From Pseudonocardia sp. HH130630-07 (GTDB lineage: Bacteria; Actinomycetota; Actinomycetes; Mycobacteriales; Pseudonocardiaceae), in the NCBI RefSeq assembly GCF_001698125.1, contig NZ_CP013854.1, positions 4,774,001 through 4,838,000 on the forward strand: a stretch of DNA of 64,000 bases, given 5' to 3'. How positions within the stretch are numbered: position 1 is the first letter of the stretch; each line of letters begins with the position of its first letter. Under the pieces are notes generated by a model. It did no database searches. It saw nothing but the letters and a program-made list of their open reading frames with translations, and was not told where the DNA came from. Shown in pieces: positions 1 to 64,000 of this stretch. The position numbers and the translations under genes were made by a program.

Positions 1-468
1 CTCGACCAGCGCGGCGACGTCCAGCCGGGCCCGGACGGGCAGCAGGTCACCAGCCGTCGCGACGATCCCCGCCGCGTCCGGGCCCGGGTCGAGGGCGAGG
101 GTGACGTGCGGCGCCGGGTCGGGCCCGAAGCGGCCGCCGTACGGCGGGTACCCGGGCCACCCGTCGCGCAGCCTGCGGGCCAGCGCGGCGACCGGCGCGA
201 TCGGTTCCGGGGCGACCGACACCATCGTCGGCGTGCTCGTGGCCCGGGTGAACCCGACCGTGACCGGGCCGGTCGCGGCACACGCGTCCCGGAGGCGCCG
301 CACGGTGTCCGGCGTCAGAACGTCCGCGGGCACGAACGGGTACAGCAGCGTCAGATGGGCCGGGATCCCGTCCCGGACGGCGCCGGGCCGGTGCGCCGCG
401 ACCGCCCGGAGCACCGGGTCGAGCCCGGGTACCGCGATGACGAGCGCGGTCCGTCCGGGCGGGCTCAG
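1..468 (-). CDS. 2'-5' RNA ligase family protein (3' end outside window)
   Basis: The reading frame runs off the left edge of the window. The visible part carries the two H-x-T signatures of the 2H phosphoesterase / 2'-5' RNA ligase superfamily: AHLTLLYPF near residue 37 and PHVTLAL near residue 120. The family acts on 2'-5' or cyclic phosphate bonds in RNA or nucleotides; the substrate cannot be told from sequence. No ATG or GTG lies near the expected N-terminus. The best candidate is a CTG overlapping the stop codon of the upstream NUDIX gene (CTGA), so the start is uncertain. It is the last visible member of a tightly packed GNAT-NUDIX-ligase series. Confidence 0.6.
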   Translation of the reverse strand, partial: MSPPGRTALVIAVPGLDPVLRAVAAHRPGAVRDGIPAHLTLLYPFVPADVLTPDTVRRLRDACAATGPVTVGFTRATSTPTMVSVAPEPIAPVAALARRLRDGWPGYPPYGGRFGPDPAPHVTLALDPGPDAAGIVATAGDLLPVRARLDVAALVE

Positions 469-956
469 GGGAGCAGCCCGGCGACGCGGTCGAGCAGCGG
501 CCGCTGCCCGGCGACGATCTTCTCCCGGGCGGTGTCGAGGTCGAACCACTCGGCCCGGTCGATCTCGGGGAAACGCAGGGTCCGCCCGGACCTCGGCGGC
601 CACTCGATCTCGACCCAGGTCCCGTCGTCGGTGCGGCCGGCGACGGCCCCGGCGCCGGTGAAACCGGAGCCGTCGAGCGCGAACGCGGCGACCGTCTTGC
701 GCGACTGGCGCACCGTGCCGAGGTCGACCGGCTCGCCGGGCGGCGGTGGTGCGCCGATCTCCTCGGTGAACTCGCGGCGCGCGGCGTCGAGCGGGGTCTC
801 GCCGGGCCCGTGCTCGCCCTTCGGTACCGACCAGGCCCCGGCGTCCTTCCGGGCCCAGAACGGGCCGCCCATGTGACCGAGCAGGACCTCCGGCCCGCCG
901 GGGCCCGGCCGGTACAGCAGGATTCCGGCACTGGTCGCGGACGGGGTGGCGGGCAC
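465..956 (-). CDS. NUDIX hydrolase
   Basis: A 163-residue protein with a complete Nudix box at residues 47-69, G-x5-E-x7-REF-x-EE-x-G, which binds the metal and the diphosphate. NUDIX enzymes hydrolyse nucleoside diphosphates linked to other moieties. The region before the box (FWARKDAGAWSVPKGE) resembles diadenosine polyphosphate and oxidised-nucleotide hydrolases, but the substrate is not assignable. It starts with GTG, which overlaps the TAG stop of the preceding GNAT gene by one base (TAGTG). The pair is therefore probably translationally coupled. Confidence 0.85.
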   Translation of the reverse strand: MPATPSATSAGILLYRPGPGGPEVLLGHMGGPFWARKDAGAWSVPKGEHGPGETPLDAARREFTEEIGAPPPPGEPVDLGTVRQSRKTVAAFALDGSGFTGAGAVAGRTDDGTWVEIEWPPRSGRTLRFPEIDRAEWFDLDTAREKIVAGQRPLLDRVAGLLP

Positions 957-1525
957 TACGGCTCCTCGGGGCGGTCGATGCGCAGGATGACGTGCAGGGG
1001 CGGGTCGGCGGGATTGTCCGGCGCGAGGTCCCCGGTCGCGACCCTACGGAAGCCCGCCTTCTCCAGCGCGCGCCACGACGCGCGGTTCACCGCGACGACG
1101 GGGACGACGACCGCGGGCGCGTCCGGGTAGCGCTCCCACACCCCGGCCACGGCCCCGGCGATCATCCGCGGGCCCAGCCCGCGCCCGACGAGCCCGGGCG
1201 ACCCGATGAGGTAGTCGATCGTGACCGCACCCGGCGGCAGCACGACGTACGGCTCGACCTCGGCGACGTACTCGGGGTAGTCCTGCCAGCGGCAGCGCTG
1301 GAGCAGCCCCACGGGTTCCCCGCCGAGCTCGACGACGAGGTCCTCGGCGGGCTCCTCGCCGCGCATCGCCGGGCCGAAGTCGCGCTCGACGGCCCCGGGA
1401 CCGGTGTCGTGGAACCACCAGCGGTGCACGTGCGGCTCGGCCAGCCAGGCGCGCAGCATCGGCAGGTCGGCCGGGGTGAGCGGCCGGAAGCCGAGTTCGT
1501 CGCCGGTGACGTCGGGCGGTGGCAC
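956..1525 (-). CDS. GNAT family N-acetyltransferase, AAC(6')-like
   Basis: The acetyl-CoA binding motif GLVGRGLGPRMI lies near residues 111-122, and the order FRPLTPADLPMLRAWL, HRWW, then DYLIG matches the Acetyltransf_8 / aminoglycoside 6'-acetyltransferase-like branch of GNAT. That branch includes resistance enzymes, siderophore lysine acyltransferases and many uncharacterised proteins, so a resistance role should not be assumed. An open frame extends 29 codons further upstream, but that part is Arg/Pro-rich. I chose the GTG that begins VPPPDVTGDE, giving 189 residues. It is first in the GNAT-NUDIX-ligase series. Confidence 0.75.
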   Translation of the reverse strand: MPPPDVTGDELGFRPLTPADLPMLRAWLAEPHVHRWWFHDTGPGAVERDFGPAMRGEEPAEDLVVELGGEPVGLLQRCRWQDYPEYVAEVEPYVVLPPGAVTIDYLIGSPGLVGRGLGPRMIAGAVAGVWERYPDAPAVVVPVVAVNRASWRALEKAGFRRVATGDLAPDNPADPPLHVILRIDRPEEP

Positions 1526-1728
1526 GCGCGTGACCGTAGCGGGGTGGCGGGGCCGGGGCACCGGGATTCGGCGCCGGCCCGGGGCCCGCCGTGCGCTGCG
1601 TGTCCTCCGCACGGACGAGCCCGCCGCCCGCCGGATCTCCTCCGCGCCGACGACGCCCCGGCCCGGGTACCGGCTCTAGCGTCGTCGGCGAGCGGTGCCC
1701 CGGTGGCCCGCCGCGGTGAGGGGACACG

Positions 1729-2526
1729 ATGTCGCAGGCACGGCTGCACGACGACGGTCCGGCAGGGAGCACCCCGGCCCCGCGGTGGCGGCTGCGGAAG
1801 CGCGACCACGGCCCGGAGGATCTCGCCGAGGCCCGGAAGGCCTGGCGGGACGCCGTGCCGTGGGGTCACCCGATGACCCGTGGGGACAAGGCGCTGGTCT
1901 TCTCCACGCTCGGGATCCTCGCGTTCATGGCGCTGACGATGCCGCTGCGCCCGTTCCTGCTCGCCTCGCACCCGGTCGGACTGAGCCTGGTCACCGGGAG
2001 CCTGTCCGCGATCGGCGCGGGGGCGGCGTTCGCGCGGATCGGCGAGGTCCCGCTCTGGCTGGTGGTCGCCGCCGGTGTCCTCGGCATGATCAAGTTCGAC
2101 TGGCTGTTCTGGCTGGCCGGCCGCCGGTGGGGGTCGAAGACCGTCGCCCTGTTCGCCCCGGGCGAGACGGCCGGGCGGATCGTGGCGAAGGTCCGCAGCC
2201 GGCCGCGGTGGGCGCTCGGGCTGGCCGTCCTGCTCTCGACGCTGCCGGGGGTCCCGGCGCCGGCGATCTTCGCGCTGGCCGGGCTCGGCCGGATGCGGCT
2301 CGTCACGTTCCTGGTGTTCGACGCGATCGGCGCGGCCCTGATGACCGGTCTGGTGGCGGGACTGGGCCACGGCCTGGGGCAGGGTGCCGTCGACGTGGTG
2401 CTGACGGTCGACGAGTACGCCCTCTACGTCACCCTCGGCCTGGTCGTGCTCGTGACGGCCGGGTCGGTGCGGCGGGCCAGGGCCGACCGGGGGGCCGGCC
2501 CCGGCTCGCCCCCCGACGGCCGCTGA
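1729..2526 (+). CDS. DedA/VTT-like integral membrane protein
   Basis: A 265-residue membrane protein with a hydrophilic N-terminus of about 55 residues followed by five or more hydrophobic segments (about 57-80, 84-102, 108-130, 163-186, 192-215 and 230-250). The amphipathic stretch FDWLFWLAGRRWG (123-135) and the STLPGVPAPAIFALAG segment (170-185) resemble the VTT/SNARE-associated domain of DedA proteins. That family includes lipid scramblases and proteins needed for membrane homeostasis. It is a single gene, convergent with the acyl-CoA dehydrogenase with only 7 bases between the two stop codons. Confidence 0.65.
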   Translation: MSQARLHDDGPAGSTPAPRWRLRKRDHGPEDLAEARKAWRDAVPWGHPMTRGDKALVFSTLGILAFMALTMPLRPFLLASHPVGLSLVTGSLSAIGAGAAFARIGEVPLWLVVAAGVLGMIKFDWLFWLAGRRWGSKTVALFAPGETAGRIVAKVRSRPRWALGLAVLLSTLPGVPAPAIFALAGLGRMRLVTFLVFDAIGAALMTGLVAGLGHGLGQGAVDVVLTVDEYALYVTLGLVVLVTAGSVRRARADRGAGPGSPPDGR

Positions 2527-2533
2527 CGACGGG

Positions 2534-3679
2534 TCAGCCGATCAGCGACCGCCCGATGATCTCCTTCATGATCTCGTTGGTGCCGCCGTAGATGGCCTGC
2601 ACCCGGGAGTCGACGAAGGCCCTGGCGATCGGGTACTCCAGCATGTAGCCGTAGCCGCCGTGCAGCTGCACGCACCGGTCGACGATCCGGTTCTGCAGGT
2701 CCGAGGTCCACCATTTGGCCTTGGCCGCGTCCGGCACGGACAGCTCGGACTCGACGTGCTGGCGGAGGCACCGGTCCACGAACACCCGCGCGATCGACGC
2801 CTCGGTGTCCATCTCGGCCAGCTCGAAGCGGGTGTTCTGGAAGTTCGCCACCGGGCGTCCGAACGCCTTGCGGTCCTTCGTGTACTCCAGCGTCATCCGG
2901 ACCGCGGCCTCCGCGCCCGCCGCGGACGCCACGGCGATCGAGAGCCGCTCCTGGGCGAGGTTCTGCATGAGGTAGACGAAGCCCTGCCCGACCTCGCCGA
3001 GCCGGTTGGCGTCGGGGACCCGGACGTCGGTGAACGACAGCTCCGCGGTGTCCTGCGCCTTCATCCCGACCTTCTCCAGCCGCCGGCCGCGCTCGAAGCC
3101 CGCCATCCCGCGCTCGACGACGAACAGCGTGAAACCGAGGTGCTTCGCCTCCGCGTCGGTCTTGGCGACGACGATCACCAGGTCGGCGAGGATGCCGTTG
3201 GTGATGAAGGTCTTCGACCCGTTGAGGATCCAGTCGCCGTCGGCGTCCTGGCGGGCGTTGGTCGCGATGCCCTGCAGGTCCGATCCGGTGCCGGGCTCGG
3301 TCATCGCGATCGCGGTGATCAGGTCGCCGCTGCAGAAACCGGGCAGCCACCGCTGCTTCTGCTCCTCGGTGGCCAGCCGCAGCAGGTAGGGCTGGACGAC
3401 GTCGTTGTGCAGCGGGAAGCCGATCCCGCTGGTCCCGGCGGCGACGATCTCCTCGTCGAGCACGGCGTTGTACCGGAAGTCGTCGACCCCGCCACCGCCG
3501 TAGGACTCGGGCACGCCCATCCCGAGCAGTCCGGCCGCTCCCGCGGTGCGCCAGATCTCGTGGTCGACCTGCCCCTGCTTCTCCCACTCGTCGTGGTGCG
3601 GGGCGATCTCCTTGGCGATGAAGGTGCGGCAGAGGTCGCGGAACGCGTCGTGCTCGTCGTCGAAGATGTCGCGCTGCAT
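2534..3679 (-). CDS. Long-chain-type acyl-CoA dehydrogenase
   Basis: A 381-residue flavoprotein catalysing alpha,beta-dehydrogenation of acyl-CoA, the first step of beta-oxidation. The flavin/substrate motif MTEPGTGSDLQG is present, as are the C-terminal LHGGYGYMLEYPIARAFVD and IYGGTNEIMKEI blocks. The usual medium-chain catalytic Glu position in the last block is Gly (IYGGT), while LAQERL carries a Glu. That arrangement, together with IYGGTNEIM, is typical of the LCAD/ACADL branch, in which the base sits on another helix. The frame remains open far upstream, but the ATG at MQRDIFDDEHDAFRD matches the family N-terminus. It is divergent from a PhaC-like hydrolase across a short region holding a palindromic operator candidate. 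Confidence 0.9.
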   Translation of the reverse strand: MQRDIFDDEHDAFRDLCRTFIAKEIAPHHDEWEKQGQVDHEIWRTAGAAGLLGMGVPESYGGGGVDDFRYNAVLDEEIVAAGTSGIGFPLHNDVVQPYLLRLATEEQKQRWLPGFCSGDLITAIAMTEPGTGSDLQGIATNARQDADGDWILNGSKTFITNGILADLVIVVAKTDAEAKHLGFTLFVVERGMAGFERGRRLEKVGMKAQDTAELSFTDVRVPDANRLGEVGQGFVYLMQNLAQERLSIAVASAAGAEAAVRMTLEYTKDRKAFGRPVANFQNTRFELAEMDTEASIARVFVDRCLRQHVESELSVPDAAKAKWWTSDLQNRIVDRCVQLHGGYGYMLEYPIARAFVDSRVQAIYGGTNEIMKEIIGRSLIG

Positions 3680-3695
3680 GGTCGCGAGTCTCACA

Positions 3696-3718
3696 TACCA
3701 GCCGGTAACTTCCGGCTG
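3696..3718. promoter_or_regulatory. Palindromic operator candidate between acyl-CoA dehydrogenase and hydrolase
   Basis: The 84-bp divergent intergenic region contains TACCAGCCGGTA (3696-3707), a TACC-N4-GGTA inverted repeat. It overlaps a second repeat, CAGCCGG (3699-3705)-TAACTT-CCGGCTG (3712-3718), with 7-bp perfect arms. The location, 17 bp from the dehydrogenase start codon, is typical of a TetR-type operator. The same TACC-N4-GGTA form recurs twice in the PHA locus. Confidence 0.5.
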
Positions 3719-3763
3719 TTCTCGCGGGCCTCCGGTGTCCCGTGCGTGCCGTAGGGTGCGCCC

Positions 3764-4843
3764 GTGCACATCCTCGACGCCGTCGCCAACGTCTGGGACC
3801 GGGCGGTCGTCGGGCATCTCGCCGATCTCGAGCGGATGCCGCGTGAGGCCGTCGTCGGCTCGCCGGCCGGGATCCTCTACCGGTACCGCCCGCTGTCCGG
3901 GGTGGACCCCTCCGGTGGCTCGCCGGTGCTGCTGGTGCCGCCGCTGGGCGCTCCGGACTTCGCCTACGACCTGCGTCGCGGCTGCTCGCTGGTGGAGCAC
4001 CTGCTGCTGCAGGGCCGGACCGTGTACCTGGTCGACTACGGACCCAAGTCGTTCTCCGACCGGAGCCTGGGCATCGAGCACTGGGTGGACGACCTGCTGC
4101 CGTCCACGATCCGCGAGGTGGCCGCCACCGAGGGCCGGGACGTGCACCTCATCGCCTGGTCGCTGGGCGGCATCTTCGCCCTGCTGGCGGTGGCCGCCGC
4201 GGTCCGCGACCGGAACCGGCTGCCGGTCTGCGGGGTGGCCACGGTCGGGACGCCGGTGGACATCTCCCGGGTGCCGCTGGTCGCGCCGCTGCGCCCGCTC
4301 GCGCAGGTCACCGGCGGCCGTCTCGTCTCGTCGGTCTACAAGGCCGTCGGCAGCATCCCGGCGCCGATGGTGAGCTGGGCGTTCCACCTCACGGCCGTCG
4401 ACCGGCTGGTCACCCGTCCGCTCGCGGTGCTGTCCCGGATCGACGACCGGGACTGCCTGGCCCAGATCGAGGCCGTGGACCACCTGATGAACAACATGCA
4501 CGGGTACCCGGGCCGGGTGTTCGGGCAGATCTTCCACCTGCTGCTGCGGAGCAACGACCTCGCCTCCGGTGGCCTGCGGCTGGCCGGGCGGGACGTGGAG
4601 CTGGCCGACGTGGACGTGCCGGTGCTCGTCGTCGCCGGCCGCGACGACGTCATCGCGCCGCTGCCGGCGGTCCGCGGGGCGGTGGCCCTGCTGACGGGGA
4701 GCCCGCGGGTGCGGTTCGCGACCGCCCCCGGCGGGCATCTCGGCGTCCTCACCGGCCGCCGGGCCCGCGGTACGACCTGGCCCGAGCTCGACCGCGCGCT
4801 CGCCGAGGCCGACGACCCGGCACCCGGCCGCGCCGGGGACTGA
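3764..4843 (+). CDS. PHA synthase-like alpha/beta hydrolase (serine nucleophile)
   Basis: A 359-residue alpha/beta hydrolase. The order VLLVPPLGAPDFAYDL, GCSLVEHLLLQGRTVYLVDYG (57-92), nucleophile elbow AWSLGG with Ser133, AGRDDVIAP (acid) and PGGHLGV (base) follows the PhaC superfamily layout. Genuine PHA synthases use Cys in G-x-C-x-G-G; here the nucleophile is Ser, so a lipase, thioesterase or depolymerase activity is more likely than polymerisation. It is divergently transcribed from a long-chain acyl-CoA dehydrogenase, which suggests a role in acyl-ester or acyl-CoA turnover. The GTG start matches the first conserved residues. Confidence 0.75.
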   Translation: MHILDAVANVWDRAVVGHLADLERMPREAVVGSPAGILYRYRPLSGVDPSGGSPVLLVPPLGAPDFAYDLRRGCSLVEHLLLQGRTVYLVDYGPKSFSDRSLGIEHWVDDLLPSTIREVAATEGRDVHLIAWSLGGIFALLAVAAAVRDRNRLPVCGVATVGTPVDISRVPLVAPLRPLAQVTGGRLVSSVYKAVGSIPAPMVSWAFHLTAVDRLVTRPLAVLSRIDDRDCLAQIEAVDHLMNNMHGYPGRVFGQIFHLLLRSNDLASGGLRLAGRDVELADVDVPVLVVAGRDDVIAPLPAVRGAVALLTGSPRVRFATAPGGHLGVLTGRRARGTTWPELDRALAEADDPAPGRAGD

Positions 4844-4883
4844 GCCCGCCACCGCCCGCGGGAACCCGGTCGACCCGTCCTCC

Positions 4884-4928
4884 GGCTTGACCGCATAGGT
4901 CATCAAGTGATTTAGTCACCTAAGCACT
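4884..4928. other. AT-rich palindromic patch in a convergent intergenic region
   Basis: The 208-bp gap between the hydrolase stop and the kinase stop contains an unusually AT-rich patch. It holds the short inverted repeats ATCA-AG-TGAT and TGA-TTTAG-TCA inside an outer AGGT...ACCT. The patch looks like a MarR/TetR-type operator or a promoter, yet both flanking genes end here, so there is no annotated gene to control. The rest of the gap is GC-rich, with no credible ORF. Confidence 0.3.
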
Positions 4929-5051
4929 GCGGGAGCGGTGCCGCCGCGGTGGCGGGCCGCGCGTCCGGGGGGTCGCGCGGCCGCGGTGCCGGTGGTCTCG
5001 GATGCGCTCGCCGTCGTGCGGGTCCCGATGCCCCGGCACCGCGCCTCCGGG

Positions 5052-6329
5052 TCAGCCCGGCAGGAGCCGGCCGAGGGGCCCGCGATCGGCGGAGGGCAGG
5101 GTGACCGTCACCGCGAGCCCGCCCCGCTCGCGCGGCACGGCGCGTGCGGCACCACCGTGCCCGTCCGCGATCGCGCGCACGATCGACAGGCCGAGTCCGT
5201 GCCCGCGCGGACCCGAGCGCGTCCCGTTGCGCCGGAACCGCTCGAACAGCCGCTCCACCTCGTCGGCGGCCAGCACGTCCCCGGTGTTCTCGACGACCAG
5301 TTCGGCGGCGCCGTCCCGCCCGCGGACCGTCAGGGCCACCGATCCGCCGCGGTGGTTGTGGCGGATCGCGTTGTGCAGCAGGTTCACCACCAGCCGGCGG
5401 AGCAGCTCGGCATCGGCGAGGACGACGGCGGACCCGAGATCCCGGTGCGTCGTGACCGTCCGCCCGGCCGCCTCGGACGCGACCTCGTCGAGCGCCTGCG
5501 CCGCGGTGTCGGCCAGGTCGACCGGCTCGGCGGGGTCGAGCGCGTGTTCGGCCCTGGCGAGGGTGAGCAGCGCCTCCACCGTCGCGATGCTGTGCTCGTT
5601 GGAGGCCAGCAGTTTCCGCAGCAGGTCGGCCGGGTCGTGGGCGCCGGGGTGGGCCAGCGCGACCTGCAGAGCGGTGCGCGTCGCCGCCAGCGGGGTGCGC
5701 AGCTCGTGCGAGGCGTTCGCGGTGAACTGGCGCTGGGCGTCGAGGCCGTCCTGGAGCCGGTCGAGCATGGCGTCGATGGACGCCGACAGCCGGGTGAACT
5801 CGTCGTCGCGCCCGTCGCGCGGTCCGATCCGGATCCGTTCGTGCGGGTTCCCGTCGGCGATGTCGCGCGCGGTCGCCGTGATGCGGTGCACCGGGGCCAG
5901 CACCCGCCCCGCGACCACCCAGCCCAGCAGTGCGCCGAGCAGGACGAGGGCCAGCAGCGCCACACCCGAGTAGTGGACGAGGGCGTGCAGGACGTCGGCG
6001 GCGCTGCGGATGGCGCCGTCCGGACTCCGGACGAGCGCGGGGTCGACGTCGATCTCGGGCAGGGCGGGGATCACCTCGGCCCCCGGGACGACCGTCCCGG
6101 CCGGGTCCGCCGGTCCCGGACCGGGCGGTACCGCGGGGACGCCGCCCACCGGTTCCCCGATCGCCGGGAGACCCGGCTCGCCGGCGAGCTCGTAGGTCGG
6201 GACGTAGCGCATCAGGACGTAGAGCGCGGCCAGCATGACCAGGCCGCAGGCGAGGGCCCCGGTGGCGATGAGGAGGGTGAGACGCAGCCGCACCGAGAGC
6301 CGGCCGAGCAGCGCCCCGCGGCCGCTCAC
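5052..6329 (-). CDS. Two-component sensor histidine kinase
   Basis: A 425-residue membrane kinase with TM1 (about 15-40), an extracytoplasmic loop (41-120), TM2 (121-141), HAMP (142-195), HisKA with phosphoacceptor His208 in NASHELRTPL, and HATPase_c with NLLHNAIRHN (N box) and GHGLGLSIV (G box). The loop is low-complexity and rich in Pro and Gly. Its motifs GEPGLP (50-55) and IPALPE (87-92) also occur, in the same order, in the small secreted protein encoded at 7152. The GTG start overlaps the stop of the response regulator gene by 4 nt (GTGA), so the two are one translational unit. Confidence 0.95.
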   Translation of the reverse strand: MSGRGALLGRLSVRLRLTLLIATGALACGLVMLAALYVLMRYVPTYELAGEPGLPAIGEPVGGVPAVPPGPGPADPAGTVVPGAEVIPALPEIDVDPALVRSPDGAIRSAADVLHALVHYSGVALLALVLLGALLGWVVAGRVLAPVHRITATARDIADGNPHERIRIGPRDGRDDEFTRLSASIDAMLDRLQDGLDAQRQFTANASHELRTPLAATRTALQVALAHPGAHDPADLLRKLLASNEHSIATVEALLTLARAEHALDPAEPVDLADTAAQALDEVASEAAGRTVTTHRDLGSAVVLADAELLRRLVVNLLHNAIRHNHRGGSVALTVRGRDGAAELVVENTGDVLAADEVERLFERFRRNGTRSGPRGHGLGLSIVRAIADGHGGAARAVPRERGGLAVTVTLPSADRGPLGRLLPG

Positions 6330-6988
6330 GGGCCGGTCAGCCGGTAGCCGACACCGGTGACGGTCTCCAGGACCATCGGCTCACCCAGCTTGCGGCGCAG
6401 GGTCGACACCGTGATGCGCACGGCGTTGGTGAACGGGTCGACGTGGGCGTCCCAGGCCTTCTCCAGTAGCTCCTCGGCGCTGACCACGCCGCCGCCGGCC
6501 CGCATGAGCAGCTCGAGCACGGCGAACTCCTTGCGGGTCAGCCGGATCGGGACCTCGCCGCGCCGCACGTCCCGGAAACGGGGATCGAGCCGCAGGTCGC
6601 CGTGGGTGAGGACCGGGGGATGGGCGCGCACCGAGCGCCGGAACAGGGCGTGCAGCCGGGCCACCAGCTCGGGGAAGTCGAACGGCTTGACCAGGTAGTC
6701 GTCGGAGCCGATGCGCAGGCCCTCGACCCGGTCGGCGAGCCGGCCCGCCGCGGTCACCATCAGCACCCGGCAGTCCGGCCGGTCGGTGACGACGGTGCGG
6801 CAGACCTGGTCACCGTGCACCCCGGGGATGTCGCGGTCGAGCACGACGACGTCGTAGTCGTGCACGTCCACGAGTTCCAGCGCGTCGTGCCCGTCCGTGG
6901 CGAGGTCGACCGCCATGCCCTCGCGCCGCAGGCCCAGGACCAGGGACTCCGCGAGGAGGGCCTCGTCCTCCACCACCAGTACTCGCAC
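6326..6988 (-). CDS. OmpR/PhoB-family response regulator
   Basis: A 220-residue regulator. The receiver domain has the acidic pocket VVEDE, phosphoacceptor Asp51 in VVVLDRDIPG, and Lys101 in YLVKPFD. The C-terminal winged helix (about 128-220) has ELLEKAWD and the recognition segment VRITVSTLRRKLG, ending VTGVGYRLTGP. The frame stays open upstream, but GTG at VRVLVVEDE has an AAGGAC ribosome site and matches the canonical start. It is upstream of and coupled to the kinase, and divergent from the small secreted protein. Autoregulation through the intervening palindrome is a reasonable inference. Confidence 0.95.
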   Translation of the reverse strand: MRVLVVEDEALLAESLVLGLRREGMAVDLATDGHDALELVDVHDYDVVVLDRDIPGVHGDQVCRTVVTDRPDCRVLMVTAAGRLADRVEGLRIGSDDYLVKPFDFPELVARLHALFRRSVRAHPPVLTHGDLRLDPRFRDVRRGEVPIRLTRKEFAVLELLMRAGGGVVSAEELLEKAWDAHVDPFTNAVRITVSTLRRKLGEPMVLETVTGVGYRLTGP

Positions 6989-7103
6989 GTCGTCCTTACC
7001 GTCTGCGGTCGCGCCCGGGCGCCCAGCATCGCGGTGATCGGTTATGGCGAGTGTATCGAGATCGGCAGACGCTGCCGAGAGGCCCGGTGAGATCGACTCC
7101 GGG

Positions 7104-7129
7104 GTGCCCGGGACGGCCGTCCCGGGCAC
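7104..7129. promoter_or_regulatory. Perfect 26-bp palindrome between response regulator and secreted protein
   Basis: Arms GTGCCCGGGACGG and CCGTCCCGGGCAC abut with no spacer, forming a perfect 26-bp inverted repeat. It sits in the 163-bp divergent intergenic region, 22 bp upstream of the ATG of the secreted protein. It could be the operator of the neighbouring response regulator or a hairpin in the 5' leader. OmpR-type regulators usually bind direct repeats, so another regulator or an RNA role is also possible. Confidence 0.6.
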
Positions 7130-7151
7130 CGACGACGAACGGAGTCCACCC

Positions 7152-7412
7152 ATGTCGATCTCGAAGTCCATCGGCGGCGCCGTGGTCATGGCGGCGTTCG
7201 GCCTGCTCGCGCTCGGCGGGACCGCACTGGCCGACGCGGGGAGCAGCGTCCCGCCCCCCACCTGCATCCCGGCCGGTGAGCCTGGTGTGCCCGCCGAGCC
7301 CGGCCCGGTCGACCCCGGCACCCCGACGATCCCGGCCCTGCCGGAGTACCCCGGGGTCCCGGACTGCACCCCGGACTCGCTGCCGACCCCGGGTGTGCCC
7401 GCCGGCGGCTGA
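7152..7412 (+). CDS. Small secreted Pro/Gly-rich protein next to a two-component system
   Basis: An 86-residue protein with a clear Sec signal peptide: basic start, hydrophobic core about 9-25, and probable cleavage after TALA or ADA near 27-29. The mature part is about 58 residues, rich in Pro/Gly and acidic, with two cysteines (38 and 72) that could form a disulphide. It contains GEPGVP (42-47) and IPALPE (60-65), both echoed in the loop of the kinase encoded at 5052. The ATG is preceded by GGAG. I recognise no family. It may be the signal, target or accessory subunit of the sensor. Confidence 0.75.
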   Translation: MSISKSIGGAVVMAAFGLLALGGTALADAGSSVPPPTCIPAGEPGVPAEPGPVDPGTPTIPALPEYPGVPDCTPDSLPTPGVPAGG

Positions 7413-7431
7413 ACCCGACCGGTGTGACCAC

Positions 7432-7465
7432 GGCCGGCCCGGCGCCCACGGGTGCCGGGCCGGCC
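7432..7465. terminator. Bidirectional hairpin terminator candidate
   Basis: GGCCGGCCCGGC and its complement GCCGGGCCGGCC flank GCCCACGGGT, giving a stem of about 15 bp with a small loop. It lies between the stop codons of the convergent secreted-protein and MazG-like genes. It has no U tract, which is usual in high-GC actinobacteria. Confidence 0.6.
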
Positions 7466-7484
7466 GGCCCGTCCGGACCGACGG

Positions 7485-7844
7485 TCAGGGCCGGCCCAGC
7501 TCGGTGTACTTCGCGCTGCTGCTCCGGGACAGCTCGACGGGATGGCGGGACTCGTTGCGGGTGACCTTGGCGTGGGCCTCGGCGACCGGGTCGATGCCGC
7601 ACACCTGGCCGAACCAGACGAGGTAGATCAGTACGTCCGCCACCTCGTCGGCGAGCCGGGCCCGCAGCTCGTCACCGATGCCCGCGGCGATCTCGGCGTC
7701 GCCGGTCCACTGCAGTTCGGTGACCAGCTCGCCGACCTCGCCGGTCAGCGCGAGGGCCAGGTTCCGCGGGGTGTGGAAGCGTTCCCAGTCGCGGGCCGCG
7801 GCGAAGCGCTCGATCCGTCCGCCGAGGTCGTCGAGGTCGTCCAT
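7485..7844 (-). CDS. MazG-like nucleotide pyrophosphohydrolase (dCTPase type)
   Basis: A 119-residue all-alpha NTP pyrophosphohydrolase. The E-x2-E and E-x2-D metal-binding motifs are seen as EVGELVTELQW (about 36-46) and DEVADVLIYLVW (about 66-77), with the DCTPP1-like ending AxxKxxxNxxRHPV. Members hydrolyse dCTP and modified dNTPs to monophosphates, cleaning the nucleotide pool. The ATG start follows the usual short N-terminus. It is monocistronic and convergent with the secreted protein gene. Confidence 0.85.
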   Translation of the reverse strand: MDDLDDLGGRIERFAAARDWERFHTPRNLALALTGEVGELVTELQWTGDAEIAAGIGDELRARLADEVADVLIYLVWFGQVCGIDPVAEAHAKVTRNESRHPVELSRSSSAKYTELGRP

Positions 7845-8344
7845 GGCCCGGAGGATAGGCCGGTGGCCGCGCGGGCCCCGGCCGCCGGTGCCCGCTCGCC
7901 GGGTCCACCCCGCGGCCCTCCGCGCCGAGGTGCAGCGGAGCGGGCCCGGGCGTGCTCCCCGACCCCGCTCACGCGCATCTCGGCACCGGCGATCCCGGCC
8001 GGCCGGTGGGGCGTCGTCCCGTGCGCACGCGAGCCGGGTTCCGCCGTGTCACTCCCGTCCCCCGACCTCGGCCTGGGCCGCGCACCTGCACGCCGATCGC
8101 GCGCCCTGCTCCGGCGTGCCGCACCTTCCGCGTGGAGTGCGACGCGCCGGGCCGGGGCGCACGAGACCGGCACGGATGTCCCGGTGTGCCGCACCCTCCT
8201 CGACGGGTGCTCCGCGCCGGAGCCGGGTGCGTCTTCCGGGAGAGGGGCACCGCCGTGCGGGGACGGCCGCGAGCCGCCGGTGCCCCGTGCGCGGAGCGGA
8301 GTCGACGGGCGACGGTGGTTCCGGAGTGCGGGACAATCGACGGG
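7845..8344. other. 500-bp gene-free region rich in GTGC/GCAC
   Basis: No frame here has protein-like composition; the open frames are Arg/Pro-rich shadows. The tetranucleotides GTGC and GCAC occur roughly twenty times, clearly more than base composition would give. GTGCCGCACC occurs twice about 70 bp apart. It must hold the promoters of the divergent MazG-like and aldo/keto reductase genes, but I see no clear -35/-10 pair. Confidence 0.4.
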
Positions 8345-9325
8345 GTGCGCTACCTCGACGACTTCGCGACCCCGGCCCGGTGGTCGGTGATCGGCCTCGG
8401 GACCTGGCAGTTCGGCTCCTCGGAGTGGGGCTACGGCCCCGGCTTCGCCGGTGCGGCGACGCGGATCGTCGCCCGGGCCCGCGAGCTGGGCGTGACTGTG
8501 TTCGACACCGCCGAGATGTACGGCCCCGGTCGCAGCGAGCGCATCCTCGGCGACGCGCTGCGCGCCTCCGGCGGACCGGACGGCGCGGTCGTCGCGACGA
8601 AGTTCCTGCCGGTCCTGCCACTCGGCCCGGTGCTCCAGCAGCGCGCCGTCGCCTCGGCCGACCGGCTCGGCGTGCCGACGGTCGACCTCTACCAGATCCA
8701 CAAGCCGCACCCGGTGCTCGGCGACGCCTCCGCGATGCGCGGGATGGCCGCGTTGCAGCGGATCGGGCTGGTGCGCGAGGCCGGGGTGTCGGCGTACTCG
8801 CTCGCCCGCTGGCGGCGCGCGGAGCGGGACCTCGGCGCCCCGGTGCTGTCGAATCAGGTCGAGTTCAGCCTGCTGCGCCGCGAGCCGGCCACCGATCTCG
8901 TCCCGTACGCCGCGGAGCACGGGCGGATCGTGCTGGCCTACAGCCCGCTGGCCCAGGGCCTGCTCACCGGCCGCTACGACGAGACGCACCGGCCGTCGAA
9001 CACGATCCGGCGCAACACCGCCTGGCTGCCGGAGAACCTGCGCGCGCTGCGGCCGCTGCTCGACGTGCTGCGCGACGTCGCGTCCGCGCACGACGCGACG
9101 CCGGCCCAGGTCGCGCTGGCCTGGGTGGTGCACCACCCCAACACCGTCGCGATCCCGGGGGCGTCGAGCGTCGCGCAGCTGGAGTCGAACGTCGCCGCGG
9201 CCGACATCGTGCTCGGCCCCGCCGAGCACGCCGGGCTCACCGCGGCGGCCGCGGCGGTGCACCGGACGATCGGCCCCCGCCGGTTCCCGGCCCTGGCCCG
9301 GGACCTGCTCGGGTCCCGGGTCTGA
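8345..9325 (+). CDS. Aldo/keto reductase
   Basis: A 326-residue NADPH-dependent TIM-barrel oxidoreductase. Catalytic tetrad residues are visible as VFDTAEMYG (Asp and Tyr), ATKF (Lys) and YQIHKPH (His). The C-terminal IPGASSVAQLESN is the cofactor 2'-phosphate binding loop. The frame extends about 130 codons upstream, but that part is low-complexity. GTG at VRYLDDFATPARWSVIGLG places the family N-terminus correctly. It reduces or oxidises small carbonyls; the substrate is unknown. Confidence 0.85.
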   Translation: MRYLDDFATPARWSVIGLGTWQFGSSEWGYGPGFAGAATRIVARARELGVTVFDTAEMYGPGRSERILGDALRASGGPDGAVVATKFLPVLPLGPVLQQRAVASADRLGVPTVDLYQIHKPHPVLGDASAMRGMAALQRIGLVREAGVSAYSLARWRRAERDLGAPVLSNQVEFSLLRREPATDLVPYAAEHGRIVLAYSPLAQGLLTGRYDETHRPSNTIRRNTAWLPENLRALRPLLDVLRDVASAHDATPAQVALAWVVHHPNTVAIPGASSVAQLESNVAAADIVLGPAEHAGLTAAAAAVHRTIGPRRFPALARDLLGSRV

Positions 9326-9337
9326 CGACGGCGGCGG

Positions 9338-10042
9338 TCAGCGCAGCTGTTCGCGCAGGAACGCGAGCGTGCGGGTCCAGGCGAGCGCGGCCTGCTCGGG
9401 TGCGTAGGTGCCGAGCCGGTTCTCGTCGTTGAAGAAGGCGTGCCCGGCCGGGTACTCGTGGAACTCCGGTGCGCGCCCGGACTCCCGCTCGATCCGCTCC
9501 GCCAGCCCGCGCACCGACTCCGGGTCGGCCATCTCGTCGTCGCGTCCGAAGTGGCCCTGGACGGCTGCGGTGAGCTGCCCGAAGCTCGGGTAGTCCTCGC
9601 CCAGCACGCCGTAGAACGGCACGGCCGCGCCGACCTTGTGCGGCTGCTGCGCGGCCAGTACGAGCACGAAACCGCCGCCCATGCAGAAGCCGACGGCGCC
9701 GACCGTCGCCGAGGTGACTGCGTCGTGGTCGAGCAGGTACTGCACCGCCCCGCCCAGGTCGGTCGCGGCCTGCTGCACCGGCAGCTCGCTCATCAGCCGC
9801 CCGGCCTCGTCGGAGTCGTGGGTGGTCCGGCCGCCGTAGAGGTCCGGGGCGAGCGCGACGAACCCCTCGGCCGCCAGACGGTCGGTCACGTCGACGATGT
9901 GGTCGGTCAGCCCCCACCACTCCTGGACGACGACCACGCCGGGGCCCGATCCGGAGTCCGGCAGCGCCAGGTAGCCGTGAGCGATCGACCCGCCCGACGG
10001 GAAGGTCACGTTCTGTGCGGGATTCTCGTCGCTGTGCGTCAC
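9338..10042 (-). CDS. Dienelactone hydrolase family protein
   Basis: A 234-residue alpha/beta hydrolase with the dienelactone hydrolase signature: Cys nucleophile in GFCMGGGF, Glu in VVVQEWWG, Asp in GRDDEMA and His in PAGHAFFN. Members hydrolyse dienelactones in chloroaromatic breakdown, but most homologues have no such pathway context, and none is seen here. It is divergent from the tmsA gene across a 127-bp region with inverted repeats. Confidence 0.9.
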   Translation of the reverse strand: MTHSDENPAQNVTFPSGGSIAHGYLALPDSGSGPGVVVVQEWWGLTDHIVDVTDRLAAEGFVALAPDLYGGRTTHDSDEAGRLMSELPVQQAATDLGGAVQYLLDHDAVTSATVGAVGFCMGGGFVLVLAAQQPHKVGAAVPFYGVLGEDYPSFGQLTAAVQGHFGRDDEMADPESVRGLAERIERESGRAPEFHEYPAGHAFFNDENRLGTYAPEQAALAWTRTLAFLREQLR

Positions 10043-10100
10043 GGCGCGATGACATCACGGCTGCGTCGTCCGTGCTCGGTGACGGGGCCACGCGGATCGT

Positions 10101-10120
10101 TGCGTCGTGTGACGCACGAC
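10101..10120. promoter_or_regulatory. Overlapping inverted repeats upstream of tmsA
   Basis: TGCGTC-GTGT-GACGCA (10101-10116) and GTCGTG-TGACG-CACGAC (10104-10120) are two overlapping perfect 6-bp-arm inverted repeats. They lie in the divergent region 50 bp upstream of the tmsA start. This is a good candidate for a dimeric repressor site controlling the 10-methyl fatty acid genes or the hydrolase. Confidence 0.4.
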
Positions 10121-10169
10121 CCGGGGAATTCGTGAGCGTCGCAAACGATCGAGGTCTATCGTCTTCCCC

Positions 10170-11540
10170 ATGGTTGCCCCCGCACGAACCGCGACCCGGG
10201 ATGCGCACGACACCGCGGTGGCGGAGCTGCGCCGGGCCCGGGCCGGCGCGGCCCGGGTCCAGCTGGGCAAGCCGTCGTCGAACCTGTTCCGGTTCGGCGA
10301 CCGCGACACCGGCCGCGGCGCCCACCGGCTCGACACCTCCGCCCTGAACGGCGTGCTCGCGGTCGATCCGGAGGCCCGCACCGCCGAGGTCCAGGGCATG
10401 GCCACCTACGAGACGATCGTCGACGCGACGCTGGTGCACGGCCTGATGCCACTGGTCGTCCCGCAGCTGAAGACGATCACCCTCGGCGGCGCGGTCACCG
10501 GTCTGGGCGTCGAGTCGACGTCGTTCCGCAACGGGCTGCCGCACGAGTCGGTGCTGGAGATGGACGTGCTCACCCCCGGCGGCGAGCTGCTGCGGGCCAC
10601 GCCGGACGGGGAGCACGCGGACCTGTTCGCCGCGTTCCCCAACTCCTACGGCACGCTCGGCTACGCGCTGCGCCTGGTGGTGGAGCTGGCCCCGGTGCGC
10701 CCGTTCGTGAAGCTGACCCACCATCGCTACCCGTCGGCGGCGGCGACGGCAGCCGGGATCACCGAACTGGCCGGTGCAGGCGGCGCAGACTTCCTCGACG
10801 GCGTGGTGTTCGACAGCTCCGAGCAGTACCTGACGACCGGCGAGTTCGTCGACGCCCCGATGCCGGGGGCCCGGATCTCGGACTACACCGGCCAGGAGGT
10901 GTTCTACCGGTCGTTGCAGCGCCGTCCGGTCGACCATCTCACCGTGCACGACTACATCTGGCGCTGGGACCCGGACTGGTTCTGGTGCTCGCGGGCGTTC
11001 GGCGTGCAGAACCCGCTGGTCCGCCGGTTCTGGCCGCGCCGGCACCGGCGGTCGGACGTCTACCGCCGGCTGGTCGCGCTGGACCAGCGGTACGGGGCGT
11101 CGAACCGGGTCCGCGAGGCCCTCGGCGGGACGGCCGAGGAGATGGTCGTGCAGGACGTCGAGATCCCGGCCGAGCGGCTCGCGGACTTCCTCGACTTCTT
11201 CGACCGCGAGATCCCGATCGCGCCGGTGTGGCTGTGCCCGCTGAAGCTGCGCGGGCAGCGGTCCTGGCCGCTCTACCCGATGGAGCCGGGCCGGCTCTAC
11301 GTCAACGTCGGGTTCTGGTCGTCGGTGCCGGAGAAGCCCGGCGACCGGTGGGCACACAACCGGCTGATCGAACAGGCCGTGGCCGACCTCGGCGGGCACA
11401 AGTCGCTGTACTCGACCGTGCACTACGGCGAGGACGAGTTCTGGGCGCACTACAACGGCGATGCCTACCGGGCGGTGAAGCAGCGGTACGACCCGGACGG
11501 TCGCGCGCCCGACCTGTACCGCAAGGTCACCGGCCGCTGA
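10170..11540 (+). CDS. tmsA: FAD-binding reductase for 10-methyl fatty acid synthesis (TmsA/BfaA-like)
   Basis: A 456-residue FAD_binding_4 (DHCR24/DprE1-like) flavoprotein. FAD-binding features include SSNLFRF, LDTSALNGVLAVDPEARTAEVQG and TLGGAVTGLGVESTSFRNG (about 105-123). It directly precedes a cyclopropane synthase-family methyltransferase. In actinobacteria this pairing makes tuberculostearic-type 10-methyl fatty acids: the methyltransferase forms a 10-methylene phospholipid acyl chain, and the flavoprotein reduces it with NADPH. Function rests on family and neighbour. The ATG follows a GATCGAGGTC-type leader. The 28-bp gap to tmsB implies an operon. Confidence 0.8.
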   Translation: MVAPARTATRDAHDTAVAELRRARAGAARVQLGKPSSNLFRFGDRDTGRGAHRLDTSALNGVLAVDPEARTAEVQGMATYETIVDATLVHGLMPLVVPQLKTITLGGAVTGLGVESTSFRNGLPHESVLEMDVLTPGGELLRATPDGEHADLFAAFPNSYGTLGYALRLVVELAPVRPFVKLTHHRYPSAAATAAGITELAGAGGADFLDGVVFDSSEQYLTTGEFVDAPMPGARISDYTGQEVFYRSLQRRPVDHLTVHDYIWRWDPDWFWCSRAFGVQNPLVRRFWPRRHRRSDVYRRLVALDQRYGASNRVREALGGTAEEMVVQDVEIPAERLADFLDFFDREIPIAPVWLCPLKLRGQRSWPLYPMEPGRLYVNVGFWSSVPEKPGDRWAHNRLIEQAVADLGGHKSLYSTVHYGEDEFWAHYNGDAYRAVKQRYDPDGRAPDLYRKVTGR

Positions 11541-11568
11541 GTGAGCGAACGAGGATGGGGGTTCGGCG

Positions 11569-12846
11569 ATGACGGGAGTGCTGGAACGGGGACAGACGAC
11601 GAGCGAGCCGGTTGCCGGCCTACTCGCCAGAGTGCTCGGATCGACCAGCGAACTGCGGATCGAGGCCTTCGACGGGTCACGCACCGGCCCGGAGGGAGCA
11701 CCGGTGACCCTGCGGGTCCGGTCGCCGCGGGCACTGGCCCGGCTGGTGAGCGCGCCGGGCTCGCTCGGGCTGGCGCGGGCCTACGTCACCGAGGAGATCG
11801 ACGTCGACGGTGACCTCTACACCGGTCTGCGGGCGATGTCGGAGGTGACGCTGCACTCGATCCCGCGCCGGGAGCAGCTGTGGCTGGCCCGGCGGCTGCT
11901 GCCGTACTGGCGCGAGCACCGGATGCCACCGCCGGAGCTGGAGGCCCGGCCGAAGGGGCTGCTGCACTCCAAGCGGCGGGACTCCCAGGCGATCTCGCAC
12001 CACTACGACGTCTCGAACCGGTTCTACGAGTTCGTCCTCGGCGAGTCGATGACCTACACCTGTGCCGCCTACCCGGACGCGGACGCGTCGCTGGAGACCG
12101 CGCAGGCGACCAAGTACGAGCTGGTCGCGGCGAAGCTGGGCCTGAAGCCGGGGATGCGGCTGCTCGACGTCGGGTGCGGCTGGGGCGGGATGGTCCGGCA
12201 CGCGGCCCGGGAGCACGGCGTCCGGGCGCTCGGCGTCACGCTGTCGAAGGAACAAGCCGAGTGGGCACAGGCCGAGATCGAGCGCCAGGGGCTGGCCGAT
12301 CTCGCCGAGGTCCGCCACCTCGACTACCGCGACGTGCCGGACGGCGTCTACGACGCGGTGTCCTCGATCGGCCTGACCGAGCACATCGGCAAGGCCAACG
12401 TGGACGCCTACTTCCGCGCCATGCAGGCCAAGCTGCGGCCGGGTGGGCGGATGCTGAACCACTGCATCACCCAGCCCTACAAGCCCGACCACCGCAACAC
12501 CGACCCGTTCATCCACCGCTACGTGTTCCCGGACGGCGAGCTGGAGCCGGTGGGCACCCTGGTGACGGCGATGAACGAGGCGGGCTTCGAGATCCGGCAC
12601 TCGGAGAACCTGCGCGAGCACTACGCGATGACGCTGCGGGACTGGGGCGCCAACCTGGAGCGCAACTGGACCGACGCCGTCGCCGAGGTCGGCGTCGGGC
12701 GGGCCAGGGTGTGGCGGCTGTACATGGCCGCGTGCCGGCTCGGGTTCGAGCTGAACAACATCCAGTTGCACCAGGTGCTGGGCGTCAAGCTCAACGAGGA
12801 CCGCAGCGCCGGGTTCCCGCTGCGCGGCGAGCACGGAGCGTACTGA
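11569..12846 (+). CDS. tmsB: 10-methylene fatty acid methyltransferase (TmsB/BfaB/UfaA1-like)
   Basis: A 425-residue SAM-dependent methyltransferase of the cyclopropane-fatty-acyl-phospholipid synthase family. The N-terminal lipid-binding part (to about 130) is followed by HHYDVSNRFYEFVLGESMTYTCA and SAM motif I LLDVGCGWGGM (about 199-209). The C-terminal HHQV-like element reads NNIQLHQVLGVK. With the upstream flavoprotein it fits TmsB, which methylates oleoyl chains at the double bond to give 10-methylstearate precursors. It acts at the inner membrane surface. A plain cyclopropane synthase is the alternative, but the tmsA neighbour argues against that. Confidence 0.85.
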   Translation: MTGVLERGQTTSEPVAGLLARVLGSTSELRIEAFDGSRTGPEGAPVTLRVRSPRALARLVSAPGSLGLARAYVTEEIDVDGDLYTGLRAMSEVTLHSIPRREQLWLARRLLPYWREHRMPPPELEARPKGLLHSKRRDSQAISHHYDVSNRFYEFVLGESMTYTCAAYPDADASLETAQATKYELVAAKLGLKPGMRLLDVGCGWGGMVRHAAREHGVRALGVTLSKEQAEWAQAEIERQGLADLAEVRHLDYRDVPDGVYDAVSSIGLTEHIGKANVDAYFRAMQAKLRPGGRMLNHCITQPYKPDHRNTDPFIHRYVFPDGELEPVGTLVTAMNEAGFEIRHSENLREHYAMTLRDWGANLERNWTDAVAEVGVGRARVWRLYMAACRLGFELNNIQLHQVLGVKLNEDRSAGFPLRGEHGAY

Positions 12847-12851
12847 GACCT

Positions 12852-12887
12852 CCGGTGGCCCGCCCCGGATCGGGGGCGGGCCACCGG
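12852..12887. terminator. Hairpin terminator between tmsB and DUF6069 gene
   Basis: Arms CCGGTGGCCCGCCCC and GGGGCGGGCCACCGG form a perfect 15-bp stem with a 6-nt loop between the convergent stop codons. No U tract is present. Confidence 0.7.
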
Positions 12888-12889
12888 GG

Positions 12890-13294
12890 TCAGACCGGGA
12901 GCACCCGGCGCAGCGCGAGCACCGTCGGGACGGCGACGACCACGTGCATCACCATCAGGCCGACGATCATGGGTGTGCTCATCCCGGCCGCGGCCTGCAT
13001 GGGGAGCGGGACGACGCTCAGCACGACCACGACGGGGACGAGGATCCGCAGCACCGCCGAGGGCCGCGGCACCAGCGCGCGGACCAGCGTCCAGCCGACG
13101 ACGCCGATCAGCACCCCCACCACGGTGGCGACGAGATAGCCGGGGGCGAGATGCCGCCCCTGGATCACCCCGACCAGCAGTGCGACGACGGTGTTGCCGA
13201 TCGCGGCGACGACGGCCGCCAGCAGGATCGCGACGGCGATGCGGGCCGGGGCGGCGGCAGCGGGCAACGGTCGGGCACCGGTTCCAGCGGTCAT
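12890..13294 (-). CDS. Four-TM DUF6069-type membrane protein, copy A
   Basis: A 134-residue protein with four predicted membrane helices (about 18-42, 50-72, 80-98 and 106-130) and little else. It matches the layout of the DUF6069 family, whose function is unknown. About 70% of its residues are shared with the protein encoded immediately upstream at 13383, including LLVGVIQGRHL, VPRPSAVLRILVP and VMHVVVAVPTVLALRRVLPV. The two genes are therefore a tandem duplication. The ATG has an AGGAGGACTCC ribosome site. Confidence 0.75.
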   Translation of the reverse strand: MTAGTGARPLPAAAAPARIAVAILLAAVVAAIGNTVVALLVGVIQGRHLAPGYLVATVVGVLIGVVGWTLVRALVPRPSAVLRILVPVVVVLSVVPLPMQAAAGMSTPMIVGLMVMHVVVAVPTVLALRRVLPV

Positions 13295-13305
13295 GGAGTC
13301 CTCCT

Positions 13306-13331
13306 GTCGATCACGGAACGGTGATCACGGA
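13306..13331. repeat. Short repeat GATCACGGA between the duplicated genes
   Basis: GATCACGGA occurs twice, separated by ACGGT. The inner part forms a partial palindrome around GGTGATCACGG. It sits just upstream of copy A and may be its promoter or operator region, or a by-product of the duplication. Confidence 0.25.
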
Positions 13332-13382
13332 CCCGATCTTAGCGACACCCGGTCCCGGGTGGATCGACGTGGTGATCCCGCC

Positions 13383-13790
13383 TCAGCTGACCGGGAGCAC
13401 CCGGCGCAGCGCGAGCACCGTCGGGACGGCGACGACCACGTGCATCACCATCAGGCCGACGATCATCACCGGGCTCATGTCGGTGGCGAACAGCTGCAGG
13501 TCGGGAACGAAGCTGATCAGCACCACCGCCGGTACGAGCACCCGGAGGACCGCTGCGGGCCGCGGGACGAACGCCCGCACGACCGTCCACCCGACGACGC
13601 CGGCGAGGACCCCGAGCACGGTGTAGAGCAGGTAGCCGGACGGGTTCAGGTGCCGCCCCTGGATCACCCCGACCAGCAGGGCGACGACGACGTTGCCGGC
13701 CGACGCGACGACGGCGGCCAGCACGATCGCGACGGCGACGCGCGCGGGCGACGCCGCCGCGGGCGTCCGGGTTCCGGTGGCACCGGTCAT
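13383..13790 (-). CDS. Four-TM DUF6069-type membrane protein, copy B
   Basis: A 135-residue paralogue of the gene at 12890 with the same four-helix pattern and a near-identical C-terminus (VMHVVVAVPTVLALRRVLPVS). An open frame extends upstream, but the ATG has a GGAGGACCC ribosome site almost identical to that of copy A, which fixes the start. The order copy B then copy A with an 88-bp gap suggests co-transcription. Membrane function is unknown. Confidence 0.75.
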   Translation of the reverse strand: MTGATGTRTPAAASPARVAVAIVLAAVVASAGNVVVALLVGVIQGRHLNPSGYLLYTVLGVLAGVVGWTVVRAFVPRPAAVLRVLVPAVVLISFVPDLQLFATDMSPVMIVGLMVMHVVVAVPTVLALRRVLPVS

Positions 13791-13836
13791 GGGTCCTCCT
13801 CGCGGGTGACGGGCGCCGAGCTTAACCCAGGCTTGC

Positions 13837-14691
13837 CTAACCCAGGAGTGCTCGCACCCGCCGGGCCGCGCCGACGGCCCGTTCCGCGTAGCCACCACCG
13901 AACAGGACGGTGTGCACCAGCAGCGGGAACAGCTGGTGCAGCCCGACACGCTCGCGCCACCCGTCGGCGAGCGGGGCGCGCTCGTCGTAGGCGGCGAGCA
14001 CCCGGTCGAGGTGCGGCAGCCCGAACAGGTCCAGCATCGCCAGGTCGGACTCGCGGTGCCCGCCGTGCGCGGCGGGATCGATCAGGTGCACGGCACCGTC
14101 GGCGGACCACAGCACGTTTCCCGACCACAGGTCGCCGTGCAGCCGGGCGGGCGGCTCGTCCGGTCCGGCGAGTGCGGCGATCCGGTCGCGGACGATCTCG
14201 ACGGCCGCGGTGCCGGCCGCGTCGACCGCGCCGCGGTCGCGCGCGGTCCGCAGGTAGGGCAGCACCCGGTGCCCGGCGAACCAGTCGCCCCACGGTCCTT
14301 CGTGCGCGACGTTGCGCATGCGGGCACGCCCGATCCAGGCGTCGGCGGGGCCGCCGGGCGGGGGAGCACCGAACGCCGTCGCCCCCGCCGCGTGCAGCAC
14401 CGCGAGCCGCCCGCCGAGATCCTCGGCCGCGGCGGGCGACGGCCTGCCCGGCCGGACGTGGCCGGTGACGAGCAGCGTGGGGTCCGCGCCGTGCACCGGG
14501 GGGACCGGTGGCCCACCGGGCACCGCGAGCCACCGCAGCCCGGCGGTCTCGGCCGCGACGGACCCGGGGGCGTCGCCGCCGTCCTTCAGCACGACCTCAC
14601 CGACGCCGGCCAGCTCGAACCGGGGCGGGTGCCCGCGGGGCCCGGCCAGGACCGTGCACCCGGTGAGCCGCTCGACGGCGGCCGCCGTCAT
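13837..14691 (-). CDS. Fructosamine kinase family protein
   Basis: A 284-residue kinase of the aminoglycoside phosphotransferase-like fold. It has the catalytic loop LHGDLWSGNVLW (HxDxxxxN), the metal-binding HLIDPAAHGG and ESDLAMLDLFG, typical of fructosamine-3-kinase family members. These phosphorylate glycated amines so that the sugar is released from proteins. The ATG overlaps the stop of the upstream phosphatase gene (ATGA), so the two are coupled. In other actinobacteria these two genes often occur side by side. Confidence 0.85.
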   Translation of the reverse strand: MTAAAVERLTGCTVLAGPRGHPPRFELAGVGEVVLKDGGDAPGSVAAETAGLRWLAVPGGPPVPPVHGADPTLLVTGHVRPGRPSPAAAEDLGGRLAVLHAAGATAFGAPPPGGPADAWIGRARMRNVAHEGPWGDWFAGHRVLPYLRTARDRGAVDAAGTAAVEIVRDRIAALAGPDEPPARLHGDLWSGNVLWSADGAVHLIDPAAHGGHRESDLAMLDLFGLPHLDRVLAAYDERAPLADGWRERVGLHQLFPLLVHTVLFGGGYAERAVGAARRVRALLG

Positions 14692-15146
14692 GCGTTCCGG
14701 GTCACGTGCTCGACCAGGCCGGGCAGCGCGGCGGCGAGCATCCGGTGCACCTCGGCGAACCCGTCCGGGCCGCTGTAGTAGGGGTCGGGGACCTCGGCGC
14801 CGTCCGGGGAGGCGGGATCGAACGAGCGGAGCAGCCGGACCCGCTTCGGGTCCGGGACGGACCGCTGCAGCGAGCGCAGGTGACCGGCGTCGAGCGCGAC
14901 CAGCAGGTCCGCGGCCAGGATCTCGGAGTCGACCTGGCGTGCCGAGTGCGCCGTGGGGTAGCCGTGCTCGGCGAGGATCCCGGCCGCACGGTCGTCCATC
15001 GGCTGCCCGACGTGCCAGTGCCCGGTACCGGCGCTCGTCACCCGGACCCGGTCGGCCAGGCCGCGGGACTCGACCTCGGCGGCCAGCATCTTCTCGGCGA
15101 TCGGGGAGCGGCAGATGTTGCCGGTACAGACGAACACGACGTTCAC
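14688..15146 (-). CDS. ptpA: Low-molecular-weight protein-tyrosine phosphatase (PtpA-like)
   Basis: A 152-residue phosphatase with the P-loop CTGNICRS (Cys7-X5-Arg13) at its N-terminus and the general acid in DPYYSG (Asp about 118), the complete LMW-PTP catalytic set. It removes phosphate from phosphotyrosine and possibly phosphoarginine. In mycobacteria ptpA lies in the same neighbourhood as cobC, nif3 and the RNase H/phosphatase gene; here it is divergent from that block. It is coupled to the fructosamine kinase gene. Confidence 0.9.
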   Translation of the reverse strand: MNVVFVCTGNICRSPIAEKMLAAEVESRGLADRVRVTSAGTGHWHVGQPMDDRAAGILAEHGYPTAHSARQVDSEILAADLLVALDAGHLRSLQRSVPDPKRVRLLRSFDPASPDGAEVPDPYYSGPDGFAEVHRMLAAALPGLVEHVTRNA

Positions 15147-15303
15147 GGGTGGATCCTCCCGGGGAGCACGGGGACGGACGTCGACGTCGACGCGCTGACG
15201 ACGGACGGTAGCGGCCGCGGGTCATCGTCGCCCATCCGGCCCAGCGGGGATCCACGCGCGGTGCCGGAGCAGACGCCGCAGACCTGCGCCGTAGGGTGTC
15301 CGG

Positions 15304-16401
15304 ATGCCGTTCGACCACCATCCGGCCGATCACGGCCCCGGTGAGCAGGGTGGGTACGACCTGCGCCACCACGGTGACGCCGAGGCCACCGACGGACTCC
15401 TCGACTTCGCGGTCAACGTCGCCGCCGACGGGCCGCCGCCGTGGCTGCGCGAGCGTCTCGCGTCCACCCTGGACACGCTCGGGCGCTACCCGCGGGCCGA
15501 GCACGACGCACTCGCCAGGGCCACCGCAGCGGCCCGGCACGGCAGGGACCCCGCAGAGGTGCTGCCGCTGGCCGGTAGCGCGGAGGGGTTCGCCCTGCTG
15601 CCGGCCCTGCGGCCGCGGCTGGCCGCCGTCCTGCACCCCGGGTTCACCGAGCCGGAGGCGGCGCTGCGGGCGGCCGGGGTGGCGGTGGTGCGGGTCCAGA
15701 CCGATCCGGGCCGCGAGCACGCGCTCGACCCGGCCGCGGTCCCGGACGGGGCGGACCTCGTCGTCGTCGGGAACCCGACGAACCCGACCGGCGTGCTGCA
15801 CCCGGCCGACGACGTCCGCGCGCTGGCCCGGCCGGACCGGGTGCTGCTGGTCGACGAGGCGTTCGCCGACGCGGTCCCGGGCGAGCCCGCGACGCTCGCC
15901 GGTGACCGCGGGCTGCCCGGGCTGCTGGTGTTCCGCTCGCTGACCAAGACCTGGGCGCTGGCCGGTCTGCGCGCCGGGTACGCGCTCGGCGCCCCGGAGC
16001 TGCTGGCCCGGCTCGCCGCGCCGCGCCCGCCCTGGCCCGTCTCCACCCCGGCCCTGGAGGCCATCGTCGCCTGCTGCGAGCCGGACGCACTGTCGGCCGC
16101 CGACCAGCGGGCCCGTGAGCTGGCCGGGCACCGGGTGTCGATGGCGGCCGCGCTCGCCGGGCTGGAGGGCGTCGCCGTCGCCCCCGGGGTCGCGCCCTAC
16201 CTGTTGCTGCACCTGCCCGACGGCACCGGCGCCGCGGTCCGGCAGCGGCTGCGCTCGGCCGGGATCGCCGTGCGGCGCGGTGACACCTTCCCCGGGCTGG
16301 GGCCGGACCACCTGCGGGTCGCGGTCCGCCCGCCGGAGCCGGCCCGCCGGCTGGTGGACGAGCTCGAGACCGCCCTGCGCGCCGTGACGGTGCCGGCATG
16401 A
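15304..16401 (+). CDS. cobC: Rv2231c-type PLP aminotransferase / threonine-phosphate decarboxylase-like (CobC)
   Basis: A 365-residue class I/II PLP enzyme. The PLP lysine is in [18 protein letters not shown], the substrate/cofactor motif is NPTNPTG, and LLVDEAF supplies the Asp that contacts the pyridine nitrogen. It belongs to the CobC/histidinol-phosphate aminotransferase family and is the equivalent of mycobacterial Rv2231c. A role in the aminopropanol arm of cobalamin synthesis is usually assumed. No other cobalamin gene is in the window, so the substrate stays open. It is the first gene of a four-gene chain, overlapping the next by ATGA. Confidence 0.85.
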
Positions 16402-17546
16402 GCGCCCGGATGCAGGACGTGATCGACGCGCTGGAGGCGGCCTACCCGCCGGCCGGGGCGATGGACTGGGACGCCGTCGGGCTGGTCTGCGGTGACCCCG
16501 CCGAGACGGTCTCCTCGGTGCTCGTCGCGGTCGACCCGACCCCGGAGACCGTCGACGAGGCGATCGGGACCGGGGCGCAGCTGCTCGTCACCCACCACCC
16601 GCTGCTGCTCCGCGGGGTGCACGGGGTGGGTGCCGACACCCCGAAGGGTGCGCTGCTGCACCGGCTGATCCGTGCCGGGGTCGGGCTGTTCACCGCGCAC
16701 ACCAACGCCGACGTCGCCGATCCCGGCGTGTCCGACGCGCTGGCCGCGGCGCTCGGAGTGGCCGTCGAGGGCCCGCTGGAACCCGAACCGGCGCCGGCGC
16801 TGGACAAGATCGTGACGTTCGTCCCGGTCGGCCCGGCGATCGCCCGGGTGCACGAGGCGCTGTCCGAGGCGGGTGCCGGGCACGTCGGCAACTACTCGCA
16901 CTGCTCGTTCGCCACCGCGGGCACCGGCCAGTTCCTCCCGCTCGACGGTGCGACACCGGCGGTCGGCGCGGTCGGGCGGCTGGAGCGGGTCGCGGAGACC
17001 CGGCTGGAGATGGTGCTGCCGCGGGACCGGCGGCGCGCGGTCGTCGCGGCGCTGCGGGCCGCCCACCCGTACGAGGAGCCGGCGTTCGACCTGCTGGAGA
17101 TGGCGCCGCTGCCGTCGGCGCGCGGGCTCGGCCGGGTCGGGACGCTGCCGTCGCCGGAGCCGTTCTCGGTGTTCACCGAGCGGGTCGCCGCGGGGCTGCC
17201 CGCCACCGTGTGGGGCGTGCGCGGCGCCGGCGAGCCGGACCGGCCGATCCACCGGGTCGCGGTCTGCGGGGGATCGGGCGACTCCGCACTGGGCGCCGCC
17301 ACCCGGGCCGGGGCCGATGCCTACGTGACCGGCGACCTCCGGCACCACCCGGCGTCGGAGCACGCGCTCACGGGTGCCGCGGCCCCCGCGCTGGTCGACG
17401 TCGCGCACTGGGCCTCGGAGTGGCCGTGGTGCGCGCAGGCGGCGGACGCGATCGGGTCCGCGCTCGGCGGTAGCGTCGCGGTGTCGGTGTCCCGGCGACG
17501 TACGGATCCGTGGACGACAGCAGCGAGTTCGGAGGCACACCCATGA
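16398..17546 (+). CDS. Nif3-like dinuclear metal centre protein
   Basis: A 382-residue NIF3/DUF34 protein. Metal ligands are seen as [13 protein letters not shown] (about 64-76) and FTAHTNAD, with a C-terminal HxxxE-like cluster around [10 protein letters not shown] and VDVAHWASE. The roughly 130-residue insertion PII-like domain common in Gram-positive members accounts for the extra length. The biochemical role is unsettled; some members act as GTP cyclohydrolase-like or metal-homeostasis proteins. It starts inside the cobC stop (ATGA) and overlaps the zinc-ribbon gene the same way. Confidence 0.9.
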
Positions 17547-18268
17547 AGGCCGCTCCCGCCGCGCAGGCGACGCTCCTGCGACTGGCCGAGGTGGACGCCG
17601 AGATCGGCCGGTTGGTGCACCAGCGCACGAACCTGGCCGAGCACCAGCAGCTCGCCGAGGCCGAGCAGCGGGTCCGGGACGCCCGGGACGCCGTCGTCCG
17701 GGCCGAGACGAGGGCCGGCGACCTGGACCGGGACATCACCCGGATCGAGCGTGACGTGGAGGGCGTGCGGTCCCGCACCGAGCGGGACCGGTCGCTGCTC
17801 TCCGGCTCCGGGATCGGGGCCCGGCAGGCCACCGAGCTGCAGCACGAGCTCGACACCCTGGCCCGGCGCCAGGGCGTGCTGGAGGACGAGCAGCTCGGGG
17901 TCATGGAGGAGCGCGAGGCGGTCGGCGCCGAGCTCGGCCACGCCACGGCGGAGCTCGGCTCCGCCGAGGAGCAGGTCACCGAGGTGACCGGGCGCCGGGA
18001 CACCGCCGAGGCCGACATCGAGGCCTCCCGCGCCGGGCGCGACCGGGCCAGGGCCGGGTTCGTCGAGTCGCTGCCGCAGGACCTGCTGGCCGACTACGAG
18101 CGGATCCGCACGTCGGGACGGGTCGGCGCGGGGGCGCTGCGCGAGTCGCGGTGCGGCGCCTGCCGGCTCGAGCTCGACCGGACCTTCCTGAGCCAGCTGC
18201 GGTCGACGCCGGCCGAGGAGGTCGCACACTGCGAGGAGTGCGGCGCGATCCTGGTGCGTGGCGCGTGA
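17543..18268 (+). CDS. C4-type zinc ribbon coiled-coil protein
   Basis: A 241-residue protein: a long Glu/Arg/Ala-rich helical coiled coil (about 8-185) followed by a zinc ribbon with CGAC and CEEC pairs near 198 and 229. It matches the zf-RING_7/DUF164 family, equivalent to Rv2229c. The family is proposed to bind nucleic acid or act as a chaperone-like tether; no reaction is known. The ATG with GGAGG overlaps the nif3 stop. The GTGA overlap with the RNase H gene continues the coupled chain. Confidence 0.9.
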
Positions 18269-19392
18269 GGCTCGTCGTCGAGGCGGACGGCGGGTCCCGC
18301 GGCAACCCCGGCCCGGCCGGCTACGGCGCGGTCGTGCTCGACGCCGCGGGCCACCAGGTGCTCGCCGAGGTGTACGACGGCCTGGGCACCACCACGAACA
18401 ACGTGGCGGAGTACCGCGGGTTGATCGCCGGCCTCACCGCCGCCGGGGAGCTGGGCGCGACCGAGGTCGACGCCCGACTGGACTCCAAGCTCGTCGTCGA
18501 GCAGATGAGCGGCCGCTGGAAGATCAAGAATCCGGCGCTGCAGGAGCTCGCGGACACCGCCCGTGAGCTCGCCGCCGGGTTCGAGGTCGTGTCGTTCACC
18601 TGGATCCCGCGGGCGCAGAACTCCCGGGCCGACGCGCTCGCGAACCGGGCGATGGACGGCGGGTCGAGCCCGGAGCTGGACCCGTCGCTGGCGGCCGGCC
18701 CGGCTCCCAAGCCGGCCCCGGCCCCCGCGGCGACGCCGGCCACCACCTGGACCGGTCAGGTCGGGACCCCGGTGCGGCTGATCCTGCTCCGGCACGGCCA
18801 GACCGAGCTGTCGGTCGAGCGCCGGTACTCCGGGCACGGCGACCCCGAGCTGACCGGGCTCGGCCAGCAGCAGGCGGCGGCCGCGGCCAGGGCCCTCGCG
18901 GACCGGCTGGACGCCCACGGCGTGCGGCCGGCGGTGGTGCTGTCCTCGCCGCTGCGCCGGGCCCGGCAGACCGCGGCGGCGGTCGCCGACACGACCGGCG
19001 CCGAGCTGGACGTGCGCGAGGCCCTGATCGAGACCGACTTCGGCGGCTGGGAGGGCCTGACCTTCGCCGAGGCCCGGGAACGCGACCCGGAGCTGCACGG
19101 CCGCTGGCTGGGATCGGCCGACGCCGCGCCGCCCGGCGGCGAGAGCTTCCGGGCCGTGGGGGAGCGGGTGGGTGCCGAGCTCACCCGGATCGTCGAGGAG
19201 TTCGCGGGGGAGACGGTGATCGTCGTCAGCCACGTGACCCCGATCAAGATGCTGCTCCGGGACGCGCTCGGGGCGGGGGACTCGGTGCTGTACCGGCTGC
19301 ACCTGGACCTCGCGTGCACCAGCGTGGCGGACTTCTACCCCGACGGCGGCGCCTCGGTCCGGCTGGTCAACGACACGTCCTATCTCGACTGA
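18265..19392 (+). CDS. Bifunctional RNase H/acid phosphatase
   Basis: A 375-residue fusion. The N-terminal RNase HI domain (1-135) carries DGGSRGNPG, NNVAEYRGL and LDSKLVVEQM, giving the D-E-D catalytic set. An Ala/Pro linker (about 140-165) precedes a histidine phosphatase domain with the RHG motif LRHGQTE, an ETDFGGWEG segment and a second catalytic His in VVSHVTPIK. It is the Rv2228c equivalent, which removes RNA from RNA/DNA hybrids and has alpha-ribazole/acid phosphatase activity. It is last in the cobC-nif3-zinc ribbon chain. Confidence 0.95.
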   Translation: MRLVVEADGGSRGNPGPAGYGAVVLDAAGHQVLAEVYDGLGTTTNNVAEYRGLIAGLTAAGELGATEVDARLDSKLVVEQMSGRWKIKNPALQELADTARELAAGFEVVSFTWIPRAQNSRADALANRAMDGGSSPELDPSLAAGPAPKPAPAPAATPATTWTGQVGTPVRLILLRHGQTELSVERRYSGHGDPELTGLGQQQAAAAARALADRLDAHGVRPAVVLSSPLRRARQTAAAVADTTGAELDVREALIETDFGGWEGLTFAEARERDPELHGRWLGSADAAPPGGESFRAVGERVGAELTRIVEEFAGETVIVVSHVTPIKMLLRDALGAGDSVLYRLHLDLACTSVADFYPDGGASVRLVNDTSYLD

Positions 19393-19575
19393 CCCCGACA
19401 CTCCCGGACGGGGCGGCGCGCGGCTTGATCGATACCGGCGTGCCCCGAACGGGTTCGGTCCACTGCGCACCGTTGTCCGCGCGCCCCGCACGAGTGATGA
19501 TCTGCGGCACCGTACGCGTCGGTCGGCGCACGGAGCGTGAGGATCGGCCCTGGTGACAGGGAGAACGGAGCAACG

Positions 19576-19752
19576 ATGTCCGCAGGTGCGCTGTCACACG
19601 AGCACGACTACGGCTACGACCTCGCCCACGAGATGAAGACCATCGCCCGCCTGCCGCAGCAGCGCCGCGGCACGGCCCGCCCGGCCGGCCTCCCGGCCCG
19701 CGACCCGGACCCGGACACCGACCTCGGCCACGACATGGCCCACGAGAGCTGA
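19576..19752 (+). CDS. 58-residue acidic protein with a duplicated D-x-G-x-D-[LM]-A-H-E motif
   Basis: A small protein preceded by a good ribosome site (GGAG, 6 nt before the ATG). Residues 11-20 (DYGYDLAHEM) and 49-58 (DLGHDMAHES) are near-identical decapeptides flanking a basic, Pro/Arg-rich linker. With SHEHD at 7-11 the protein has many His, Asp and Glu residues placed as potential metal ligands. No membrane segment or signal peptide is visible. I recognise no family. It stands alone between the RNase H/phosphatase gene and a convergent permease. Confidence 0.6.
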   Translation: MSAGALSHEHDYGYDLAHEMKTIARLPQQRRGTARPAGLPARDPDPDTDLGHDMAHES

Positions 19753-19791
19753 ACCCGCACCCGCGCCGGCGGGCCGGCGCGGCGGACGGGC

Positions 19792-21033
19792 TCAGAGGGA
19801 GAGGGCCAGCCACAGGGCGACGGTGGCGGCGAGCAGGGCCGCCGGGACCGTGAGCGCGCCGAGGGCGGTGAACGTCGCCGGCCGCGGCGGGTCCCCGTGG
19901 CCGGTGGCGATCCGGCGCCACAGCAGGGTCGCCAGCGAACCGGGGTAGGTCAGGTTCGGGCCGATGTTCACGCCGAGCAGGACCGCCAGCACCAGCCCGG
20001 CGTGCGGCGCCGGGCCGAGCGCGGTCAGCAGGACCAGCGTGGCGGGCAGGTTGTTGACCAGGTTCGCCAGCACCGCGGCGACGACGGCGGTGAGCAGCAG
20101 CCCGGCCAGGTCGGGGGTGTGCGGGAGGTACCGGCCGAGCCACCCGGCGAGGCCCTGTCCGCTCACCCCGGCGACGACCACGCCGAGGGCGAGCACGAAC
20201 ACGCAGAACCCCGGGGACGCCGCGGTGACGAGCCGTACCGGGCCCGTCTCGCGACGCAGCAGCGCACGCACGGCGAGCACCGCGGCCCCGGCGGCGGCGA
20301 CCCAGGCGGGACCGACGCCCACCGCGGACGACGCGCCGAACCCGGCCAGGGTCAGGGCGAGCACCACCAGTGCGAACACCGGCGCCCGCTCCGGGGCGAC
20401 CGGCGCGGCCCCACCGGGCGTCCCGCGCCGCAGGTCGCCGCGGAAGTACCAGCGCAGCGCCAGGTACTCCACCGCGAGCACCGCCACCCACGGCCCCACC
20501 ATCAGCCCGGCGAACCCGAGGAAGCTCAGCCCGGACGCCGAGAACGCCAGCAGGTTGGTCAGGTTCGACACCGGCAGCAGGCCGGACCCGGCGTTCGACA
20601 GGTGCACGCAGGCGTAGGAGTGCGGGCGCGCGGACGCCCCGATCCGGGTCGCGGTCGCGAGCACCACCGGCGTCAGCAGGACGACCGTGGCGTCCAGGCT
20701 GAGCACCGCCGTCGTCACGGCGGCGGCCGCGAAGACGAGCGCGAGCAGGCGGCGCGGCGACCCGGCGGACGCCCGCCCCAGGCGGGCGCCCAGCCACCGG
20801 AAGACGCCGTCGGCGTCGGCGAGGTGGCCCAGCAGCAGGATCGCGGCGAGGAACCCCACGGTCGGCGCGAGCCCGGTGATCTCGGCCAGGGCGCCCTCCG
20901 GCGACACCAGCCCTGCGGCGACCGCGAGCACCGCGGCCGGGACGGCGACCACCGCCTCCGGGAGCCCGGCGGGCCGCAGCGTCGCCGCGGCGAGCACGCC
21001 CGCCAGCAGGACGACCGCGAGCAGCAGGCTCAC
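19792..21033 (-). CDS. ArsB/NhaD-type ion transporter superfamily permease
   Basis: A 413-residue protein with about eleven hydrophobic helices and the ion-transporter superfamily elements SLDATVVLLTPVVLA, HLSNAGSGLLPVSNLTNLLAF and NLVNNLPATLVLL. These match ArsB (arsenite), SLC13 and NhaD carriers. No ars regulator or reductase is adjacent, so arsenite is not assured; a dicarboxylate or Na+/H+ role is equally possible. The frame continues upstream, but GTG at VSLLLAVVLLAG, where the first helix begins, is preferred. Confidence 0.75.
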   Translation of the reverse strand: MSLLLAVVLLAGVLAAATLRPAGLPEAVVAVPAAVLAVAAGLVSPEGALAEITGLAPTVGFLAAILLLGHLADADGVFRWLGARLGRASAGSPRRLLALVFAAAAVTTAVLSLDATVVLLTPVVLATATRIGASARPHSYACVHLSNAGSGLLPVSNLTNLLAFSASGLSFLGFAGLMVGPWVAVLAVEYLALRWYFRGDLRRGTPGGAAPVAPERAPVFALVVLALTLAGFGASSAVGVGPAWVAAAGAAVLAVRALLRRETGPVRLVTAASPGFCVFVLALGVVVAGVSGQGLAGWLGRYLPHTPDLAGLLLTAVVAAVLANLVNNLPATLVLLTALGPAPHAGLVLAVLLGVNIGPNLTYPGSLATLLWRRIATGHGDPPRPATFTALGALTVPAALLAATVALWLALSL

Positions 21034-21146
21034 GACGGCGGCTCGGTCGTCACCGGGTGACGGTATCCCCGGGCGCCCCGGCACATCCGGCAGGCCCGGC
21101 GCCCGCGCGGATGCCGGACCCGCCGGACGGCTCGTAGCCTGGGTGC

Positions 21147-22592
21147 ATGACCGCAGCCACCGACATCGCGTTCGAGAACACCTTCGTCCGCGACCTGGAG
21201 GGCCTGTACCTGCCGTGGACCGCGGCGCCGGCCCCGGATCCGAGGGCGATGCTGGTCAACGACGCGCTGGCCCGCGACCTGGGCCTCGACCCGGGCGTCC
21301 TGCGCTCGCCGGCCGGGCTCGGCCTGCTCACCGGGACGGCCGTCCCCGGGTCCGCGACGACGGTCGCCCAGGCCTACGCCGGGCACCAGTTCGGCAACTA
21401 CTCGCCGCGGCTCGGCGACGGCCGGGCGATGCTCCTCGGCGAGCTCGTCACGCCGGACGGGCAGCGCCGGGACCTGCACCTCAAGGGATCCGGGCGCACC
21501 CCGTTCGCCCGTGGCGGCGACGGGCTCGCCCCGCTCGGCCCGATGCTGCGCGAGTACCTGATCTCCGAGGCGATGCACGCGCTCGGGGTGCCGTCGACCC
21601 GGTCGCTCGCCGTGGTCGCGACCGGCGCCGAGGTGTGGCGCGAGCGTGGGCCGGAGCCGGGCGCCGTACTCGCCCGCACGGCGTCGAGCCACCTGCGGGT
21701 CGGGACCTTCCAGTATGCGGCCGCGACCGGTGATCCCGACGTCCTGCGCCGGCTCGCCGACCACGCGATCGCCCGGCACCACCCGTCCGCGGCCGGGGCC
21801 GACGAGCCCTACCTGGAACTCTACCGCCGGGTCGTCGGGGCGCAGGCCCGGCTCATCGCGCAGTGGATGCACCTCGGGTTCGTGCACGGGGTCATGAACA
21901 CCGACAACATGACGATCTCCGGCGAGACGATCGACTACGGCCCGTGCGCCTTCCTCGACGCGCACGACCCGGCCGCCGTCTACAGCTCGATCGACGAGGG
22001 CGGTCGCTACGCCTACGGCAACCAGCCCGGCATCGCCCAGTGGAACCTGGCCCGCTTCGGCGAGGCGCTGCTCCCGCTGTTGTCCGAGGACACCGACGTC
22101 GCGGTCGGGCTCGCCACCGAGGTGCTGCAGGGCTTCGCCGAGGGCTACCAGGACGCCCGCGACCGCGGCTACGCGGCGAAGATCGGGCTGGACGCGCCGG
22201 GACCGCTGCTCACCGGCCTCGCCGCGCTGCTGGCCGAGCACCGGCCCGACCACACGCTGTTCTTCCGCAGGCTCTCGGCCGCGGCCCGGGGCGACGACGG
22301 CCCGGTCCGCGAGCTGTTCGCCGACCCGGACGCCCCGGCGGAGTGGCTGGGGTCCTGGCGCGCGGCCGGTCCGGACCCGGACGCCATGGACCGGGTCAAC
22401 CCGGTCTACGTCCCGCGCAACCACCTCGTCGAGGCGGCGCTGGAGGCCGCGGTGCGCGACGACGATCTCGAACCGCTGCAGTGGCTGCTGCAGGTGCTCG
22501 CCCACCCCTACGACGAGCGCGCGGGCTACGAGCGGTTCGCCCAGCCGGCCGGTCCGGACGCTCCGCGCTTCGTGACGTTCTGCGGGACGTGA
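21147..22592 (+). CDS. selO: SelO/YdiU protein adenylyltransferase
   Basis: A 481-residue pseudokinase-fold AMPylase. Family elements include [21 protein letters not shown] (about 75-95), the ATP-binding [17 protein letters not shown], the catalytic-loop region [25 protein letters not shown], and the C-terminal FVTFCGT. SelO transfers AMP from ATP to Ser/Thr/Tyr of redox proteins. The C-terminal Cys is where animal SelO has selenocysteine. The ATG start matches the family N-terminus ([11 protein letters not shown]). It is followed at 52 bp by rnpB. Confidence 0.95.
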
Positions 22593-22643
22593 CTCCCGGC
22601 GGGGCCGGGCAGGGCCCGGGCCCGCGGCCGACTATGCTCCGCG

Positions 22644-23054
22644 GTGCGGACGAGTCGGTCGGGCGACCGCGTCGGGGCCTCCGGGTCCCGCCGAGGAAAG
22701 TCCGGACTCCACAGGGCAGGGTGGTTGTCAACGGCAACCCGGGGAGACCCGCGGGACAGTGCCACAGAGAACAGACCGCCTCCGGTCTCCGGACCGGGGG
22801 TAAGGGTGAAACGGTGGTGTAAGAGACCACCAGTACCCCGGGTGACCGGGGTGGCTCGGTAAACCCCACCCGGAGCAAGGTCGAAAGGTCACGCGCGAGC
22901 GTGGCTGCGCAGGCGTTCGAGGGCTGCCCGCCCGAGCCTGCGGGTGGACCGCTGGAGCCTGCCGGCGACGGCAGGCCGAGATGGATGGTCGCCGAACGGT
23001 GCACCGTGAGGTGCCCGGGAACAGGATCCGGCTTACAGACCGGCTCGTCCGCAC
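22644..23054 (+). ncRNA. rnpB: RNase P RNA, bacterial class A
   Basis: Helix P1 is closed by GTGCGGACGAG (22644-22654) and CTCGTCCGCAC (23044-23054), a perfect 11-bp pairing. Conserved class A segments lie in order: GAGGAAAGTCCGGACTCCAC after P2/P3, CAGAGAACAGACCGCC, GGTAAGGGTGAAACGG, GTAAACCCCACCCGGAGCAAG, and the 3' universal ACAGGATCCGGCTTACAGACC. At 411 nt it fits actinobacterial rnpB. It is the catalytic RNA for 5' maturation of tRNAs. Antisense open frames crossing it are shadows. Confidence 0.97.
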
Positions 23055-23105
23055 CCCACCGCGCCACCTGGGTAATCCGCTCGCGGGCGTCGCTACGTTC
23101 GGTCC

Positions 23106-23612
23106 GTGACCTCTTCGGGCAACCGGGCTCTCGCCGTCCTCGCCACCGACGAACGCACGCAGCTCGAGGCGTTCCTCGACGAGTACCGGCAGCGGGCCGA
23201 CGACGCGCTGGACGGGCTGACCGAGGAACAGGCCCGGCGGAGCCTGGTGCCCTCCCGGACCACGCTGCTCGGCCTGGTCAAGCACCTCACGTTCGTGGAA
23301 CGGGTGTGGTTCGGCGAGGTCGTCACCGGGACACCGCGGACCGCGTTCGGGCTCCCGGCGGCCTCGGAGGACTCGTTCCTGCTCGACGACGGCGACACCG
23401 TCGCCTCGGTGCTCGCCGCGCACCGCGACGCCTGCGCGGCGTCCCGCGCCGCCGTCGCCGGCCGCGCGCTGGACGACGTCCTCACCGGCCACCGGTTCGG
23501 CGCGATGACGCTGCGCTGGATCCACCTGCACTGCCTGCGGGAGTTCGCCCAGCACGCCGGGCACGCCGACATCCTGCGCGAACAGGTCGTGACACCGAAT
23601 CACTTGACCTGA
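23106..23612 (+). CDS. DinB/DUF664 family protein
   Basis: A 168-residue four-helix-bundle protein. His residues in LVKHLTFVERVWFG (about 57-70) and in HCLREFAQHAGHADILRE near the C-terminus form the expected DinB metal triad. This family includes mycothiol-, bacillithiol- and glutathione-S-transferase-like enzymes, and in actinobacteria many are mycothiol-dependent; the substrate is unknown. GTG start. Encoded 51 bp after rnpB. Confidence 0.85.
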   Translation: MTSSGNRALAVLATDERTQLEAFLDEYRQRADDALDGLTEEQARRSLVPSRTTLLGLVKHLTFVERVWFGEVVTGTPRTAFGLPAASEDSFLLDDGDTVASVLAAHRDACAASRAAVAGRALDDVLTGHRFGAMTLRWIHLHCLREFAQHAGHADILREQVVTPNHLT

Positions 23613-23635
23613 AGTCAGCTGTAGATCAGAGGATC
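23601..23635 (+). promoter_or_regulatory. Promoter/operator candidate upstream of the imine-reductase-like gene
   Basis: The AT-richer stretch between the DinB stop and the next gene contains TTGAC-CTGAA-GTCA, an imperfect inverted repeat that includes a TTGACC -35-like element, followed by TAGATC. The spacing does not make a textbook sigma-70 promoter. A MerR-type promoter with the operator in the spacer is possible. Confidence 0.3.
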
Positions 23636-23678
23636 CCCGGTGTGCGGGCACGGTGCCCGCGGACCACGGGAGGACACG

Positions 23679-24551
23679 ATGGCGACACCCCAGGACGACG
23701 CGGTCACGGTGCTGGGCACCGGAGCGATGGGCTCGGCGATCGCCGGGGTACTGCTGGAGCGCGGTCACCGGGTCACGGTGTGGAACCGGACGGCGAGCCG
23801 GGCCGCCGCGCTGACCGGGAAGGGCGCGAGGGCGGCATCCTCGGTCGAGGCCGCGGTCTCGGCGAGCCCGCTGGTGCTCGTCTCGCTGCTCGACGGAGCC
23901 GCCGCGGACGGTGTGCTCGCCCGGGCCGGTGCCGCACTGGCCGGGCGGACCCTGGCCGACCTCACCAGCGGCGCACCGGCGCAGGCCAGGACCCGAGCCC
24001 GGTGGGCGGACGCGCACGGCGTCGCGTACCTCGACGGGACGGTGCTCGGGGACCCGTCGGACGTGGGGTCCCCGGCCGTCACGATCGGCGTCGGCGGGGC
24101 GGCACCGGTGTTCGCCGCGCACGAGGCGGTGCTGCGCGCGCTGGGCTCGGTGACCCACCACGGCGCGGACCCCGGCGCGGCGGCCGTCGAGTTCCACGCC
24201 CAGGTCGGCGCGAGCTACGAGATCCTCGTCGGGTTCCTGCACGCGCTGCGGCTGGTCCGCGCCGAGGGGGCCGACGGCGTCGGCTTCGCCGAACGGCTCG
24301 GAGCCACGCTGGCGGCCTACCCCGCGTTGCTGACGGGGTTCGCCGCGGCGGTGGCCGACGGCCGGTACGAGCCGGACCTGGGGACCCTCGACCTGCAGGA
24401 GGCGCTGATGGACGATCTGGTCGAGCACCGCGAGTCGCTCGGGATCGACGCCGTGCGGATGCGTGAGGTGCGGCGCCTGATGCGGCGGCGGATCGCCCAG
24501 GGGCACGGTGACCAGGGCTTCTCCGGGCTGTACGAGGTCCTCGAACCGTGA
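23679..24551 (+). CDS. NAD(P)-dependent beta-hydroxyacid dehydrogenase / imine reductase-like oxidoreductase
   Basis: A 290-residue two-domain oxidoreductase. The N-terminal Rossmann motif is VTVLGTGAMGSAIAG (9-23) and WNRT after beta-2 favours NADPH. The C-terminal helical domain has QVGASYEILVGFLHALRLV in place of the catalytic-Lys helix of true hydroxyisobutyrate dehydrogenases; no Lys is visible there. That is typical of the imine reductase branch. ATG start with GGGAGGACAC. The physiological substrate is unknown. Confidence 0.8.
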   Translation: MATPQDDAVTVLGTGAMGSAIAGVLLERGHRVTVWNRTASRAAALTGKGARAASSVEAAVSASPLVLVSLLDGAAADGVLARAGAALAGRTLADLTSGAPAQARTRARWADAHGVAYLDGTVLGDPSDVGSPAVTIGVGGAAPVFAAHEAVLRALGSVTHHGADPGAAAVEFHAQVGASYEILVGFLHALRLVRAEGADGVGFAERLGATLAAYPALLTGFAAAVADGRYEPDLGTLDLQEALMDDLVEHRESLGIDAVRMREVRRLMRRRIAQGHGDQGFSGLYEVLEP

Positions 24552-24662
24552 GTCCGCACGGCGGTCCGGTCGTCCTCGGGGGCAGCCGGACCCGCCGAGC
24601 CGTGTCCCCGGAACCCGGCCGGCGCGGGTAGCGTCCCGGCGGTCGGCGAGCGGCGGGAGAGC

Positions 24663-24950
24663 ATGGACGTCACCGGGGAGATCATCGTCTGGCGCGGCCC
24701 CGCGCCGTTCCACTTAGTGCGTCTGCCCGCGGCCCCGGCGGCGGAGGTGGCCGACCTGAGCCGCGACGTCAGCTACGGCTGGGGCATGGTCCCGGTCGAC
24801 GCCGAGCTGGGCGCGACCCGCTGGTCGACCTCCCTGTGGCCCAAGGACGGCGGCTACCTGCTCCCGGTGAAGGACGCCGTGCGCCGGGCCGAGGCCGTCG
24901 ACGCCGGTGACGTCGTGACGGTGCGGATGCTGATCCGTCCCCGCCGCTGA
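24663..24950 (+). CDS. DUF1905 domain protein
   Basis: A 95-residue beta-rich protein spanning a complete DUF1905 domain: GEIIVWRGPAPFHLVRLP at the start, GWGMVPVDAELGATRWSTSLWPKDGGYLLPVK in the middle, and GDVVTVRMLI at the end. The domain adopts an AbrB-like/double-psi barrel and often occurs with a YdeI/OmpD-like domain, which is absent here. Function is unknown. The ATG is 5 nt after GGGAGAGC. Confidence 0.8.
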   Translation: MDVTGEIIVWRGPAPFHLVRLPAAPAAEVADLSRDVSYGWGMVPVDAELGATRWSTSLWPKDGGYLLPVKDAVRRAEAVDAGDVVTVRMLIRPRR

Positions 24951-25008
24951 GCCGTATCGCGGCGCGCGCCGGCTCGTTGGTCCGGGCATCGCGGGTCGAG
25001 GAGGACAC

Positions 25009-25701
25009 ATGCGACGGCGGCACATTCTCGTCGCCGGGGCCACGGCGGTGGCCGCGGCGCTGCTCGCGGCGAACCCGGCGTTCGCGCTGGACCCGTTCGG
25101 TCCCTCCGGGACGGTCACGGTCACCCCGGCCGCGCAGAACCAGTTCGCCGGGACCTTCGACCGCGGGGCCGGTGACCGCGCGTTCACCTCCCGGCTCGGT
25201 GCCCCGCCGGACGGCGGGGCCGGTGCGCTGGAGCTGCGCACGCCCGGCGACGGCGACAAGGTCCAGTTCGTCACGCACGAGGTCGCCGGGCCGCTGTCCC
25301 GGTTCGCGTCGAGCAGCTACCGGGCCGTGCGCGATCCGGCGGCGCCGGGGGAGGCCGCCCCGTCGTTCCAGATCGCCGTCGACATCGACGGCGGCGAACT
25401 CGGCCCGCAGGAGCTGCACCTGCTGACCTACCTGCCCGAGCCGGCGCCGCCCGGCCGGTGGACCCGCTACGACGTCGGGTCCGGGACGTTCTGCCTCACC
25501 CGGCAGACCGGTTCGGTGGACGCCTACCGCGAGTGCGCCGACGGCGCCCCGCGGTACTCCCTCGACGAGGTCGCCGCCGCGCACCCCGGCGTGACCGCCT
25601 ACGCGGCGGGGGTCAACCAGGGGGCCGGGAACGCCGGTCTGGTGTCGGCCGTCGACCTGATCCAGGTCGGGAACCGCACCTACGACCTGGAACCCGGCTG
25701 A
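25009..25701 (+). CDS. Secreted protein of unknown function
   Basis: A 230-residue protein with a Sec signal peptide (RRRHILVAGATAVAAALLAANPAFA, cleavage near 27). The mature part is beta-rich and acidic, with Cys residues in TFCLTRQ and YRECADG that could form a disulphide. The order SGTVTVTPAAQNQFAGTF, SSSYRAVRD, LTYLPEP, WTRYDVG, GVNQGAGNAGLVSAVDLIQVG suggests a jelly-roll or carbohydrate-binding-like fold, but I recognise no family. ATG with GAGGAGG. It is convergent with the VOC gene, and their stop codons abut exactly. Confidence 0.75.
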   Translation: MRRRHILVAGATAVAAALLAANPAFALDPFGPSGTVTVTPAAQNQFAGTFDRGAGDRAFTSRLGAPPDGGAGALELRTPGDGDKVQFVTHEVAGPLSRFASSSYRAVRDPAAPGEAAPSFQIAVDIDGGELGPQELHLLTYLPEPAPPGRWTRYDVGSGTFCLTRQTGSVDAYRECADGAPRYSLDEVAAAHPGVTAYAAGVNQGAGNAGLVSAVDLIQVGNRTYDLEPG

Positions 25702-26115
25702 TCAGCTGACGCAGAACTCGTTGCCCTCCGGGTCGTGCAGCGTGGTGGTGACGGGGCCGCGGTCCGACGTCACCCAGGCCACCTCGGCCCCGAGGCCGAC
25801 CAGCCGCTGCACCTCGGCGGGCGCGTCCTCGGCCCCGACCTGCAGATCGAGGTGCACCCGGTTCTTGGCCGTCTTCGGCTCGGGGACCCGCTGCACGAAG
25901 ACCCGCGGCCCGTCGCCCCGGCAGGCCGCGACGTCGCGGAACGACGCGCGGTCACCGTCGCGCAGCACCTCGTCGTCGGAGAGGTGGCCGGCCGCGAGCA
26001 GTCCGGTCACGACGTCGGTGTGGTCCTCCACCTCGTAGCCCAGCGCGGCCGCCCAGAACCGGACGAGTGCGTGCGGGTCGGTGGCGTCGAGGACGATCTG
26101 CAGGGTCGGAGTCAT
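25702..26115 (-). CDS. VOC (glyoxalase/bleomycin resistance) superfamily protein
   Basis: A 137-residue protein with the two beta-alpha-beta-beta-beta modules of the vicinal oxygen chelate fold (LQIVLDATDPHALVRFWAAALGYE and RVHLDLQVGAEDAPAEVQRLVGLGAEV, ending LHDPEGNEFCV). Only some of the usual metal ligands are visible (His in RVHLDLQ, Glu in GNEFC). It could be an isomerase, dioxygenase-like or binding protein; the substrate is unknown. Confidence 0.85.
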   Translation of the reverse strand: MTPTLQIVLDATDPHALVRFWAAALGYEVEDHTDVVTGLLAAGHLSDDEVLRDGDRASFRDVAACRGDGPRVFVQRVPEPKTAKNRVHLDLQVGAEDAPAEVQRLVGLGAEVAWVTSDRGPVTTTLHDPEGNEFCVS

Positions 26116-26199
26116 GGACCGATTCTGCCGCTCGTCGCGGACAGCCGGTGACCTGATTCACCTCACGCCCAGAGTGTGGAAGGGGCATAGGCTGATCGC

Positions 26200-27117
26200 G
26201 TGCAGTACGACTTCGTCGATCTCCGGCTGTTCCTGCACGTGGTGGCCGAGGGATCGATCACCGGCGGTGCCGGGCGGGCCAACCTCAGCCTGCCGTCGGC
26301 CAGTGCCCGGATCCGGGCACTGGAACGCCACGCCGGGGTCGACCTGCTGGTCCGCGGCCGGCGCGGGGTCCGCACGACGCCGGCCGGCATGGCACTGGCC
26401 CGGCACGCCCGCGACGTGCTGGACCGCGCCGCCCGGCTGGACGGCGCGATCGCCTCCTACGCCCGGCCGGCGACCACGCCGCTGGCGCTGGCGGCCGGCA
26501 CCTCGGCGATGCACGGGCTGGTCCCGCGCGCGGTGACGTCGTTCCTGCTCGCCCACCCGGACGCCGATGTCGACGTCGCCGTCCACCGCAGCGTCGAGAC
26601 CGCCCGGCTGCTCGTCGACGGCGCGGCCGACCTGGGCGTCGTGCTCGACGACGTGGCCGCGGCGTCGGGCCTGGCCGCCGAGTCGCTGTGCGACGACTCG
26701 CTGGTCGTCATCGGGCCGCCCGGCGGTGTGCTGGACGGCCGCGACCAGCTGGCCTACGCCGAGGCCGCGGAACACCCGATGGTGGGGCTCACACCCGCCT
26801 CCCCGTTCCAGGTCGCGCTCACCGGGCACGCCGGTCCGTCGGCGCCGGTGCCCCGGTACCGGACCCGGGTCGCGGACTTCGCGACGGTGGTCGCGCTGGC
26901 CGGGGCCGGAGCCGGGATCGCGATCGTCCCGCGCCGGGCCGCCGCCGGCCCGGTCCGGTCCGGCGCGCTCGCCGCCTGCGAGCTGGCGGAGCCGTGGGCC
27001 CGGCGCGGGTTGTCGCTGTGCTGGGGCGCCGCGCTGGAACGGGGCTCGCCGAGCTGGCCGGTGGCCGCGGCGCTCGCCGACCATCTCCGAGCTGCCTCCG
27101 TCGCAGCCGAAGGCTGA
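26200..27117 (+). CDS. LysR family transcriptional regulator
   Basis: A 305-residue LysR regulator. The N-terminal winged helix-turn-helix covers 1-65 (LRLFLHVVAEGSITGGAGRANLSLPSASARIRALE), and the periplasmic-binding-like effector domain about 90-300. GTG start. Part of its promoter lies in the 84 bp to the divergent VOC gene, which is the conventional LysR target arrangement, so it may control that gene. The effector is unknown. Confidence 0.9.
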   Translation: MQYDFVDLRLFLHVVAEGSITGGAGRANLSLPSASARIRALERHAGVDLLVRGRRGVRTTPAGMALARHARDVLDRAARLDGAIASYARPATTPLALAAGTSAMHGLVPRAVTSFLLAHPDADVDVAVHRSVETARLLVDGAADLGVVLDDVAAASGLAAESLCDDSLVVIGPPGGVLDGRDQLAYAEAAEHPMVGLTPASPFQVALTGHAGPSAPVPRYRTRVADFATVVALAGAGAGIAIVPRRAAAGPVRSGALAACELAEPWARRGLSLCWGAALERGSPSWPVAAALADHLRAASVAAEG

Positions 27118-27168
27118 CGCCGGTGAATGCGCATTGTGGGCGCACCGCGCCGGGGTGATCCTCGGGTC

Positions 27169-27684
27169 ATGGACACGAGCCCCGGCCCGGACGCCGACGT
27201 GGTGGAACGGACCCTCGCGACCGTGCGGCGGGTCGTGGTGCCGGTCGTCGCCGGTCTGGTCGTCCTGGTGGCGGTGCTCGCGGCCGACGCCGCCGAGTCC
27301 GGGGTGGCCGCCCGCAGCGGCGCGACCCGGGTGACCGCGACGGTCCTGCAGACCCGGGCCGATCCCGGGCCCGTACCGGTCACCTGGCGCGATCCCGGGC
27401 GGGGCGTCCGGGTCGCGGACGTCCGGCTCGGACAGGCCGCCACGGCCGGGCGCACGGTGACCCTGTGGCTCGGCCCGGACGGTGCGCCGACCGTCCCGCG
27501 CGACCGGGCCGCGGTGCTCGCCGCGGGGGTCACACGCGGCGCGTGGGTGCTCGGCGTCGGTGGGCTGCTGGTCCTGCTGGTGGACCGCGTGGCCCGGCGG
27601 GCGGCGCTGCTCCGGGCGTCGGACCGCCTCGACCGGGAGTGGCGGGCCACGGAGCTGCGCTGGCGGGAGGACCTCGCGGGCTGA
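27169..27684 (+). CDS. Rv1733c-like two-TM membrane protein
   Basis: A 171-residue protein with one helix near the N-terminus (about 21-42) and one near 118-136. Between them is an extracytoplasmic domain of about 75 residues containing VTWRDPGRGVRVADVRLG. The two-helix layout and central domain resemble the mycobacterial Rv1733c family of unknown function. An upstream GTG is possible, but the ATG at MDTSPGPDADVVERT fits better. It is convergent with secDF, 14 bp apart. Confidence 0.65.
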   Translation: MDTSPGPDADVVERTLATVRRVVVPVVAGLVVLVAVLAADAAESGVAARSGATRVTATVLQTRADPGPVPVTWRDPGRGVRVADVRLGQAATAGRTVTLWLGPDGAPTVPRDRAAVLAAGVTRGAWVLGVGGLLVLLVDRVARRAALLRASDRLDREWRATELRWREDLAG

Positions 27685-27698
27685 TCCGCGCCCGGCCG

Positions 27699-29993
27699 TC
27701 AGACCACGGCGCCGTCGCCCCGGGCCCGATCCCGCCCGGCCCGCCCCGAGCGGCGCCCGGACTTGCCGACCGGCTGCCGGTCCCGCCCGGTCCGCGGCGG
27801 CGCCTGTCCCCACCGCCGCTGCAGCAGGATCGCGACCGGCCCGGCGACGACGATCGTCGACACCGTCCCGACCACGATGCCCACGATCAGCGCCAGCGCG
27901 AAGTCGGCCAGCGTCGCGCCGCCCAGGAACAGCAGCATCGCCAGGATCACCAGCGTCGAGATGCCGGTGTTCACCGTGCGCGGCAGCGTGGACAGCACGG
28001 CGGAGCCGACCACCCGGTGGAACGGTTCGCCCGCCCGCGCCGCCCAGTGCTCCCGGACCCGGTCGAACACCACCACGGTGTCGTTCACCGAGTACCCGAT
28101 GACGGTGAGCAGCGCGGCGAGGAACACGCCGTCGACCGGTCGCCCGGTCCAGGCGAACACCCCGACCACGACGAGGACGTTCGCGAGCAGCGCCGCGACC
28201 GCCCCGGCGCCGAACGTCCAGCGGAACCGGAACGCCAGGTAGACGAACTGCGCCGCCAGGGCCACGGCGAGCGCGATGATGCCGCCGCGGGCGAGCTCGG
28301 CGCCGAGGCTCGGGCCGATCATCTCGTCGCGCAGCACCTCCGCGCCGCCGCCGGCCGCGCCGACGGACTCGCGCAGCGCGGCGACCGCGGCGTCGTCCAG
28401 CTGCCCGGAGCGCAGCCCGACCGCGCCGTCGCCGGTCGTGGTGACCTGCAGGTCGGGGTAGCCGGCCGCGGTGACGGCGGCCCTGGCCTGCTCGGCGGTG
28501 ATCTCGTTCGCCGTCGTGAACTCGACGAGCCGGCCGCCGGTGAACTCCACCCCGAGCTCCAGGCCGCGGACGAACAGCCCGCTGGTCGCCACCACCAGCA
28601 CGACGCCGGCGACCGCCAGCACCTTGCCCGCGTTGCGCAGGAAGCCGGGGTCCCGGGACTCCAGCCGGGTGCGGACCGGGCCGATCGCCGCGATCCCGGA
28701 CAGCCGCGGCCGCCGTCGCACGGCCGGGATCCGGAGCACGGCGAGGGTGAGGAGCCGGGAGAGCACCAGCGCCGAGAACAGCGACACCACGACGCCGATG
28801 ACCAGCGTGACCCCGAAGCCGCGGACCGGCCCGGACGCCAGCCCGAACAGCAGCACCGCGGCGAGCAACGAGGTGACGGCGACGTCACCGACCGCGGACA
28901 GCGAGTGCCGGTAACCGGCCTCCGACGCCCGGTCCAGCCGTGGTCGCAGCGCGTACTCCTCCCGGGAGCGTTCGGCGATGAGCACGTTGGCGTCGACGGC
29001 CATACCGACGGCGAGCACGAACGCGGCCAGCCCCGGCAGGGTCAGCGTGGCCCCGAGCCCGGTCTGCACCGCGTAGGCGATCAGCGCGTACCCGCCCAGC
29101 GCCACGACGGCGACCAGCCCCACGAGCCGGTAGACGACGACCAGGAACACCGCGGTGAGTGCGGAGCCGATGATCGCGGCCCAGGCGCTCGCGGAGATCG
29201 CGTCGGCGCCCAGCGTCGGGCCGACGGTCCGCTGCTCGATGATCTCGACCGGGACCGGCAGCGCGCCGCCCTCGACGAGTACGGCCAGCTCGGAGGCCTG
29301 TTCCTGGGAGAAGTTGCCGGTGATGGTCGTCTGCCCGCCGACCATGCCGACCCCGCACGGGATGTCCTCGACCACCTGCGGCGAGGAGATCACCTGGTCG
29401 TCGAGCACGATCGCGACCCGGCGCTGCGGCGCGCCGGACGGGGCGCAGGCGGCCTCGCCGGTGAGTGCCTGCCAGCGGGCCGGCCCCTCGCCGTCGAAAC
29501 CGATCTGCACCTCGAACCCGACCGACTGCTGCGACGGCACGGCCTGCGCCGAGGCGATCATGTCGCCCTGCAGGGCGGCCGGGCCGATCTGCAGCGGCTG
29601 CCCGGTCTCGTCGACCGTCGGCGTGCCGCCCGGGGCCCCGGGCACACCCACCGGGTGCATCCGCAGCTGCGCGGTGCGGCCGAGCGTGTCGGCGGCCTCG
29701 GCCGGGTCGGTCAGCCCCGGCAGCTCGACGATGATCCGGTTCTCCCCGGAACGGGTGAGGGACGGCTCGGCGACGCCGAGGCCGTCGACCCGGCCGCGCA
29801 GGACCTCCAGCACCCGGTCGGTGGCGGCGGCGTCGGCGGGCACCTCCTCGGTGTCCCGGGTCTCCAGGACGATCTGGGTGCCACCGCGCAGGTCCAGGCC
29901 CAGCGTGGGGGCGGTGGTGAGGGCGACGACGGCGGACACGGCGAGCACGGCGAGCGCGACCATGGCGCGCCACAGCACGGGGCGTTGTTGCAC
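27699..29993 (-). CDS. secDF: Fused SecD-SecF protein-export subunit (paralogue)
   Basis: A 764-residue RND-type protein. The SecD half (1 to about 440) has GLDLRGGTQIVLE, a P1 periplasmic domain and TM4 signature AVGMAVDANVLIAERSREE. The SecF half (from about 455) has LGVEFTGGRLVEF, LTVIGYSVNDTVVVFDRVRE and LPRTVNTGIST. SecDF uses the proton gradient to pull exported proteins through SecYEG. Actinobacterial housekeeping secD and secF are usually separate genes near yajC and ruvB; this one is fused and away from that context, so it is probably an additional copy. The C-terminal tail is Arg-rich. Confidence 0.9.
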   Translation of the reverse strand: MQQRPVLWRAMVALAVLAVSAVVALTTAPTLGLDLRGGTQIVLETRDTEEVPADAAATDRVLEVLRGRVDGLGVAEPSLTRSGENRIIVELPGLTDPAEAADTLGRTAQLRMHPVGVPGAPGGTPTVDETGQPLQIGPAALQGDMIASAQAVPSQQSVGFEVQIGFDGEGPARWQALTGEAACAPSGAPQRRVAIVLDDQVISSPQVVEDIPCGVGMVGGQTTITGNFSQEQASELAVLVEGGALPVPVEIIEQRTVGPTLGADAISASAWAAIIGSALTAVFLVVVYRLVGLVAVVALGGYALIAYAVQTGLGATLTLPGLAAFVLAVGMAVDANVLIAERSREEYALRPRLDRASEAGYRHSLSAVGDVAVTSLLAAVLLFGLASGPVRGFGVTLVIGVVVSLFSALVLSRLLTLAVLRIPAVRRRPRLSGIAAIGPVRTRLESRDPGFLRNAGKVLAVAGVVLVVATSGLFVRGLELGVEFTGGRLVEFTTANEITAEQARAAVTAAGYPDLQVTTTGDGAVGLRSGQLDDAAVAALRESVGAAGGGAEVLRDEMIGPSLGAELARGGIIALAVALAAQFVYLAFRFRWTFGAGAVAALLANVLVVVGVFAWTGRPVDGVFLAALLTVIGYSVNDTVVVFDRVREHWAARAGEPFHRVVGSAVLSTLPRTVNTGISTLVILAMLLFLGGATLADFALALIVGIVVGTVSTIVVAGPVAILLQRRWGQAPPRTGRDRQPVGKSGRRSGRAGRDRARGDGAVV

Positions 29994-30047
29994 GGGTGAT
30001 CCTCGGGGCAGCGTCCGGCGGGGGACGGGCGGTCGGGGGTGCTCGGA

Positions 30048-30120
30048 CGGCGGGCCGTCGGGTGATCTCCGGCGGCGGGCCGTCGGGTGATCTCCGGCGG
30101 CGGGTCGTCGGGTGATCAGG
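30048..30120. repeat. Three tandem copies of a 25-bp repeat
   Basis: The 25-bp unit CGGCGGGCCGTCGGGTGATCTCCGG occupies 30048-30072 and 30073-30097, and a third, slightly diverged copy starts at 30098. The third copy contains the stop codon of the exported-protein gene at 30116. The other two therefore carry displaced copies of the same 3' end between that gene and secDF. It looks like local slippage duplication. Confidence 0.8.
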
Positions 30121-30478
30121 CGACCGGCGGGCCGCGCGGATCGGCGGTCCCGCCGTGCCCGGGATGCGCGCCGGTCGCGCCCACCCGCCGCGCCGGGGCC
30201 GGGCCCGGGACCGGTGCGGCGAGCACGGTCGTCAGCTCCGGGCCGGGGTGACCGGGCGGGCCGTCGTCGCCGGTGGGGGTGGCGGCCGCGGATCCGGCGG
30301 CCGGGCGCACCGGCAGCGCCACCTGCGGGGCGGCGGCCGGCGCCGGGTCGTCACCGGCCCGGGCCGGTGCCGGTGCCGCCGCGGCCACCGCGTTCCCCAC
30401 GACCGGGGCGAGGACCGCGACCAGCACCAGCAGCAGCACGGCGGCCAGCCGCCGGGCGGGGGTGCGGGTCGGGCTCAC
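30116..30478 (-). CDS. Putative exported Ala/Pro-rich protein upstream of secDF
   Basis: A 120-residue reading frame starting at GTG (VSPTRTPARR), with an Arg-rich N-region, a hydrophobic core (about 11-33: LAAVLLLVLVAVLAPVVGNAV) and an Ala-x-Ala cleavage region. The mature part is Ala/Pro/Gly-rich and probably disordered. It lies just upstream of secDF on the same strand and could be co-transcribed with it. I recognise no family, and the composition leaves some chance that it is not translated. Confidence 0.45.
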   Translation of the reverse strand: MSPTRTPARRLAAVLLLVLVAVLAPVVGNAVAAAAPAPARAGDDPAPAAAPQVALPVRPAAGSAAATPTGDDGPPGHPGPELTTVLAAPVPGPAPARRVGATGAHPGHGGTADPRGPPVA

Positions 30479-30632
30479 GTCCGGTTCCGTCCGGTTCGAG
30501 GGGAAAGCGAGGGGTCTGTCCGGAAACGGTACCCGGCGGCGTGCGGCGCCCGTGTGCCCCACCGCGCCCGGCCGGCACGGCGAACGGGCAGAATCGGCGT
30601 TCGCACGATACGGACGCCAGAAGGGGAGAGTC

Positions 30633-32567
30633 GTGAGCACGGAGACGATCGAGTTCCAGGCCGAGGCCCGCCAGCTGCTGCGGCTCATGATCCACTCGAT
30701 CTACTCGAACAAGGACGTGTTCCTGCGCGAGCTGATCTCGAACGCCTCGGACGCGCTGGACAAGGTGCGCCTGGCGGCATACCAGGACAAGGAGCTCGGC
30801 GCCGACACCGACGACCTGCACGTCGAGCTCGTCCCGGACCCGCAGGCGCGGACGCTCACCGTCCGGGACAACGGGATCGGGATGACCCGCGACGAGGTCG
30901 TCGAGCTGATCGGCACGATCGCGAAGTCCGGGACCGCCGAGCTGCTCGCGTCGCTGCGCGAGGCCGGCGACGGCGAGCAGGCCCGCGACCTCATCGGGCA
31001 GTTCGGTGTCGGGTTCTACTCGTCGTTCATGGTCGCCGACCGGGTCGAGCTGACCACGCGCAAGGCGGGGGCCGACGCCGGCGTGCACTGGACGTCGGAG
31101 GGGGAGGGGTCGTACACGATCTCCGAGGCCCCGGACGCACCGCAGGGGACGGCGGTCACGCTGCACCTCAAGGCGTCCGACGCCGAGGACCAGATGCACG
31201 ACTACGCCGACCGCACGGTGCTGCGCCGGATCGTGAAGACCTACTCGGACTTCATCACCTGGCCGGTGCGGCTCCCGGCCGAGCCGGCGCCGGAGCCGGT
31301 CGAGGACGCCGGGGACAGCGAGGGCACCGGGGACGCCGAGCCCGAGGAGCGGCCGGAGGCCCCCGGGCCCGAGACGCTGAACTCGATGAAGGCGCTCTGG
31401 GCGCGCCCGCAGAAGGACGTGTCCGAGGAGGAGTACGCCGAGTTCTACCGGCACGTCAGCCACGACTGGCAGGAGCCGCTGGAGACGATCCGGCTGGCCG
31501 CCGAGGGCACCTTCGAGTACCAGGCGCTGCTGTTCCTGCCGCGGATCGCGCCGATGGACCTCTACATGCGCGACGCCCGCCGCGGCGTCCAGCTCTACGT
31601 CCGGCGCGTGTTCATCATGGACGACTGCGAGGCGCTCGTCCCCGAGTACCTGCGGTTCGTCAAGGGTGTGGTGGACGCGGCGGACCTCTCGCTGAACGTC
31701 TCGCGGGAGATCCTGCAGCAGGACCGGCAGATCTCGGCGATCCGCCGCCGGCTGGTGCGCAAGGTGCTCTCGACGATCGGCACGCTGCGCGACGAGAAGC
31801 CGGAGGCGTACGCCACGTTCTGGGAGCAGTTCGGCCGTGCTCTGAAGGAGGGGCTGCTCTCGGACCCGGACAACCGGGAAGCGATCCTGGGTGTCTCCTC
31901 CTTCGCCTCGACCCACGACGCCGGGACGACGACCACCCTGGCCGGCTACCGCGAGCGGATGAAGGACGGCCAGGACGCGATCTACTACATGACCGGTGAC
32001 TCGCGCACCGCGATCGAGGCGTCGCCGCACATGGAGGCGTTCCGCGACAAGGGCTACGAGGTCGTGCTCCTCACCGACCCGGTCGACGAGGTGTGGGTCG
32101 ACGCCGTCGACGGCTTCGAGGGCACACCGTTCCGCTCCATCGCCAAGGGGCAGGTCGACCTGCAGTCCGACGAGGAGAAGGAGAAGGCCCAGGAGCAGCA
32201 GACCGAGTTCGCCGGGCTCTGCGAGTGGATGGCCGGCGTGCTGGACGGGGTCAAGGAGGTCCGGCTCTCCTCCCGGCTGACGACCTCCCCGGCGGTGCTG
32301 GTCGGCGACGAGCACGACATGACCCCGACCCTGGAGAAGATGTACCGGGCGATGGGGCAGGAGCCGCCGGCCGTCGAGCGGATCCTGGAGCTGAACCCGG
32401 GGCACCCGCTGGTCGTCGGCCTGCGGGACGCCCAGGCCGCCGGGCGTGACGAGAGCGAGACCGTCGAGCTGCTGCACGGCATGGCGCTCCTGGCCGAGGG
32501 CGGGGAGCTCACCGACCCGGCGCGCTTCGTCGGGCTGCTCGCCGGACGGCTGGAGCGCACCCTGTGA
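30633..32567 (+). CDS. htpG: Molecular chaperone HtpG (Hsp90)
   Basis: A 644-residue bacterial Hsp90. The GHKL ATPase domain (1 to about 225) carries ELISNASDALDK, DNGIGMTRDE, GTIAKSGT and GQFGVGFYSSF. It is followed by the middle domain with catalytic Arg in LNVSREILQQ and a dimerisation domain ending ELTDPARFVGLLAGRLERTL. A short acidic segment (about 215-250) separates the first two, as in other actinobacterial members. GTG start with AAGGGGAGAG; an open frame continues upstream but is not conserved-looking. Confidence 0.97.
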   Translation: MSTETIEFQAEARQLLRLMIHSIYSNKDVFLRELISNASDALDKVRLAAYQDKELGADTDDLHVELVPDPQARTLTVRDNGIGMTRDEVVELIGTIAKSGTAELLASLREAGDGEQARDLIGQFGVGFYSSFMVADRVELTTRKAGADAGVHWTSEGEGSYTISEAPDAPQGTAVTLHLKASDAEDQMHDYADRTVLRRIVKTYSDFITWPVRLPAEPAPEPVEDAGDSEGTGDAEPEERPEAPGPETLNSMKALWARPQKDVSEEEYAEFYRHVSHDWQEPLETIRLAAEGTFEYQALLFLPRIAPMDLYMRDARRGVQLYVRRVFIMDDCEALVPEYLRFVKGVVDAADLSLNVSREILQQDRQISAIRRRLVRKVLSTIGTLRDEKPEAYATFWEQFGRALKEGLLSDPDNREAILGVSSFASTHDAGTTTTLAGYRERMKDGQDAIYYMTGDSRTAIEASPHMEAFRDKGYEVVLLTDPVDEVWVDAVDGFEGTPFRSIAKGQVDLQSDEEKEKAQEQQTEFAGLCEWMAGVLDGVKEVRLSSRLTTSPAVLVGDEHDMTPTLEKMYRAMGQEPPAVERILELNPGHPLVVGLRDAQAAGRDESETVELLHGMALLAEGGELTDPARFVGLLAGRLERTL

Positions 32568-32570
32568 GGA

Positions 32571-32594
32571 ACATCTGAACGGCTGAGCAGATGT
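32571..32594. promoter_or_regulatory. 7-bp-arm inverted repeat between htpG and the lipoprotein gene
   Basis: ACATCTG (32571-32577) and CAGATGT (32588-32594) are perfect inverted arms separated by 10 bp. The repeat is 3 bp after the htpG stop and 26 bp before the lipoprotein start. It may be a weak terminator for htpG or, given the metal-binding product downstream, an operator for a metal-responsive regulator. Confidence 0.4.
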
Positions 32595-32619
32595 ACGGTC
32601 CGGCGGCTACGGTGGGCGG

Positions 32620-33683
32620 GTGCCCCGCTCCCCGCGCCGCCGGACCGTGCCCGCGGCGGGTCTCCTGCTGATCCTCGCGCTGCTCGGCGGTTGCGGTGCC
32701 GCCCCGGAGCCGCGCGCCGCGCCCGGTTCCCCCGCCCCGGAGACCCTGCGCAACTGCGGCGTCCCGGTCCCCGTCGAGCGGCCGGAGCGGGTCGTCGCGA
32801 TGTTCCACAACGCGGTCGAAGCGGTGCTCGCGCTCGGTGCGGGGGACCGGCTGACCGGTGCCGCCTACCTGGACAACGCCCTGCTGCCGGAGCTCGCCGG
32901 CGACTTCCACCCCGACCGGGACCGGCCCGTCTACTGGCCGGAGGAGTACCCCTCGCGCGAGGAGGTGCTGCGGCTGGCACCCGATCTCGTCGTCTCCGGG
33001 TTCACCGGCGCCTTCACCCGCGAGGGCCTCGGCACCCGTGCGGACCTGGGCGGCACCGGGATGGACACCTTCCTGTTCAGCTCGTACTGCCCGGCCGCCG
33101 ACGGCGGGGGCCAGAGCGACCTCGGCGCCGTCGACGTGTCGTTCGCCGGGGTGCAGCGCGACCTCAGCGACCTGGGACGGCTGCTCGGCGCGCAGGACCG
33201 GGCCGCGGCGCTCACCGCGCGGATGCGGTCCACCCTCGACGACGTCGCCCGCCGGCTCGACGACCTGCCCGCCCGTCCGGCCGGCCGCGGGTCGCGATGC
33301 TGAACTCGCCGGGGCTGACCGGGGAGCTGCGGGTGTTCGGCACCGGTGACATCGCGACCACGATCATCGAGGCGGCCGGCGGGGTGCAGGCGTTCGACGG
33401 CATCGCCGGGCGGCAGCGCACCGTCACCGCCGAGGGGATCATCACCGCCCGGCCGGACGTCATCGTCGTGCCGGCGTGCTGCGGCGCCGACGTCGGACCG
33501 GAGGACGCCGGTCCGCTGATCGAGCGGCTCCGGGCCGATCCGGCGCTCGCGACGGTGCCGGCCGTCCGCGACGGGCGGATCATCCCGACGACGTTCGCCG
33601 AGGTCAGTCCGGGGGTCCGGAACGCCGACGCGGTGGCGGCACTGGCCCGGCAGCTGCATCCCGAGCGGTTCGGGGTCCGCTGA
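32620..33683 (+). pseudogene. Iron-siderophore/metal-binding lipoprotein, frameshifted
   Basis: The first frame gives a lipoprotein signal (LLILALLGGCGAA, lipobox Cys near 27) and the N-lobe of a TroA/FhuD-type substrate-binding protein (ERVVAMFHNAVEAVLALG, PDLVVSGFTGAF), stopping at 33303. The C-lobe continues in the -1 frame (RVAMLNSPGLTGELRVFGTGDIATTIIEAAGG to LHPERFGVR). A one-base deletion near 33270-33300, in a run of G and C, explains this. Restored length would be about 355 residues, normal for the family. No ABC permease or ATPase genes are adjacent. Either a recent pseudogene or a sequencing error. Confidence 0.75.
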
Positions 33684-33693
33684 GCGCCCGTTC

Positions 33694-33762
33694 GCCCGGC
33701 CCGGGGGCGGGCCCCGGCCGGGCTCGGGAAACATGCATCCGCCCGGCGCCGTTGCCGGGCGG
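33694..33762. terminator. Two hairpins between convergent genes
   Basis: GCCCGGCC (33694-33701) pairs with GGCCGGGC (33716-33723). A second hairpin is CCGCCCGGC (33739-33747), loop GCCGTT, GCCGGGCGG (33754-33762). They lie between the lipoprotein stop and the stop of the convergent TetR gene, consistent with one terminator for each strand. Confidence 0.6.
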
Positions 33763-33818
33763 ACGCGGCAGACCGTAGCCGCTCGAGGCGAGGGGAGGGA
33801 GTCTCGCGTCCCGGTCGT

Positions 33819-34430
33819 TCACAGTTCGATATCCGGCGTTTCGGGCAGCGGTGGGTGCCCGGGCCGGAGCCCGTCGAGCAGCAGGGCGACGTAGCGCCGC
33901 CGGACGAGGCCGTCCGAGGTGTCGGCGGGCTCGGACCCGTCGACGACGAGCAGCGCCATCACCACCACGGCCGACAGGTCCCGCGGCACGAGCTCGGGCC
34001 GGACCGCACCGGCCGCGCGGGCCCGGTCCAGCAGCCGGGCCAGCGTCCGGGTGTAGCGCTGTACGGACTCGACGTCGAACGCCCCGGCCTCGCGGGCGAC
34101 GGCCAGGATCGTGCGCCGCGCGACGATCGCCTCGACCGCCCGCGACAGCGACCCGGCGAGATCGGTCCACGGGTCGCCGTCCCCGACGGCGGCGGTGGGC
34201 TCGACCTCGGTCGCGACGACTTCCTCGAGCACCGCGCGGACCAGCAGCTCCCGGGTCCGGAACCGGCGGTACAGGGTCGCGACGCCGACCCCGGCCCGGC
34301 GGGCGATGTCCTCCATCGCGACGTCCGGCCCGTCGGACGAGAACGCCACCACCGCCGCCTCGACGATGCGGCGGTGGTTGCGTGCGGCGTCGGCCCGCAA
34401 CGGCCGGGCCGGGCCCGTGGTGCTGCCCAT
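33819..34430 (-). CDS. TetR family transcriptional regulator
   Basis: A 203-residue regulator with an N-terminal TetR helix-turn-helix at about 15-62 (IVEAAVVAFSSDGPDVAMEDIARRAGVGVATLYRRFRTRELL) and an all-helical ligand domain. It is encoded directly downstream of the cytochrome P450 gene on the same strand with a 16-bp gap, so it is probably co-transcribed and may regulate the P450. The ligand is unknown. Confidence 0.9.
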   Translation of the reverse strand: MGSTTGPARPLRADAARNHRRIVEAAVVAFSSDGPDVAMEDIARRAGVGVATLYRRFRTRELLVRAVLEEVVATEVEPTAAVGDGDPWTDLAGSLSRAVEAIVARRTILAVAREAGAFDVESVQRYTRTLARLLDRARAAGAVRPELVPRDLSAVVVMALLVVDGSEPADTSDGLVRRRYVALLLDGLRPGHPPLPETPDIEL

Positions 34431-34446
34431 CCGTGGACGGTATCCG

Positions 34447-35688
34447 CTACCAGGTCACGCGCAGGGAGTGCATGCCGTAGACGAAGTGGTAGGCCCGGAA
34501 GTCCGAGGACGAGGCCTCGCCGTGCACGGCGAGCGTCGGGAACCGGCGCAGCAGCGCGGGGAACGCGGCGGCCATCTCCATCCGGGCCAGTGGCGCGCCC
34601 AGGCAGTGGTGCACGCCGTGGCCGAACGCCACGTGGCCGGCGCTGCCGCGCCGCACGTCCAGGCGTTCCGGGTCCTCGGCGCCGACGGCCGTGTCGCGGT
34701 TGGCCGCGGGCAGCGAGCACAGCACCAGCGAGTCGGCCGGGATCGGTACCCCGCGTACCTCGGTGTCCCGGGTGGTCACCCGGGGGACGCCGGTGTGCAC
34801 GATGCTCAGCCAGCGCAGCAGCTCCTCGACGGCCGGGCGGGCGAGGTCGGGGTCGGCCCGCACGGCGTCGGCCTGCTCCGGGTGCTCGAGCAGGGCCAGG
34901 GTGCCGAGGGCGAGCATGTTCGAGGTGGTCTCGTGGCCGGCGATCAGCAGCAGCGACGCGATCCCGGTCAGCTCGGCGTGGGTCAGGTCGTCGCGGTGCT
35001 CGCGCACCAGCATGCCGAGGATGTCCTCGCCCGGGTCGGCGATCGCCCGGTCGACCAGCCCCGACATGTATGCCTGGTTCTCCCGGCTGAGCTCGAGCTG
35101 CTCCTCGCGGGGCAGCGACAGGTCCAACAGCTTCGAGGACCGCTCGGAGAACTCGTCCCGGTCGGAGTAGGGCACACCGAGCAGCTCGCAGATCACCAGC
35201 GACGGGATCGGCAGCGCGAACTCCCGCACCAGGTCCGCCCCGGGGCCCGCCTTCTCCAGCGCGTCGAGGTGCTCCTCGACGATCTCGGTGATCCGCGGCT
35301 CCAGCCGGGCCATCCGGCGCTGGGTGAACTCACGGGTGAGCATCTTGCGCAGCCGGGAGTGCTCCGGCGGGTCCTGGGCGAGCAGGTTCCCGGCCCGGAA
35401 CTCGGCGATCTCCTCCTCGGTGGGCTCGGGCCCGCTCCCGGGGCGGGCACCGGACCCCTTCCGCGAGGCGTTGGAGAACGTCGTGGTGTCGCTCAGCACC
35501 TCCCGGACGTCCTCCCAGCGGGTGATCAGGTAGGCGTCGAGCCCGAACGCGTTGCGGACGACGGGGACGTCACCGGCGTCGCGGTGCCGGCCGAGCTCGG
35601 GGTCGGGGACGAAACGGTCCCGGCGCATGTGCAGCGGAAGCGGCTGGGCGGCGGGATCGGTCGCTGTGTCGCTCACGGTGTCGCTCAC
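34447..35688 (-). CDS. Cytochrome P450
   Basis: A 413-residue class I bacterial P450. The I-helix oxygen-binding motif is AGHETT, the K-helix ExxR is EELLR, and the heme loop FGHGVHHCLGAPLAR carries the thiolate Cys. LLAQDPPEHSRLRKMLTREF is the conserved C-helix region. The substrate cannot be inferred; no ferredoxin gene is adjacent. I prefer the GTG at VSDTVSDTATDP, which has GAAGGG upstream. A GTG 13 codons earlier (35727) is possible. Confidence 0.9.
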   Translation of the reverse strand: MSDTVSDTATDPAAQPLPLHMRRDRFVPDPELGRHRDAGDVPVVRNAFGLDAYLITRWEDVREVLSDTTTFSNASRKGSGARPGSGPEPTEEEIAEFRAGNLLAQDPPEHSRLRKMLTREFTQRRMARLEPRITEIVEEHLDALEKAGPGADLVREFALPIPSLVICELLGVPYSDRDEFSERSSKLLDLSLPREEQLELSRENQAYMSGLVDRAIADPGEDILGMLVREHRDDLTHAELTGIASLLLIAGHETTSNMLALGTLALLEHPEQADAVRADPDLARPAVEELLRWLSIVHTGVPRVTTRDTEVRGVPIPADSLVLCSLPAANRDTAVGAEDPERLDVRRGSAGHVAFGHGVHHCLGAPLARMEMAAAFPALLRRFPTLAVHGEASSSDFRAYHFVYGMHSLRVTW

Positions 35689-35898
35689 GGTGGTGGGGCC
35701 CTTCGACGAGGTTCGTTGCGTCGTCACCGATCGTACGCGCCTAAGCGATAGTCGACTCTCTCTTCACTGGATCCGGGTGAATCGTGCGGTGACTCACCGT
35801 TGCCCGATCTGCCGCCGCACGTCCGATCCGGCACACTTCCGGTGGCCGTCCGGCTCCACGAGCACCGATCACCGTCGATCCCGCCGCGGAGTGTGTAC

Positions 35899-35948
35899 AT
35901 GTTCCAGCAGCAACTGGCGCCGCTGGGGGCCTCACGCTCTCCGCGCTG
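35899..35948 (+). other. Displaced N-terminus of lactate permease (frameshift at a G run)
   Basis: ATG at 35899 opens MFQQQLAPLG, which closely resembles the usual LctP N-terminus. The continuation LTLSALVALLPLLTIFVLLG is in the -1 frame from about 35928. The break coincides with the run of five G at 35925-35929; six G would restore one continuous frame. Either a base is missing in the sequence or the gene start is truly frameshifted. Confidence 0.7.
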
Positions 35949-37601
35949 GTGGCCCTCCTGCCCCTGCTCACGATCTTCGTCCTGCTCGGTGGGCTGCGCT
36001 GGAAGGCGCACTGGGCGGCACTCGCCTCGTTGGCGGTGGCGGTCGTCGTGGCGGTGGCCGCGTTCGGGATGCCGGTGGACCTGGCGTTGCTGTCGGCGAC
36101 CGAGGGCGCGGTGTTCGGTCTCTTCCCGATCATGTGGATCGTCTTCACGGCCATCTGGCTCTACCAGGTCACCGTGGTCAGCGGCCGGTTCGAGGACCTG
36201 CGGGCGGCGTTCCACCTGATCTCCGACGACCCCCGGGTGCAGGCGGTCATCATCGCGTTCTGCTTCGGCGGCCTGCTGGAGGCACTGGCCGGGTTCGGTG
36301 CCCCGGTCGCGATCACCGGCGTGATGATGATGGCGCTGGGGTTCTCGCCGATCCGGGCGGCCGTCGTCGTGCTGGTGGCGAACACCGCGCCGGTGGCGTT
36401 CGGCGCGGTCGGCACGCCGATCATCACCGCGGGCACCCTGACCGGGATCCCGTACGCGGAGATCGGCGCCGTCGTCGGGCACCAGACACCGGTGCTGGCC
36501 TTCATCGTGCCGCTGCTGCTGCTGGTGTTCCTGGTCGACGGCGTGCGCGGCATGCGCCAGACCTGGCCGGTGGCGCTGGTGATCGGCCTGGCGTTCGCGG
36601 TCGCCCAGTGGTTCGCCGCGACCTTCCTCTCGGTCGAGCTGACCGACATCGTCGCCGCCCTGGCGGGTCTGGTGGCCGCGGTCGCGATGCTGCGCTTCTG
36701 GCAGCCGGCCGGCGGCGCCGAGGCGATGGAGCGGCTGCGCACCGAGCGTTCCGACGAGGCGCCGGCCGACGACGCCCCGGGCGGTGGCGGCCCGGCGCTG
36801 GCCACCGAGCAGCGCACCCTCACCGAGCGGGCCGCCGCGCTCACCGCGGGCCGGACCCTGATGGCGTTCCTGCCGTACCTGCTGATCATCGTGGTCTTCT
36901 CGCTGGCCAAGCTCTGGACGCCGCTCAAGGAGCTGCTGACCGCATCGGACGTCTCGATCGGCTGGCCGGGGCTCGACGGCCGGGTGCTCGACTCGGCGGG
37001 CGAGGCCGTCTCGACGACGGCGTACAACTTCCAGTGGCTGTCCTCGCCGGGATCGCTGCTGCTGCTCTCGGGCATCGTGGTCGCCGCGGTCTACCGGGTC
37101 CCGGCCGGCGCGGCCTGGCGGGAGTTCACCGGCACCGCGCACAAGCTGCGCTGGGCCTTCCTCACCGTGGCCACCGTGCTCGCACTGGCCTACGTGATGA
37201 ACCTGTCCGGGCAGACGATCACCGTCGGTACCTGGATCGCCGGGACCGGTGCCCTGTTCGCCTTCCTCTCGCCGATCCTCGGCTGGCTGGGCACCGCCGT
37301 CACGGGCTCGGACACCTCGGCGAACGCCCTGTTCGCGACCCTGCAGCAGACCGCGGCCCAGCAGGCCGGGCTCGACCCGCACCTCATGGTCGCGGCCAAC
37401 ACCTCCGGCGGCGTCGTCGGGAAGATGATCAGCCCGCAGAACCTGACGATCGCCGCGACGGCGGTGGGGGTCGGCGGCCGGGAGTCCGAGCTGTTCCGGC
37501 GGACGATCGGCTGGAGCATCGTGCTGCTGCTCGCCCTCTGCGCGCTCGTGTTCCTGCAGTCGACGCCGGTGCTGTCCTGGATGGTGCCGACCTTCCCGTG
37601 A
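35949..37601 (+). CDS. lctP: L-lactate permease (LctP family)
   Basis: A 550-residue (as opened by GTG 35949) proton-coupled lactate/glycolate transporter with about twelve membrane helices. Family motifs are FGGLLEALAGFGAPVAI, NTAPVAFGAVGTPI, GSDTSANALFATLQQTAA and ANTSGGVVGKMISPQNL. The true N-terminus is probably MFQQQLAPLG at 35899 in another frame (see the separate entry); with it the length would be about 567. It is divergent from the P450, with a 0.2-kb AT-richer promoter region between them. The downstream GNAT gene follows closely. Confidence 0.9.
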   Translation: MALLPLLTIFVLLGGLRWKAHWAALASLAVAVVVAVAAFGMPVDLALLSATEGAVFGLFPIMWIVFTAIWLYQVTVVSGRFEDLRAAFHLISDDPRVQAVIIAFCFGGLLEALAGFGAPVAITGVMMMALGFSPIRAAVVVLVANTAPVAFGAVGTPIITAGTLTGIPYAEIGAVVGHQTPVLAFIVPLLLLVFLVDGVRGMRQTWPVALVIGLAFAVAQWFAATFLSVELTDIVAALAGLVAAVAMLRFWQPAGGAEAMERLRTERSDEAPADDAPGGGGPALATEQRTLTERAAALTAGRTLMAFLPYLLIIVVFSLAKLWTPLKELLTASDVSIGWPGLDGRVLDSAGEAVSTTAYNFQWLSSPGSLLLLSGIVVAAVYRVPAGAAWREFTGTAHKLRWAFLTVATVLALAYVMNLSGQTITVGTWIAGTGALFAFLSPILGWLGTAVTGSDTSANALFATLQQTAAQQAGLDPHLMVAANTSGGVVGKMISPQNLTIAATAVGVGGRESELFRRTIGWSIVLLLALCALVFLQSTPVLSWMVPTFP

Positions 37602-37642
37602 CGTCGCGCACCACCCGCCCCGGTGCGGAAGGATCGGCGACC

Positions 37643-38185
37643 GTGCCCGCCGACATCCGTGTTCTGACCACCGCCGATCTCGGCCCGGACGGCCTGCGCG
37701 GGGTGCGGGCGCTGCTCGACCGCAGCTTCGCCGCCGCCGGCGGGTTCGACGACGACTCCTGGGACCACGCGCTGGGTGGCGTGCACGTCGTCGCCGGGCC
37801 GCCGGACCGCCCGGCCGGGCACGCGTCCGTCGTCGGGCGGCGGATCCTGCACGACGGGATCCCGCTGCGCACCGGCTACGTCGAGGCGGTCGCGGTGGAT
37901 CCCGGGATGCAGGGCCGCGGGCTCGGCGGGTACCTCATGACCGCCGTCGGACGGCTCGTGCGCGGCGGTCACCGGCTGGGTGCGCTCGGGGCGGGCGAGC
38001 CGGCGGCCCGGCTCTACCGGCGGCACGGCTGGACGGCGTGGCCGGGACCGCTCGCGGCCCTCACCCCGGACGGCGTCCGGGACACCCCGCAGGACCGGGG
38101 CTCGGTGTACGTCCTCCCGGTCGACGTCGCGCTCGACCCGGGACGGCCGCTGGTGTGCGACTGGCGGGACGGCGACGTGTGGTGA
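37643..38185 (+). CDS. GNAT family N-acetyltransferase
   Basis: A 180-residue acetyltransferase. The acetyl-CoA motif A is AVDPGMQGRGLGGYLMTAVGRLV (Q/R-x-x-G-x-G). The C-terminal GEPAARLYRRHGW supplies the Tyr proton relay, in a layout close to AAC(2')-like GNATs. GTG 37643 has AAGGA nine bases upstream. A GTG overlapping the lctP stop (37598) would add 15 residues. The close distance suggests co-transcription with lctP. Substrate unknown. Confidence 0.8.
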   Translation: MPADIRVLTTADLGPDGLRGVRALLDRSFAAAGGFDDDSWDHALGGVHVVAGPPDRPAGHASVVGRRILHDGIPLRTGYVEAVAVDPGMQGRGLGGYLMTAVGRLVRGGHRLGALGAGEPAARLYRRHGWTAWPGPLAALTPDGVRDTPQDRGSVYVLPVDVALDPGRPLVCDWRDGDVW

Positions 38186-38289
38186 CCGGTGATCACCGGC
38201 GGGTGACGACGCCCGAGTGACCCGGCCGGTTCACGCGCACGTCATGTCGGGGACGGGTCCCGGCCACCCGCGGAGGCTGGAGTTCCCTT

Positions 38290-38964
38290 GTGCAACTTGC
38301 GGTCCTCGATCTCGCAGGCACCACGATGGCCGACGACGGACTCGTCCTGGCGGCCTTCCGCGCCGGCCTGCGGGCGGTCCGCGTCCGGGTCGACGGCCCG
38401 TGCTACCCGGCGCTGGACCGCCAGGCCCGCGCCACGATGGACCGTCCCGCGCTCACCGTGCTCGGTGAGCTGCTCGACGGTGACATGTACCGGGCCCGCC
38501 GGGCACACGCCGCCTTCTCCGAGTACCTGGCCGCGGCCGCGGACGAGGGCCGGGTCCGCCCGGTCGAGGGTGCGCCCCAGGCACTCGACGCGCTGCGGGA
38601 CGCCGGCCTGCAGGTCGCGCTGACCTGCGGATTCGACCCGGAGCTGCGGGACCGGCTGATCGCCGCCCTGGACTTCACGGCGCGGGCGGACGCGGTGCTC
38701 TCCCCGGCCGACGTCGACGGGCGTGGCCTGCCGGACCCCGACCTGCTGCAGGCGGCGGCACGCCGCGCCGGCACCGGGCCGGAGCAGGTCGCCGTGGCCG
38801 GGGACGCCACGGCCGGCATCGACGCCGCGGTCCGGGCGGGTGCCGGGCTCGCGGTCGGCGTGCGCGGGGGAGCGCACGGGGAGCAGCGGTTGCGCGCGGC
38901 GGGGGCGGACGCCGTCATCGACTCGGTCGCCGACCTCCCGTCCCTGCTCGGCCTGCCCGGCTGA
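38290..38964 (+). CDS. Phosphonatase-like HAD hydrolase
   Basis: A 224-residue HAD phosphatase. Motif I is LDLAGTT (nucleophile Asp7), with Ala two residues on, as in phosphonoacetaldehyde hydrolase-like enzymes; the cap is helical (about 20-85). Motif II is ALTCGF and motif IV AVAGDATAGIDAAVRAG. The Lys of motif III is not evident; GRGLPDPDLL lies where it would be. No phosphonate transaminase or transporter is nearby, so the substrate is open. GTG start. Confidence 0.8.
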   Translation: MQLAVLDLAGTTMADDGLVLAAFRAGLRAVRVRVDGPCYPALDRQARATMDRPALTVLGELLDGDMYRARRAHAAFSEYLAAAADEGRVRPVEGAPQALDALRDAGLQVALTCGFDPELRDRLIAALDFTARADAVLSPADVDGRGLPDPDLLQAAARRAGTGPEQVAVAGDATAGIDAAVRAGAGLAVGVRGGAHGEQRLRAAGADAVIDSVADLPSLLGLPG

Positions 38965-39005
38965 ACCCGTGGCGCCGCCGGCGCGGGCGGAGGAGGGTGT
39001 CGGCC

Positions 39006-39383
39006 ATGACGACCGTCCTCGTGATCGGCCTCGATCCCGTGGCGATCCCCGGCTACGACCCGGCGCCGGTGCTCGCCGGCCTGGAGCGCAGCCGGGCCCG
39101 GTTCCGCGAGCTGGGGATCGAGGCCCACGAGTGCCTGGTGGCCCCGGGCCCCGCCGCCCTGCCCGCGATCGCCGCGGCGCTGAGGGCCCGCCGGTACGAC
39201 TGCGTGGTCGTCGGCGGCGGCATCCGGGGTGCACCGGAGCTCCTCGGGTTGTTCGAGGAGGTCGTGAACCTCGCCCGCGAGCACGCTCCGGCCGCCCAGA
39301 TCGCCTTCAACACGACCCCGTCGGACTGTGCCGACGCGGTGCGGCGCCGGATCCCGGCGCCCGGGGTCACACCACCGGGGTGA
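39006..39383 (+). CDS. Conserved hypothetical protein, Rossmann-like
   Basis: A 125-residue protein starting VLVIGLDP, with a central YDCVVVGGGIRG (about 62-73) and LFEEVVNLAREHAPAAQIAFNT, suggesting an alternating alpha/beta nucleotide-binding-like fold. No catalytic motif is recognised. The ATG has GGAGGAGGG eight bases upstream. Its 3' end overlaps the 3' end of the convergent flavin-enzyme gene by 17 bp. Confidence 0.7.
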   Translation: MTTVLVIGLDPVAIPGYDPAPVLAGLERSRARFRELGIEAHECLVAPGPAALPAIAAALRARRYDCVVVGGGIRGAPELLGLFEEVVNLAREHAPAAQIAFNTTPSDCADAVRRRIPAPGVTPPG

Positions 39384-39918
39384 TCGCCCGCAGCGCCTCC
39401 GACGCGCGCACGGCCCTCGTCAGGTCGGCCAGCGCGCGGCCGTGGGCGGCGGCCAGCCCGGCCGACTCCGGGGTGAGCGTCGAGCGGTCGGCGTAGCCGG
39501 AGTGGTCGAGGTAGAGCCCGGGGGAGAGGACCTGTACGGCGAAGAATCCGGCCAGCACCGACCGCAGGCCGTCGACGGCGAGGAAGTGGTGACCGCTCGC
39601 CCCGGTCAGGACCACCGCCGCCGCCTTCCCCTGCAGCGGGGCGGTCGGCTCGCCCCACCTCCCCCGCTCGGTGGCCTCCAGCAGCGCGCGCAGCGCGGCC
39701 GTGTGCCCGGCCCGGTAGACCGGGCTGCCGAACACGACCGCGTCCGCGTCGGCGAACGCAGCCAGCACCTCCGCGGTGGGGACCTGCGACAGCTCCATCG
39801 ACCGGGTGTCCGCCCCGGCGCCGGCCGCGCCGTCGAGCAGCCCGGCCACCGCCGTGGCGGTCCGCCCGCCCGGTTCCGGCCCGGCGACGACGCCGAGCAC
39901 CCTGATCCGGTCGCTCAC
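39367..39918 (-). CDS. NADPH-dependent FMN reductase family protein
   Basis: A 183-residue flavodoxin-like protein. GVVAGPEPGGRTATAV is the phosphate-binding loop, VFGSPVYRAGHTAALRALLE the FMN ring loop, and VVLTGASGHHFLAVDGL the third FMN contact, as in SsuE/ArsH-type reductases. It supplies reduced FMN or reduces quinones. Its GTG start overlaps the stop of the flavin reductase gene by 4 nt (GTGA), so the two are coupled. Confidence 0.85.
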   Translation of the reverse strand: MSDRIRVLGVVAGPEPGGRTATAVAGLLDGAAGAGADTRSMELSQVPTAEVLAAFADADAVVFGSPVYRAGHTAALRALLEATERGRWGEPTAPLQGKAAAVVLTGASGHHFLAVDGLRSVLAGFFAVQVLSPGLYLDHSGYADRSTLTPESAGLAAAHGRALADLTRAVRASEALRAITPVV

Positions 39919-40436
39919 GCGTCCTCCCGGGGGGTGAGGTGGTAGCCGCCGCGGAAGAACAGCAGCGGCAGCCGCTGCGGGTCGGCACCGAGCGCCTCGA
40001 CCCGGGCGGCGACGATGGTGTGGTCGCCGCCGTCGTACTCGTTCCACAGCGTGCAGTCGATCCAGGCGCCGACGCCGTCGAGCACCGGTGCGCCGGACGG
40101 CGCGGGCGCCCAGCTCACCCCGGCGAACTTGTCCGCACCGGACCGGGCGAACCCGGCGCTGTGCTGCTCCTGGTCGGCGGCCAGCACGTTGACGCAGAAC
40201 CGGCCCACCGCGCGGATCCGCGGCCAGCTCGACGAGCTGCGCGACGGGGAGAAGCTGACCAGCGGCGGGTCCAGCGACAGCGACGAGAACGACTGACAGG
40301 TGAAGCCGATCGGCCCGTCCGGGCCCTGCGCGGTGACGATCACGACCCCGGACGCGAACGCGCCGAGCGTGGCGCGCAGGGCCTCGGGTGTGACCGGACC
40401 GGGTACGGAGGGGGTGCGGGTCGGGCAGCCGGACAT
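39915..40436 (-). CDS. Flavin reductase (HpaC-like domain)
   Basis: A 173-residue flavin-binding split-barrel protein. Landmarks are LGAFASGVVIVTAQGPDGPIGFTCQSFSSLSLDPPLVSF (24-62), GRFCVNVLAADQE and GDHTIVAARVEAL. Such proteins give reduced flavin to a separate monooxygenase. No oxygenase gene is adjacent. Overlap with the downstream FMN reductase suggests the two act together. Confidence 0.9.
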   Translation of the reverse strand: MSGCPTRTPSVPGPVTPEALRATLGAFASGVVIVTAQGPDGPIGFTCQSFSSLSLDPPLVSFSPSRSSSSWPRIRAVGRFCVNVLAADQEQHSAGFARSGADKFAGVSWAPAPSGAPVLDGVGAWIDCTLWNEYDGGDHTIVAARVEALGADPQRLPLLFFRGGYHLTPREDA

Positions 40437-40563
40437 GACCCGACCCTAGGCGCGGTCCGCGTGGTCCGGCCAGCGATCACCGTCACCGTCCCACGTCGTG
40501 CGACGGGCCCGGCCGGGCTGTCCGGACGGTCGTCGACGATCACCGCCGCCCGTGGGAGACGAC

Positions 40564-40598
40564 GACGGCCGCACCGGGCATCGCCCGGTGCGGCCGTC
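40564..40598 (-). terminator. Strong hairpin terminator after sigB
   Basis: GACGGCCGCACCGGGC (40564-40579) pairs perfectly with GCCCGGTGCGGCCGTC (40583-40598) around a 3-nt loop, a 16-bp stem 20 bp downstream of the sigB stop codon on the minus strand. Confidence 0.8.
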
Positions 40599-40618
40599 GG
40601 GGTCGGGGAGGACCCGGG

Positions 40619-41767
40619 TCAGCTCGCGTAGGCCCGCAACTTGTCGGCGCGCTCGCCGACCCGCAGCTTGGCCATGACCTCGCGCTCGATCTGCCGCACC
40701 CGCTCCCGGGAGAGGCTGAAGGAACGGCCGATCTGGTCGAGCGTGTGCGGCTGGCCGTCGTCCAGGCCGAACCGCATCCGGATGACCTTCTGCTCCCGCT
40801 CCTCCAGGGTGGCGAGCACCCGGCGGAGGTCGTCGTGCAGCAGGCTGGAGATCACCGTGTTCTCGGCGTCGGTCGCCTCGGCGTCCTCGATGAAGTCGCC
40901 GAGCGGCGCCTCCTCCTCGGAACCGACCGGCATGTCCAGGCTCACCGGGTCCCGCGCGTGGTCCAGCAGGTCGGCGATCTTGTGCTCCGGGATGCCGGAC
41001 TCCTCGGCCAGCTCGGCCTCGCTGGGCTCCCGGCCCTGCCGCTGGTGCATGTCCCGCTTGATCCGGGCGAGCTTGTTGACCTGCTCCACCAGGTGCACCG
41101 GCAGCCGGATGGTGCGGGCCTGGTCGGCCATGCCGCGGGTGATCGCCTGCCGGATCCACCAGGTCGCGTAGGTGGAGAACTTGAAGCCCTTGGTGTAGTC
41201 GAACTTCTCGACCGCACGGATCAGGCCCAGGTTGCCCTCCTGGATCAGGTCCAGCAGCGGCATCCCCCGGCCGGTGTACCGCTTGGCGAGCGACACGACC
41301 AGGCGCAGGTTCGCCTCCAGCAGGTGGTTCTTCGCGCCGACCCCGTCCCGGACGATCGCGCGCAGGTCGCGGCGGTACTGCGGGTCGAGATCCTCCACCG
41401 TGCCGTCCGCGGTGGCGGTGTCGAGCCGGTGCTGGGCGAAGATGCCCGCCTCGATCCGCTTGGCGAGGTCGACCTCGTCGGCCGCGGTGAGCAGCGCGGT
41501 CTTCCCGATGCCGTTGAGGTAGACCCGGACGAGGTCCGCGGCCGGGCTCTGCGCGTCGAGATCCTCGGCCACCGCGGTCGCGGCACCGGGTACGGTGGTC
41601 ACCAGGGCGGTGTCCCCTGCGGACCGGGCCGAGCGGCTGCTCGGCGCGACCTTGGGGGCGGTCTTCCTTGCTGCGGCGGGAGCGGGGGCCTCCGTGGTGC
41701 GGCGGGGCCCGGGTACGGCCGGTGTGCCGGCCGTGGTCACGGCCGGGGCGGTCGTGGTCACCGTCAT
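40619..41767 (-). CDS. sigB: RNA polymerase sigma factor, SigB type
   Basis: A 382-residue group 1/2 sigma-70 factor. After a disordered Ala/Thr/Pro-rich N-terminus (1-80) come region 1.2 ([31 protein letters not shown]), regions 2.1-2.4 ([35 protein letters not shown] and [21 protein letters not shown]), region 3 and region 4.2 ([21 protein letters not shown]). It lacks the long N-terminal extension of SigA and closely follows mycobacterial SigB. It should direct housekeeping-like stress or stationary-phase promoters. The ATG has GGGGAGG; an in-frame extension upstream is rejected. Confidence 0.9.
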
Positions 41768-41868
41768 GTGTATGTCCTCCCCTGCTCGGGCGCGACGGGC
41801 AACGGATGGGGCTCGTCGCATCGCCCTACACCGGGTCAACGCGGCCCGGGACGCGATCGTTCCCGCGC

Positions 41869-41908
41869 CACGGCCCCCGAGCCGGGGAAAATGCGCTCGG
41901 GGGCCGTG
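41869..41908 (-). terminator. Hairpin between PhaC-like gene and sigB
   Basis: CACGGCCCCCGAGC (41869-41882) and GCTCGGGGGCCGTG (41895-41908) form a perfect 14-bp stem with a 12-nt loop containing AAAA. It lies 40 bp after the stop of the PhaC-like gene and separates it from sigB on the same strand. Confidence 0.7.
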
Positions 41909-41947
41909 ATCTCGTTCACATGGTGTTGCGGATCTCTCAGGTTCCTC

Positions 41948-43297
41948 TTAGGGAGCGGGAACCCGCGGGGTGTCACGCGGGTCGGCGGTCGCCCGGACGC
42001 TGCGCCGCCGCCGGGATCCGCGCTCCGGCTCCGGGGTGCCCGGGACGGAGTGGCCGTAGACGCTCTCCATCAGCACCGGCCAGTCGTGCCGCAGCGCGTC
42101 GCGGCCCATGAACAGGCCGAGATGGCCCGCCGACGCCGTCCGGCGGGTGATGTCCGCCGCCGGCGTGCCGACCGCGTCCGCGGCCGCGAACAGCTGCGGA
42201 GCCGGGGTGATGTGGTCGCTCGACCCGGCGAGCAGCAGCAGCGGGCACTCGATGGCCGACATGTCGACCGCGCGCCCGTCGACGGTGAGCGATCCGTCGA
42301 TCAGGCGGTTCTGCCAGAACAGGTTCTCCACCAGCCACAGGTAGAACGCGCCCGGGATGTCCTGGGTGTACTTGAACCAGTCCTCGAACACCCGGTAACG
42401 CTCGACGTGCGTCGCGTCGTCGATGTTCTCCAACAGCTGCAGCTGCCGGGAGATCTCCGACTGCGGCTGGATCGAGATGAAGTTCGACAGCACGGCCGAC
42501 CCGGGCATGTTGCCGCCGCCCGCGGCGACCAGCGCCCGGTACGGGGCCATGCCCATCGTCCCGGCCATCAGCCGGGTCGAGGCGGCGATGACCGACTCGC
42601 CGGCGTGGAAGTCGATCGGTGCCCCGGCGAGGGTGAGCGTGTTGACCCGGTCCGGGTGCAGCGCCGCGTAGATCGTGGCGAGCCAGCCGCCCTGACAGTC
42701 GCCGACGAGGTTCGCCCGCCCGCCTGCGCGCCGGATGGAGCGGTCGATCACCTCGAGGTAGTCGGTGATGGACACGTTCCGGGTCGCCGTGGTGGCCGGG
42801 CGCCAGTCCAGGGCGTAGAGCCGGGTGAGCCCGGCCGCCCGGATCATCGCGAGCTGGCTCTGCTGCGGCGAGCAGTCCACGACGGTGGAGGAGTGCCCGG
42901 CCTGCGGGGGCAGCACGAGCGTCGGGACGACGTCGTCGTCGCGGTCCGCGGGCCGGGTGAAGTCGCGCAGGACCGCGAACGGCGTGGACAGGACGACCTC
43001 GTTGGGCAGGTGCCAGGTGGGCTCCTGGCGGTCGGCCATCGCCGAGAGCCAGAGCAGGGAGCGCCGGGCCGCGTCACCGGGGTTGGCCATCCGCTGGACC
43101 GCGTCGACCCAGTACGCGCCGGTCGCGCGGCCGACCTCGGTCACGACCTTGCTGAGGTTGCGTGCGTTGTACGAGAGGAGGAAGCGCAGCGGGTCGGGTC
43201 CCGGCTGCCGGGCGTCCGCCGTGGCCGGTCCGGCCGGTAGTGCGCGGGGGCCGCGGGGGTTCTCGGAGGCTGCTCGCGAGGTGGTCGCCGTGGTCAT
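41948..43297 (-). CDS. PHA synthase-like alpha/beta hydrolase (cysteine nucleophile)
   Basis: A 449-residue PhaC-superfamily protein. The elbow is VGDCQGGW with Cys201, the acid AGSSDHITPA (Asp361) and the base SAGHLGLFMG (His392), a full C-D-H triad. It lacks the PhaC-type N-terminal domain and differs from the neighbouring PhaC. It resembles the DUF3141/PhaC-related branch, possibly a second polymerase, a thiolysis-type depolymerase or an acyltransferase. The very long antisense frame that contains it is a shadow; the ATG with GGGAG marks the start. It is divergent from phaC across a region with TACC-N4-GGTA palindromes. Confidence 0.8.
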   Translation of the reverse strand: MTTATTSRAASENPRGPRALPAGPATADARQPGPDPLRFLLSYNARNLSKVVTEVGRATGAYWVDAVQRMANPGDAARRSLLWLSAMADRQEPTWHLPNEVVLSTPFAVLRDFTRPADRDDDVVPTLVLPPQAGHSSTVVDCSPQQSQLAMIRAAGLTRLYALDWRPATTATRNVSITDYLEVIDRSIRRAGGRANLVGDCQGGWLATIYAALHPDRVNTLTLAGAPIDFHAGESVIAASTRLMAGTMGMAPYRALVAAGGGNMPGSAVLSNFISIQPQSEISRQLQLLENIDDATHVERYRVFEDWFKYTQDIPGAFYLWLVENLFWQNRLIDGSLTVDGRAVDMSAIECPLLLLAGSSDHITPAPQLFAAADAVGTPAADITRRTASAGHLGLFMGRDALRHDWPVLMESVYGHSVPGTPEPERGSRRRRSVRATADPRDTPRVPAP

Positions 43298-43338
43298 CGG
43301 CTGCTCCCATCGAACTGTGATGCCGGGGCCTGTCCGGT

Positions 43339-43396
43339 TACCGAACGGTAGGTGCTGTTCGGTATCCCGAGCAAGTGGGACCCTACCTGCCGGTAG
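43339..43396. promoter_or_regulatory. Two TACC-N4-GGTA palindromes in the divergent PHA promoter region
   Basis: TACCGAACGGTA (43339-43350) and CTACCTGCCGGTAG (43383-43396) are inverted repeats of one form, with a further half site TTCGGTA at 43359-43365 between them. They occupy the 294-bp gap between the PhaC-like gene and phaC, nearest the former. Spacing between palindrome centres is 45 bp. The same form occurs upstream of the long-chain acyl-CoA dehydrogenase. A TetR-family regulator is the likely binder; which one is unknown. Confidence 0.5.
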
Positions 43397-43591
43397 TGCT
43401 TGCGTCATCAACCAGCAGCCGGGAGGCTCCCGGAACGTGAGATGCCCGGCCGGGGGCTGCCTACCGGTGAGTACGCCGTCACGATGGGCGACATCGTTCC
43501 GTGCCGCCCGGCGCGGTCCCGCGCCGTGTCCGGCGGGTGGCGCATCGCGGCCCGCGGGCACGCACCCGGCCGATCTGGAGTGAGACGAGAC

Positions 43592-45415
43592 GTGACCACG
43601 CAGCCGACGTCCCAGCAACAGGCCCGATCCGGTTCCGGCCCCGCCGGACCGGCGACCGGTGCGAGCGCCGGTCCGGGCGCGAACGATCCGGCCGAGGTGC
43701 TCCGCCGCCAGGCCGCCGGTCTGGTCCGCGACCTGCGCGAGCTGGCCGATCCCGAGGGGCTGAAGGCGAAGGTCGACCCGGTCGGCTTCGGCGGGGCGCT
43801 CGGGGAGGCCGCCCGCTCGCTCGCCGGGCGTCCCGGCGCGGTGCTGCGCGCGGGCTTCGGCCTCGGCGTGGACTCGGCACGGGCGGTGGCCGCGGCCGCG
43901 ACGCGCGCCGTGGGGGGCACGACCACTGGGCCGGCCGCGCTGCCCGCCCAGGACAAGCGCTACGGCGATCCGGCGTGGGAGAACAACGCCTGGTACTACC
44001 TGGCCCGCCAGCAGCACGCGCTGCTCGCGGACCGGTTCACCGAGCTGGCCGCGGCGGCGGAGGTCTCGCCCGCGGCGCGGCGCAAGCTGGACTGGCTGGT
44101 CGGGCAGACGATCGAGGCGCTGGCCCCGCCGAACTCGGCCGTCACCAACCCGGCGTGGCCGAAGAAGATCGTGGAGACCGGCGGGCTGAACGTCGTGCGC
44201 GGGGCCCGGAACATGCTCCGTGACGTCGTCCAGAACCGGGGGATGCCGCGCCAGGTCACGCCGGGCCGGTTCGTCGTGGGCAAGGACCTCGCGGTGACGC
44301 CGGGCCACGTCGTCTACCGCAACCGGCTGATCGAGCTCATCCAGTACGAGCCGCAGACCGAGACGGTGCACGAGATCCCGCTGCTGATGAGCCCGCCGTG
44401 GATCAACAAGTACTACATCATGGATCTCGCGCCCGGGAAGTCGCTGGTCGAGTGGGCGGTGCAGCACGGCCACACGGTCTTCATGATCAGCTACCGGAAC
44501 CCGGACTCCGCGCTGGCCGACGTGACCATGAGCGACTACCTGCGCGAGGGGCCGGTCGCCGCGCTGGAGGCGGTCCGGGCGATCACCGGCCGGGACCGGG
44601 TGAACGTGGCCGGGCTCTGCCTCGGCGGGGCGCTGTCCGCGGCGACGGTCGCCTGGCTGGAGGCCACCGGTGAGCAGTGCGTCAACTCGCTGACCCTGAT
44701 GAACACGCTGCTCGACTACACCGGCCCCGGTCAGCTCGGCGTGTTCACCGACGAGCAGACGGTGGACCGGCTGGAGCGCACCATGCGCAAGGACGGCTAC
44801 CTCCCGGCCTCGAGCATGAAGACGACCTTCGACCTGCTCCGGGCCACCGACCTGGTCTGGAACTACGCGGTGAACGACTGGCTGCTCGGGGAGGACCCGA
44901 AGCCGTTCGACATGCTGAGCTGGAACGCCGACTCGACCCGCATGCCCGCGGCGATGCAGACCGAGTACCTGCGCACGCTCTACCTGGAGAACCAGTTCGC
45001 CGAGGGCAAGCTGGAGCTCGCGGGGGAGCGGCTCGACCTGGCCGGGGTCCGGCCGGACAGCTACGTCGTCACGGCGGAGTCCGACCACATCGCCCCGTGG
45101 CGGTCGGTCTACAAGGGAGCGGCCCGGATCGGCGGCACCGTGCGCTTCGTGCTCTCCAACTCCGGGCACATCGCCGGGGTGGTCAACCCGCCGTCGCCGA
45201 AGTCCCGGCACTGGTTCGGCGAGTCCGACGAGCTCCCCGCCTCGGCCGACGACTGGCGCGACGACGCCGGTGAGCGCAAGGCGTCGTGGTGGGAGGACTG
45301 GACCCCGTGGATCGCCGAGCGCGCCGGCGACGAGGTGCCCGCACCGGCGCGGGTCGGGTCCGAGGAGTACCCGCCGCTGGAGCCCGCCCCCGGCCGGTAC
45401 GTGCTCAGCGGCTGA
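43592..45415 (+). CDS. phaC: Poly(3-hydroxyalkanoate) polymerase PhaC (class I type)
   Basis: A 607-residue synthase that polymerises (R)-3-hydroxyacyl-CoA on the granule surface. An N-terminal PhaC_N domain (about 120-300: DPAWENNAWYYLARQQ, LIELIQYEPQTETVHEIPLLMSPPWINKYYIMDL) precedes the catalytic domain with GLCLGG (Cys343), AESDHIAPW (Asp497) and NSGHIAGVVNPP (His525). The C-terminal WWEDWTPWIAERAG block is characteristic. The GTG start follows GGAG at a slightly long distance; the open frame upstream is not protein-like. Followed by an XRE regulator and a phasin-like gene. Confidence 0.95.
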   Translation: MTTQPTSQQQARSGSGPAGPATGASAGPGANDPAEVLRRQAAGLVRDLRELADPEGLKAKVDPVGFGGALGEAARSLAGRPGAVLRAGFGLGVDSARAVAAAATRAVGGTTTGPAALPAQDKRYGDPAWENNAWYYLARQQHALLADRFTELAAAAEVSPAARRKLDWLVGQTIEALAPPNSAVTNPAWPKKIVETGGLNVVRGARNMLRDVVQNRGMPRQVTPGRFVVGKDLAVTPGHVVYRNRLIELIQYEPQTETVHEIPLLMSPPWINKYYIMDLAPGKSLVEWAVQHGHTVFMISYRNPDSALADVTMSDYLREGPVAALEAVRAITGRDRVNVAGLCLGGALSAATVAWLEATGEQCVNSLTLMNTLLDYTGPGQLGVFTDEQTVDRLERTMRKDGYLPASSMKTTFDLLRATDLVWNYAVNDWLLGEDPKPFDMLSWNADSTRMPAAMQTEYLRTLYLENQFAEGKLELAGERLDLAGVRPDSYVVTAESDHIAPWRSVYKGAARIGGTVRFVLSNSGHIAGVVNPPSPKSRHWFGESDELPASADDWRDDAGERKASWWEDWTPWIAERAGDEVPAPARVGSEEYPPLEPAPGRYVLSG

Positions 45416-45567
45416 CGGCGCCGGTCGCTCCGGCGGGGTGCGTGCGCGCCGGGCGTGCAACCGGGACAATGTGTCGCCATGGACCGCGTACGCATCCCGC
45501 CCGCGCACCGGCGTCCGCCGCGCGGGCCGTTCCCGGCGCAGACCGGCCGCTCCGCCGGCCCGGCACG

Positions 45568-46041
45568 ATGAGCCGGGCCCAGCGGGAACCGGGCACGCGG
45601 CCCGGCACGGACGGCCCCGGAGCCGCCGACGGGCTGCGTGCGGCGGGGGCGTCCGCCGCGAGCGACGCGTGGGCCGCGCAGGTCAACGCGCTGGGCGGGT
45701 TCATCCGGGCCCAGCGGCAGATGGCGAAGCTGTCCCTGCGGGAGATGGCGGCCCTGACCAAGGTGTCCAACGCCTACCTGAGCCAGGTCGAGCGGGGGCT
45801 GCACCAGCCGTCGCTGAAGGTGCTGCGCTCGATCGCGGACGCGCTGCACCTCGACACCGACCAGATGCTCAGCCGGGCCGGCTGGTCCTTCCGCGACGAG
45901 GCGCCCGGGTCGTCGGCGGGAGGTGCGCCCGACGCCGGGGTGCCGGACGTCGAGGCGGCGATCGCGGTCGACCCGCGGCTCTCCGAGGAGCAGCGCGCGG
46001 CGTTGCTGGGCGTCTACCGGAGCTTCGTCGAGCGCGACTGA
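45568..46041 (+). CDS. XRE family regulator between phaC and the phasin-like gene
   Basis: A 157-residue protein with a single Cro/C1 helix-turn-helix at about 48-105 (LGGFIRAQRQMAKLSLREMAALTKVSNAYLSQVERGLHQPSLKVLRSIADAL), followed by a short acidic tail with SEEQRAALLGVYRSF. Its position between phaC and a phasin-like gene suggests a PHA-dependent repressor acting like PhaR, though it is not of the PhaR family. The start is chosen at ATG MSRAQREPG; longer open frames exist. Confidence 0.8.
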   Translation: MSRAQREPGTRPGTDGPGAADGLRAAGASAASDAWAAQVNALGGFIRAQRQMAKLSLREMAALTKVSNAYLSQVERGLHQPSLKVLRSIADALHLDTDQMLSRAGWSFRDEAPGSSAGGAPDAGVPDVEAAIAVDPRLSEEQRAALLGVYRSFVERD

Positions 46042-46049
46042 GCGACTGC

Positions 46050-46078
46050 TTGACATACTTAACGGTGATGCGTAGTTT
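46050..46078 (+). promoter_or_regulatory. Sigma-70-type promoter for the phasin-like gene
   Basis: TTGACA (46050-46055) and TAGTTT (46073-46078) are separated by exactly 17 bp. The -35 is a perfect consensus, rare in this GC-rich window. Transcription would start near 46085, giving a leader of about 50 nt before the ATG at 46137. It lies 9 bp after the stop of the XRE gene. Confidence 0.7.
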
Positions 46079-46136
46079 CCTTGGCATGGCCGGGTCCGAT
46101 CGCCCGGCGCCGCCGAGATCCCCCGGGAGGGAACCG

Positions 46137-46502
46137 ATGACCGCCGCCACCGAGCAGTTCGTCGACATCGCCAAGCGTGGCCAGGACCTGGTCACCGAGT
46201 CCGTCCGCAGCTGGACCGAGACCGTGCAGGGCTTCGGCCGCCAGTTCACCGACGGTGACCGTCCCTCGCTGCCGGACGCGGGCGTCGCCGTCGACCGGGT
46301 CTTCGACTTCTACGAGCAGGTGCTGGGTCACCAGCGGGAGCTGGCGAAGACCGTCGTCGGTGCCGGCTCGTCCCTCGTCGACCAGGTCACCGAGCAGGCG
46401 TCCCGGGCCACCGAGGCGGTCGCCGGCTCGGTGTCGGAGACCGTGTCGGACTCCGCGTCGGAGCAGGCCCCGAAGCGTGCTCCCCGCACCTCCGCGAAGT
46501 GA
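46137..46502 (+). CDS. Phasin-like granule-associated protein
   Basis: A 121-residue helical, amphipathic protein without signal peptide (EQFVDIAKRGQDLVTESVRSWTETVQGF, VDRVFDFYEQVLGHQRELAKTVVGAGSSLVDQ), ending in a basic SAK-rich tail. Length, composition and the phaC neighbourhood match phasins that coat PHA granules and control their size, although actinobacterial phasins are diverse in sequence. GGGAGGG ribosome site and a consensus promoter suggest high expression. Confidence 0.75.
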   Translation: MTAATEQFVDIAKRGQDLVTESVRSWTETVQGFGRQFTDGDRPSLPDAGVAVDRVFDFYEQVLGHQRELAKTVVGAGSSLVDQVTEQASRATEAVAGSVSETVSDSASEQAPKRAPRTSAK

Positions 46503-46524
46503 TCCCGCACGCGGGCTGAACTCC

Positions 46525-46563
46525 CGTGGGCCCCGGTCCGGACGTCCCGGACCGGGGCCCACG
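46525..46563. terminator. Bidirectional terminator between phasin-like gene and yggT
   Basis: CGTGGGCCCCGGTCCGG (46525-46541) pairs perfectly with CCGGACCGGGGCCCACG (46547-46563), a 17-bp stem with loop ACGTC, between convergent genes. Confidence 0.8.
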
Positions 46564-46585
46564 TGTGCGTGCGGCCCGCGCCCGG

Positions 46586-46870
46586 TCAGAACGGGATCAG
46601 CGGGACGATCACCAGCCGGGCGACCAGGACGATCACGAACACGATCAGGACCGAGAGGTCCAGGCCGACGGCTCCCATCCGCACCGGCGTCACGACGCGC
46701 CGGACCGGCGCGACCACCGGTTCGGTGACCGCGTGCGTGATCCGGCGGGCGGTGTCCAGCGCGGCACCGCCGCGGCCGGACCCGAGAACCTCGATCCAGT
46801 CGACGACGACCCGGGCGATCAGCACGAACTGGAACAGCCCCAGCAGGAGGCCGAGCAACCAAGCGATCAC
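46586..46870 (-). CDS. YggT family membrane protein
   Basis: A 94-residue protein with two hydrophobic helices (about 2-23 and 64-90) and the family elements VLIARVVVDWIEV and RITHAVTEPVVAPVRRVVTP. YggT proteins are linked to osmotic tolerance and, in Gram-positives, to the cell-division/SepF region; the mechanism is unknown. I prefer the GTG with GGAAGGGAG at proper spacing over a TTG two codons earlier, which would sit too close to that site. Confidence 0.85.
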   Translation of the reverse strand: MIAWLLGLLLGLFQFVLIARVVVDWIEVLGSGRGGAALDTARRITHAVTEPVVAPVRRVVTPVRMGAVGLDLSVLIVFVIVLVARLVIVPLIPF

Positions 46871-46949
46871 GGTCAAGCTCCCTTCCGTTCGTACCGATCG
46901 TCCCGTTCGGAGCTGAGAATCCGGTGAGAGGGCGCTGAGATCCGGCCGT

Positions 46950-47399
46950 TCAGACCTCGACCAGCACGGTGAAGGGGCCGTCGTTCACCGACTCCACGGC
47001 CATCCGGGCCCCGAACTCCCCGGTCGCCACGGTCGCGCCGCGCCCGCGCAGGGCCGCGACGACCGCGTCGACCACCGGCTCGGCGTCCTCCGGACGGGCC
47101 GCCGCCGACCACGACGGCCGTCGCCCCCTGCGGGTCTCGCCGTAGAGGGTGAACTGGCTGACGACCAGCAACGGCGCGCCGGTCTCGGCGCAGGAGCGCT
47201 CGTCGCGCAGCAATCGCAGCTCGTGCAGCTTCCGGGCCATGGTGGCCGGGCCGTCCGGGCCGGCACCGGCGTCGTCGCGGTGCACGCCGAGCAGGACGAG
47301 CAGGCCGGGGCCGATCCGGCCGGTGACCCGCAGCGGCTCGTCGTCGGAGTCGCAGACCGTGACCGCGGCCCGGCGGACCCGCGCGGCGACGGCCCTCAT
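46950..47399 (-). CDS. dtd: D-aminoacyl-tRNA deacylase
   Basis: A 149-residue proofreading enzyme that hydrolyses D-aminoacyl-tRNA and Gly-tRNA-Ala. The catalytic SQFTLYG (about 80-86) is present. The C-terminal VNDGPFTVLVEV carries the GP dipeptide of the cross-subunit Gly-cisPro motif in slightly altered form. It starts at ATG, which overlaps the stop of the upstream methyltransferase (ATGA). Confidence 0.92.
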   Translation of the reverse strand: MRAVAARVRRAAVTVCDSDDEPLRVTGRIGPGLLVLLGVHRDDAGAGPDGPATMARKLHELRLLRDERSCAETGAPLLVVSQFTLYGETRRGRRPSWSAAARPEDAEPVVDAVVAALRGRGATVATGEFGARMAVESVNDGPFTVLVEV

Positions 47400-48985
47400 C
47401 CGACGGGTCCGGTGGGGGCGGACGCGGCGGTGGTCACCCCGACCGGGTTCGGCCAGCCGTCGACCGGGAGCAGCAGCCCGTGCCGGACGAGCTCGCGCAC
47501 CGCGGGCAGGGTGGCCTCCACCAACGCGTCGTAGGGCCGGTCGTGGGCGAACGACAGCAGCGCGACCAGTTCGGAGAGCGGCAGCTCCCCGCGGCACCCG
47601 GCCAGCAGCGCCGTCGCCGGACCGTCGACCTCGTGTTCCCAGGCCGGCCCGCGCCAGCGCCGCACGGTCGAGGACAGCTCGGCCCAGCCGCCGTCCGGGT
47701 CCACCGAGGACGCCGTCTCCAGCACCGTCTCCGGGGCGATCAGCAGCCGGGCGTCGAGCAGGTCCGCGTCGCGGGTGTGCGCGCGCAGCCAGTCGATCCG
47801 GTCCAGCCAGCCGGTCATCTCCCGGCCGAGTCCCTCCCCGAGCTCACCGGGCAGGTCCTCGATCACGACGGTCGGTTCCGTGCCGGGCTCGGTGCGGCGC
47901 AGCATCAGGAACCCGAAGCCGACGCCCTCGACCCGCTCGGCCGCCATCCAGTCCAGCCAGGCCGACGCCTGCGTGCGGGCCTCCCGCGAGGCGGGGGCCA
48001 GTCCGGCGTCGCGCTGCCAGGTGCCGACGTGCATCGCCGGGTCGACCACCTCCCGCTGCAGGACCCAGGCGTCGACGCCGGCGGGCAGCCAGGACCGCAC
48101 CCGCTCCGGCCAGTCCTCGCCGCGGACGTGCAGCCACGAACCGAGCAGCTGCGCGACGCCACCCGGGTTGAGCAGCCCGGGCAGCTTGCCGAGCAGCGCG
48201 GCCAGTGCGGCGTCGCCGGCCAGGCCGGAGTCGCGGTAGACGTGGTCGATCCGGGCCGGCCCGGGGACGAACGGCGGGTTCGACACGATCTGGTCGAAGC
48301 GCTCCCCGGCGACCGGGGCGAACCACGGGCCCTCCCGGAGGTCGACGTCGACCCCGGAGAGCCCGCAGGACAGCCGGGCCAGCGCGAGCGCGCGGGGGAG
48401 CACGTCGGTGGCGGTCACCCGCAGCGCGTGCCGGGAACCGTGCAGCGCCTGCACCCCGCACCCGGTGCCCAGGTCGAGCAGCGACCCGACCGGGCGGCGG
48501 ACGGACGCGGCCGCCAGCGACAGCGACGCGCCGCCGACCCCGGTGACGTGCTCGCGGTCCTGCCGAGAGGCCGGGGTGTCGAGGTCGGACACCACCCACC
48601 AGTCCGCGCCGGGCTCGCCGTCGTCGCCGGGGCCCTCGCCGTAGGGGCGCACGTCCAGGGCGGCCCGGATGCCGTCCGGCGTGCGGCGCAGGATCCGCCC
48701 GTCGAGCAGCGGGCCCAGGTCGCCGAGCGCCGCGGTGACCGCGGGCTCCGGTTCGACGCCGTCGAGCAGGAACAGCCGGACCAGGGTGCCGAGCTCACCG
48801 CCGTCCCGGCTGGCCCGGGCGGCCGGCTCCGGCTCGCCACGGGTCAGCGCGTCGTGCGCGGAGCGGCCCAGCAGGGCGCGGACCCCGTCCGGGGTGTACC
48901 CGGCGTCGAGCAGGCAGCCGCGGACGCGCGCGGTCTGCCGGTCGTCGAGGTACGGGAGCGGGGTGCCGTTCGCGGGGCCGTTCAC
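47396..48985 (-). CDS. Class I SAM-dependent methyltransferase, HemK-like (DUF7059/DUF7782 type)
   Basis: A 529-residue protein. A helical N-terminal domain (to about 120) is followed by a Rossmann methyltransferase with LLDLGTGCGVQALH (motif I) and VSNPPFVPGP (NPPF, motif IV, as in glutamine- and adenine-N-methyltransferases), then a C-terminal winged-helix-like region. The NPPF motif implies methylation of a planar nitrogen in protein, rRNA or DNA. I chose GTG with GGAG at good spacing; ATG at 49018 would add 11 residues. It is coupled to dtd and divergent from the HhH-GPD gene. Confidence 0.8.
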   Translation of the reverse strand: MNGPANGTPLPYLDDRQTARVRGCLLDAGYTPDGVRALLGRSAHDALTRGEPEPAARASRDGGELGTLVRLFLLDGVEPEPAVTAALGDLGPLLDGRILRRTPDGIRAALDVRPYGEGPGDDGEPGADWWVVSDLDTPASRQDREHVTGVGGASLSLAAASVRRPVGSLLDLGTGCGVQALHGSRHALRVTATDVLPRALALARLSCGLSGVDVDLREGPWFAPVAGERFDQIVSNPPFVPGPARIDHVYRDSGLAGDAALAALLGKLPGLLNPGGVAQLLGSWLHVRGEDWPERVRSWLPAGVDAWVLQREVVDPAMHVGTWQRDAGLAPASREARTQASAWLDWMAAERVEGVGFGFLMLRRTEPGTEPTVVIEDLPGELGEGLGREMTGWLDRIDWLRAHTRDADLLDARLLIAPETVLETASSVDPDGGWAELSSTVRRWRGPAWEHEVDGPATALLAGCRGELPLSELVALLSFAHDRPYDALVEATLPAVRELVRHGLLLPVDGWPNPVGVTTAASAPTGPVG

Positions 48986-49028
48986 GCTGCCATTCTCCGT
49001 ACCGCCGCCGCGTGCCATGCTCTGGGCC

Positions 49029-49619
49029 ATGACCGGCATCTGCATCGCCCAGGACCCCGAGGCCGACGCGCTGCTGGAGCGGGAGCCGCTCGCGCTGCTC
49101 ATCGGGATGCTGCTCGACCAGCAGATCCAGATGGAGGTCGCGTTCCGCGGCCCGCTGAAGCTGCACGAGCGTCTCGGCGGGCTCGACGTGCGGGTGATCG
49201 CCGACCACGACCCGGACGGGTTCGCCACCCTCGCGACGACGCCGCCGGCGATCCACCGCTACGGCGGCTCGATGGCCAGGCGGGTGCAGGAGATGTGCCG
49301 GGCGATCGTCGACGACTGGGACGGCGACCCGGCGGCGATCTGGACCCGGGGCGAGCCGGACGGCCGTGAGGTGCTCCGCAGGCTGTGGGCACTGCCCGGC
49401 TACGGCGAGCAGAAGGCGAAGATCTTCGTCGCGCTGCTCGGCAAGCAGTACGGGGTCACGCCGCAGGGCTGGCGGGAGGCGGCCGGGAACTACGGGGAGC
49501 CCGACACCCGGCTGTCCGCCGCCGACGTCGTCGACGCGCGGACCCTCACCGAGGTGCGGGACACGAAGAAGGCGCTCAAGGCCGCGGCACGGGAACGCAA
49601 GGCCGCCGCGTCCGGCTGA
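49029..49619 (+). CDS. HhH-GPD-type base excision repair-like protein
   Basis: A 196-residue protein of the TIGR03252-like actinobacterial family. IGMLLDQQIQMEVAF (about 24-38) corresponds to the first conserved helix of HhH-GPD glycosylases and LPGYGEQKAKIFVALLG to the helix-hairpin-helix. Neither the AP-lyase Lys nor the catalytic Asp of classical members can be placed with certainty, so glycosylase activity is unproven. The ATG gives a leader of only 10 bp to the divergent gene if that starts at 49018. Confidence 0.85.
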   Translation: MTGICIAQDPEADALLEREPLALLIGMLLDQQIQMEVAFRGPLKLHERLGGLDVRVIADHDPDGFATLATTPPAIHRYGGSMARRVQEMCRAIVDDWDGDPAAIWTRGEPDGREVLRRLWALPGYGEQKAKIFVALLGKQYGVTPQGWREAAGNYGEPDTRLSAADVVDARTLTEVRDTKKALKAAARERKAAASG

Positions 49620-49677
49620 CCCCGCCCGCGGTGGGAGGTGCCGCGCCGGGGGCGGCCGTCGGGCTAGCATCGGTGTC

Positions 49678-50079
49678 GTGCACAAGGTTCCGGAGGCACT
49701 CAGCGGCGCCCGCGTGATCGACCCGGACCAGGTCTGCGACGCCGTGGCCGTGCTCGCCGACGGGGAGAAGGTGGCGGAGGCCGCCACGGTCCTCGACGTG
49801 CTGGGCGAGGCCAACCGGTTGTCGATCCTGCTCGCGCTGCAGCACGCCGGGGACCTCTGCGTCTCCGACCTGGCCGTCGCGGTCGGGATGAGCGACTCGG
49901 CGGTCTCGCACGCCCTGCGGCTGCTGCGTGCGCACGGCATGGTCACCGCGCACCGCCAGGGCAGACTGGTCCGCTACCGGCTCACCGACGGGCTGGCGCG
50001 CCGGGTGCTGGAGGTCGTCTCCGCGGCCGCGGTGTCGGTCGGCACGCTGCACGCGCACGGCGCCGAGGACGCGTCGTGA
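49678..50079 (+). CDS. ArsR/SmtB family regulator coupled to AMP nucleosidase
   Basis: A 133-residue winged helix protein (VLGEANRLSILLALQHAGDLCVSDLAVAVGMSDSAVSHALRLLRAHGMV at about 40-89). The Cys in DLCVSDLA is at the alpha-3N/alpha-R metal-site position, and the tail GTLHAHGAEDAS offers His ligands, as in Ni/Co/Zn sensors of the NmtR/SmtB type. GTG start. The stop overlaps the AMP nucleosidase start (GTGA), so the two are translated together. Confidence 0.85.
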   Translation: MHKVPEALSGARVIDPDQVCDAVAVLADGEKVAEAATVLDVLGEANRLSILLALQHAGDLCVSDLAVAVGMSDSAVSHALRLLRAHGMVTAHRQGRLVRYRLTDGLARRVLEVVSAAAVSVGTLHAHGAEDAS

Positions 50080-51266
50080 CCCCGGCGATGATCGAGCAGG
50101 TCCGGGCGCCGGTCCCGGCCGAGAAGCTCGACCACGAGATCGACCGGCTGCTCGACGCGCTCGACACCGTCTACCGGGACGGCTGGTACCCCGAGCTCGA
50201 GGTCGTCCGGCCGTGGTCGGCCCACAACCCGCGCATCTCCGGTGAGTTCGCCCGGCCGAACGCGATCCGCCGCTACCTGCACCGCGAGCTGCGGGCCGTG
50301 GTGGCGGCCGGGGCGACGGTGACCGCCCGCGCCGCCCGCCCGGCGCGCGCGTTCACCGACCCGGAGTTCTTCGCCGCGCTCGACGAGGACCGCTTCGACC
50401 TGCGGGTGAAGAAGCTGTTCCTGTTCGGCCCCGAGCGGATGGCGCTCTCGCTGGACCGGCTCTCGCACTACACCGGCACGCCGGCCGAGTCGTTCCAGCG
50501 GCACGTGCTGTTCACGAACTACGCGATGCACGTCGAGTCGTTCCTGGAACGGTTCCCCGACGCCGAGCGCCCGGACCGCGACGGCGTGCAGATGCCCGCC
50601 TACCACCACGCCCGGTCCGACGGCGACGGCGTGTCCCTGGTCAACATCGGGGTCGGCCCGGCGAACGCGAAGACGGTCACCGACCACCTCGCGGTGCTCC
50701 GCCCGGACACCATGATCATGATCGGGCACTGCGGCGGCCTGCGGAACCGGCAGGAGCTGGGTGACTTCGTGCTGGCCACGGCCTACCAGCGGGCCGACCA
50801 CGTGCTCGACGAGGTGCTGCCGGCCGACGTACCGGTGATCCCGAGCCTGCGGCTCAACGGCTACCTGATGGACGCGCTGGACCGGGCGGGGACCACCTAC
50901 CGGCCGGGTGTCGTGCACACCACCGACAACCGGAACTGGGAGTTCAACCAGGCGGCCACGCTGCACCGGATGCGGCTCGCCCGTGCGGTCGCGGTGGACA
51001 TGGAGTCCGCGACCATCGCCGCCAACGGGTTCCGCTACCGGATCCCGAACGCGACGCTGCTCTGCGTGTCGGACAAGCCGTTGCACGCCGAGCCGAAGCT
51101 GGCCGGGGGAGCGCGGGCGTTCTACGAGGCGAGCAAGCGCAAGCACCTCGGGATCGCGCTGGACGCCGTCGGGCGGGTGCGGGCCGAGCACCCCGAGGGG
51201 CTGCCCGGTTCCGAGGTCCGCTCGGCCGACGAGCCGTTGCTCGGCAACGGGCCCGACGGCAGCTGA
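50076..51266 (+). CDS. amn: AMP nucleosidase
   Basis: A 396-residue enzyme splitting AMP into adenine and ribose 5-phosphate. The C-terminal phosphorylase-fold domain (about 185-360) has NIGVGPANAKTVTDHLAVLRPDTMIMIGHCGGLR and the active-site VDMESATIAANGF plus CVSDKPLHAE. The N-terminal regulatory domain is shorter than in E. coli Amn (484 residues). Synthesis is tied to an ArsR-type sensor, so a metal or thiol signal may control purine turnover. Confidence 0.88.
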   Translation: MTPAMIEQVRAPVPAEKLDHEIDRLLDALDTVYRDGWYPELEVVRPWSAHNPRISGEFARPNAIRRYLHRELRAVVAAGATVTARAARPARAFTDPEFFAALDEDRFDLRVKKLFLFGPERMALSLDRLSHYTGTPAESFQRHVLFTNYAMHVESFLERFPDAERPDRDGVQMPAYHHARSDGDGVSLVNIGVGPANAKTVTDHLAVLRPDTMIMIGHCGGLRNRQELGDFVLATAYQRADHVLDEVLPADVPVIPSLRLNGYLMDALDRAGTTYRPGVVHTTDNRNWEFNQAATLHRMRLARAVAVDMESATIAANGFRYRIPNATLLCVSDKPLHAEPKLAGGARAFYEASKRKHLGIALDAVGRVRAEHPEGLPGSEVRSADEPLLGNGPDGS

Positions 51267-51360
51267 ACCGCCCGCACGGCCGGGCCCGAACCACCTCCGC
51301 GGGCCGGGCGCCCGCGCGCCGGGTGCCCGCAGGTGTCACCATGGAACAGGAGGTGGTCGC

Positions 51361-51750
51361 GTGTCGGAGCAGCGCCGCGAGGAATCCGTCCTCATCACGG
51401 ACGCACAGATGTCCTACGAGGAGGAGCTGGCGATCCGCAAGCGCCGCTACAAGGTCACGATGGGCCTCCGGATCCCCTGCATGCTGCTGGCCGGGCTCTG
51501 CTACCAGATCCCGTGGCTCGCGGTGACCCTGCTGGCCATCTCGGTCCCGCTGCCCTGGATCGCGGTACTCATCGCCAACGACCGGCTCCCGCGCAAGGCG
51601 GAGACCCCGAACCGCTACCGGCACGCCCACCGGGAGATCGAGTCGCGCCCGCACCAGGTCATCGACCCGGGCGACGGGGACGAGCAGCGGACCGCGGACG
51701 ACGCCCACGACGGGACCGGAACCGCCGGCCCGGGTGACCGGCCGGGCTGA
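51361..51750 (+). CDS. DUF3099 two-TM membrane protein
   Basis: A 129-residue actinobacterial protein. Conserved VLITDAQMSYEEELAIRKRRYKVTMGLRIPCMLLAGLCY is followed by a second helix (about 50-70) and a charged C-tail. Two membrane helices span about 33-50 and 52-72. Function is unknown. GTG start with CAGGAGGT. Confidence 0.85.
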   Translation: MSEQRREESVLITDAQMSYEEELAIRKRRYKVTMGLRIPCMLLAGLCYQIPWLAVTLLAISVPLPWIAVLIANDRLPRKAETPNRYRHAHREIESRPHQVIDPGDGDEQRTADDAHDGTGTAGPGDRPG

Positions 51751-51807
51751 GCCCGCCCGGCACGGCGCGGCGGTACGCCGGCCCACCGTGTGGTGCATCA
51801 TGGGGAC

Positions 51808-52062
51808 ATGTCCACGACGACACTCCCCGAGGTCGACACGCGGCCGGAGGGCACCGAGAGCACCGGCGACGACACGCCGGACATGTTCCACTACGTCCAG
51901 AAGTCCAAGATCGCCGAGAGCGCGGTGCTGGGCAACATGGTGGTGGCACTGTGCGGTGAGACCTTCCCGGTCACCAAGTCCCCCAAGCCCGGATCCCCGG
52001 TCTGCCCGCAGTGCAAGGAGATCTTCGAGGGTCTTCCCAAGGGCGGCGACGACGACGCCTGA
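51808..52062 (+). CDS. DUF3039 small zinc-binding protein
   Basis: An 84-residue actinobacterial protein: FHYVQKSKIAESAVLGNMVVALCGETFPVTK followed by VCPQCKEIFEGL. The Cys in ALCGE, the CPxC pair and a His in FHYV could bind zinc. Function is unknown. An upstream in-frame start would add six residues; the ATG at MSTTTLPEV is preferred. Confidence 0.85.
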   Translation: MSTTTLPEVDTRPEGTESTGDDTPDMFHYVQKSKIAESAVLGNMVVALCGETFPVTKSPKPGSPVCPQCKEIFEGLPKGGDDDA

Positions 52063-52636
52063 GCCGCCCGTGGCGATCCCCTCCGCCGTCGTCGCGCGGT
52101 GATCCACGGAATGTGACCGGGTACCGCTTGACCTCCCCCGATCGGGCGACATAAGTTTGTCCGTACATAAACGGATACTTCGCCGACGCCCGATCCCCGG
52201 GGCCGCAGCGTCGAGCGCCACGGCGTCCGAGCGGCGCCCGCTCGTCCGGTGCGTGCCCACCCCGTGATCCGGGGCCCCGTCGGTCACCAGGGCGACCCCG
52301 CCGACGCGGTCGCCCCTCCGATGTGGCGCGGCCGGCGGCCCGGCGTGCCGGTCCTGTGCAGGGTCGGCGGGTGTCGGTTCCGATCCCCGCCGCGCGCACT
52401 CGGAGTCCCGTGCTCAGGCGTCGCCGTACTTCGCGGCGTCGAGCCCGGGGCGGTGACCCGGGACGTACCCGGAGCCGGGACGGGCGGCCGCCGTGCCCGT
52501 CCCCGGGCGCGGTGGCCCGGTCCGCGCACCGGTGCCCCGTCCCGCGGGGCCCGGTGACGTGCGCCGGTCGCGTGGTGTCCACCGGGCGGGCCCCGCCTGC
52601 CCGGCCGGTGCACGACGACGGACGGGAGCCACCAGG
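52063..52636. other. 574-bp gene-free region with an AT-rich palindrome
   Basis: No frame has convincing protein composition. Near its left end is an isolated AT-rich stretch (52151-52180) with TCCGT-ACATAA-ACGGA (52160-52175) nested in AAGT...ACTT, which looks like a repressor site or promoter. The remainder is GC-rich with many GTGC/GCAC tetramers, resembling the region at 7845. It could contain a small RNA reading rightward; nothing in the sequence proves it. Confidence 0.35.
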
Positions 52637-52867
52637 ATGAATCGTCGATGGGCGGACGAGCGTGTCGTACCGGGCCGGGCCGGGCGGAGCGCCCGGTACG
52701 GCCGCGCCTCCCCGGGGTGCCCGTGCCGCGACGACGTCCGGCTGCTCACGGCCGAGCTGGCCGGGGCCGACCGGGGGAACTGCCGGCTCAGCGGGCGGCG
52801 GCTGCGCTCACCCCTGCGGTCGCTGCGTGCCGTGTGGCTCGACGGGCTGCCCTGCTTCTCCACCTGA
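52637..52867 (+). CDS. Possible small Cys-containing protein
   Basis: A 76-residue frame whose codons are overwhelmingly G or C in third position (ending GDRGNCRLSG-like, LRAVWLDGLPCFST). Cys residues occur in GCPCRDD, NCRL and LPCF. There is no signal peptide or membrane segment and no recognised family. The ribosome site is weak (AGG close to the ATG). It ends 14 bp before the stop of the convergent depolymerase gene. Coding status is uncertain. Confidence 0.45.
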   Translation: MNRRWADERVVPGRAGRSARYGRASPGCPCRDDVRLLTAELAGADRGNCRLSGRRLRSPLRSLRAVWLDGLPCFST

Positions 52868-52881
52868 GCACCGGGTACCGG

Positions 52882-53748
52882 TCAGGAGCGCAGGAACGCG
52901 TCCACCGTGTCGGCGAAGGGCTGTGGGTTCAGGAGCAGCTCCAGGTGCCCTCCCGGGTAGCGGTGCACCCGCGAGCGGCGGATGCCGCGGTGCAGCAGGG
53001 TCGCGTTGCCCCGCGGGACGATCGGGTCGTCGTCACCGGCGATCACCAGCGTGTCGGCGGTGATCATCGGGAGCAGCGGCAGGCTCGTCCACCCGGACAG
53101 GGCCATGAGCTGGTAGTAGTAGCCGCGCATCGGACCGCGGCGGTGGCCGGCGCCGAGCGCCTCCGCCGCCCGCTCGGGGTGGTCGCGCAGGGTGCCGCCG
53201 TAGATCCGGGAGGCCACCGCGTCGACGTAGGCCGGGTCCTGGTGCCGGCGTGGCGAGGTCATCACCGCCAGCACCCGTGGCGACGCCGGGATCATCAGGG
53301 CCCCGGGCCCGGTCGCGGCGAGGACGAGCCTGCGGACCCGCCGCCGGCGGCTGATCGCGAGCTGCTGGGCGAGCATCCCGCCCCAGGAGAAACCCAGGAC
53401 GTCGGCCTCGTACACGTCGAGCTTGGTCAGCACCTGGCCGAGCCGGTGGGCCAGCCAGGTCAGGTGGTAGGGCACCCTCGGCGACGGGGAGGCCCCGATG
53501 CCGGGCGGATCGAACCGGATCACGTCGAGATCCGCCGGCAGCGCGGCGACCAGCGGATCGAGGACGTCGGTGGCGGCCCCGATGCCGTTGCACAGCAGCA
53601 GCGGGGTGCGCCGGGCGCCGGGACCGCTCGCGGGGCGGCGCACGACCCGCAGGGTGCGGCCCCCGACGAGCACGTCGTGCTCCTCGAGTGCGGACCCGGC
53701 GGGCTGCGGCGGAGGGGTGGGCGTCACCGCCGCAGCGTAGGTCGTCAC
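52882..53748 (-). CDS. phaZ: Intracellular PHA depolymerase (PhaZ-like alpha/beta hydrolase)
   Basis: A hydrolase of about 288 residues with PLLLCNGIGAATDVLDPLV, VIRFDPPGIGASPSPRVPYHL, the elbow VLGFSWGGMLAQQ (Ser), LVLAATGPGALMIPASPRVL, AGDDDPIVPRGN (Asp) and YPGGHLELLL (His). The pattern NGIGA...GASPSPRxPY...SWGGxLAQQ...TSPRR...IYGGxxR...YYYQLMALSGWTS closely follows medium-chain-length PHA depolymerases of pseudomonads. It lies immediately downstream of a degenerate PhaC paralogue, probably as one operon. The start is GTG at VTTYAAAV or GTG seven codons later. Confidence 0.8.
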   Translation of the reverse strand: MTTYAAAVTPTPPPQPAGSALEEHDVLVGGRTLRVVRRPASGPGARRTPLLLCNGIGAATDVLDPLVAALPADLDVIRFDPPGIGASPSPRVPYHLTWLAHRLGQVLTKLDVYEADVLGFSWGGMLAQQLAISRRRRVRRLVLAATGPGALMIPASPRVLAVMTSPRRHQDPAYVDAVASRIYGGTLRDHPERAAEALGAGHRRGPMRGYYYQLMALSGWTSLPLLPMITADTLVIAGDDDPIVPRGNATLLHRGIRRSRVHRYPGGHLELLLNPQPFADTVDAFLRS

Positions 53749-53777
53749 CGGCCCGCGCGCGGTGCGGACCGGCGGCG

Positions 53778-55199
53778 TCACACCGGGGCGGACGGCTCCG
53801 CACCGGCGCCCGGGGCGACGGTGTTCAGGTAGGTGCCGGGCGCCGGGAACAGCGGGGGCAGCCGACGGCCGCCGAGCTCCGGTGGCGCGTCCCGCAGCTC
53901 CCCGGACCGGACGGTCAGCCAGCCGGCGAGATCGTCCCACCAGGACCCCTCGATCCGTTCGGCGCCGGCGAGCCGGTCCTCCGGCGGGCCGGGGATGCCG
54001 GCCCGGAACGCCGAGGCGAGCTCCGGAGCGGCGACCAGCGCCCCGGCCCGGACGCCCGGGGCGACCACCAGCCGTCCGCACCGGTCGGGCAGCGGGTCCG
54101 CGGTACCGGCCGGGACGACCCGGTACTCGTCGTGGCCGCTGCCGGCGCCGGGTGCCCGGTCCGGCTCCGGCGCCGCGGGACGCGATGGTCCGGGGAGGCG
54201 GTCCGCGGCCCAGGCGCGGAGCGCCCGCTCGGCCCGGTGCCGCGGTGCGCCGTCCACCGGGCGGGGCAGCGCGTCCGGCCCGTCGTCCGCTGCCGGCCCG
54301 TCCGGAACCGCGGGGAGGTGGGCGACCGCGACGACCCGGTCGCCGTCCCCCGCCGCCACGAGGTCGTCGCGCAGGGCCGCCGCGACCCGGCCGCCGGTGT
54401 GCACGCCGAGCAGCGACACCCGTGGTTCGCGCGCGATCCGGGTGCAGGCCCGCACCGCCTCGGCGGCGACGGTGACCTGGCCGGCCGGGTCCGCCGGGCC
54501 GTCCGGGTGCCGGGAGACCGCGAAGACCTGCAGGCCCCTGGCGAGCAGGTGCTCGACCAGCGAGTACCCGGGGGCGAGGTCGGCGAGCCAGTACCGGTGC
54601 CGCAGCGGCGGGACGATCAGCACCGGCGCCGCGTGCACCCGCTCGGTGACCGGCAGGTACTGCAGCAGCTCGAACGACGGCGTGCGCAGGACGACCGCGC
54701 CCGGCGCCGCGGCGACGTCGCGGCCGCGGACCGGGCCGGCGCCGGCGTCGCGGGCCCCGGTGTCGAACGGGACCCCGGGGCCGTCGGCGCCCGGAGCGGT
54801 GAACACCCGTGCGGACGCCTCCCCGGCGGGGACCCGCCGGTGCCCGGGACCGTCGGTGGGCGGGGTGGGGGCACCGGCCGGGCCGCAGAGCAGCCCGGCC
54901 AGGCCCGCGAGGGTGTGCCGCAGGACCGCGGCGTCGGCCGCCGGCAGCGGATGGTCCGGTCCGGACGCGGCGTCGTCGAGGAGACCGGACAGCGCCCCGG
55001 CGGTGACGGCGAGCGCCCGTCCCGGTGCGTCCCGGCCGAACCCGACCCGGCCCAGCCCGGAGAGCCACGCGCCGCCCCTGCGGACCACGAGCAGCGGGCG
55101 CGCGGACAGTGCCACCGCGAGCCGCAGCCCGGCCGCGGGCAGGGCCGGCGACCCGCTCCCCGCGGTGCCGCCCGACGTGCCGTCCGTGGGTTCGCTCAT
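53778..55199 (-). CDS. Catalytically degenerate PHA synthase paralogue
   Basis: A 473-residue protein. It aligns by eye with the PhaC at 43592 over FELLQYLPVTERVHAAPVLIVPP, YWLADLAPGYSLVEHLLARGLQVFAVS, the elbow region VSLLGVHTGG and the C-terminal SWWDDLAGWLTVRSG...YL block. The nucleophile Cys of G-L-C-L-G-G is replaced by His267 (G-V-H-T-G-G), and the acid and base motifs cannot be found. It should therefore be inactive as a synthase. The frame is intact with normal codon use, so it appears maintained. It precedes phaZ by 30-50 bp; a scaffold, granule-targeting or regulatory role is inferred. Confidence 0.75.
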   Translation of the reverse strand: MSEPTDGTSGGTAGSGSPALPAAGLRLAVALSARPLLVVRRGGAWLSGLGRVGFGRDAPGRALAVTAGALSGLLDDAASGPDHPLPAADAAVLRHTLAGLAGLLCGPAGAPTPPTDGPGHRRVPAGEASARVFTAPGADGPGVPFDTGARDAGAGPVRGRDVAAAPGAVVLRTPSFELLQYLPVTERVHAAPVLIVPPLRHRYWLADLAPGYSLVEHLLARGLQVFAVSRHPDGPADPAGQVTVAAEAVRACTRIAREPRVSLLGVHTGGRVAAALRDDLVAAGDGDRVVAVAHLPAVPDGPAADDGPDALPRPVDGAPRHRAERALRAWAADRLPGPSRPAAPEPDRAPGAGSGHDEYRVVPAGTADPLPDRCGRLVVAPGVRAGALVAAPELASAFRAGIPGPPEDRLAGAERIEGSWWDDLAGWLTVRSGELRDAPPELGGRRLPPLFPAPGTYLNTVAPGAGAEPSAPV

Positions 55200-55338
55200 C
55201 ACCGCCCATCATCCCCGCGCCCGCGCGCCCGGACGCGTTCACCCCGCCGTCGGCCCGCCGTCACCCGGGCGGGGCAACCTGGCCGGGTGACCGGCTGCCG
55301 GCCGGTCGACCGACCCCTCCGCCCGAACCGGGAGCCCG

Positions 55339-55959
55339 ATGAGCACCGTCACCGTCCCGCCCGCGGCAGCGTCCGGCGCGGGCGCCTTCCTGCACGAGTT
55401 CCTGCGCGACCCGTTGCGCACCGCGTCCTTCCTGCCCAGCTCCCCGGCGCTGGCCCGGGCCGCCACCGCCCCGGTGCCGCACACCGGGGACCCGGTGGTG
55501 GTGGAGCTGGGCGCCGGGACCGGGGCGCTCACCGGGGTGATCGCCGACCGGCTGGGCGGGCGCGGGCACCACATGGCCGTCGAGCTGAACCCGCGGCTGG
55601 CCGGGCTGCTGCAGCGCGCCCACCCGGACGTCGACGTCGTGGTGGCCGATGCGGCGCGACTGCCGGACCTGCTGGCCGAACGGAACATCGGCGCCGCGGA
55701 CGTCGTCGTGTCCGGCCTGCCCTGGGCCGCCTACCCGGCCCGCGGGCCCCGGCTGACCGACGTGATCGCCGGTTCGCTGCACCCGGCCGGCGCGCTCACC
55801 CAGTTCGGGTACACCTGCACGAGGGCCCTGCCGCCGGCGCGGCGGCTGCGGAACCGGCTGGCGGAGGCGTTCGAGGAGGTGGTCGTCGGCCGCTCGGTGC
55901 TGGCGAACCTGCCGCCGGCGTTCGTCCTGACCGCCCGCCGGCCCCGGCAGGTGCCCTGA
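55339..55959 (+). CDS. PmtA-like phospholipid N-methyltransferase
   Basis: A 206-residue class I methyltransferase. FLHEFLRDPLRTASFLPSSPALARA (about 17-41) is typical of phospholipid methyltransferases, motif I is VVELGAGTGALTG (about 53-65), and motif IV reads VVSGLPWA. These enzymes convert phosphatidylethanolamine to methylated forms; a related rRNA adenine methyltransferase-like role is the alternative. It is divergent from the degenerate PhaC gene. ATG start with GGGAG. Confidence 0.8.
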   Translation: MSTVTVPPAAASGAGAFLHEFLRDPLRTASFLPSSPALARAATAPVPHTGDPVVVELGAGTGALTGVIADRLGGRGHHMAVELNPRLAGLLQRAHPDVDVVVADAARLPDLLAERNIGAADVVVSGLPWAAYPARGPRLTDVIAGSLHPAGALTQFGYTCTRALPPARRLRNRLAEAFEEVVVGRSVLANLPPAFVLTARRPRQVP

Positions 55960-56116
55960 CCTGTGCTCGGCCGGGCCGGTGCGCCCACCCGAGCCGGCGC
56001 GGTGGGCGCAGAGATATCCTGGCCGACGCCCCGCAGCCGGGTCGTCGACGACCGCGAGACGCCGCGGGGTCCTGCAGGTTCCCGCCCGGGAACGACCCAC
56101 GGACCAGGGGAGACGT

Positions 56117-57847
56117 GTGTCGCAAGCCCAGCTCGTGTCGCCGGAGACCCGCCCGCTGCGCGCCTGGCAGCGCAGCGCCCTCGCCCGCTACCTGGCCACC
56201 GCACCGCGGGACTTCCTCGCGGTCGCGACGCCCGGCGCGGGCAAGACGACGTTCGCGCTGCGGGTCGCCGCGGAGCTGCTGCGCGACCGGGTGATCGACG
56301 CGGTGACGGTGGTCACGCCCACCGAGCACCTGAAGTACCAGTGGGCCGAGGCCGGGGTGGCCGCCGGGATCTCGATCGACCCGGAGTTCCGGAACTCCGC
56401 GGGCGGGACGTCCCGGGACTACCACGGCATCGCGATCACCTACGCCGGTGTCGCGGCGCACCCGATGCTGCACCGCAACCGCACCGAGAACCGGCGGATG
56501 CTGGTGATCCTGGACGAGATCCATCACGCCGGTGACGCGAAGAGCTGGGGCGACGGCGTCTACGAGGCGTTCGAGCCCGCCGTCCGGCGGCTGGCGCTCA
56601 CCGGTACCCCGTTCCGGTCCGACGACAGCCCGATCCCGTTCGTGGAGTACGTCCCGGACGGTGAGGGCGCTCCGCGTTCGCGGGCCGACCACCTGTACGG
56701 CTACGGCGAGGCGCTCGCCGACAACGTCGTGCGGCCGGTCGTGTTCCTGGCCTACTCCGGCGTCTCGAACTGGCGGACCAGCGCCGGTGAGGAGATCTCG
56801 GCCCGGCTCGGCGAGCCGCTGACCCGCGAGCAGACCGCGATGGCCTGGCGGACCGCGCTCGACCCGGGCGGCGACTGGGTACCGGCGGTGCTGGCGGCGG
56901 CCGACCGGCGGCTGCAGAGCCACCGTGACGGCGGGATGCCCGACGCCGGCGGGCTGGTCATCGCCTCGGACCAGACCACGGCGCGCTCCTACGCCGCGAT
57001 CCTGCGCCGGATCACCGGTGACCAGCCCGCGGTGGTGCTCTCCGACGAGGCGGGCGCCTCCGAGCGGATCGGCGAGTTCGCCCGCTCGACGGAGCGGTGG
57101 ATGGTCGCGGTGCGGATGGTGTCCGAGGGCGTCGACGTGCCGCGGCTGGCGGTCGGGGTGTACGCGACGTCGGCGTCGACCCCGCTGTTCTTCGCCCAGG
57201 CCATCGGCCGGTTCGTCCGGTCGCGGCGGCCGGGGGAGACGGCGTCGGTGTTCGTCCCCAGCGTGCCGGTGCTGCTCGGCCTGGCCAGCGAGCTGGAGGC
57301 GCAGCGCGACCACGTCCTCGGCAAGCCGCAGCGCCCGGAGGAGGTCTGGAACGACGCGGAGCTCAACGCCGCGAACCGGACCGAGGACGAGCCGGGGGAG
57401 CAGGAGAAGGCGTTCACCTCGCTGGGCGCCGACGCCGAGCTGGACCAGCTGATCTACGAGGGCACCACGTACTCCGCCGACGAGGAGGACTACCTGGGGC
57501 TGCCCGGGCTGCTCGAGCCGGACCAGGTGCGGACGCTGCTGTCCAAGCGGCAGGCGGACTGGATCGCGAAGGGGTCCCCGCGCACCGGCGCCCAGGCCAG
57601 GGCGACGCCGGCGACCGAGCCGACCCCGCCCCCGCCGTCCGAGCGGGGGCCGGTCAGCGTCCGGGAGCGGTTGCAGACGCTGCGCAAGGAGCTGAACACC
57701 CTGGTGGCGCTGCACAACCACAAGACCCGCAAGCCGCACGGCGCAATCCACAACGACCTGCGCAAGTCGTGCGGGGGCCCGCCGGTGGCGATGGCGACGA
57801 TCGAGCAGCTCGAGGAACGGATCGCGACCCTGCGTTCCTGGCGCTGA
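56117..57847 (+). CDS. Superfamily II DEAD/DEAH-box helicase
   Basis: A 576-residue helicase. Walker A is TPGAGKTTF (about 37-45), Walker B LVILDEIHHAGD, motif III LALTGTPFR, motif V VRMVSEGVDVPRLAVGVYAT and motif VI QAIGRFVRSRRPGE. A C-terminal extension has an acidic segment and a final coiled coil (about 515-576). It resembles the UvrB/XPB-like SF2 branch used in repair or RNA metabolism. The GTG has GGGGAG; the upstream open frame is not conserved-looking. Confidence 0.9.
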   Translation: MSQAQLVSPETRPLRAWQRSALARYLATAPRDFLAVATPGAGKTTFALRVAAELLRDRVIDAVTVVTPTEHLKYQWAEAGVAAGISIDPEFRNSAGGTSRDYHGIAITYAGVAAHPMLHRNRTENRRMLVILDEIHHAGDAKSWGDGVYEAFEPAVRRLALTGTPFRSDDSPIPFVEYVPDGEGAPRSRADHLYGYGEALADNVVRPVVFLAYSGVSNWRTSAGEEISARLGEPLTREQTAMAWRTALDPGGDWVPAVLAAADRRLQSHRDGGMPDAGGLVIASDQTTARSYAAILRRITGDQPAVVLSDEAGASERIGEFARSTERWMVAVRMVSEGVDVPRLAVGVYATSASTPLFFAQAIGRFVRSRRPGETASVFVPSVPVLLGLASELEAQRDHVLGKPQRPEEVWNDAELNAANRTEDEPGEQEKAFTSLGADAELDQLIYEGTTYSADEEDYLGLPGLLEPDQVRTLLSKRQADWIAKGSPRTGAQARATPATEPTPPPPSERGPVSVRERLQTLRKELNTLVALHNHKTRKPHGAIHNDLRKSCGGPPVAMATIEQLEERIATLRSWR

Positions 57848-57874
57848 GCGGCTCCGTGCGGGCCGCGCGGGCGG

Positions 57875-58816
57875 TCAGCGGCGTGGTGGCTCCCCGGCGG
57901 GGCCGGCGACCGGCAGCGCGTCGGGTACGGGCTCGTCGCCGTCCTTGGACCGCAGGGCGACGGCGGCGACCACGAGCAGGATGCCGACGGCCTCCAGCGC
58001 CCCGGGCAGCTGCGCGAGCAGCACCAGGCCGACGATGGTCGCCGTCGCGGGGAGCAGGGCCAGCAGCACGGCGAACCGGGCCTGGCCGACCCGGCGCAGC
58101 ACGACCTGGTCGAGCACGTAGGGCACGACCGAGGAGAGCACACCCAGCCCGACGGACAGGGCGATCACCCCCGGATCGGCGAGCGGTGCGAGGTTCGCGA
58201 GCGCGAACGCCGCCGGCGCGTCCGGCCCGCCGAGCAGCAGCAGCGGGAGCAGCACGACGGCGGCGACGGTGAACCCGGTGGCCAGGTCGTCGATCCCGCT
58301 GCCCGCGCTGGCGACCCGCTTGCCCAGCAGGACGTAGGCGGCCCACATCGCGGCCGCCCCCAGCGCCCACAGGACGCCCTCCGGGCTGCCGGCCCAGCGG
58401 ACGTCGGCGATCAGCAGGACACCGAGCGCGGCCAGCCCGACGGCCCCGAAGTCCCGGAACCGGCGGGACGCCACGGCGGCGACGAGCACCGGGCCGACGA
58501 ACTCGATGGCCACGGTGGTGCCCAGCGGCAGGCGGGCGATCGCCTCGTAGTACGCGACGTTCATCAGGGCCGTGGCCAGTCCGAACAGCGCTGCCCGGGC
58601 CAGCCGGACGCCGCGCCACGCGGCCCGACCGGGGCGGTGCCACGCGAGCAGCACCAGGACCGCGCCGATCAGCCGCAGCTCGGCGACCGCGGCCGGTGCC
58701 ACACGGTCGAACAGGCCGACGGCGAGTGCTGCGCCGACGTACATGGAGATGCCGCCGGCGAGGAAGAGCAGCGGAGCGGGGAGACGGGCACCGATCGAGC
58801 GAGCAGCCACACCCAC
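57875..58816 (-). CDS. EamA/RhtA-family exporter
   Basis: A 313-residue transporter with ten hydrophobic helices in two EamA repeats. AIARLPLGTTVAIEFVGPVLVAA and VLSSVVPYVLDQVVLRRVGQARFAVLLALLPATATIVGL are characteristic of the RhtA (threonine/homoserine exporter) branch. It likely exports amino acids or similar metabolites. GTG start. The C-terminal tail is Pro-rich. Confidence 0.85.
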   Translation of the reverse strand: MGVAARSIGARLPAPLLFLAGGISMYVGAALAVGLFDRVAPAAVAELRLIGAVLVLLAWHRPGRAAWRGVRLARAALFGLATALMNVAYYEAIARLPLGTTVAIEFVGPVLVAAVASRRFRDFGAVGLAALGVLLIADVRWAGSPEGVLWALGAAAMWAAYVLLGKRVASAGSGIDDLATGFTVAAVVLLPLLLLGGPDAPAAFALANLAPLADPGVIALSVGLGVLSSVVPYVLDQVVLRRVGQARFAVLLALLPATATIVGLVLLAQLPGALEAVGILLVVAAVALRSKDGDEPVPDALPVAGPAGEPPRR

Positions 58817-59134
58817 ACGGTAGGGGACACCGTGACCGGCGCCCGGCGCGGCGACACTCCGTGTTTACCGTAGCGTGCTTGCATGACCGGAGCGTGGCCC
58901 GCATGATTCACACGCAGTCAACTTCATACGCAATCTGTCACCGCGGGTACATCGCGGCGTCATCGGCCCGGCCGGAGAGATCCGGACGTGACGATCGTCG
59001 CGACGCACCCCGGGAACACGTGCAGGGGCTTCGAGCGTCTGTTTAGGTGTGGGCGACCCGCCATGCGGGGTCGTCACGGTGATACGGCGGAGGGGCCGCC
59101 AGAGGCCCCCTCGCCGCGACGGAGGGAGACCGCT
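58817..59134. other. 318-bp divergent intergenic region
   Basis: This region separates the EamA exporter from the DUF7455 gene. It contains an AT-richer block (about 58895-58965, including CATGATTCACACGCAGTCAA) and a second at 59035-59050 (GTCTGTTTAGGTGTGG), each plausible as promoter DNA. No exact -35/-10 pair with 16-18 bp spacing and no convincing small ORF is seen. Confidence 0.3.
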
Positions 59135-59320
59135 ATGCAGCCCGAAACGCTGACCCGGCCCGAACTGACCCTCGCCGACCGCTGCGACCGTTGCGGTGCG
59201 GCGGCGAAGGTGCGCGCGATCCTGCCCTCCGGTGGGGAGCTCCTCTTCTGCAACCACCACGGGCGTGCCCACGCCGAGAAGCTGCGCGCGTCCGGCGTGG
59301 AGGTGCAGGGAGGCGAGTGA
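59135..59320 (+). CDS. DUF7455 small zinc-ribbon-like protein
   Basis: A 61-residue actinobacterial protein. ADRCDRCGAAAKVRAILPSGGELLFCNHHGRAH provides a CxxC plus C-x-H-H set, likely binding zinc. Function is unknown. The ATG has GGAGGGAGA upstream. A strong hairpin follows the stop. Confidence 0.85.
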   Translation: MQPETLTRPELTLADRCDRCGAAAKVRAILPSGGELLFCNHHGRAHAEKLRASGVEVQGGE

Positions 59321-59349
59321 GGCCCGGCCCGAACTGACCAGGCGCCGAA

Positions 59350-59390
59350 CGAGAGGGGCGGGGATCCGGACCGGATCCCCGCCCCTCTCG
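59350..59390. terminator. 20-bp-stem bidirectional terminator
   Basis: CGAGAGGGGCGGGGATCCGG (59350-59369) and CCGGATCCCCGCCCCTCTCG (59371-59390) are perfect complements around a single A; in practice the innermost pairs open to form the loop. It lies between convergent DUF7455 and GMC oxidoreductase genes. Confidence 0.85.
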
Positions 59391-59407
59391 CGTCGTGCGG
59401 TGCGGGC

Positions 59408-61114
59408 TCAGGCGTCGACGGCCCGGACCAGCCCGTCGGTCGCGCGCGTTCCCGGCCGGGGGAGCCGGTAGGCGGGCCGCGGCGGCTCCGGTGCCAGCGG
59501 GGTGGCGCCGAGCACGAGATCGGCGGCGCGCTCCGCGACCATGATGACCGGTGCGTAGGTGTTGGAGTTCGGGACGTCGGGGAACACCGAGGCGTCCACG
59601 ACCCGCAGCCCGGCCATCCCGTGCACCCGCATCGTGGCGGGATCGACGACGGCGCCCTGGTCGGTGCCCATGCGCGCGGTGCTCGTCGGGTGCAGGCCGT
59701 TCTGTGCCCGCCGCGACACCCACTCGAGGACCTGCTCGTCGGTGCGCACCCCGGGACCGGGGAAGGTCTCCCCGCCGTCGAGCCCGGCGAACGCGGGCTG
59801 GGTCAGGATCTCCCTGGCGAGCCCGATCGCCTCGGTCCAGCGCCTGCGGTCGCTCCCGGAGGCCAGGTAGTTCATCCGCAGCCGGGGCGGCACGGCGATG
59901 TCGCGGGACACGGCCTGCACGGTGCCCCGGGCCTCCGACCGCATCACGCTGACGTGCATCTCGAACCCGTGCCCGGCCGGTCGCACGTCCGGTGCGAACC
60001 GCATGGCGACCGGGGCGAACAGCATCATGACGTCCGGGATGCCCGCGGCCTGCGAGGTCGAGCCGAAGCCGCCGATCTCGAAGTGGTTGCTGGCGCCGAT
60101 CCCGGTCCCCGAGACCAGCCAGCGCGCGGCGGCACCGGGCAGCCGGTGCACCCGCCGGTGGGTGGACAGCGAGACCGGGCGCAGGCAGGAGTGCTGCAGG
60201 TGGATCGCCAGGTGGTCCTGCAGGTTCGCACCCACACCCGGCAGCTCGGCCCGGACCTCGACGCCCAGCGACGCGAGGTGCGCGGGGTCACCGATCCCGG
60301 AGACCTGCAGCAGCTGCGGCGTGGCGATCGCGCCGGCGCACAGGATGGTCTCGCCGGCGTCGACGTCGTGGGTGAGGCCGTCCGCCGACCGGTACCGGAC
60401 GCCGGTCACCCGGGTGCCGCGGGCGTCGTAGCGCAGCTCGCGGACCGCCACCCCGGTGCGCACGCGCAGGTTCGGCCGCGACGCCGAGACCGGGTGCAGG
60501 TAGGCGTCGGTCGCCGAGTAGCGGCGGCCGCGGAAGATGGTCCGCTCGGTCCGGGAGAAACCCTCCTGGCGCCGGCCGTTGGTGCTGTCGAGCACCGCGT
60601 GGCCGGCCTGGCCCGCGGCGATCAGGAACGCGTCGTTCAGCGTGCCGACGGCGGGTGCCCGCTCCAGCAGCTGCGGGCCGGCCCCGTCGGCGTCGAGCGC
60701 GATGCGGTGCTCGGACAGCCGCCGCTCGAGCCGCCGGAAGTAGGGCAGGGTGTGCGCCGAGCTCCACTCCGACAGACCGGGGCCCTCGGCCCACCGGTCG
60801 TAGTCGCCGGGGTTGCCGCGCTGGTAGACCATCCCGTTGATGCTGCTGCTGCCGCCCAGGACCTTCCCGCGCGGCACGGCGATGCGCCGGCCGTCGAGGC
60901 CCTGCTCGGGCTCGGTCGAGTAGCACCAGTCGTAGCGGGGGTTGCCCCAGGCGTGCGACAGGGCGGCCGGCATCCGGATCACCGGGTCCCAGCGGTGGTC
61001 GGGCTGCCCGGCCTCCAGGACCAGCACCGAGCGGGCCGGGTCCGCGCTGAGCCGGTTGGCCAGCACCGCACCGGCGGAGCCTCCGCCGACGATGACGACG
61101 TCGTACCGCGCCAT
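59408..61114 (-). CDS. GMC family oxidoreductase (choline dehydrogenase-like)
   Basis: A 568-residue FAD enzyme. The N-terminal ADP-binding motif is DVVIVGGGSAGAVLANRLS (5-23), PROSITE-1-like RGKVLGGSSSINGMVYQRGNPGDYD follows, signature 2 is GAIATPQLLQVSGIG, and the active-site His lies in NGLHPTSTARMG with the final Asn in PNSNTYAPVIMVAERA. It oxidises an alcohol to an aldehyde or acid; no betaine genes are adjacent, so choline is not assured. ATG with TGGAGGAAAGGG; an upstream open frame is rejected. Confidence 0.9.
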   Translation of the reverse strand: MARYDVVIVGGGSAGAVLANRLSADPARSVLVLEAGQPDHRWDPVIRMPAALSHAWGNPRYDWCYSTEPEQGLDGRRIAVPRGKVLGGSSSINGMVYQRGNPGDYDRWAEGPGLSEWSSAHTLPYFRRLERRLSEHRIALDADGAGPQLLERAPAVGTLNDAFLIAAGQAGHAVLDSTNGRRQEGFSRTERTIFRGRRYSATDAYLHPVSASRPNLRVRTGVAVRELRYDARGTRVTGVRYRSADGLTHDVDAGETILCAGAIATPQLLQVSGIGDPAHLASLGVEVRAELPGVGANLQDHLAIHLQHSCLRPVSLSTHRRVHRLPGAAARWLVSGTGIGASNHFEIGGFGSTSQAAGIPDVMMLFAPVAMRFAPDVRPAGHGFEMHVSVMRSEARGTVQAVSRDIAVPPRLRMNYLASGSDRRRWTEAIGLAREILTQPAFAGLDGGETFPGPGVRTDEQVLEWVSRRAQNGLHPTSTARMGTDQGAVVDPATMRVHGMAGLRVVDASVFPDVPNSNTYAPVIMVAERAADLVLGATPLAPEPPRPAYRLPRPGTRATDGLVRAVDA

Positions 61115-61238
61115 CCCTTTCCTCCAGTTTCCGGCCGGACGCCGGTATTGACCCGTTCGAGGGAGCAACCCCCCTTGCGTCGACCCACGGTACGCGCTGA
61201 CCACCGACGGGTGACGCGGGACCCGTAGGCTCGGTCCC

Positions 61239-61646
61239 GTGACGAGGAGGCCGGTCGATCATAACGCCGGGGTACGCGGGACCCGCGTGCCCCGCACGGT
61301 GGACGTGGACGCCGCCCTGGCTGCGCTCGGTGCCCAGATCGAGGCCTCGATCACCGATCTGGAGTCCGCCCGGGAGCGGGTCCGCGAGCTCCAGCAGATG
61401 CGCGAGGACGGTCTGACCTGGCAGGAGATCGTGCCGCGGGAGAAGCGTCCCCTGATCGTGGAGACGATCACCCGTGCGCTGGACGGTCTCGGCGCCGTCG
61501 GCGGCCGCTTCCGCCGGGAGGAGGCGGTGGCACTGCACGCCGAGGGCGAGACGATCTCCGGCATCGGCAGGCTGTTCGGCGTGAGCAGGCAACGCGTGTC
61601 CGCATACCTGCAGGAACACCAGCAGCTGGAGGCGGACGCCCGCTAG
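61239..61646 (+). CDS. Small helix-turn-helix protein
   Basis: A 135-residue protein with a coiled-coil-prone N-terminal half (LAALGAQIEASITDLESARERVRELQQMRE, about 25-54), a central basic segment LTWQEIVPREKRPLIVE, and a C-terminal helix-turn-helix ISGIGRLFGVSRQRVSAYLQEHQ (about 108-130), reminiscent of sigma-70 region 4 or Hin-like motifs. Probably a DNA-binding regulator. The GTG at 61239 is uncertain; a GTG about 17 codons later is the alternative. Confidence 0.7.
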   Translation: MTRRPVDHNAGVRGTRVPRTVDVDAALAALGAQIEASITDLESARERVRELQQMREDGLTWQEIVPREKRPLIVETITRALDGLGAVGGRFRREEAVALHAEGETISGIGRLFGVSRQRVSAYLQEHQQLEADAR

Positions 61647-61706
61647 CCCGTCCGGCGGATGTGAGGGCTCGCACAGGTGGTGTGCGTCGCAGGCGGCCGC
61701 CGGGGC

Positions 61707-62504
61707 TCAGCCGGGGCGGCGGTGCCGGGGGCGGCGCTGGGCGGGCACCCGGGGTCCGGCGGGGCGCTCGTCGCGGGGGGCGGGGACCCGCGGCGCGGGC
61801 AGCGGCGGGATCCGGGCCGACCCGAACGGGCGTCGCGGCAGGGGCATCGTGGGATCGGCCGGGCACGGGTCCCCGCCCTGCGGCGCAGCGGCACCGTCGC
61901 CCCGTGGGGCAGCGGCACCGCCCCGCGGCGGGCCGGATCCCTCCGCCGCCCGGTCGGTCCGTTCCGCGGCGTCGGCCAGCCGGGCCATCTCCCGGACGTC
62001 GGCGATCCGGGCGGCCAGCGCCGTCACCACCGGGCGCAGCGCGTCGGCCAGCTCCGGCGGCAGCGGGCCGGCCGGGGCGCCCCGGCCGAACACCTGCAGC
62101 GTCCCGGCGACCCGCCCGGCGACCGGGACCGGGACGGTCAGCGACCGCCGCAGCCCGCAGGCCGTCGCCGTGGCGGCGAGTGCCGGGGGTGCGCAGCGGG
62201 CGAGATCGGGGGTGCGGACCACGCGGTCGTCGCGCTCGGCGTCCGGACCGGGGCCGGATCCCGCCCGGCGCTGCAGCGTGCCCAGATGGACGGCGGCGGT
62301 GTCGGAGCCGAACACCCGTCGTTCCTCGGGGTCGCGCGGATCGGCCGGTTCGCGCAGCGACAGCACCGCTCCACCGACGCGGGCGGCGGGCACGAGCGCG
62401 ACGCAGATCCCGGACAGCATCGCGGCCACGTCGACGTTCGCCACCGACGTCGCACCGGCCTGCAGGGCCACCCGCACGAGCGCGGCGGTGGGATCGGGCG
62501 TCAT
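61707..62504 (-). CDS. GAF domain protein
   Basis: A 265-residue protein. A GAF-like sensory domain (about 5-170: AALVRVALQAGATSVANVDVAAMLSGICVALVPAARVGGAVLSL, RRSLTVPVPVAGRVAGTLQVFG) is followed by a disordered Pro/Arg-rich tail (185-265). There is no output kinase, PAS or ANTAR domain. The architecture resembles truncated GAF-ANTAR sensors, so it may bind a small ligand and act through a partner. ATG with GACGAGGAG. Confidence 0.7.
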   Translation of the reverse strand: MTPDPTAALVRVALQAGATSVANVDVAAMLSGICVALVPAARVGGAVLSLREPADPRDPEERRVFGSDTAAVHLGTLQRRAGSGPGPDAERDDRVVRTPDLARCAPPALAATATACGLRRSLTVPVPVAGRVAGTLQVFGRGAPAGPLPPELADALRPVVTALAARIADVREMARLADAAERTDRAAEGSGPPRGGAAAPRGDGAAAPQGGDPCPADPTMPLPRRPFGSARIPPLPAPRVPAPRDERPAGPRVPAQRRPRHRRPG

Positions 62505-62658
62505 CTCCTCGTCCCCTCCCTGCCGCGCCTGCGCAGCGTCGCCCGTTCGCCGCACGAGGATAACGATCAGGTCGCGAACCGGCACCCCGGCGGCGCACCG
62601 ACGACCACGGACGGGTGACCGGCACCCGTCCGGCGCCGCCGCGTACGGTGGTCGGCGT

Positions 62659-62750
62659 ACCGCGGGAGCCCGCGCACCGAGGCTGAGAGGGCGGCAGGAC
62701 CGGCCGCCGACCGTTCGAACCTGATCCGGTTGAGACCGGCGTAGGGAGGC
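62659..62750 (+). promoter_or_regulatory. TPP (THI-element) riboswitch
   Basis: Conserved TPP aptamer segments occur in order: CGGGAGCCC at the 5' side, GGCTGAGAGGG (P2/J2-4), a variable P3 region, GAACCTGATCCGGTTGAGACCGGCGTAGGGAG (P4/P5 and closing side). It binds thiamine pyrophosphate and lowers expression of the transporter downstream. The aptamer ends in GGGAGG, which is both the ribosome site and the left half of GGGAGGCCTCCC (62744-62755), so translational control is likely. Confidence 0.93.
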
Positions 62751-62755
62751 CTCCC

Positions 62756-63766
62756 GTGTCGGCACGTGCCCGGCCCGTCGTCCTGCTGCTCGCACTCGTG
62801 CTCGCGCTGTCCGGCTGCAGCGCCGGAGGATCCGGCGGGGACCAGCCGATCCGCGTCGCGCTGGACTGGACCCCCAACACCAACCACATCGGGCTGTTCG
62901 CCGCCCAGCAGGCCGGCTACTTCCGCGACGCCGGGATCGACGTCGAGTTCCTGCCGTACAACCAGACCTCGCCGGACACCCTGGTCGGCAGCGGGGCCGC
63001 GGACTTCGGGATCAGCTTCCAGAGCTCGTTCACCTTCTCCAGGGCGGCCGGGGCCGACATCACGTCGGTGATGGCGGTGCTGCAGCACTGGGCCACCGAG
63101 ATCGCGGTGCGCGCCGACCGGGACGACATCCGGTCACCGCGCGACCTCGACGGGAAGGTCTACGCCGGGTTCGGCGAGCCGGGCGAGGTGCAGAAGATGC
63201 AGGCCGTGATCCGCAACGACGGCGGCCGCGGCGACATCCGGACCGAGGTGCTCAACAGCGCGGCCTACGAGGCGCTCTACGCCGGTCAGGCCGACTTCAC
63301 CGAGCCGTTCGTCAACGTCGAGGGCATCGAGGCCCGGCTGCGCGGCGAGCCGCTGAAGACCTTCCGCTACACCGACTACGGCTTCCCCGACTCCTACAAC
63401 GTGCTGCTGACCGGCAACTCGACCTGGCTGGGCCAGAACCCGGACCGGGCGCGGGCGTTCGTGCAGGCCGTCCAGCGCGGCTACGCGCTCGCGGCGCAGG
63501 ACCCGGCGGGCGCGGCGCGGATGCTGTCCGAGGCGAACCCGGGTGCGTTCACCGACACCCGGCTCCTCGACGAGGGGGCCGCGATGCTCGCCCGCGACCA
63601 CCTGCGCGACGACCGGGGCCGGGTCGGGTTCCAGACGCCCGAGCGCTGGGCCGGGTTCTCCGGCTTCCTCTACGACACCGGGACCGTCGCCGGGCCGGAC
63701 GGTGCGCCGGTCCGGGAGAAGCCGGACTTCGGCACCTGGTTCACCAACGAGTACCTGGCGCCGTGA
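62756..63766 (+). CDS. thiY: Thiamine-precursor-binding lipoprotein (ThiY/NMT1-like)
   Basis: A 336-residue ABC-transporter substrate-binding protein. It has a lipoprotein signal with lipobox LALSGCSAG (Cys about 21). The NMT1/THI5-like domain includes VALDWTPNTNHIGLFAAQQAGYFRDAGIDVEF, SGAADFGISFQSS and YAGFGEPGEVQKMQ. The family binds formyl-aminopyrimidine or similar thiamine precursors. GTG start directly after the TPP riboswitch, and 4-nt overlap (GTGA) with the permease gene. Confidence 0.92.
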   Translation: MSARARPVVLLLALVLALSGCSAGGSGGDQPIRVALDWTPNTNHIGLFAAQQAGYFRDAGIDVEFLPYNQTSPDTLVGSGAADFGISFQSSFTFSRAAGADITSVMAVLQHWATEIAVRADRDDIRSPRDLDGKVYAGFGEPGEVQKMQAVIRNDGGRGDIRTEVLNSAAYEALYAGQADFTEPFVNVEGIEARLRGEPLKTFRYTDYGFPDSYNVLLTGNSTWLGQNPDRARAFVQAVQRGYALAAQDPAGAARMLSEANPGAFTDTRLLDEGAAMLARDHLRDDRGRVGFQTPERWAGFSGFLYDTGTVAGPDGAPVREKPDFGTWFTNEYLAP

Positions 63767-64000
63767 CCCGGCGGCTCGCCCCCGCGGCCCTGGTCGTGGT
63801 CGCGCTGCTGGTGCTCTGGCAGGCCGCGGTGACGGTCTCCGGCGTCCGCCCGCAGGTGCTGCCCTCGCCGCTGCGGGTCGTCGAGCAGGGCTGGGCGTTC
63901 CGCGGGGTGCTGTGGGAGAACACGCTGCCGACCGTCGCGGTGACCGTCGTCGGGTTCACGGTGTCCCTCGTCGTCGCGTGGGCCCTCGCCGTCGCCGTCG
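63763..64000 (+). CDS. thiX: ABC transporter permease for thiamine precursor (ThiX-like, cut by window end)
   Basis: The first 79 residues are visible. A hydrophobic helix (ALVVVALLVLWQAAVTVSG) is followed by VRPQVLPSPLRVVEQG and NTLPTVAVTVVGFTVSLVVAWALAVAV, the standard start of BPD_transp_1 permeases of the SsuC/TauC/ThiX family. GTG overlaps the ThiY stop. With ThiY and the riboswitch it forms a thiamine-precursor uptake operon whose ATPase should lie beyond the window. Confidence 0.85.
   Translation, partial: MTRRLAPAALVVVALLVLWQAAVTVSGVRPQVLPSPLRVVEQGWAFRGVLWENTLPTVAVTVVGFTVSLVVAWALAVAV

Follow-up and report, generated by a model that had tools for sequence, protein, structure and literature searches.

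We analysed a window of 64,000 nucleotides from Pseudonocardia sp. HH130630-07, in which a two-component system lies opposite a gene for a small secreted protein. The sensor histidine kinase (5052..6329, minus strand) has a GTG start, two transmembrane segments and the HAMP, HisKA and HATPase_c domains. Its extracytoplasmic loop (residues 45-118; 5976..6197, minus strand) is rich in proline and contains no cysteine. The OmpR-type response regulator (6326..6988, minus strand), with its GTG start placed at the VRVLVVEDE codon, shares its last 4 bases with the start of the kinase gene. All five Pfam models, the three in the kinase and Response_reg and Trans_reg_C in the regulator, scored above their curated cut-offs, and the pair has the domain make-up of an OmpR-type two-component system. 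On the plus strand, an open reading frame with an ATG at 7152 (7152..7412) encodes a Pro/Gly-rich protein of 86 residues, with a signal peptide extending to about residue 27; the mature protein of about 59 residues has exactly two cysteines. This frame begins 823 bp from the kinase start. The divergent promoter between the two transcription units contains a direct-repeat site with an 11-bp period (7043..7069), and a perfect 26-bp palindrome (7104..7129) lies in what is presumably the leader of the secreted gene. Gene starts, loop limits, transmembrane segments and signal-peptide cleavage were assigned by eye and with regular expressions. Farther along, 7952-9325 (plus strand) holds what we take to be an aldo/keto-reductase-like gene, relatives of which lie near two other copies of the locus (L118 and L105).

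An earlier note on this DNA had observed that the kinase loop and the secreted protein share the motifs GEPG[LV]P and IPALPE in the same order, and proposed that the secreted protein is a competitor, ligand or sheath that binds what the loop binds or packs on the loop itself. The motifs are where the note had placed them: GEPGLP (6165..6182, minus strand) and IPALPE (6054..6071, minus strand) in the loop, GEPGVP (7275..7292, plus strand) and IPALPE (7329..7346, plus strand) in the secreted protein. Their spacing is 37 codons in the loop as against 18 in the secreted protein. When the loop and the mature protein are aligned locally, the optimum takes a different register from the one that pairs the motifs. 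IPALPE is encoded exactly twice in the 6.68-Mb genome, in the loop and in the secreted gene, which is the best point in favor of the motif claim. There are 27 places in the genome that encode GEPG[LV]P, these two among them, in a count that does not cover TTR leucine codons.

The match exceeds chance only weakly. A common word of at least six residues arose in 315 of 5000 shuffles that preserved dipeptides and in 40 of 5000 residue shuffles. As an own-genome comparison we used 325 predicted proteins from 20 stretches of 20 kb (400 kb), which are mechanically chosen reading frames, some probably in the wrong frame. Seven of them have a word of six or more residues in common with the loop, including one 8-mer (AEVIPALP), and one has such a word in common with the secreted protein. 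The raw alignment score of loop and secreted protein is 73; the best of the 325 against the secreted protein is 69, while two reach 73 against the loop. In bias-corrected HMMER searches of the whole genome (E<=10), the secreted protein matched seven other places, the loop not among them, and the loop matched twelve other places, the secreted gene not among them. Thus, the question raised in the earlier note, whether unrelated proteins of the same genome are equally similar, receives a divided answer: by HMMER other places of the genome matched and the two did not match each other, whereas by raw score the pair stands above the sample.

Comparison between loci is less favorable to the motifs. 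In the nearest orthologous locus, that of a sister species (G043), the loop reads GTPGVP and PPGLPE at the corresponding places, and the secreted protein reads GAPGVP and VPVLPE. Homologous loci without a shared motif, which the earlier note had named beforehand as evidence against its proposal, are therefore present. The covariation that it had suggested looking for was not detected either: across 16 loci, loops were not more similar to their own partners than to the partners of other loci (permutation p 0.13). Because both motifs are altered in both G043 proteins, the pairing test gives no signal and shuffled sequences yield six-residue words, the evidence for motif mimicry fails, and neither the own-genome scans nor the orthologues support it. 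The match is a lineage-specific low-complexity similarity rather than a mechanism, and the motif common to both proteins is probably a by-product of their richness in proline.

The other part of the earlier proposal, that secreted protein, regulator and kinase form one unit, was borne out. In a search of 390 Pseudonocardiaceae genomes from 46 genera, kinases at E<=1e-70 were found in 17 genomes of nine genera, and at 16 of the 17 loci a divergent gene for a proline-rich protein with a signal peptide adjoins the regulator gene, on the opposite strand and 163-245 bp upstream of it. The mature protein has exactly two cysteines in all 16 cases, and most of the 16 are built of repeats like C-x-PA-x-PLPPGTP-x-VPA-x-PI. 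None of the 16 kinase loops contains a cysteine. Outside Pseudonocardia (14 modules), the regulators are 74-77% identical to that of the window; in the sister species the figure is 95%. In these 14 modules the loops comprise 34-43 residues, and the long Pro/Gly insert of the window kinase is not seen. In the sister species, where the secreted gene occupies the same place, the kinase is 88% identical (loop 78%, kinase core 92%), and all nine changes in the mature secreted protein fall between the two cysteines, with none outside them.

The genes flanking the modules mostly differ, and no other family occurs in more than three of the 17 loci, in a comparison in which some reading frames were picked in the wrong frame and neighbors may be missed. 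The single kinase without a secreted gene (G031; L117/L003) sits on a long branch (1.9), its regulator is 65% identical to that of the window, and its genome has no secreted homologue at E<=0.001. Downstream of this kinase, the reading frames at L003:2897-3708 presumably encode an IS3-type transposase. In the kinase tree, which leaves out the L108 kinase, the module kinases were joined apart from the long-branch G031 kinase, with weak support (66/23). The threshold of 1e-70 is not a clean family border, as a kinase outside the family (G902) scored 5.3e-72 and two within it (G142 and G172) scored about 1e-66.

An order-wide search of 397 genomes at E<=1e-65 returned six further kinases, namely the two within the family just mentioned and four outside it. 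At all six, the strand opposite the kinase carries, beyond the regulator, a gene whose product is extracytoplasmic, contains cysteine and has repeats of the CMRxNGVxxPDP type. A Streptomyces locus (L068) also has a protein of this type, and a Mycetocola locus (L063) has one with a weaker motif; among the stretches around paralogues of the genus (L004-L030), whose flanks were covered for only about 1.5 kb, the motif was found in three of 27. By eye, these proteins (L185, L186, L187, L188, L189, L190, L068 and L063) are mostly lipoproteins, and five that were scanned matched no Pfam or NCBIfam model above cut-off. At L190 and L068, the next gene is one that we take to encode a peptidoglycan-binding or HlyD-like adaptor. 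The CMRxNGVxxPDP proteins thus resemble the secreted protein in their position opposite the regulator, in containing cysteine and in being extracytoplasmic. However, the mature regions show no similarity by hhalign, and a common origin is not supported, as the probability of 22.8 reflected similarity of the signal peptides only. The conserved site of the module was not found at these loci either, the best match in the seven next-nearest kinase loci having 9-10 mismatches within limits set by hand. A kinase of this type is thus not enough to mark the module, since its closest relatives beyond the module are partnered by another protein.

The secreted protein belongs to no family that we could name. 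The window's own reading frame matched no Pfam or NCBIfam model. The 15 members scanned against both libraries, a set without the G167 protein, included none of a CpxP/Spy-type family in Pfam at E<=1. The NCBIfam CpxP-family model matched three of the 15 (best E 0.012) and the Spy model two (0.14), which we took as chance. No HbpS-type heme- or iron-binding domain was detected with Pfam or NCBIfam in the secreted proteins, nor among PDB sequences searched by profile at E<=0.1, so that a known family was sought in all three sources and found in none.

A profile of 15 secreted proteins identified homologues at E<=0.001 in 35 of the 390 family genomes. Of these, 16 carry the module, four have a strong orphan homologue, and the other 15 gave nothing beyond weak matches (E 2e-7 to 1e-3); three of the 15 were inspected (G319, G261 and G316). 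The four orphan genomes (G355, G204, G192 and G214) have no kinase at E<=1e-70, and the roughly 8 kb around the orphan genes shows no kinase or regulator pattern. Their best regulators are 59-65% identical to the regulator of locus L103, as compared to 76-95% among module regulators. When 394 genomes were sampled from the class, including a few of this family, the window's own genome was the sole match of the profile at E<=1e-6. Two related observations were made along the way. In G347 (contig C17), a second secreted proline-rich homologue with two cysteines (L154:587-898, minus strand) has no kinase or regulator pattern in the 5-kb stretch that holds it and is closer in style to the Pseudonocardia form. 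In G319, a small secreted low-complexity protein without cysteine (L153:3956-4330, minus strand) lies opposite a different regulator-kinase pair.

Alignment of the 16 intergenic regions revealed one conserved block common to them, a direct repeat with a period of 11 bp and, after it on the strand of the secreted gene, GATC-N-CCAGA, giving the pattern TATGG-N5-ATATGG-N-GATC-N-CCAGA. In genome-wide searches at three or fewer mismatches, it was present in 14 of the 16 module genomes, each time confined to the intergenic region of the module itself; in G298 it occurs twice, overlapping and on both strands, and the site of the window is itself a 3-mismatch match. It was not found at this threshold in the remaining two module genomes (G370 and G129) or in any of five genomes without the module, and a reversed-pattern control gave no match in 21 genomes. 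Since the pattern was drawn from the same loci, its presence in the modules is not independent evidence, and only its absence elsewhere is. The pattern can miss weaker sites of the regulator. The simplest reading makes the repeat the operator through which the regulator would control both transcription units.

The leader of the secreted gene shows a further, less uniform feature. The stem of the palindrome is largely kept in the sister species, with a compensating change, and hairpins of other sequence occur at a similar place in several other loci. Folding z-scores of the 16 leaders ranged from -6.0 to +0.2, with seven at -2.8 or lower (the L114 leader was cut too long). These data are suggestive of a structured leader RNA upstream of the secreted gene. 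A search of Rfam with 6900-7500 gave one match, which we took as chance (E 0.43, with 19.8 bits where the gathering score is 71.8).

Conserved around one common control site, the three genes look like a real dedicated signaling unit; as a gene set the unit is real and has no name in the libraries searched. The literature that we searched, which does not cover subscription papers, names no such module. The statement of the earlier note that no system of this kind had been described was nevertheless too strong, given HbpS-SenS-SenR (PMC4991794) and CpxP-CpxRA (PMC6737893, PMC3158067), in both of which a secreted or periplasmic protein acts on a linked kinase.

CpxP is a small extracytoplasmic protein whose gene is divergent from cpxRA, the regulator binds the divergent promoter, and CpxP feeds back on the kinase, from which it is titrated off (PMC6737893, PMC3158067). 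By analogy, this enterobacterial system offers the best working model for the module, with which it shares a divergent gene opposite a regulator-kinase operon (16 of 17 loci here). It differs in that the present protein is proline-rich with two cysteines, has no detected CpxP/Spy-type domain and comes from another phylum, and in that feedback is here only inferred; moreover, CpxR has many targets, whereas the site described here is seen only at the module. HbpS of Streptomyces is secreted, encoded with SenS-SenR and active on the sensing domain of the kinase (PMC4991794), and secreted kinase partners therefore exist in actinobacteria. The phylum and the encoding of a secreted protein with a kinase and a regulator are thus common to both, but HbpS is an octameric heme- and iron-binding protein, unlike the proline-rich two-cysteine protein of the module. 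In CutRS, an envelope two-component system of Streptomyces, a conserved extracytoplasmic cysteine pair in CutS can set kinase activity, and the reported CutR motif TAWATAAA differs from the module site (PMC12802291); there the pair is in the kinase, whereas here it is in a separate secreted protein. The kinase and regulator of the window are also distinct from VanRS-O, scoring below the NCBIfam cut-offs (VanS-O, 178.8 against 720 bits; VanR-O, 251 against 505 bits). In Streptomyces coelicolor (SCO6160-SCO6163), a kinase, a regulator and a secreted protein encoded next to secDF are listed as raised together, and the authors propose that secDF and the two-component system form an operon (PMC6629963). 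Going by this published gene listing alone, the cluster is possibly another arrangement of a secreted protein with a two-component system.

We favor, with a probability of about 0.6, an autoregulated three-gene module in which the secreted protein is the output. The kinase would sense an envelope condition and phosphorylate the OmpR-type regulator, which would bind the direct repeat (11-bp period) between the two transcription units and so control its own operon together with the secreted gene. The two-cysteine proline-rich protein would then be the main, and possibly the only, high-affinity output of the system, and it may in addition act back on the kinase, in the way that CpxP acts on CpxA. 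This feedback is the least certain step, drawn by analogy, and we put it somewhat below an even chance. The orphan secreted genes and the rarity of a kinase without the gene (the one long-branch case) favor the output role. Co-conservation does not show contact, and the secreted protein could also be an output and nothing else, controlled by the regulator but never touching the kinase and acting in the envelope by scavenging, by binding metal or cell wall, or in a chaperone-like manner. We consider this a serious possibility, to be held tentatively; its estimate overlaps with that of the preferred reading, as it denies the feedback and is otherwise the same. It is favored by the four strong homologues whose genomes lack both the kinase and a close orthologue of the regulator, by the preservation of the secreted protein beside short and variable kinase loops, and by the lack of loop-partner covariation. 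Against it, the near-constant linkage of one small secreted gene with one kinase is also what an accessory sensor would show, and the kinases next in similarity likewise face an extracytoplasmic protein that contains cysteine.

The contrast between the cysteine pair of CutS and the pair in a separate protein here is the basis of a reading that we consider rather unlikely, in which sensing is done by the secreted protein. Its two invariant cysteines would report the extracytoplasmic disulfide or redox state to a kinase whose loop is minimal and Cys-free, its level would be set by the same regulator, and in the wider kinase clade an unrelated Cys-repeat protein would play the corresponding part in a like arrangement. 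Competition for the ligand of the loop, or packing on the loop, as the earlier note had it, appears highly improbable in view of the motif comparisons. A chance neighborhood of the secreted gene and an unrelated kinase operon is scarcely credible: no family annotation links the two, but they adjoin at 16 of 17 loci across nine genera, with mostly different flanks and a conserved common promoter, and regulator identities of 74-95% with differing flanks do not suggest one recently transferred block.

The motif match is ordinary and the three-gene module is what is worthwhile, so that a tempting motif-based inference is corrected. In its place stands a co-conserved three-gene unit whose secreted two-cysteine family is represented in neither Pfam nor NCBIfam. 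The candidate operator was seen at the module and nowhere else, so that a single short locus lends itself to direct tests of target, partner and feedback. Should the secreted protein prove to be the sensor, the system would represent a kinase whose sensing domain has moved into a separate, diffusible protein.
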